IMG/VR virus record: IMGVR_UViG_3300044730_000088
Span: 1-21,237 of that record
Source of the DNA: a virus
Reading direction: 5' to 3' (one strand)
Length of the DNA stretch: 21,237 nt
Below the pieces are notes generated by a model that was not told where the DNA came from, made no database searches, and saw nothing but the letters and a program-made list of their open reading frames with translations. The position numbers were made by a program, and so were the translations under genes. Below, in pieces: positions 1 to 21,237 of the stretch (within the stretch, counting starts at the first letter, position 1; each line of letters starts with the position of its first letter).

Positions 1-837
1 AGTGGTCGGAATCTCATCGGGGTTTTCCTCGGCAAAAACTAACAGGTTGGCGCGTACTGACTTGTCGATAGAATACTTCTGCTCACCATCCTTGTACACC
101 TCCATCATCTTGAGCGCCTGCGGGCCGACCCTGTCGATGACCCACTGCTTCATCTTCGGACTTCTGACCGACTTGATCTCGCCCTCGGTCAGCTCGGCGA
201 CCAACGTCTCGATCTCCTCCAGCTCGACCGACGCGTAGCGAATCGCAGCTTTTGCCAGTGGCAAGTCAAGCAGCACGCCCCGGTCGTTGATGCGCTCGTT
301 CACATGGTAGTCGGCAAGCTCTTCATCGGACAGCGGGCGCATAGCCTGGCTGATAGCGCGCATGGCTCTGACGTCCTGCTCGCAGTAGCGAATTAGTTCG
401 GCCATCAGCGCAGGATCGTTATTGAAGGTGCCGTCAGCGCGAGGTATTGATAAAGCTCGGATGAGTTGACTTCCTCGATGATCTTTGCGCATGTTGCTGC
501 TGATGGCTCGTCCGACGTCTTCGAGAGACCCAGGCAAGCAGTTAGCACGCGCTTGTGTCGCGGTGCAGTAGAACTGCGTGAGATCGAAATTAACTTGTAG
601 GACGTACCAGAAAATAAGGCGCTCGAACGCGGCGTTATGAGCGTAGATTCGCCCCTTGTGATGCCGTACGGCTTCAGGGAACGGCTGATCGGGAGTCCAG
701 GTGACAACGTCATCGTCGTCAAACGCGTAGGACATACACAGTACATCCGTGCTTGCATCTTGTGCATAGTTGTAAACCCCCTTGGTGGTGAGATCGCAGC
801 GACTGCGCGTCTCGAAGTCGAGCCAAAGTATGGACAT
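1..837 (-). CDS. Family A DNA polymerase, N-terminal 3'-5' exonuclease part (partial)
   Basis: The gene runs off the left edge: 279 codons are visible and the polymerase palm must lie outside. The visible part is a DnaQ-like proofreading exonuclease typical of phage Pol I-type replicases. Exo I is LDFET (D7, E9), exo II is HNAAFE (residues 67-72, with E where many families have D), and exo III is YCEQD (Y151, D155). After it comes the start of the linker to the polymerase domain (NERINDRGVLLD, a typical phage Pol A signature). The start is the ATG at 837; upstream in-frame codons reach a stop without another start, and no good SD is visible. It is the last visible gene of the leftward replication operon, separated from the previous gene by 189 bp that carry a large inverted repeat. 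The family call is firm for the exonuclease and strong for polymerase A. Confidence 0.9.
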   Translation of the reverse strand, partial: MSILWLDFETRSRCDLTTKGVYNYAQDASTDVLCMSYAFDDDDVVTWTPDQPFPEAVRHHKGRIYAHNAAFERLIFWYVLQVNFDLTQFYCTATQARANCLPGSLEDVGRAISSNMRKDHRGSQLIRALSIPRADGTFNNDPALMAELIRYCEQDVRAMRAISQAMRPLSDEELADYHVNERINDRGVLLDLPLAKAAIRYASVELEEIETLVAELTEGEIKSVRSPKMKQWVIDRVGPQALKMMEVYKDGEQKYSIDKSVRANLLVFAEENPDEIPTT

Positions 838-861
838 GGTTTTTATTCTGAGAGGGTGGCC

Positions 862-924
862 CCGGTTATCCGGCCCACATCAGGTCGAACCGACCAAGGA
901 AGAACCTGATGTCTAGATAACCGG
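862..924. repeat. Two-step inverted repeat (hairpin) upstream of the DNA polymerase gene
   Basis: Outer arms 862-870 and 916-924 (CCGGTTATC / GATAACCGG) are perfect 9-bp complements. Inner arms 877-885 and 904-912 (ACATCAGGT / ACCTGATGT) are also perfect 9-bp complements, around an 18-nt loop. It lies in the only sizeable gap of the replication operon, about 25 bp upstream of the polymerase start. No U-run follows it on either strand, so it is not a classical intrinsic terminator. It could be an mRNA processing or regulatory structure, or a protein-binding site. A smaller CCGGT/ACCGG hairpin lies nearby at 974-988. Confidence 0.6.
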
Positions 925-1026
925 TGCCATTGAAAGGGTGGGGTACTTCGACTGCGTCTATGCCGCATTGCATCCGGTTAGTTACCGGCGCGGCGCACAC
1001 AGCATCCGTCTTTTCCCCCGTGCTAC

Positions 1027-1671
1027 TTAGCCGCGACGACGACGGCCTGCTGGTGCTGCTTCGGCTGCAGGTGCCTCGACAGCTTCTGGCTCGTCAGCCT
1101 TGCCGTCCATGCCGACCCACTCGACGACCTCAAAGACCGGCGTGTAGATGCGACCGTAGGACTTGTGCGTGTAGTGGTCTTTCTTCAGACGCACGACAGG
1201 CACGGGCTTGGACTGATCCTTCTCAACTTGCTCGGCAATCGCAATCGCGAGCTGCTGAACAGCACGCTTGCCACCGACGGACGTCACTGTGTAGCGCGCT
1301 TCCATGTCCTTGTCAGAACCGGAAATGCACTTCAACGACATGCCGACTTGCGCTTCCCAACCGCGCTTGGCGTTGGGTGGTGCTGCTTCCATCTCTGGCA
1401 GCGGCTCGGACACCGACACCATCTTCTCACCCAGCACCTCGCCTTCACCCCACGCGATGTAGCCGTGAATGAACGAGAATGGATTAACCGCCCAAGTCGC
1501 ATCATCCTCGACTTCAGTCTGGTCAGCACCGAACACCCAGTGCCCGGTCTTGTCCATTTTGATGATGACAGAACCCGCTGGGCCGACCTCGGTTTCGAGC
1601 GTGCGCAGTGCGGTGGAGAGGGAAGAAACGGCAGGCAGGTTAGCGCCTTTGAAATTAACGATATTGGACAT
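1027..1671 (-). CDS. Replication-associated phage protein, candidate ssDNA-binding protein
   Basis: A 214-aa soluble protein with no signal peptide or membrane segment. I do not recognise a named domain with certainty. The first ~180 residues look like a compact mixed fold (WVFGADQTEV, FIHGYIAWGEGEVLGEKMV). The C-terminus is an acidic, alanine-rich tail (EPEAVEAPAAEAAPAG) ending in RRRRG. Its place between a RecB-like nuclease and the DNA polymerase is where many phages encode a single-stranded DNA-binding or recombination-helper protein; an acidic tail would fit, but the terminal arginine run is unusual for an SSB. The ATG at 1671 has a good SD (AGGAG, 7-nt spacer) and follows the upstream gene by 10 nt. 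Function is inference from position only. Confidence 0.75.
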   Translation of the reverse strand: MSNIVNFKGANLPAVSSLSTALRTLETEVGPAGSVIIKMDKTGHWVFGADQTEVEDDATWAVNPFSFIHGYIAWGEGEVLGEKMVSVSEPLPEMEAAPPNAKRGWEAQVGMSLKCISGSDKDMEARYTVTSVGGKRAVQQLAIAIAEQVEKDQSKPVPVVRLKKDHYTHKSYGRIYTPVFEVVEWVGMDGKADEPEAVEAPAAEAAPAGRRRRG

Positions 1672-1681
1672 TACTGTACTC

Positions 1682-2806
1682 CTATTGGATTTTAGAAAGG
1701 GCAGCGGTCAATTGCTTCCCGATTTGCAGTACCGCTGGCCTCGGATCGGAATCCGGTGCCAACGTATCCCCCGATGACACAGATACGACCATGTCAGCGG
1801 GAAATTCTATTTTAGCCTTTTTCAAGACTTTCTCAAGCTGCGCCGGCGATTTAATTGTCGGCGGCTCGTACGCGTCTTCGATACCGTTGGCGTCTGCCCA
1901 CGCTTCGATCTTCGCCTTGTCCACCCACTGGCGCCGCGCTTGCTTGGCGACCAACTTGTAGCCTGGCACGTCAACACCGTTTTGCAGCATCTCAAACGCC
2001 AGCGCCCTCAGGTCGGTGATGTAGCTCTCGATCATGTCAGCCTGACGCAATTGTGCAGCGATCTGCTGCGCTGGCATCTCGATCAGTTTGGCCTTCAACG
2101 CACGCTCGACCGCACCGTTCATGCGTGGGCAGATGGGCTTGGCTGCGCACCAGCGGCAGTGGTCGCCCTCTTGCATGGGTGGCTCTGGCCATGACGACAG
2201 GCGCACGGCGTACAGCAGCTCTTGCTCGAACTCTTTGATACGCGCAGGCGTCGTGACCCAGCGGCGTACCATCGGGGGTTGCACGATGATGCACTCGATC
2301 TCGTCAGCGCCCTCAAAGATCCATTGCGCTGCAGGTGTTCTCATCGCGGCGGCGGCGTAAAACAGGAGTTGAGGATTTTCCACAGCATCCACAGATACGC
2401 CATCGCCAAATTTCCAATCAAGAACGACCGCGCGTTTACCTTTACGCCCAAGTAAGTCAGTGCTGCCAAAGACACCAGGCAAAAAATCGCCAAAGGATAC
2501 TCGGGTTTCCACCATGTATTCCATCGTCTTGTCGGGGTCGACTTCATCGAGTGCTTCCAAAGCGGGAATAATCTTCTCATCGAGTAACTCCTGTGTCAGA
2601 ACCTGATCTTTGTACTGCGCGCCGATGCACTGCTCTGGCTTCTTGTCGAACTCCAAGAGCTCAGCGATGACGTTGTGCAACAGTGTGCCACGGTCTGCGT
2701 GTTCGCTTGATGGCTTGGGCGGCATCTTCTGCACTAGCTTGACCGATGCTGGGCAGTTGATGACGCGCTTGGCGGTCGAGCCGCCGACGACGTTAGAGTG
2801 TTCCAT
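1682..2806 (-). CDS. DUF2800 family PD-(D/E)XK nuclease-like protein (RecB/Cas4-like)
   Basis: The 374-aa protein has hallmarks of the phage DUF2800 family, related to the RecB/Cas4 nuclease fold. These are an N-terminal INCPAS motif (C18), an ERGT-like helix (HADRGTLLHNVIAELL), the nuclease core VLDWKFGDG near residue 130 (D and K of the D...DWK motif) followed by NPQLLFYAAAA, and a cysteine group CRWCAAKPICP near residues 216-225. With C18 this could bind an iron-sulfur cluster, as in Cas4 and AddB. The C-terminal part (PPTIKSPAQLEKVLKKA) is also family-like. A role in processing DNA ends during replication or recombination is likely but inferred. The ATG overlaps the stop of the upstream 71-aa gene (TAATG), implying translational coupling. 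Confidence 0.85.
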   Translation of the reverse strand: MEHSNVVGGSTAKRVINCPASVKLVQKMPPKPSSEHADRGTLLHNVIAELLEFDKKPEQCIGAQYKDQVLTQELLDEKIIPALEALDEVDPDKTMEYMVETRVSFGDFLPGVFGSTDLLGRKGKRAVVLDWKFGDGVSVDAVENPQLLFYAAAAMRTPAAQWIFEGADEIECIIVQPPMVRRWVTTPARIKEFEQELLYAVRLSSWPEPPMQEGDHCRWCAAKPICPRMNGAVERALKAKLIEMPAQQIAAQLRQADMIESYITDLRALAFEMLQNGVDVPGYKLVAKQARRQWVDKAKIEAWADANGIEDAYEPPTIKSPAQLEKVLKKAKIEFPADMVVSVSSGDTLAPDSDPRPAVLQIGKQLTAALSKIQ

Positions 2807-3021
2807 TACGCCCTCGCTTTCATCATTGCATCAGCCATTTGGTATGACAGATTTGCTATGTCAAAATCAAGCCGCATAAGAATTCTAGGGTCATCTGACA
2901 CCATCGGCATAAATTGTTGCATCGCCTTCGCCGCGAAATAATCGCGCAAGTCCATGCCCGGCTGACTGCTAACAACTACACCTCTGTCATCTGTAATCAT
3001 CCCGTTTGGAAACGCTTTCAT
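2806..3021 (-). CDS. Small conserved phage protein, first gene of the replication operon
   Basis: A 71-aa protein with the motif QPGMDLRDYFAAKAMQ and a C-terminal ANLSYQMADAMMKAR helix. This pattern is common in short phage and prophage proteins of unknown function that begin early operons. No membrane segment or signal is visible. The start ATG at 3021 is fixed by a strong SD (GGAGG at 3028-3032, 6-nt spacer). It is the first gene behind the leftward promoter and overlaps the DUF2800 gene by one base. Function unknown. Confidence 0.85.
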   Translation of the reverse strand: MKAFPNGMITDDRGVVVSSQPGMDLRDYFAAKAMQQFMPMVSDDPRILMRLDFDIANLSYQMADAMMKARA

Positions 3022-3051
3022 ACCTTACCTCCGTTGTGTGATTGAGCCTCG

Positions 3052-3080
3052 ACTGTAGACCCTAAAATAATCCTTGTCAA
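3052..3080 (-). promoter_or_regulatory. Sigma70-type promoter of the leftward replication operon
   Basis: On the minus strand, a perfect TTGACA (3075-3080) is followed by a 17-bp spacer and TACAGT (3052-3057), a 4/6 match to the -10 consensus. Transcription would start near 3045, leaving a leader of about 24 nt that contains the SD of the 71-aa gene. The -35 box overlaps that of the opposite promoter. Confidence 0.7.
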
Positions 3081-3102
3081 ATACTTTTTGATGCCTTATA
3101 TT
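3074..3102 (+). promoter_or_regulatory. Sigma70-type promoter of the rightward early operon
   Basis: TTGTCA (3074-3079, 5/6 match) and TATATT (3097-3102, 5/6 match) are separated by exactly 17 bp. The expected start, about 7 nt after the -10 box, is 3109, the A of the ATG of the VRR-NUC gene. A 5-bp inverted repeat (TCAAA at 3077-3081, TTTGA at 3087-3091) lies over the -35/spacer region and could be an operator. Confidence 0.7.
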
Positions 3103-3108
3103 TCGGCC

Positions 3109-3381
3109 ATGCGTGAAAGTGAAATCGAAAATTATTTTGTCTGGGCAGTCGAGCGAGCTGGCGGCAAGACGTACAAGTTCAAGTCTGTCACACAACGCGG
3201 GGTTAGTGACCGCTTAGCCTGTATGCCTGATGGATCCACATGGTTTGTGGAGCTGAAAGCCGCCAAGGGGCGCTTGTCTGAGCTGCAAAAGATATTTCGC
3301 AACGACGTGCTGCGATTGAAACAAAACTACGCCTGTTTATGGTCAACGGAGATGATTGATGAGTGGATTAAGCAGAGATGA
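3109..3381 (+). CDS. VRR-NUC domain nuclease
   Basis: A 90-aa single-domain protein of the VRR-NUC type (PD-(D/E)XK fold), as found in many phages beside helicases. Visible features are the opening helix MRESEIENYFVWAVER, the G31-V-S-D34 segment, the catalytic E48-L-K50 in WFVELKAAKG, and Q60 in the following helix. The family cuts structured or branched DNA. I chose the ATG at 3109: the family usually starts with this MRESEIE-like helix, and the in-frame ATG at 3091 falls in the promoter spacer. No SD precedes 3109, and the predicted transcription start coincides with it, so the mRNA may be leaderless. The 3' end overlaps the next gene by 23 nt. Confidence 0.88.
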   Translation: MRESEIENYFVWAVERAGGKTYKFKSVTQRGVSDRLACMPDGSTWFVELKAAKGRLSELQKIFRNDVLRLKQNYACLWSTEMIDEWIKQR

Positions 3382-3682
3382 CGTTATCCGCATGGCAATT
3401 GACGCCATAGGCGGGGATATGAATGGGCAAGATGCTCAACATTTAGCTTGGCGGTTAGAGCATTTTAAAGATGACTCCTATAAGTTTGGGTCAGATGAGT
3501 TGTTGAAGTTTGTTTCCTTGATCGCGGCAGTAGAGCGCGAGGCGTGCGCCGCGTTGTGCGACGCGCACAAGAACCCAATCGATGATCCGGCAGCGCCTGT
3601 AGGCCAGTACGAGTCGGGCGGCTACATCATGGCCGAGTTTTTGGCTGACGCCATCCGCGCTAGAGGCAGCGATGCAGCTTAG
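3359..3682 (+). CDS. Small phage protein of unknown function
   Basis: A 107-aa protein starting MSGLSRDDVIRMAIDA, with an AAVEREACAALCDA helix (two cysteines) and a C-terminal FLADAIRARG helix. This layout is frequent among short phage proteins of unknown function next to replication genes. The ATG at 3359 has a GGAG SD with a 7-nt spacer and overlaps the VRR-NUC gene; the TTG three bases upstream is less likely. It overlaps the following helicase start by 11 nt, so the three genes are probably translated together. No catalytic motif was seen. Confidence 0.8.
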   Translation: MSGLSRDDVIRMAIDAIGGDMNGQDAQHLAWRLEHFKDDSYKFGSDELLKFVSLIAAVEREACAALCDAHKNPIDDPAAPVGQYESGGYIMAEFLADAIRARGSDAA

Positions 3683-5009
3683 ACCGTATCAGGACGAAGC
3701 AGCTGACTTCCTGTACGAGCGTGACCGGGCGATGATCTTAGCCCCCGTGGGCGCAGGCAAGACGGCGATCACCTTGACGGCCATGCAGGCGATGGTCAAG
3801 GACGGCTACGCGTCTCGCTTTCTGGTGTTAGCGCCCAAGCGCGTCTGTACCGACGTCTGGCCCATCGAAGCACGCAAGTGGGCGCTGGAGCTGCACTGCA
3901 GAACAGCAGTCGGCACACCGCGCAGTCGGGGCGAGGCGCTGGATTCTGACGCGCATATTGTGGCGACCAACTACGACAACATTCAATGGCTGGCTGAGCA
4001 GGATCTGTCATCGTTCGACGCCATCGTGTTTGACGAGCTAACTAAATTGAAGAACCCGTCAGGCACACGCTTTAAGGCGCTGCACAAGATCATCGATCAG
4101 TTCAAGATACGCTGGGGTCTGACCGGGTCGTTCACTAGTAACGGACTGGAAGACGTGTTCGGCCAGTGCAAGATCGTCGACGAGAAGCTGCTGGGCCGCG
4201 CCAAGGGTGCCTTTCTGCAACAGTACTTCGTCTGTATGAACCGCGATTTCGGCGAGTGGCTGCCACGCCCTGGTGCCCTGCCACTGGTCATGGAGCGCAT
4301 CAAGCCGGCCACCTACGTCTTGGAGCCAGGCGAGTACCGCGACAAGCTGCCCGAGTGCCATGTGGTCGAGCTGCGTTGCCAGCTGGATGACCGCGCGCCA
4401 TACGAAAAGATGAAGAAAGACTTCGTGGTGCGGTTCCCTACCGCCGAGGTGCTGGCGGCGAACGCGGCCGCTGTGACGAGCAAGCTGCAACAGATGGCGT
4501 CAGGCTTTGTGTACGACAGCAGCCGCGTGGCGTCGGACGTGGCGGGTAAATTCATCAGCAGCAAGGAGGCTGTTTGGTTTAGTAGCCACAAGTTTGATCG
4601 ATTGGACGAACTACTGGAGGAGAACCAACATGCGAACACCCTACTGGTTTACCAGTTTCAGGAAGAGGTGGCAGAACTTCGTCGCCGTTATCCGAAGCTT
4701 GCCACCCTCGACGACGACCGAGCAATTGAGCGATGGAACGCCGGACAAATCGAACTCCTTGCCGTCCATCCTAAGTCCGCAGGACATGGCCTTAATCTAC
4801 AGCACGGGGGAAGCCACATGGTATTTCTGTCGTTGCCGTGGAGCTTGGAGTTGTACGAGCAAACGGTTGGACGGCTGCACCGTTCAGGACAGCTGCATAG
4901 CGTCTGGGTTTATATCCTACTCGCCGAAAAGACAGTTGACGAAAAGATCTACGCAGCCCTGCACGACAAACGAGCAATTTCCGACATAGCGATGGAGGCA
5001 CTGAAATGA
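3672..5009 (+). CDS. SNF2-like superfamily 2 helicase/ATPase
   Basis: A 445-aa protein with a two-lobed SF2 helicase layout. An N-terminal Q-like motif LRPYQDEAADFL (residues 3-14) precedes Walker A APVGAGKT (24-31), motif Ia LVLAPKRV (51-58), Walker B FDELTKLKN (D121, E122), motif III LTGS, a second lobe with LLVYQFQEE, and motif VI QTVGRLHRSGQ (397-407). The GR.HR.GQ form is typical of SNF2-type phage helicases, which translocate on or unwind DNA for replication or recombination. The ATG at 3672 has GAGG at 3663-3666 and overlaps the previous gene. Pairing with a VRR-NUC protein suggests a helicase-nuclease unit. It ends in an ATGA overlap with the next gene. Confidence 0.92.
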   Translation: MQLRPYQDEAADFLYERDRAMILAPVGAGKTAITLTAMQAMVKDGYASRFLVLAPKRVCTDVWPIEARKWALELHCRTAVGTPRSRGEALDSDAHIVATNYDNIQWLAEQDLSSFDAIVFDELTKLKNPSGTRFKALHKIIDQFKIRWGLTGSFTSNGLEDVFGQCKIVDEKLLGRAKGAFLQQYFVCMNRDFGEWLPRPGALPLVMERIKPATYVLEPGEYRDKLPECHVVELRCQLDDRAPYEKMKKDFVVRFPTAEVLAANAAAVTSKLQQMASGFVYDSSRVASDVAGKFISSKEAVWFSSHKFDRLDELLEENQHANTLLVYQFQEEVAELRRRYPKLATLDDDRAIERWNAGQIELLAVHPKSAGHGLNLQHGGSHMVFLSLPWSLELYEQTVGRLHRSGQLHSVWVYILLAEKTVDEKIYAALHDKRAISDIAMEALK

Positions 5010-5281
5010 GATACCTACTTTTATTGTTGGCAGCGCCTGCGTTCGCAGCCGAGCCTGCGTACCTGACCTACGACGACGTTCATGTGCAGACGGTCTTGAC
5101 CCAAGATCGGCCTAGCTGGTGCTACGGCATGAAGATGGCCTTCGACATCGACGGTCTAAACCGCGCGTATTACGGCTGCTGGGCGGGCTCGCAAGGCTTC
5201 GTGCATATCGAGATGCTGGACGGCAGCAAACGTGTCATACCAATGGCAAAATTTAACAAACCCAAGGAGGCAACAAAATGA
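5006..5281 (+). CDS. Small exported protein with signal peptide and two cysteines
   Basis: The 91-aa product begins with a textbook signal peptide: MRY, a leucine run (residues 4-8), then AAPAFA, with a likely signal peptidase I cut after AFA or AFAA, before EPAYL. The mature ~75-residue part has two cysteines (C39, C58) flanking an aromatic segment, which could form one disulfide in the periplasm. No lipobox or second membrane segment is present. It is linked to the helicase by an ATGA overlap and to the next gene by another. I do not recognise the family. Location and timing (early operon, outside the lysis cassette) would suit an envelope function such as superinfection exclusion, but that is speculation. 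Confidence 0.85.
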   Translation: MRYLLLLLAAPAFAAEPAYLTYDDVHVQTVLTQDRPSWCYGMKMAFDIDGLNRAYYGCWAGSQGFVHIEMLDGSKRVIPMAKFNKPKEATK

Positions 5282-5424
5282 CTGACTTCACCAAATACGA
5301 AACGCAGCGCGAGATTCTGATCGACTATCTGCACGTCATGATCGCTAGATCCGACTGGCACGGCGTCTCAGATGTCGCCAATGATCTGCGTGAACTGGAG
5401 GCCGAACAACGTGAAAAGAATTGA
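5278..5424 (+). CDS. Very small conserved phage protein (48 aa)
   Basis: ATG at 5278 with a strong SD (AAGGAGG, 7-nt spacer), overlapping the stop of the preceding gene (ATGA). The 48-aa product is helical and charged, with the segment SDWHGVSDVANDLRELEAE. A DWHGV.D.A.D.RE.EA pattern recurs in tiny phage proteins of unknown function, so I consider it real despite its length. No membrane segment or cysteine. Its 3' end overlaps the next gene by 14 nt. Confidence 0.75.
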   Translation: MTDFTKYETQREILIDYLHVMIARSDWHGVSDVANDLRELEAEQREKN

Positions 5425-5587
5425 CTACTGGAAAGCCAAACTGCCGGCTGCACGGGCAGAGGAGCGCATACGCCAGAAGGAACTAAACCAGATGGCCAGA
5501 GCATTTGAGCGGGCGGTCGAGAAGGTCGCCGAGATAGAACAAAGGATTGAAGATGAAAAAGATAAGCTGGCGAGCCCTAAACGATAA
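5411..5587 (+). CDS. Small coiled-coil phage protein, GTG start
   Basis: A 58-aa protein beginning with GTG at 5411 (fMet-KRIDYWKAKLPAA). The SD GGAGG at 5397-5401 has a 9-nt spacer and lies inside the end of the preceding gene. From about residue 15 on it is almost entirely charged helix (ERAVEKVAEIEQRIEDEKDK) and should form a coiled coil. An earlier ATG exists, but its extra residues look non-coding and would deepen the overlap. Function unknown. It overlaps the next gene by 35 nt. Confidence 0.7.
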   Translation: MKRIDYWKAKLPAARAEERIRQKELNQMARAFERAVEKVAEIEQRIEDEKDKLASPKR

Positions 5588-5747
5588 GCTCGCGTCGCTC
5601 ACTGAGGAGGAGGTGTTCGCCATGCTAACGCAGGAGCAGCTGCATGAGCGCCGCGCCTCGCACCTGCAGCGCCTGCACCAGCGCTACTGTGCGCTGCGTG
5701 ACGCCCGTGAACGGATCGAGATCATGTCAGGAGCCATCAAACCGTGA
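5553..5747 (+). CDS. Small helical phage protein
   Basis: A 64-aa protein starting MKKISWRALNDKLASLTEEEV at the ATG 5553 (AGGA SD, 6-nt spacer). It has a charged helical C-terminal half (RRASHLQRLHQRYCALRDAR). Similar short proteins with a TEEEV...L..E...RR pattern are frequent in phage early regions. No enzymatic motif. It is nested 35 nt into the previous gene and shares a GTGA junction with the next. Confidence 0.7.
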   Translation: MKKISWRALNDKLASLTEEEVFAMLTQEQLHERRASHLQRLHQRYCALRDARERIEIMSGAIKP

Positions 5748-5989
5748 AATGTCAGCATTGTGGTTCCCGTACGTACGTTGTCAATACAGCGCAGCAGCCA
5801 GGCGGCATCCGACGCCAGCGCAAGTGCGATTCATGCAAGAGTAATGCCTACACAGCCGAGGTGTGGATTGCCGGCAACGTTCAGGTAGGCAAATCAATTT
5901 ATACTAAGGACGAGGCAGCGTTGATAAAAAAGAAAGGCGTTGACGCGCGCCGTGCAAATGAAGACAGGAGGAAAGAAGATGCTTCGTGA
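5744..5989 (+). CDS. Small zinc-ribbon protein (NrdR N-terminal-like)
   Basis: An 81-aa protein with two CxxC knuckles, C3-Q-H-C6 and C28-D-S-C31, separated by a basic GGIRRQRK segment. This is the layout of the zinc ribbon at the N-terminus of NrdR and of Ogr-like small DNA-binding proteins. There is no ATP-cone domain, so it is not NrdR itself. The C-terminal half is basic (LIKKKGVDARRANEDRR). A role in binding DNA or RNA, possibly in transcription control, is plausible but inferred. The start codon is GTG, overlapping the previous stop (GTGA), with AGGAG at 5729-5733. Confidence 0.78.
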   Translation: MKCQHCGSRTYVVNTAQQPGGIRRQRKCDSCKSNAYTAEVWIAGNVQVGKSIYTKDEAALIKKKGVDARRANEDRRKEDAS

Positions 5990-6161
5990 TGGATATTTTA
6001 TTCGTGAGGAACCCCCTAAGATCGGCGCGCACTACACGCCGCAGCTCTACCAGAAGCCGGCAACGCCTGAAGAGCGGTTCGTGCAAGACATCATGCTGGG
6101 CGTGCCGGTGCGCTACGAGTCGCCGGTGGTGAAGTTCTTGGGTCGGCTCTTGAGCGTATGA
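5979..6161 (+). CDS. Small phage protein of unknown function (60 aa)
   Basis: The ATG at 5979 has the best SD in this operon (AGGAGG at 5966-5971, 7-nt spacer), so this start beats the earlier TTG. The product, starting MLRDGYFIREEPPKIGAHY, is proline-rich and has no transmembrane segment, cysteine or known motif. It overlaps the zinc-ribbon gene by 11 nt and the next gene by an ATGA junction. The coding call rests on the SD and packing rather than on homology. Confidence 0.65.
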   Translation: MLRDGYFIREEPPKIGAHYTPQLYQKPATPEERFVQDIMLGVPVRYESPVVKFLGRLLSV

Positions 6162-6346
6162 AAGAGCTTGTCCTCATCTACTACGCCGCTATCGTGGTGG
6201 CGACTGTCGGCTTTCTGGCGCTTTTTATTCCTGAAGAGCGCCGCCCTACGCCTGCTGAGTGCGGTGTGGCCGAAATCGCGCCTGACATGTCAACGCGCGA
6301 CCGGGAAGTCTGCCGGCAGTTACGCCAGCATCGTCACCGCATGTGA
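6158..6346 (+). CDS. Small membrane protein, last gene of the rightward operon
   Basis: A 62-aa protein with one N-terminal hydrophobic helix (residues ~4-24, LVLIYYAAIVVATVGFLALF) and a charged tail holding two cysteines (AECGVAE, EVCRQLRQ). The orientation is not clear: the tail is mixed and there is no cleavage site. It may be an inner-membrane anchor or a tiny accessory lysis or exclusion protein; I do not recognise the family. It starts in an ATGA overlap with the previous gene. Its last 27 nt overlap, on the opposite strand, the end of the endolysin gene. Confidence 0.68.
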   Translation: MKELVLIYYAAIVVATVGFLALFIPEERRPTPAECGVAEIAPDMSTRDREVCRQLRQHRHRM

Positions 6347-6832
6347 CTTGGTCTCGTCCACCCGGCGCAGCCAGCCCTTGCCGAAGGTCGCAAACGTCGG
6401 CAAGGCTTTATAAAACAACTCTTTCTCCATGCTGAACTTGGCAATCAAATCCGTCGGGTCAGATGCCTTCAAGGCTTGTAGCGTCTTGGGGCCGATGACA
6501 CCGTCAGGCTTGGTGCCAAGGGCTTTCTGCATGGTCTGGATGGCGCGGCCAGGGCCAGCGTTCACCGCGAAGTCGAACATCAGATAGTCGAGGCCGGTTG
6601 GCAGCTCGTCGGCCTTGACCGCATCCCAATACTGTTTCTTGTAGAGGGGCGCTACCATCGCTGGCGTCAAGGCGCGCATCTCTTTTTCGCCAACAGCTTT
6701 TTTGACCCATGCTTCCCACACCCGTTTGGTCACGCCAAGGTTGGTCATGCCGCCTGGGTCAAGTTTGTGATGAACGTAACCCCCTTCATGCTTCAGGACG
6801 GCTTTTAACGCTGCGTCGAAGTTCTCTTTCAC
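6320..6832 (-). CDS. Endolysin, GH108 lysozyme with PG_binding_3 domain
   Basis: A 170-aa protein of the GH108 (DUF847) family. It has the catalytic E16-G-G-Y19 motif, followed by DPGGMTNLGVTKRVW (residues ~25-39), and the helical segment LDYLMFDFAVNAGPGRAIQ. The C-terminal part is the matching PG_binding_3-type region (LGTKPDGVIGPKTLQAL). These enzymes cut the glycan strands of peptidoglycan to release phage. No signal peptide, so export through the holin encoded just upstream is expected. The start is a GTG overlapping the holin stop (GTGA). It is the last gene of the rightmost operon and converges with the plus-strand operon. Confidence 0.93.
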   Translation of the reverse strand: MKENFDAALKAVLKHEGGYVHHKLDPGGMTNLGVTKRVWEAWVKKAVGEKEMRALTPAMVAPLYKKQYWDAVKADELPTGLDYLMFDFAVNAGPGRAIQTMQKALGTKPDGVIGPKTLQALKASDPTDLIAKFSMEKELFYKALPTFATFGKGWLRRVDETKSHAVTMLA

Positions 6833-6999
6833 TTCTTGTCGGGTGTGACGACGCCGATCAGACCGGCGACTGCCAGGCCAGTGGCGATGATGGCGTCAGC
6901 CATTTGGGGTGCGATAGGCACGCCAGCGGCAGCCAGAAACAGAAAGAAACCGCGCCATGTGGATGGCTCTTTGGCTCTTGCAAGGATAAAACCTTTCAT
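6829..6999 (-). CDS. Putative holin (56 aa)
   Basis: A 56-aa membrane protein starting MKGFILARAKEPSTWRGFFL. It has two hydrophobic stretches (FFLFLAAAGVPIAP, and IIATGLAVAGLIGVV) joined by a short polar turn (QMADA), and a charged end PDKK. The STWRG..L...G....P...AI...GLA.AGLIG pattern matches small phage holins located directly before an endolysin. It would form membrane lesions that time lysis. SD AGGAGG with a 5-nt spacer; overlaps the endolysin start as GTGA. Confidence 0.82.
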   Translation of the reverse strand: MKGFILARAKEPSTWRGFFLFLAAAGVPIAPQMADAIIATGLAVAGLIGVVTPDKK

Positions 7000-7013
7000 A
7001 GTACCTCCTGTGG

Positions 7014-7235
7014 TTACTTGTCCTGCTTGTTGTCGAGCTTGTCGAAGATTTTGGTCAGCATGTCGCGGACATCACGGATGTCTTCCTTGTAATCCTCGCG
7101 GGTCACATAGGTGTGCGGCAGCGCCCGCACGTCGGTGTCCAACCGGTCGATCGAGCGGTGGATGTTGTTCAACACCCAGCCGCCGAAAAAACCCGCGATC
7201 GCCACCGCGATATTGAAAAGAACTTGCGAATCCAT
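7014..7235 (-). CDS. Small lysis-cassette membrane protein with coiled-coil tail
   Basis: A 73-aa protein with one N-terminal transmembrane helix (residues ~6-23, LFNIAVAIAGFFGGWVLN). A hydrophilic helical tail follows, with YVTREDYKEDIRDVRDML and FDKLDNKQDK. One membrane span plus a coiled coil suits an inner-membrane lysis accessory protein (spanin-like or holin-modulating), but no overlapping lipoprotein partner is visible, so the spanin label is not supported. Similar proteins are common just before phage holins. It follows the fibre gene by 3 nt and precedes the holin by 14 nt. Confidence 0.78.
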   Translation of the reverse strand: MDSQVLFNIAVAIAGFFGGWVLNNIHRSIDRLDTDVRALPHTYVTREDYKEDIRDVRDMLTKIFDKLDNKQDK

Positions 7236-7238
7236 GCG

Positions 7239-7772
7239 TCACTCATAAATGATATTGATCGTACCAGCGTCGAAAGTGTCTGTGCCGTTGACTGTGGTGA
7301 TGCGGACTTGGGTTAGCGCACTAGAAAGTGACTTAGAACCGCTTACGACTGTACCCGACGGATAGTCTGAAAATGTAGATACGCCGAAAGCAAGCCATAA
7401 ATTACTGCTAACATTAGTAATAGTTACGCCCGCTTCAGTTTCTCTAGTTGACGCATTTGCGGAATGTAATTGAAACCCTGTAGTCGGATTTGCCGCAGCA
7501 GTATTACTTACGTTAATTGCTTCAGCATAACCTGTAGTGTATCCAGTAGCAGAAATACCACCAGAATCGCCAATACGAATAATTATCGGGCTAGTTCCGC
7601 TTGTGCTAACGCCGCTCAACATCACCGTAATCCGCTTTACCCAGCTTGGGATCGATGTGAAGTCAATCGACGTACCCGATGTCGAGGCAACCGCTGTGGC
7701 TCTCTGCAAGCTGTCATACACAGCACCTGTGTTGGTGGTAACCCCTGCGCTACCATTGATCGTTACTGGCAT
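7239..7772 (-). CDS. Short tail fibre/adhesin protein, copy B of a duplicated domain
   Basis: A 177-aa beta-rich protein, low in charge and high in Ser/Thr/Gly. The N-terminus (PVTINGSAGVTTNTGAVYDS) is a typical fibre attachment segment. The rest is a globular domain framed by IDFTSIPSWVKRITVM (~36-51) and ALTQVRITT...GTDTFDAGTINI at the end. Both frames recur almost unchanged in the gene at 8592-9185, with a different middle part, so the two proteins are paralogues with swapped or diverged binding faces. Likely a receptor-binding tip or accessory fibre subunit. The ATG has AGGAG with a 7-nt spacer and overlaps the previous gene by 10 nt. Confidence 0.8.
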   Translation of the reverse strand: MPVTINGSAGVTTNTGAVYDSLQRATAVASTSGTSIDFTSIPSWVKRITVMLSGVSTSGTSPIIIRIGDSGGISATGYTTGYAEAINVSNTAAANPTTGFQLHSANASTRETEAGVTITNVSSNLWLAFGVSTFSDYPSGTVVSGSKSLSSALTQVRITTVNGTDTFDAGTINIIYE

Positions 7773-7987
7773 GTCAGGCTCCTCAATTCATCCGTAGTCG
7801 TGCAGGTATCTACCAGGTTAGTAATGTCACGCAGCCGCTGCTTCTCAGCGACAATCGCAGCCGTGTCGCTACCCGACTCCAGCGCGCGTTGGAATGCCAC
7901 ATCAAGCGCTGCAAGCAGCGGGGCACGTTCAGCACGAAGCCGATCTTTGGTGATGGCTTTGGCCTTGTCAATGTCGATGACTATCAT
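7763..7987 (-). CDS. Small fibre-region protein, possible fibre assembly protein
   Basis: A 74-aa helical protein starting MIVIDIDKAKAITKDRLRAER, with a C-terminal DTCTTTDELRSL helix. Phages often carry short proteins with the pattern I.IDI.KAK.I..D..R........ and a final ..T..ELR.L helix among their fibre genes, where some act in fibre assembly. No enzyme motif. It overlaps the upstream gene as ATGA and the downstream fibre gene by 10 nt, so it is embedded in the fibre cassette. The function is inferred from location. Confidence 0.75.
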   Translation of the reverse strand: MIVIDIDKAKAITKDRLRAERAPLLAALDVAFQRALESGSDTAAIVAEKQRLRDITNLVDTCTTTDELRSLTCQ

Positions 7988-8178
7988 GCTTTCACCTTTG
8001 CATCAGTAAAGTCAGCCGTCCACGCATTGCGGAACTCACGGTCAGCCGGAATGTCAGCAGCGTCAACGATTAAGTACGGCTTGCCGGACGGGATGTCTTT
8101 CATCGCCAGATCAAGCGATTCAGTCGGGATGATGATAGCAACACCGCCATCGTCGTTAGGGAAAAGGATTCTTTTCAT
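7984..8178 (-). CDS. Small fibre-region protein
   Basis: A 64-aa protein, MKRILFPNDDGGVAIIIPT at the N-terminus, with the conserved-looking segment KPYLIVDAADIPADREFRN followed by AWTADF. The P.G.PY.IVDA.DIP.DR.FRNAW pattern recurs in short phage proteins near tail fibre genes. These usually lie next to the KAK-type protein seen here downstream. Function unknown, probably fibre assembly. SD AAGGA with a short spacer; the stop overlaps the next start (ATGA). Confidence 0.78.
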   Translation of the reverse strand: MKRILFPNDDGGVAIIIPTESLDLAMKDIPSGKPYLIVDAADIPADREFRNAWTADFTDAKVKA

Positions 8179-8187
8179 GGTTGTCCT

Positions 8188-8583
8188 TTAGCGGAAAATG
8201 GCTACATAAACTCTAGAGGTGTCTCTGTATGCTCCTGCCCCACCGCCAGCGACTCCATATGTGTATACAGGAACATTACTTGTAGTGGGTGCCCCCGCAG
8301 AAAAAGTATTTAATCCGCCGCTTGCGTTTGTATCACTAGACAAAGAAACACAGTAATTCGCATCAGTCAACGCATTAGTAAAATTAACTGTATACGTGCC
8401 AATGCCGCCATCCGTAATACTCGACACATTAAAACTTGCTCGGATAGCTACCGTTCCTGTTCCGTCAAAGTTCACCCACGCGCGGCACAACGTACCAATT
8501 TGCGTACCAACACCATCATTAAATTGCGGCGGTGTACCTGTAATGCTGCTTTGAAATGTATCTGCTACAACAGTTCCAGCCAT
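8188..8583 (-). CDS. Short tail fibre-like protein
   Basis: A 131-aa beta-rich protein. Its core RAWVNFDGTGTVAIRASFNV (residues ~34-53), followed by VSSITDGGIGTYTVNF and TDANYCVSLSS, is a widespread phage fibre module. The same architecture occurs as the C-terminal domain of larger fibres. Here it is a stand-alone gene, with a short N-terminal segment naming itself to the fibre (MAGTVVADTFQSS). Probably a trimeric tip or capping domain; the carbohydrate or receptor target cannot be inferred. The SD (GAGGT) lies across the stop of the preceding fibre gene. Confidence 0.8.
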   Translation of the reverse strand: MAGTVVADTFQSSITGTPPQFNDGVGTQIGTLCRAWVNFDGTGTVAIRASFNVSSITDGGIGTYTVNFTNALTDANYCVSLSSDTNASGGLNTFSAGAPTTSNVPVYTYGVAGGGAGAYRDTSRVYVAIFR

Positions 8584-8591
8584 GATCTACC

Positions 8592-9185
8592 TCATTCATA
8601 AAGGATGTTGATTGTGCCAGCGTCGAAGGTGTCTGTTCCGCCGTCAGTGGTAATACGAACTTGTGTCAATGCTCCAGTTATAGTTTTTGTACCGGCGCTA
8701 GCATACATTTGAACAGTTCCAGCATCACTGATTAAAACACCACTAATAACCCAAATATTTGAAGCTGAGTTTAATAAACTTAACGTTATACTTCCATCCC
8801 AAGATAAGTTTGATGCATAATTTCCACCTAACCTAAAACCTGTAGTAGAAGATGCTGCATTACCAGCACCGCCAGAAGTAGCTCCTCCAGATGCGCTAAG
8901 GTATCCTGTTGCCTCAACTCCTCCGCTACCAGCTAAACGCATTGCTAACGCTGAAGATCCGCTTGTACTAACTTGGCTAAACATCACCGTAATGCGTTTT
9001 ACCCAGCTGGGGATCGACGTAAAGTCAATGCTGGTTCCGCTGGTAGACGCAACCGCCGTACCCGACACAATCGGAGCCAGCGTACCTGTGGTTGCTACCA
9101 ACGTCTGCGTATTTGACCCTGCAACCGCAGGAGCCGATACCGTAATCGATCCGCTGGTGTCGCCTGAGAGAACTAAAGAAGCCAT
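8592..9185 (-). CDS. Short tail fibre/adhesin protein, copy A of a duplicated domain
   Basis: A 197-aa Ser/Gly/Ala-rich beta protein. The N-terminus (LSGDTSGSITVSAPAVAGSN followed by TQTLVATTGTL) is a common phage fibre attachment segment. The domain after it begins VASTSGTSIDFTSIPSWVKR (from residue ~45) and ends DTFDAGTINILYE, as in the gene at 7239-7772. The two frames are near-identical, while the middle (glycine/serine loops, 8680-8960) has diverged and is visibly more A/T-rich. Probably part of the host-recognition apparatus. SD AAGGA precedes the ATG. No reverse transcriptase or template repeat was seen that would explain the variation. Confidence 0.8.
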   Translation of the reverse strand: MASLVLSGDTSGSITVSAPAVAGSNTQTLVATTGTLAPIVSGTAVASTSGTSIDFTSIPSWVKRITVMFSQVSTSGSSALAMRLAGSGGVEATGYLSASGGATSGGAGNAASSTTGFRLGGNYASNLSWDGSITLSLLNSASNIWVISGVLISDAGTVQMYASAGTKTITGALTQVRITTDGGTDTFDAGTINILYE

Positions 9186-9202
9186 AATTTATCCTTAAAA
9201 AG

Positions 9203-10093
9203 TCACAAGACCACCCACCGAGCGCCGGACGAGACGGTGACAATCACCGGTGCGGTAATAGCCGTGAACGACGCAGACTGCGAGATGTCAACCTCGTAGG
9301 TGCCCACACCGCCGGTGCCAGTGCCCAGCGCCGTGATGGTTGTACCCGTCGTAATGCCGGAACCGACAATCACCGACCCTACGCCAACAGCGCCGGACGT
9401 GGCAGTGGCAATCGTCAGAGTCGTGCCTGCAATACTGCCATCACCCACAAAGCCAGCGCCCAGCGTGATCGGGCCGGTCGTCATGGCGTTCTTGGTTGAC
9501 GGGATTGTATAGCTGATCGTGACCGTCTGGTCATTCTCGTAAAACACCTCGTCGTTACCGCCGCCTGTCGCACCTGCCGCGCCGCCTACCTGACCCCATT
9601 GGTTGTTGCTAAACCCCTCAAAGACATCCAGCGTGCTGTTGTAGCGCAACATGCCTTCGGCTGGCGTGCCTGGCCTGTCAGTCGTGGCACCCACGGGCAT
9701 CTGGACGTAACCCGTGCCGGAGAAGGTGACATCCAGCGTGGCTGAGAGGGTCGTGAACGCGCCGGTGTTAGGCGCCACGTCACCAATCGGCGGGGGCGAA
9801 GCGAACGACAGGTTGTCCACGGGCACCAGGATATTGTCCGTGGTGTATTGCGTTACGTCGTTCTCGTCGGTGATTAGGAACTTGTACGCGACGGTTGGCT
9901 GCAGCCAGATGTTGGCCATGCCGCGCGAGTCAAGAATGATCGGGTTCGTGTTGGCAGTCGCACCAGTCTGGTCGGTGTACGTCGCAATGGGCGTCGTCGT
10001 GCCGCCGGCGTAGGTGTAGACCTTACCGGCAACCAGCGGGTTGCCGTTAGCGTCGAAAAACTGCTGCTTGGGTGTTGGGGTTAGGGATGCCAT
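9203..10093 (-). CDS. Tail fibre/tailspike-like protein with virion-binding N-terminus and inserted module
   Basis: A 296-aa protein. Residues ~6-95 ([20 protein letters not shown], then [19 protein letters not shown]) are the virion-binding head domain typical of podophage tailspikes and fibres. A linker with [20 protein letters not shown] (a common fibre segment) follows. The C-terminus is a small domain, [20 protein letters not shown]...[12 protein letters not shown], that is also found at the end of the 676-aa protein at 14977. Here it is split by a 70-residue Gly/Thr-rich module (residues ~215-284). The SD (AGGTG) is built into the stop of the preceding gene. This is the likeliest main fibre anchor, with the shorter fibre genes downstream as partners. 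Confidence 0.85.
9242..9451 (-). other. 70-residue module inserted in a fibre C-terminal domain
   Basis: Residues ~215-284 of the fibre lie between GPITLGAG and [11 protein letters not shown]. In the 676-aa protein, GPITVASG is followed directly by VTVTVASGSRWVV. The inserted part contains [20 protein letters not shown] followed by [16 protein letters not shown]. This is a repeat type seen in many phage structural and adhesin proteins. Confidence 0.7.
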
Positions 10094-10096
10094 TTA

Positions 10097-12118
10097 TCAC
10101 CTACGATTAAGATTGTTCTGGTTCTCTGCTGCAAGTGCATTAGTAACTTGCACTCCACCCAAAGTCAACGGCGAGCGCAAACCTAAACCAGTATCGCCAC
10201 GCATCATACGCGAGGCGCCGCGTCCAGCACGTTGAAACGGGTCTGCTAACCTCTCACCTTTAGCTTGCCGCGCCATTGCTTTTTCAAGTACATCGGCGGC
10301 CAATTTAGGGTCGAGCATTTCAGCTGCTAACTCCAAAGCAACTTTCTCGTTAATTTTACCTTGCAAGCGATCAATAATTGTATTGGCAAGCGTAGCCAGC
10401 TTACTAAAAAATGCGGGGGATTTTGTCAGTTCAGCAGCCGGCACAGCTTTACCAGATTTGCCGCCTGCTGCGGCTTGCGCTTTAAATTCAGCTTCGCGAG
10501 CCAAATCTTTACGAATACCTTCAACAACTTTTACTTGATCAGGCGTTAAAATCTCTGACAGCTGCTGGAATCGGCTTTGCCCAGTAGAACGTTTTAGTGT
10601 GGTGGGGGCTTCTTTTAATGCTTGCGAAAAAACGCCTGCGCGTTCTCCCGCCGAAGTATTTATGACAGGCAATAATTTACCTTCCAAATATTGCCCGACC
10701 TGCATAATGTTAATCGGCTTACTTAACTCAGTGTACGCCGCTCTAGCCGCGCCGTAACTTTCGGATTTACCCTCAAACCATTTTAAAAATTCGGCGCGGG
10801 TGTTTTTAATCGCGGCGATCTCATTAGTACCCAGACCAAAAGTCTTTGGGTCTTTAATGAGGTCATCCATAGCCAGCTTGAGATAGTGCAAGCTTTTACC
10901 ATTAAACTTGGCGTATTCCGCAGGTACAGTCTTAACGTCAAGCGGCGCGCCGTTCACATCAACGATGGCTGAGCCAACTTTTTGTTCAGGTACGTTCTTG
11001 CCTATTTGAAATTGCTCATTACGCTCACTAGCTAACTGTTTAGCGCGCGCCAATGCTTTTTCCATTGAAGGGCGTTCCAGTAGCGTGTTTAGTGTGTCGT
11101 CAGCCAAAATAATTTGTTTGTCAGCTTTACCGTATAGCGGTCTAGTTGCCGCCTGACGCGCGTTTTCAGCAGCTTGCAGCGCGGCTTCATCTTGCGCTAT
11201 ACCGCCAAGCGCTTTTTTACGCGCGGCTGCGTTAGCTGCTTGGCGTTCATAATATTCAGTTGGCATACCGCGTTGGACTTCAGCTTGAAGCGCAGAATAT
11301 TTAGTAGCGCCTGCAGGCGACGCTGCAATACCTGCTGTAGGCATGCCGCCAGCAACGTATTCATCGTAATTGCGCAAAGCATTAATTATCTCTTGTCCGC
11401 GCCCTTCTGATGCGTCTATTAACGCAGAAAATTTAGGGTTGGCTACGCGGCCCAAATAGTTTGTTGTCGCCCCCAAAGTTTTGCCGCCGGTTTCAACTAT
11501 TGGGGCGATAGCAGAAAACGGGTCTGTGCGCCGGGCGGCGGTTTGAAATGTAGCAGCAGTTTTAGCTAACGGCGCGGATATTGCTGGAGCGCCACTAGCA
11601 ACACGGGCACCGACGCTAAATGGCGCGCCAATACCACTAAACAGCAACGATAGATCGGATAGCCCAGTTACGGGTTGCTCCGCCAAAGTGCGCTTAATAG
11701 ATTCCCAACTGCCATATTTATCTGCGTAATCCCCACCAATGGCTCTTGCAGCGTCCGTGGCTTCTTTAACTGTTGCAGGGTCAGTGCCCAGCACGTTTAT
11801 AATTGCTTTAGTATATCCAGGCGCAGCCAAAGCAGTCGCGCCAGCTGCAGCTTTAAACAGCCCTTTAATTGTATCTATTGGGTGAGTAACAACTTCTTTT
11901 AACCCAGAAAGTTGTTTTAGTACGTCTGCCGGCGCACTAAATGGGGCTTCATACAGTGCTTCCCCAAAACCGTACTGCCGACGAGGCAGCGGCAAACCTT
12001 CTTCTGCGATATCTCGACCGCCGTATTTAGCGGCAGAAGCGGCAAAATCTTGGGCGCCGCTTTCAGGCTCAACAACCACCCCGCCGTATTTTTTAGCGGA
12101 TTCTGAAAGATCTGCCAT
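10097..12118 (-). CDS. Large internal virion / DNA ejection protein (gp16 position)
   Basis: A 673-aa alanine-rich, mostly helical protein without enzyme motifs. The N-terminus has two copies of a KYGG motif (SAKKYGG 7-13, SAAKYGG 28-34), a feature of many podophage internal proteins. A mildly hydrophobic region (GLFKAAAGATALAAPG) near residue 90 could touch membranes. Long charged helices follow, and the C-terminal 100 residues are basic (RAGRGASRMMRGDTG). It sits at the place of P22 gp16, after a second long protein and before the fibres, so a role as a protein ejected with the DNA is likely. SD AAGGA, 6-nt spacer. The gene is visibly richer in A/T than the head genes. Confidence 0.78.
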   Translation of the reverse strand: MADLSESAKKYGGVVVEPESGAQDFAASAAKYGGRDIAEEGLPLPRRQYGFGEALYEAPFSAPADVLKQLSGLKEVVTHPIDTIKGLFKAAAGATALAAPGYTKAIINVLGTDPATVKEATDAARAIGGDYADKYGSWESIKRTLAEQPVTGLSDLSLLFSGIGAPFSVGARVASGAPAISAPLAKTAATFQTAARRTDPFSAIAPIVETGGKTLGATTNYLGRVANPKFSALIDASEGRGQEIINALRNYDEYVAGGMPTAGIAASPAGATKYSALQAEVQRGMPTEYYERQAANAAARKKALGGIAQDEAALQAAENARQAATRPLYGKADKQIILADDTLNTLLERPSMEKALARAKQLASERNEQFQIGKNVPEQKVGSAIVDVNGAPLDVKTVPAEYAKFNGKSLHYLKLAMDDLIKDPKTFGLGTNEIAAIKNTRAEFLKWFEGKSESYGAARAAYTELSKPINIMQVGQYLEGKLLPVINTSAGERAGVFSQALKEAPTTLKRSTGQSRFQQLSEILTPDQVKVVEGIRKDLAREAEFKAQAAAGGKSGKAVPAAELTKSPAFFSKLATLANTIIDRLQGKINEKVALELAAEMLDPKLAADVLEKAMARQAKGERLADPFQRAGRGASRMMRGDTGLGLRSPLTLGGVQVTNALAAENQNNLNRR

Positions 12119-12120
12119 AG

Positions 12121-14217
12121 CTAATCCTTAATGCCGTGTTCTTTTTTGAACGCGTTTGCTGAGTTTTGATCTGGAAAACGATACATTTTTCCATCTGGCC
12201 CTCTAACGTCGACGGAACCTTTAGGTGCCGTGTCTGGCGCGGTTAACACATTGTAAAAATCATTAATGTTCGGCGCTTTGCCCCTAAACCCACGAAGCGT
12301 CTCGTTTTTTTCGTAGTATTCGGCCATTGCTTGTTTTTGCTGCGCAGCAGTTTGAATCTGCATAAACAACTTACGCAAACGTTTGGCGTTTTCTTGCGGT
12401 TTAAGCCGCGCATCAAAAGCACGCGAAATTAAACGTTCGCCCTCTACCTGAGTAAATTGCGCGCCTAAAACAGCCCGCAAATTGCGTTGTACAACTTCTT
12501 CAATTTGCTGCTTAGCGCCCAGAGCTTGTGGGTTAACCAAAGCGTTAAAGAAATCTGGTGCCATACCGATTGAGGGGCCGGACAAAACCTCGCCCGCAGC
12601 AAAACGATCAAGCACTGACTTAATTTGCGCAGCATTTGCAGCCGCGTCGCTACCCCCACCTTGTACCCAATCAAGGTAATCTTGCGCGTATTTTTGATCT
12701 ACCGCTTTTACGGCTTCAGGTAATTTAACACCCACATTAACTTTAGTGCCTTTACCCTGCTTAGATACTCTTATCATATCTAAGAGGTCGTTTATTTCTT
12801 CCAAAATCTCAGGCGTGGGCGGCATCTTTTTAAGTGCTTGCACTTTTTTGCGCGCCAGTATGACATCTTGATAGTCGGCGCTAAAATCGCCTTCTTTACG
12901 TTTAGCCTCAAGCGACTTTACGTGCGCGTCTTGAATTTCTTTCGCTATCGCGCGAACGCTCGCAGCTCTAGTTGAATCTTTAATTGTGGTTGCGTATTTA
13001 TACAGCCGCTCCGCTGTCGGATCCATAAAATCAAATCCTTCACGCCCTGCTTCCACAGGTACAGGCGCAAGCGCTTTTGTTTCGCCGGTGCCTGAAGGCG
13101 TAACTGTGGCCGATGTATCGACCGATTTTGGCGCTGGCGCGGCGGTAGGCACTACCGCTGCCGCGTCTGGCGACGGCGCAGCTGCTGCAGCTTCTACCGG
13201 TGCGGCAGCAGGTTTTGCGGTTCTAGACGCCAAGAATGTGGGCAGGTCTACATATTCACGACCAGCCAAAACTTCTTTAAGCTTATAATCTTCATACGCT
13301 TCTTTATCTTTTTCTTCTGCGGCTTTTAGAATTTCGACTGCAGGCACGTTAATTTGCCGTTTTATGTAGCCTAATTTGTCTTGGTTAAAATCCGCAACTT
13401 CACGGGCGATGTTTTGCTCAAGGGTTCCAAAACGTCGCAGCACTGGACCCAATATAGGGTCAGCATCTGCTGCGATAACCCGCGCTTTTACATCGTCTGC
13501 GGATTTAATTAGCAACGGTGGGTAGACTCTATCAAATTGTTTTTGCCGCGCGTCTAGCTGTTTAGTCTCAAAATCAAATTTTTCGGCTTCTAACTTTTGT
13601 TTTTCTGCGCTAACCCCTAACCCGGCTTTTTCGATGTCGTATGGAGCAGTCAACGCTTTGTCCGCCGGCAACAGGTTAGTCAGCACATTACTTCTGAACT
13701 CAGCCATGTCTGTGTTAGGGCCGGTTGCATGAAGCTGACCCAACATATCGTCAGCTTCTTCACGGTCAACCTCACCGGTTCGCACACCTCGCTCAATCAA
13801 ACTTACGGCGCTTTGGTAATCTTTAGCGCCAGCAATCTTGCGTAGACCAAACTCACGTTTAGCAAGCCGTTGTTTTTGTTCTGCTTCTTGGCGTTGTTGT
13901 TCTCGCGTGGCTTGTGTCGACAACGCAGTTTGACGCTGTACTTCGCCAGTAGCAATCTTCTCAAAATATCGCGGCGCGCGACGAGAAACCTCAGAAAAAA
14001 ACTCTGGCGAGCCGTACTTTAAGTTAGGGTTAGCGTATATCTTGGCAAGCTCGTTTTTTTCCATTACGTCTTGCTGATACTCTTGCATCTTCAAGGCGTT
14101 AAGTTGCGAAGCTTCTTGCATGCCGCGCAGCTGCATAGCGCGCGCCATAGCATTTTCTGGCGGTTCAATTTGAACGCCTTTAAATTGCCCTGGAATGGTG
14201 TAGTCAATAGTGGCCAT
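12121..14217 (-). CDS. Large internal virion / DNA ejection protein (gp20 position), coiled-coil
   Basis: A 698-aa protein. The N-terminal ~130 residues are Gln-rich coiled coil (MQLRGMQEASQLNALKMQEY; later REQQRQEAEQKQRLAKREFG). Helical regions follow, then an Ala/Pro low-complexity linker at about residues 332-376. A C-terminal half ends in a small domain with VDVRGPDGKMYRFPDQNSAN. That final motif resembles short peptide domains found at the ends of other phage virion proteins. No protease or lytic-enzyme signature was found. Position (P22 gp20 slot) and composition fit an ejected internal protein. The start ATG follows a G-rich GGGGGG run used as SD. A/T-rich like its downstream neighbour. 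Confidence 0.75.
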   Translation of the reverse strand: MATIDYTIPGQFKGVQIEPPENAMARAMQLRGMQEASQLNALKMQEYQQDVMEKNELAKIYANPNLKYGSPEFFSEVSRRAPRYFEKIATGEVQRQTALSTQATREQQRQEAEQKQRLAKREFGLRKIAGAKDYQSAVSLIERGVRTGEVDREEADDMLGQLHATGPNTDMAEFRSNVLTNLLPADKALTAPYDIEKAGLGVSAEKQKLEAEKFDFETKQLDARQKQFDRVYPPLLIKSADDVKARVIAADADPILGPVLRRFGTLEQNIAREVADFNQDKLGYIKRQINVPAVEILKAAEEKDKEAYEDYKLKEVLAGREYVDLPTFLASRTAKPAAAPVEAAAAAPSPDAAAVVPTAAPAPKSVDTSATVTPSGTGETKALAPVPVEAGREGFDFMDPTAERLYKYATTIKDSTRAASVRAIAKEIQDAHVKSLEAKRKEGDFSADYQDVILARKKVQALKKMPPTPEILEEINDLLDMIRVSKQGKGTKVNVGVKLPEAVKAVDQKYAQDYLDWVQGGGSDAAANAAQIKSVLDRFAAGEVLSGPSIGMAPDFFNALVNPQALGAKQQIEEVVQRNLRAVLGAQFTQVEGERLISRAFDARLKPQENAKRLRKLFMQIQTAAQQKQAMAEYYEKNETLRGFRGKAPNINDFYNVLTAPDTAPKGSVDVRGPDGKMYRFPDQNSANAFKKEHGIKD

Positions 14218-14219
14218 AA

Positions 14220-14927
14220 TTAACCCCCCATACCCGGCACACCTTGAAAACTACTTACGTCAGCTTGAAATTGTGGTGAATTCACATAACTCGGAAAAAA
14301 CTTATCCATCATCTGTTGATTTTGGTAGTAATTTAATCCTTGACCAATACCCCCTGCCAACGCGTTAGCCATACCCATGTAACTTGACGCGCGGATATTA
14401 CCCTGGTTAATTGCGTTTTGCGCCTGCGCTTGCCCTAACTGACCGGCTTGCCCCGCCACATTTGCAGCAGTGCTTTGGCCCATACCAGTCAAACTTTGCA
14501 GCGGGTTCAAGCGAGCAGCACGTTCAGCCTGATAGCGGTTAAATGCGTTGGTGTATTCTTGTGAGCCTAACTCTTGACCAAACTGGGTGACACCGCGCAG
14601 CTGGTTACCTGACAACAGACCGCCGCGTGCAGCAGCTGAACGATCTAGCGCTTTCAAACCCTCGCGCATACGAAACGCGTAGCCAGGGTCTTGCTGAAAC
14701 TGCTCCATGCTAAACGGCGTGTAGCGAGACGCTTCAATCAGTTCTGGCAACGCATTGACGCCCGCTTGCCGAAACGGCTCCTGCAATTCAACCTGACGAT
14801 TGAACATGCGCTCTTGAGCTTCAGTTGCACGATCTGCGGCTTGCGATTGTGCTTTAGCCGCGCGATTTGCAGCGTATCCGCCAATTAGTGAGCTTCCAAC
14901 AATCGCTGCTGCAATAGGCCAAACCAT
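14220..14927 (-). CDS. gp7-like DNA injection protein
   Basis: A 235-aa protein starting MVWPIAAAIVGSSLIGGYAA, a hydrophobic N-terminal segment. A helical region rich in Ala/Gln follows, then DPGYAFRMREGLKALDRSAA (residues ~81-100) and ARGGLLSGNQLRG. This signature is shared by phage virion proteins in the P22 gp7 / DNA-transfer position. P22 gp7 is of similar length and is ejected into the host with gp16 and gp20. I chose ATG 14927 because AAGGAG lies 7 nt upstream; the TTG at 14933 is too close to the SD. It ends 2 nt before the next gene. Confidence 0.82.
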   Translation of the reverse strand: MVWPIAAAIVGSSLIGGYAANRAAKAQSQAADRATEAQERMFNRQVELQEPFRQAGVNALPELIEASRYTPFSMEQFQQDPGYAFRMREGLKALDRSAAARGGLLSGNQLRGVTQFGQELGSQEYTNAFNRYQAERAARLNPLQSLTGMGQSTAANVAGQAGQLGQAQAQNAINQGNIRASSYMGMANALAGGIGQGLNYYQNQQMMDKFFPSYVNSPQFQADVSSFQGVPGMGG

Positions 14928-14976
14928 ATACAAACTCCTTCCGCAATTTATACGCGGTAAAAAAATACTTTGGTGG

Positions 14977-17007
14977 CTACGCTACCACCCATCGTGACCC
15001 ACTGGCCACCGTTACCGTTACGCCACTTGCCACCGTAATTGGCCCTGCCGACATGCCGGACGTGCCCGTGGCAATCGTATAGCTGGTGCTAATAGTTAAA
15101 TTATTAACAAATATGCCATTTGATGCCACCACTGCCGTGGATGTTAATTCACCCGTGCTAGGTTTGTATAGTAGTTTTGCGTTGCTGGTATAGATGGTCG
15201 ACAGCGCGCCAGAGGTCGCAGCTGCAAACGTCGGGTAGACGTTGGTGGATGTTGTGGTGTCATTCGTAATTGTTGCGCCCGAGCCGGTCGGCAGTGCCCA
15301 AGTGGCTGTCGTGCCATTCGATGTCAGGACATACGTATTCGCCCCAATTGGCAGGCGTGTCGAACTATTAGCGCCGTTGCCAATAATCAGGTCGCCCGTG
15401 CTGGTGACCGGCGACAAGGCGTTGAATGCTGCGCTCGCAGTCGTCTGACCTGTACCGCCGTTGGCAATTGGCAGCGTGCCCGTTACCTGCGACGTCAAAT
15501 CTACGCCTGTCAGCGTGCCGCCCAGCGTCAGGCTGCCACTGGATGTCACCGTGCCGGACAGGCTAATGCCGTTGACCGTACCGGTGCCAGACACACTGGT
15601 GACCGTGCCGACGTACTGGTCGTTGGATGTAATCGTAAAGTTCGGGTACGTACCTGTGACACTGGTCGTGCCTGCGCCTGTCAACGACACTACCTGATCA
15701 GGTGCCGTATTGGTAATCGTAAAGTTAGGGTAAGTGCCGGACGTGCTAATGCCCGTGCCGGCTGTCAGCGACACTGTCTGGTCAGGCAGGGTGTTGGTGA
15801 TCGTAAAGTTGGGATACGTGCCTGATGTGCTGATACCCGTGCCGCCAGTCAGCGACACCGTCTGATCTGGCGCTGTATTGGTAAACGTCACATCACCTGT
15901 GGCAGACGACACCGAGATACCCGTGCCGGCAATTGCGCTAGTCACCCCCGTGTTGGCGATCGTAATCGACCCTGGGCCTTCTGTGATGCTGATTCCGGTG
16001 CCGTCCGTCAGGTTAGCGTTTTCCCACACCCCTGCCACGGCGTCATAGATGAGCGTATTGCCAGACGCAAGTGAAGTAAAGTTGACGTTGCCGTCGGTGC
16101 CACCCAACACCGACCCGTAGGTTGGGCGCACAAACAAAATGCCGTTGGACACGCCTACATTGACTACTGCAGCGACTTTAACAATAGCCGCTGGCGTTGT
16201 TGGTTTAGTCTTGGTCAGACCGCCAGTAACCAACGGGTTGTAGTACAGCTCGTCGCCCTGCGCCCAGACTTCGGCGCCGCCCGTGGTGTCAAGCTGTTTA
16301 ACCTCACCAAATGCGGTGATAGTAATCCAATCATTATTAACGCCTGATTCTGCCGCCAACCCTAGTACGTAGTCTGCTTGGAGAGGGCTTAACCCAGTAG
16401 CAGCAGCGCCCACTAAGCCGCCCGACGAGCCAAGCGTGCCTGCAAACATGACTACCTGGCCTTTAGTAATACTGCCAGAGCATTTGACACGGTAATATTG
16501 CGACTCTCCAACATGCTGGATAACCGCACCATTCATCTGGAAAGCCAGTGTTTGGAACTGATCCGCGTTGTCGTAATACAGCTTGCCGGTGGCGTCTGTG
16601 ACGGTAGCCGTGGTGTCAAACTGAATGAAGTCAGGCGTGGATATGCCGCCGGTTATGCCTGACATCGACGTGATGTCGCTGTTAGCACCTGATGCAGCTG
16701 CCCCAAGGTTTGTGCGGGCACCGGACGCCGTAGTCGCTCCTGTGCCGCCGTTATCGACGTCCAGCGTACCTGCAATCGTGATAGTGCCTGATGTTGTGAT
16801 TGGGCCGCCCGAGGTTGTCAGACCCGTGGTGCCGCCGGAGACGTTGACCGAGGTGACCGTGCCTGATCCGCCGCCACCGCCGGTGTTGGCCTTGTTGAGC
16901 AGGTTTAGGAAGAACCGATACCAATCCCGCGAGACAAGCCCTGTCCGGTCGTCAATAATTGGCGACTGGTTCTTGGGTAGTTGTGGCTCGTTATCTGGGT
17001 TAGGCAT
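14977..17007 (-). CDS. Long fibre-like structural protein in the tail-needle position
   Basis: A 676-aa, Gly/Thr/Ser-rich, beta-repeat protein. The N-terminus carries a short helical anchor (LVSRDWYRFFLNLLNKA, residues ~24-40) and a polyglycine hinge. After it come two NGGTG.TTAS fibre repeats (~84 and ~510), a globular insert (ITKGQVVMFAGTL ... YVLGLAAESGV) and a run of GTGIS repeats including three tandem 28-residue units. The C-terminal module is shared with the fibre at 9203. Its place after the gp10-like gene corresponds to the P22 needle gene 26, though size and repeats look like a fibre. No SD is visible; the ATG overlaps the upstream gene by 8 nt, so coupling is likely. Confidence 0.8.
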   Translation of the reverse strand: MPNPDNEPQLPKNQSPIIDDRTGLVSRDWYRFFLNLLNKANTGGGGGSGTVTSVNVSGGTTGLTTSGGPITTSGTITIAGTLDVDNGGTGATTASGARTNLGAAASGANSDITSMSGITGGISTPDFIQFDTTATVTDATGKLYYDNADQFQTLAFQMNGAVIQHVGESQYYRVKCSGSITKGQVVMFAGTLGSSGGLVGAAATGLSPLQADYVLGLAAESGVNNDWITITAFGEVKQLDTTGGAEVWAQGDELYYNPLVTGGLTKTKPTTPAAIVKVAAVVNVGVSNGILFVRPTYGSVLGGTDGNVNFTSLASGNTLIYDAVAGVWENANLTDGTGISITEGPGSITIANTGVTSAIAGTGISVSSATGDVTFTNTAPDQTVSLTGGTGISTSGTYPNFTITNTLPDQTVSLTAGTGISTSGTYPNFTITNTAPDQVVSLTGAGTTSVTGTYPNFTITSNDQYVGTVTSVSGTGTVNGISLSGTVTSSGSLTLGGTLTGVDLTSQVTGTLPIANGGTGQTTASAAFNALSPVTSTGDLIIGNGANSSTRLPIGANTYVLTSNGTTATWALPTGSGATITNDTTTSTNVYPTFAAATSGALSTIYTSNAKLLYKPSTGELTSTAVVASNGIFVNNLTISTSYTIATGTSGMSAGPITVASGVTVTVASGSRWVVA
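15625..15876 (-). repeat. Three tandem 84-bp repeats in the 676-aa fibre-like gene
   Basis: Units are 15793-15876, 15709-15792 and 15625-15708, each coding 28 residues with PDQ.VSLT.G.GTS and GTYPNFTIT. Two more degenerate GTGIS units lie just upstream in the protein (15877 to about 16010). The repeats probably build a regular beta shaft, and copy number could change by recombination. Confidence 0.9.
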
Positions 17008-18433
17008 TGGTGCCGGTCAACACAAGTTCGGCACCCATAATAGCGATCTTGACGGGGTCGGTGCCCGACACCTCGTACACGCGGTCACGCAGCTTAGTCG
17101 TCATGCCAAGACGACGCCAGAAGGCACGATAGCCGTAGTTGCCGATCTTGCCCATGCCCGTCCAGTGTTCGTTCGACCAAGTGTGGCCGCCATCGTCTGA
17201 CCAGCGCAGCATGACCTGCGGGTCATTGCCTTGGCCAGTCACAATGCCCACACCTGTTTCGCATTCCAGCTGCAAGGTATGCTGGGCAGTCCGCTTCAAA
17301 TTGTTTTGGCCGGTTGGCAGCGCCCGCCATGACCGCAGCCACTTCTGTGGCAGGTTGTCGTCGGCGAACACGTCCAAGTCATACGCGTAAATCTTGCCAT
17401 TCTGGAAGTCGCCAACCACCACTTCGTTGTTGAAAAACATCTGGCAGTTAGCGCGGTGGCGAATGAACTCACCATTGGCAAACCCGGCGCGCTCATGCCA
17501 GGCTTGGGTAGCCATGTCAAACACCCACGTCTTTTGGGCGGTCGGGAAGGTCAGCACATAGAACGAGTGGCCGTCCTGCTGGTAGGTAAATCCAATCGCG
17601 TCTGAGATCGTGCCATAGCTCTGGATAGCGTACTCGACCGCGTGGGTGGACACCCGCTGGCCAGAATAACCTTGCGCCCGAAACACGATGCCTTGGCCAC
17701 GGGCGTCAGCCCCTAGCCAAAACAGCGAGTTGTCCATCTTGGCAACTGAGTACGTCGCAGCGCAGCCCAGCTCGTTGACCGCACCTTGGATGCGAGCCAG
17801 CGGGAAAGGCGTTGTGCCAGCGTCGTACCAGACCTCAACGGATTGCGTGCCGAACAGCCACACCTCACGATGGTCGACAAACAGCGACACCAACCGGTCT
17901 GGCATACCCTCTGCGCTGGCAAAACTCAGCGGGTCAATCTGAGTGCCATCGAGCAGCTCAGACGTCCAGAAACGGTCTGAATTAGGTTCCTGAAAGATGA
18001 AGTAGCCATCCAAATAGCCGACTGTCACCGCGCCTGGGAAATCTACGTCGGTAATCTCAGCATACGCCTCGGTCGCCGCGTCGTAGATGTAGCCGTCAGG
18101 GTTTGCCGCAATGAAGAGCTGTGTGCCGTTGTCGACCATCGACACGGGGCCAGTGCCCGACACGCCGCCGATTGGCGTCACGTTCCAATTAGTGTCGATG
18201 CGGTATAGACGCGCGCCTGACACGGCGTAGCCGTAGTCACCGTAAGCCCACAGCCCACGGATGGGGCCAGTACCGACGGTGGCCAGCTTACGCAAGCCGG
18301 GTGCCCGGTTCAGGTACGCAGGCTCGTTACCCTCTGGCGCCGGTGTGGCTTCGGGGTACAGGTTGACCATGCGGCTATCCGCAGCGTTGACGCTGCGAGC
18401 CACATAGGATTGGCCAAGAATGGGCGTCTTCAT
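17000..18433 (-). CDS. gp10-like tail accessory (packaged DNA stabilisation) protein
   Basis: A 477-aa protein resembling the P22 gp10 family, which plugs the portal-gp4 channel and holds packaged DNA. Visible signatures are the N-terminal ARSVNAADSRMVNLYPE (residues ~12-28), RAPGLRKL, then a beta-propeller-like series of repeating aromatic blades (GLWAYGDYGYAVSGARLYRI, DGYFIFQEPNSDRFW, GTQSVEVWYD, GQGIVFRAQGYS, NNEVVVGDFQNGKIYAYD). It ends with LRWSDDGGHTWSNEHW and RFFWRRLG-like residues. Length matches P22 gp10 (472 residues). The start overlaps the previous stop (ATGA). Neighbouring a gp4-like protein supports the assignment. Confidence 0.88.
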   Translation of the reverse strand: MKTPILGQSYVARSVNAADSRMVNLYPEATPAPEGNEPAYLNRAPGLRKLATVGTGPIRGLWAYGDYGYAVSGARLYRIDTNWNVTPIGGVSGTGPVSMVDNGTQLFIAANPDGYIYDAATEAYAEITDVDFPGAVTVGYLDGYFIFQEPNSDRFWTSELLDGTQIDPLSFASAEGMPDRLVSLFVDHREVWLFGTQSVEVWYDAGTTPFPLARIQGAVNELGCAATYSVAKMDNSLFWLGADARGQGIVFRAQGYSGQRVSTHAVEYAIQSYGTISDAIGFTYQQDGHSFYVLTFPTAQKTWVFDMATQAWHERAGFANGEFIRHRANCQMFFNNEVVVGDFQNGKIYAYDLDVFADDNLPQKWLRSWRALPTGQNNLKRTAQHTLQLECETGVGIVTGQGNDPQVMLRWSDDGGHTWSNEHWTGMGKIGNYGYRAFWRRLGMTTKLRDRVYEVSGTDPVKIAIMGAELVLTGTNA

Positions 18434-18885
18434 TTTTTACCGCCGTATCGATATACCAACGCGCGCTGTATAGCATCTATCTGCGTCGGCGTCATAGCCC
18501 CAGGGTCATGCGGATCGCGCCCAGTTACGTTCATGTAATCTTCCATCCAAGCGGTTGGATGATTAGTAGCTTTAACGCTTCTGCCCTGCGGCGTAGTGCT
18601 GCCCCAATGCTGCATTTCTTTGTCAAACTCATAAAACTCTGGCCGCATACCTGCTTTCCACGCCGCGCGGTAATTGTAGTCTTTTGAGTTTAAATCTGGC
18701 GCTTCACCAAATTTTTTGACAAATTGCGAGTACCACGGCGTTTGGCGAATGCCTTTCTGAAACGCTTTTTCGTCTGCCGCAGTCCATGTGCCTAGTTCAG
18801 CTTCAGGCGCAATGGAATACTCCGGCGTAAGGCGCAAACCTTGAGCCAGCATATTTTGCGACGCAGGCGCTAAAGCATTAGGCAT
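18430..18885 (-). CDS. Virion-region protein of unknown function
   Basis: A 151-aa protein from ATG 18885; GTG 18897 would add four residues. A TAGGTG element at 18895-18900 lies 9 nt before ATG 18885. The sequence has KKFGEAPDLNSKDYNYRAAW, then HWGSTTPQGRSVKATNHPTA and WMEDYMNVTGRDPHD. The pattern with Y.YR.AWKAG, H(W) and NHPT..MEDY is common in phage virion regions, but no function is established to my knowledge. No export or membrane signal. It is visibly more A/T-rich than its neighbours and sits between the gp4-like and gp10-like genes, so a role in connector assembly is possible. Confidence 0.75.
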   Translation of the reverse strand: MPNALAPASQNMLAQGLRLTPEYSIAPEAELGTWTAADEKAFQKGIRQTPWYSQFVKKFGEAPDLNSKDYNYRAAWKAGMRPEFYEFDKEMQHWGSTTPQGRSVKATNHPTAWMEDYMNVTGRDPHDPGAMTPTQIDAIQRALVYRYGGKK

Positions 18886-19048
18886 GATTAGTTGCACCTA
18901 ACTTACGTAAGCCTTTGCCAGTAGACCAAAGCCAATCGCCAAACCGGGCGGCTAACTGGGGCGGCAAAAAGATTTCGAGCGCGGGCGAGTACATGCGTTT
19001 AGTGCGCACGTTGAACTCAAACCAGCGAGAACGAAAAGTAACCTCCAT
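18878..19048 (-). CDS. Small virion-region protein (56 aa)
   Basis: A 56-aa protein, MEVTFRSRWFEFNVRTKRMY at the N-terminus, basic and aromatic (WLWSTGKGLRKLGA near the end). The start ATG overlaps the stop of the gp4-like gene (TGATG), and the end overlaps the next gene by 8 nt (or 20 with GTG). This perfect packing is the main support for coding. No known motif. It could be a small connector-associated protein; function unknown. Confidence 0.68.
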   Translation of the reverse strand: MEVTFRSRWFEFNVRTKRMYSPALEIFLPPQLAARFGDWLWSTGKGLRKLGATNHA

Positions 19049-19758
19049 CAGAAGTTACCTGCGTAGATGTTGTAGCGCTGATGGGTAGCAACCAGCGAGT
19101 ACGGCATGGACATCACGTCATCTGGGTTGTTGATGCGCTTCAGATTACGCTTGGACGTCATGGCAATCCGCACGACCTGCGGCATAGGCTCAACACCAAA
19201 CTCGTTAGCAATTTCCATCGCCAAGTTGTACTTGAACGCCCGCAAATAGCCCGGCGGGAAGGACAAGGTGGTGTTCAGGGTTGCTGGCTTATCCAGCTGC
19301 TGCACCGACACAAAATGCCACTCCAAAAGCCGTGTGGGCTTTGGATAGACGGTCATGGTGATGTCGGGGAACGTGTTGTTCACGAACATGACCTGCGGGT
19401 AGGTGCTGGTCACGGTCTTAACCGCGATGCCGTCGTACTGCTGCTGATTGATCAGCTTGATGCCGTAAGACACGTTAGTCTGCGGATCGCGGAAGTACGT
19501 TGCATCGTCAATCAAAATAGGACGATTGCCCACAAAGTCGCCGGTTGGCCCCAGCGTGCGGGTAATGGTGTCGGTCGGCCAAAGAAAGACTTGGTCTTCC
19601 GTACAAAAGACAGCCAGACGCTCAGTATTCCACGAATCAATCATCTGATTCATGGCGTTCAAGGCATCTTGAGCAGCCTGCGGTGTAGGCTCTTCGCCTT
19701 CGGCCAGCTGGCCAATCAGCCGGAGTGCTGCTTTGATCTGGTCGAAAGCGGTTGCCAT
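19048..19758 (-). CDS. gp4-like tail accessory / head completion protein
   Basis: A 236-aa protein of the P22 gp4 type, the first factor to bind the portal after packaging. The N-terminus has the family-like pattern FDQIKAALRLIGQLAEGEEP followed by ALNAMNQMIDSWNTERLAVF (residues ~31-50). The middle contains strand-rich segments (TITRTLGPTGDFVGNRP) and the C-terminal LSFPPGYLRAFKYNLAMEIA with a following helix. P22 gp4 is shorter (166 residues), but marine and freshwater relatives are of this length. SD AAGGAG precedes the ATG. Its position upstream of the gp10-like gene follows the P22 order. Confidence 0.87.
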   Translation of the reverse strand: MATAFDQIKAALRLIGQLAEGEEPTPQAAQDALNAMNQMIDSWNTERLAVFCTEDQVFLWPTDTITRTLGPTGDFVGNRPILIDDATYFRDPQTNVSYGIKLINQQQYDGIAVKTVTSTYPQVMFVNNTFPDITMTVYPKPTRLLEWHFVSVQQLDKPATLNTTLSFPPGYLRAFKYNLAMEIANEFGVEPMPQVVRIAMTSKRNLKRINNPDDVMSMPYSLVATHQRYNIYAGNF

Positions 19759-19767
19759 GCAGGCTCC

Positions 19768-19968
19768 TTATTCTACTGCCGCAACCTCTGCAGGCGGGCG
19801 GCTACGACGACGTTTGGGTTCCAGCTCGTTGACTGGCGCCGCTGCTTCGGGAGCCGAAGGCGTGTCGGGATTATACCGCTCCCATCCGTTTTGTTCATCA
19901 AATTCGGCTTCCAAATCCATATTGGCGACTTTGGTGCCGTGAACAGCGTGTCGAAGATAAATTGTCAT
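19768..19968 (-). CDS. Small virion-region protein with basic C-terminus
   Basis: A 66-aa protein with YLRHAVHGTKVANMDLEAEF (residues 4-23), GWERYNPDTP, and a low-complexity tail with NELEPKRRRSRPPAE. This layout recurs in short phage proteins encoded between coat and connector genes. It may bind DNA or RNA through the KRRR cluster; function unknown. No recognisable SD precedes the ATG. Instead, a strong hairpin ends 7 nt upstream, so initiation may depend on re-use of ribosomes or on the hairpin. Confidence 0.72.
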   Translation of the reverse strand: MTIYLRHAVHGTKVANMDLEAEFDEQNGWERYNPDTPSAPEAAAPVNELEPKRRRSRPPAEVAAVE

Positions 19969-19975
19969 AGGGTAG

Positions 19976-19995
19976 ATAGGGGCCGAAGCCCCTAT
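19976..19995 (-). promoter_or_regulatory. Intercistronic cUUCGg hairpin 3
   Basis: Minus-strand transcript ATAGGGGC-TTCG-GCCCCTAT: an 8-bp stem with a TTCG loop closed by C-G. It lies between the gene ending at 19999 and the start at 19968. No U-run follows, so read-through is expected. Confidence 0.65.
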
Positions 19996-19998
19996 GTT

Positions 19999-20409
19999 TT
20001 ATGCGCAGTGAATCAGCGCAAAGTTGATAACTACGGCTTCTGACAGCGAACCGCCAGAAATGTTGCGCACGGTAATAGTAACCGCGCCTGCGCTCAAGCC
20101 AGATACCCAGCAGTTGTAAGAACCTGCAGTAGCTCCAGCAGCGATATTCAAAATAATAATATCGTTGGCGCTGATAAGCGAGTTGTTCAAAGTAAACGTG
20201 ACGTTGGTTGCACCTGCCAACGCAGCGTTGTTCATGGTGATTTGACCAGCAGACTTGTTCAGCGTGACTGCGGTCGACTTGCTGGTAGCTTGCGTAACCG
20301 TACCTTGAGCAGCAGCGGTGTAGCCAAACTGTTCATCAGACAGAATGTACTGGGCACCAACGATGTCTTGATCCGTATACGCAACACCAATAGGCTTGGT
20401 ATTAGACAT
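19999..20409 (-). CDS. Probable capsid-associated / decoration protein
   Basis: A 136-aa beta-rich protein. A short N-terminal helix region (GAQYILSDEQFGYTAAAQGT) is followed by VTQATSKSTAVTLNKSAGQI and alternating polar/hydrophobic strands to the end (GGSLSEAVVINFALIH). The VTQ.TSKSTGVTLN...G.ITMN..AL motif is common in phage capsid-region proteins. It lies two genes after coat and matches no other virion role, so a decoration protein or head fibre is the best guess. SD AAGGA with a 7-nt spacer. It follows the second capsid-region protein, which has similar strand-rich composition. Confidence 0.72.
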   Translation of the reverse strand: MSNTKPIGVAYTDQDIVGAQYILSDEQFGYTAAAQGTVTQATSKSTAVTLNKSAGQITMNNAALAGATNVTFTLNNSLISANDIIILNIAAGATAGSYNCWVSGLSAGAVTITVRNISGGSLSEAVVINFALIHCA

Positions 20410-20427
20410 GATCTATCCTTTAAATAA

Positions 20428-20445
20428 CGGGGGCCGAAGCCCCCG
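20428..20445 (-). promoter_or_regulatory. Intercistronic cUUCGg hairpin 2
   Basis: Minus-strand CGGGGGC-TTCG-GCCCCCG: a 7-bp GC stem with the same UUCG loop, between the stop at 20451 and the next SD. The bases after it (TTATTT) are only weakly U-rich, so termination is uncertain. Confidence 0.65.
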
Positions 20446-20450
20446 CAGAT

Positions 20451-20858
20451 TTACTTCAGAAATGCTGAGTAAGCAGCATCGCCAGTGCGAACGAACAGGT
20501 ATGTGTAAGCACCAAAACGTGGAACAGTAACAGAACCGTAGATCGTGATGCCTGTACCAGCGGTAACTGGAACAGTAGACGATGCGCCGCTGTTATTGTT
20601 GTTGGTAATGGTCAGCTCAAACGAAGAACCTACTTTCGCGCTAGGGATAGCTGCGTCCAGCAAAGCTGCTGTAGGCAGAGTGACTGTCAGAGTTGCGTCG
20701 CTGCCTTTGTTGCACACAACGAGGCCAGCAGCTACTTGAGCGCCAGTCAGGGTGGTGTCGCCGGTCAGAGTTGTGGGGATAGACTGGACGCCAAGAACTG
20801 CCTCGCCCAGGTTGCCATCGCCAAGCTGGTATCCACCAGCGCCGTTAGGAAGAGCCAT
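20451..20858 (-). CDS. Probable capsid decoration protein
   Basis: A 135-aa protein beginning MALPNGAGGYQLGDGNLGEA, followed by beta-rich segments (TLTVTLPTAALLDAAIPSAK, GSSFELTITNNN, GTGITIYGSVTVPRFGAYTY) and a final AFLK. The N-terminal extended arm with GGYQ.GDGN is a pattern of short proteins beside phage coat genes, where decoration or cement proteins are usually encoded. The assignment is from position and composition. SD AAGGA, 8-nt spacer. Strong hairpins flank the gene on both sides, so its mRNA level could be set separately from the coat gene. Confidence 0.75.
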   Translation of the reverse strand: MALPNGAGGYQLGDGNLGEAVLGVQSIPTTLTGDTTLTGAQVAAGLVVCNKGSDATLTVTLPTAALLDAAIPSAKVGSSFELTITNNNNSGASSTVPVTAGTGITIYGSVTVPRFGAYTYLFVRTGDAAYSAFLK

Positions 20859-20886
20859 GATAATTTCCTTTCAAATAGAGTCAGTA

Positions 20887-20904
20887 TGGGGGCCGAAGCC
20901 CCCA
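20887..20904 (-). promoter_or_regulatory. Intercistronic cUUCGg hairpin 1
   Basis: Minus-strand TGGGGGC-TTCG-GCCCCCA: a 7-bp stem with a UUCG loop, just after the coat gene stop. No U-run follows, so it is not a classical terminator. It is likely an mRNA 3'-end protector or an attenuator. Confidence 0.65.
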
Positions 20905-20911
20905 CCAGTGC

Positions 20912-21237
20912 TTAGCCCCAGACGCGGCAAGCCATTTGCGGACGGATTGTGCTGTAGCCGTACAGAACGTCGATACGGCAAGGCAGACGGTCATTGTTGA
21001 TGTCGTACTGACGAACAATACGCATCGAAATACCGTTGTGGACTTGGCGGGAAGCCATGTCAACGCCTTGTGGCATCAGCAAGTCAGCGGTCGCAAAGGT
21101 GATCGCATCCTTGTGGTAGACGAGGTTCTGTGGGTAGGCAGTAGCAGCCGAACCCAGCATGGTGACAGCAGCGCCCGAAGCAGGCAGCGAAGTCACAGTG
21201 GCCAGAGCCTGGCTTGCCGAATACAGCGCTGGGAAGA
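20912..21237 (-). CDS. Major capsid (coat) protein, P22-type, C-terminal part (partial)
   Basis: Only the last 108 codons are in the window; the start lies beyond the right edge. The visible sequence contains AYPQNLVYHKDAITFATADL, then PQGVDMASRQVHNGISMRIV, YDINNDRLPCRIDVLYGY and the end IRPQMACRVWG. This matches the C-terminal end of the P22 gp5 coat family in phages, with the typical YDINND...DVLYGY...RP...R segment. The coat forms the icosahedral shell around the packaged DNA. It is the first visible gene of the leftward virion operon, whose promoter is outside the window. A strong hairpin lies directly after the stop. Confidence 0.86.
   Translation of the reverse strand, partial: FPALYSASQALATVTSLPASGAAVTMLGSAATAYPQNLVYHKDAITFATADLLMPQGVDMASRQVHNGISMRIVRQYDINNDRLPCRIDVLYGYSTIRPQMACRVWG

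Follow-up and report, generated by a model that had tools for sequence, protein, structure and literature searches.

UUCG-loop hairpins behind the coat gene and two following genes of a P22-like podovirus: conserved elements with a likely role in relative expression

The RefSeq entry of phage P22 annotates a stem_loop (6102-6119) after the coat gene, with a remark that likens its location to that of stem-loops in HK97 and lambda. At the post-coat hairpin of phage L partial termination has been suggested, its role being stated there as unknown (PMC8022706), and ST64T, which is 99.9% identical to phage L, carries AGGGGCUUCGGCCCCU in this position, followed by the U-rich tail UUCUUAUUU. In HK97, whose coat gene, like that of lambda, is not of the P22 type, RefSeq marks a putative terminator behind each of gp5 (coat), gp9 and the major tail gene, all of them G+C hairpins behind high-copy structural genes, with loops other than UUCG. 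The major tail gene of HK97 is itself flanked by putative terminators (L301, 3193-3220 and 3944-3963), which suggests that such elements commonly accompany high-copy structural genes. Lambda has AUGGCCC-UUCG-GGGCCAU between E and FI, with the same loop as the hairpins considered below, and its late transcription uses Q antitermination. In T7, the only terminator for the phage polymerase, Tphi, is placed immediately behind coat gene 10, with genes 11-12 reached by read-through (PMC5592923). Lastly, the work of Tuerk et al. (1988), as cited in PMC8948821, describes intergenic CUUCGG hairpins with the extra-stable cUUCGg loop in T4 and other phages; the functions reported for them vary, and these hairpins have no tie to the coat gene. 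A search of the literature turned up no paper that maps 3' ends downstream of a P22-type coat gene.

The DNA considered here is a viral record of 21,237 bp (referred to as the window, at its full length), whose minus strand holds a P22-type structural block: coat, four genes that I will call A to D, a gp10-like head closure protein and an ejection protein. The coat gene (20912..21235, minus strand, as are all the genes below) runs past the end of the window, and its last 107 codons, the only ones visible, match PF11651 P22_CoatProtein (E=2.5e-17) and phrog_283, major head protein (E=1.7e-25). Gene A (20451..20858, 135 aa) probably encodes a capsid spike or decoration protein, to judge from an AlphaFold2 model (pLDDT 85) whose best fold match is the capsid spike of Pseudomonas phage Pa223 (9ny6_C; E=3.4e-5, probability 1.00, TM only 0.44). 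A tblastn search of the phage collection with gene A gave no match at E<=1e-5; in a comparison within a small database, gene A of DSL-LC05 aligns with it at about 50%. Gene B (19999..20409, 136 aa) matches phrog_18251, of unknown function (E=1.1e-35), and its predicted model is beta-rich, with no significant fold match. When genomes were scanned with gene B for prophage or host relatives, the one good match lay in a metagenome-assembled genome (L117), the rest being weak and about 30 residues long. It is plausible, on the strength of these models, that A and B are virion surface proteins with copy numbers unlike that of the coat. Gene C (19768..19968, 66 aa) has no Pfam or PHROG match and occupies the position of P22 orf69, between the coat and gp4-like genes. 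Gene D (19048..19758) resembles the tail accessory factor or head-tail adaptor gp4 of P22, matching phrog_12985 (E=2e-44) and phrog_637, head-tail adaptor Ad3 (E=7.9e-11), and reaching E=5.2e-4 against PF11650, just below the family cut-off.

Gene B has a peculiar pattern in relatives. The N-terminal tag M-x-NTKxxGVAY-x-D is kept while the remainder is highly variable: the protein is between about 79 and 200 aa long, and 185 copies cluster at 85% similarity into 65 groups, a pattern that resembles a capsid anchor joined to a swappable display domain.

The spacers behind coat, A and B each contain a hairpin on the minus strand, the coding strand of the genes. J1, UGGGGGC-UUCG-GCCCCCA (20904-20887), lies 3' of the coat stop in the spacer that leads to gene A (GCACTGGTGGGGGCTTCGGCCCCCATACTGACTC...), J2, CGGGGGC-UUCG-GCCCCCG (20445-20428), in the spacer from A to B (ATCTGCGGGGGCTTCGGCCCCCGTTATTTAAAGGATAGATC), and J3, AUAGGGGC-UUCG-GCCCCUAU (19995-19976), in the spacer from B to C (AACATAGGGGCTTCGGCCCCTATCTACCCT). 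The original prediction placed three hairpins here with a common core, and they are indeed present: the core GGGGC-UUCG-GCCCC, as the 14-mer GGGGCTTCGGCCCC, has exactly three copies in the record, all on the minus strand, and is the same as that of the ST64T hairpin. Three instances of its 12-nt centre GGGCTTCGGCCC, with at most one mismatch, were seen as compared to 0.07 expected, and 0 of 100 shuffles gave three. The folded spacer RNAs have energies of -17.0 (J1), -17.9 (J2) and -14.2 kcal/mol (J3), with z-scores of -2.1, -2.7 and -2.9, respectively. The cUUCGg loop forms only in RNA of the coat strand, since the opposite strand would give a CGAA loop. All three are G+C-rich hairpins on the transcribed strand, as in intrinsic terminators, and their pairs covary in relatives; all three also have the form of the CUUCGG phage hairpins, an intergenic stem of 2-8 pairs around CUUCGG. 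Two other identities were considered and rejected. An RNase III site needs a long double-stranded stem, of about 11 bp or more, and the stems in the window, at 8 bp, are too short; no Rfam family scored above its gathering threshold, the best being a chance-level Yfr1 (20.5 bits vs 38).

J1 sits in the same place as the P22 stem_loop, with a P22-type coat protein (PF11651) directly upstream, within tens of nucleotides past the coat stop and before the gp4-side genes. P22 has one annotated hairpin and ST64T one found by folding, whereas the window has three in succession; it also differs from both in the degenerate tail of J1 and in the placement of J3 at a start without a Shine-Dalgarno (SD) sequence. 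Tphi is unlike the window hairpins in that it works on T7 RNA polymerase and has a larger stem and a full U-run. Post-coat hairpins are also present in PAE2, PBR31, X14, VvAW1, BA3, EBPR podovirus 1, CV-1-33, P26218, DSL-LC05 and others, and those of VvAW1, X14, PBR31, BA3 and P22 have U-tails. MW202520 and MW202691 have no strong post-coat hairpin, and phiAX1 has no spacer after coat.

To compare the junctions across the family, about 240 related records were used, gathered by scans of IMG/VR with gene A (at least 582 confirmed stretches, 80 of them kept), the coat fragment and the DSL-LC05 gene A. A hairpin was counted if it reached -9 kcal/mol or better within 60 nt past the stop codon. Among unique relatives one was found after coat in 80% (n=168), after A in 86% (n=166) and after B in 93% (n=121), the corresponding figures being 14% behind the gp10-like gene and 8% in random windows; about one fifth of relatives thus have no strong J1 hairpin. 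The result was similar with 49 representatives whose gene A similarity is below 85%: 37/47 for J1, 45/49 for J2 and 29/33 for J3 vs 2/17 for gp10. Gene D, behind which 41% of unique relatives have a hairpin, is a poor control, because its hairpins come at least partly from a palindrome in the coding sequence of the gp10-like gene. In the window this palindrome is CGCAGCGTCAACGCTGCG (18371-18429, minus strand), within the start of the gene, where it encodes the stretch RSVNAADSR; similar palindromes occur in relatives, a coding motif that mimics a hairpin.

What is conserved is the structure more than the letters. The relatives' junctions show GGGGGC-UUCG-GCCCCC, the same type with arms swapped (GCCCC-UUCG-GGGGC), GGGGGC-UCCG-GCCCCC, GGCUCCCGG-UUCG-CCGGGGGCC, ACGAGGCUAGUAG-GGAU-CUACUAGCCUCGU, GGGGG-CUAAUCA-CCCCC and others. 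The loops are mostly UUCG and then the stable tetraloops UACG, UCCG and GCAA. Pairs 1-5 beside the loop are standard in every kept hairpin at each junction, as compared to 58-96% with shuffled partners, and while the 100% partly reflects the selection of hairpins, the flips between G-C and C-G do not (J1 pair 5, for example, is G-C in 83 relatives and C-G in 24). Since the sequence changes with pairing kept, the hairpin structure is evidently under selection, as the original prediction had supposed, and the absence of the element from relatives, which would have spoken against it, is ruled out. In 18 genomes (603 kb), C(UUCG)G stems of at least 5 pairs number 28 within 1.3 kb after coat and 6 elsewhere on the same strand, with 14 on the strand opposite coat. 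The exact 12-mer occurs 30 times in 22 longer contigs, and strong intergenic hairpins of other types are present elsewhere in the relatives' genomes. At loci L004, L008 and similar ones the hairpin of the A-B spacer includes AATGGGGGC, whose ATG shares the reading frame of gene B and would give some relatives a possible 13-codon N-terminal extension.

The original prediction also held that no U-tracts follow the hairpins. In the window this is correct for J1, whose tail is UACUGACUC, and for J3, but not for J2, which is followed by UUAUUUAAAGGA, with a degenerate U-tract, UUAUUU, that enters the ribosome-binding site of gene B; nor does it describe the relatives, whose J1 and J2 carry U-tracts. 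The frequency of U at positions +1 to +3 after J1 in relatives is 0.70, 0.85 and 0.79, and at +1 to +6 after J2 it is 0.64, 0.76, 0.87, 0.83, 0.71 and 0.62, as compared to 0.23 overall; a U-run of 4-6 is common after J2. A terminator score of the d'Aubenton-Carafa type was higher forward than reverse in 95% of relatives for J1, 91% for J2 and 52% for J3 (Wilcoxon on representatives: p=3e-7, 5e-8 and 0.15, respectively). Directional U-tracts are therefore found at the homologues of J1 and J2 and not at those of J3. In the window itself, J2 scores d of 9 to 29, J1 about 3 (-4 for the core stem) and J3 -18 to -3, so that J1 and J3 score poorly as terminators and only J2 is positive; a terminator pattern scan called no minus-strand terminator at J1-J3, its only call there being at J3 in the plus direction. 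As families, J1 and J2 are intrinsic-terminator-like, because of the strand-specific U-tracts in relatives, and the tail of J1 in the window has decayed, its U-run lost as compared to relatives. The earlier description of the hairpins as something other than terminators finds no support at J1 and J2, in view of these U-tracts and of the annotation of the post-coat hairpins of P22 and HK97 as stem-loop or putative terminator.

J3 stands apart. In the window only 7 nt separate its end from the gene C start codon, with neither a U-tract nor an SD sequence between, and the commonest end in relatives is likewise 6-7 nt before the gene C AUG. An SD-like motif at the gene C start is found in only 7 of 62 unique relatives, and the flanks of J3 in relatives are not directional. 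Judged from this context, J3 is more likely a different kind of element, one that uses the same stable hairpin and acts on initiation at gene C. In one relative (L012) the hairpin of the B-C spacer is immediately preceded by AAGGAG and immediately followed by the start codon; with this layout the hairpin could draw a Shine-Dalgarno sequence close to the AUG.

The best explanation is that the hairpins are short RNA elements within an operon, the late (structural) transcript of a P22-like podovirus. More specifically, I would put a probability of about 0.6 on J1 and J2 being weak intra-operon terminators by which transcription is reduced stepwise after coat and on J3 being an initiation-site hairpin. 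RNA polymerase, presumably that of the host, would transcribe the G+C stem, the extra-stable cUUCGg loop and the U-rich tail, and a fraction of the polymerases would stop. The mRNA of coat would then be the most abundant, that of A lower, and that of B lower still, with the released or trimmed 3' ends remaining protected by the hairpin. J1 of the window, with its U-run lost, may now act mainly as a block at RNA 3' ends. J3, having no directional U-tract and lying 7 nt from the start of the SD-less gene C, probably limits direct initiation at C, or else makes C dependent on ribosomes that arrive from B. The U-tailed hairpins behind the coat genes of distant phages with P22-type coats support this explanation, as does the precedent of Tphi. 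Counted against termination is that, if the phage has antitermination like that of lambda Q, late polymerases would ignore intrinsic terminators; and A/U-rich flanks can also be extensions of the stem. In a fuller scheme, the two partial terminators and a J3 hairpin that replaces the Shine-Dalgarno sequence of gene C would form a graded three-step series, by which a large family of P22-like phages from the environment would fix the ratio coat : spike A : display protein B : gene C; I consider this tentative extension rather doubtful.

The hairpins might instead be pure 3'-end protectors, at which no polymerase stops and which block 3'-to-5' exonucleases after cleavage downstream, thereby stabilizing the coat, A and B segments of the mRNA unequally. 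The lack of U-tracts at J1 and J3 of the window fits such a role, as do the recurrence of extra-stable UNCG and GNRA loops and the tie between T4 CUUCGG hairpins and mRNA stability mentioned in PMC8948821 (citing Tuerk 1988 and Gorski 1985). However, a protector needs neither a U-tract nor any strand asymmetry in its flanks, and J1 and J2 of relatives have both, so I regard this reading as unlikely, though it deserves to be kept in mind. It is less probable still that the hairpins at all three junctions are translational elements, blocking the scanning or re-initiation of ribosomes and so setting initiation rates. What recommends this idea comes from J3, with its usual distance of 6-7 nt from gene C and the absence of an SD-like motif in 55/62 relatives; J1 and J2 are each separated from the next start codon by an ordinary AAGGA-type site, about 28 nt lie between J1 and the start of gene A, where such a role would be less natural, and the U-tracts would be left unexplained.

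The remaining two explanations concern the origin of the hairpins. If they were recombination joints, bounding exchangeable cassettes of a gene plus its hairpin, their conservation would reflect a common landing sequence used in mosaic exchange. The extreme variability of gene B speaks for this, as does the single hairpin that joins A to C in 6 of the 7 cases lacking B, but anchors ought to keep their sequence, yet the stems change by paired replacement, and a landing site would not account for the strand-specific orientation of cUUCGg (the 28 stems after coat on its strand, against 14 antisense anywhere in the 603 kb); I consider the idea very improbable. Recent duplication of one hairpin within the window genome, the copying that the original prediction offered as one reason for the repeated element, is hardly credible despite the identical 14-nt core. 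There is no similarity past the stems, an orthologous hairpin exists at each junction, and the presence of J1 and J2 in L001, L016 and L020 alike suggests that each hairpin predates their split. The resemblance of J1 to J3 and of J2 to J3 is not above permutation. The arms of J1 and J2 are more alike within a genome (0.665) than between random genomes (0.558; 0 of 2000 permutations as high), but the same cross-comparison between close relatives gives 0.70-0.71, no lower than within a genome, and the likeness is therefore attributable to shared ancestry and composition rather than gene conversion.

Overall, the hairpins are real, strongly conserved and ordinary in kind, the kind being already known from P22, phage L and HK97, and their most likely role is in setting relative expression. 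The structure, along with strand-specific U-tracts at two of the three sites, is conserved across hundreds of environmental genomes, and such conservation favors partial termination over chance or copying. The relatives, with or without a U-tract and with or without gene B, constitute natural variants for a direct test.
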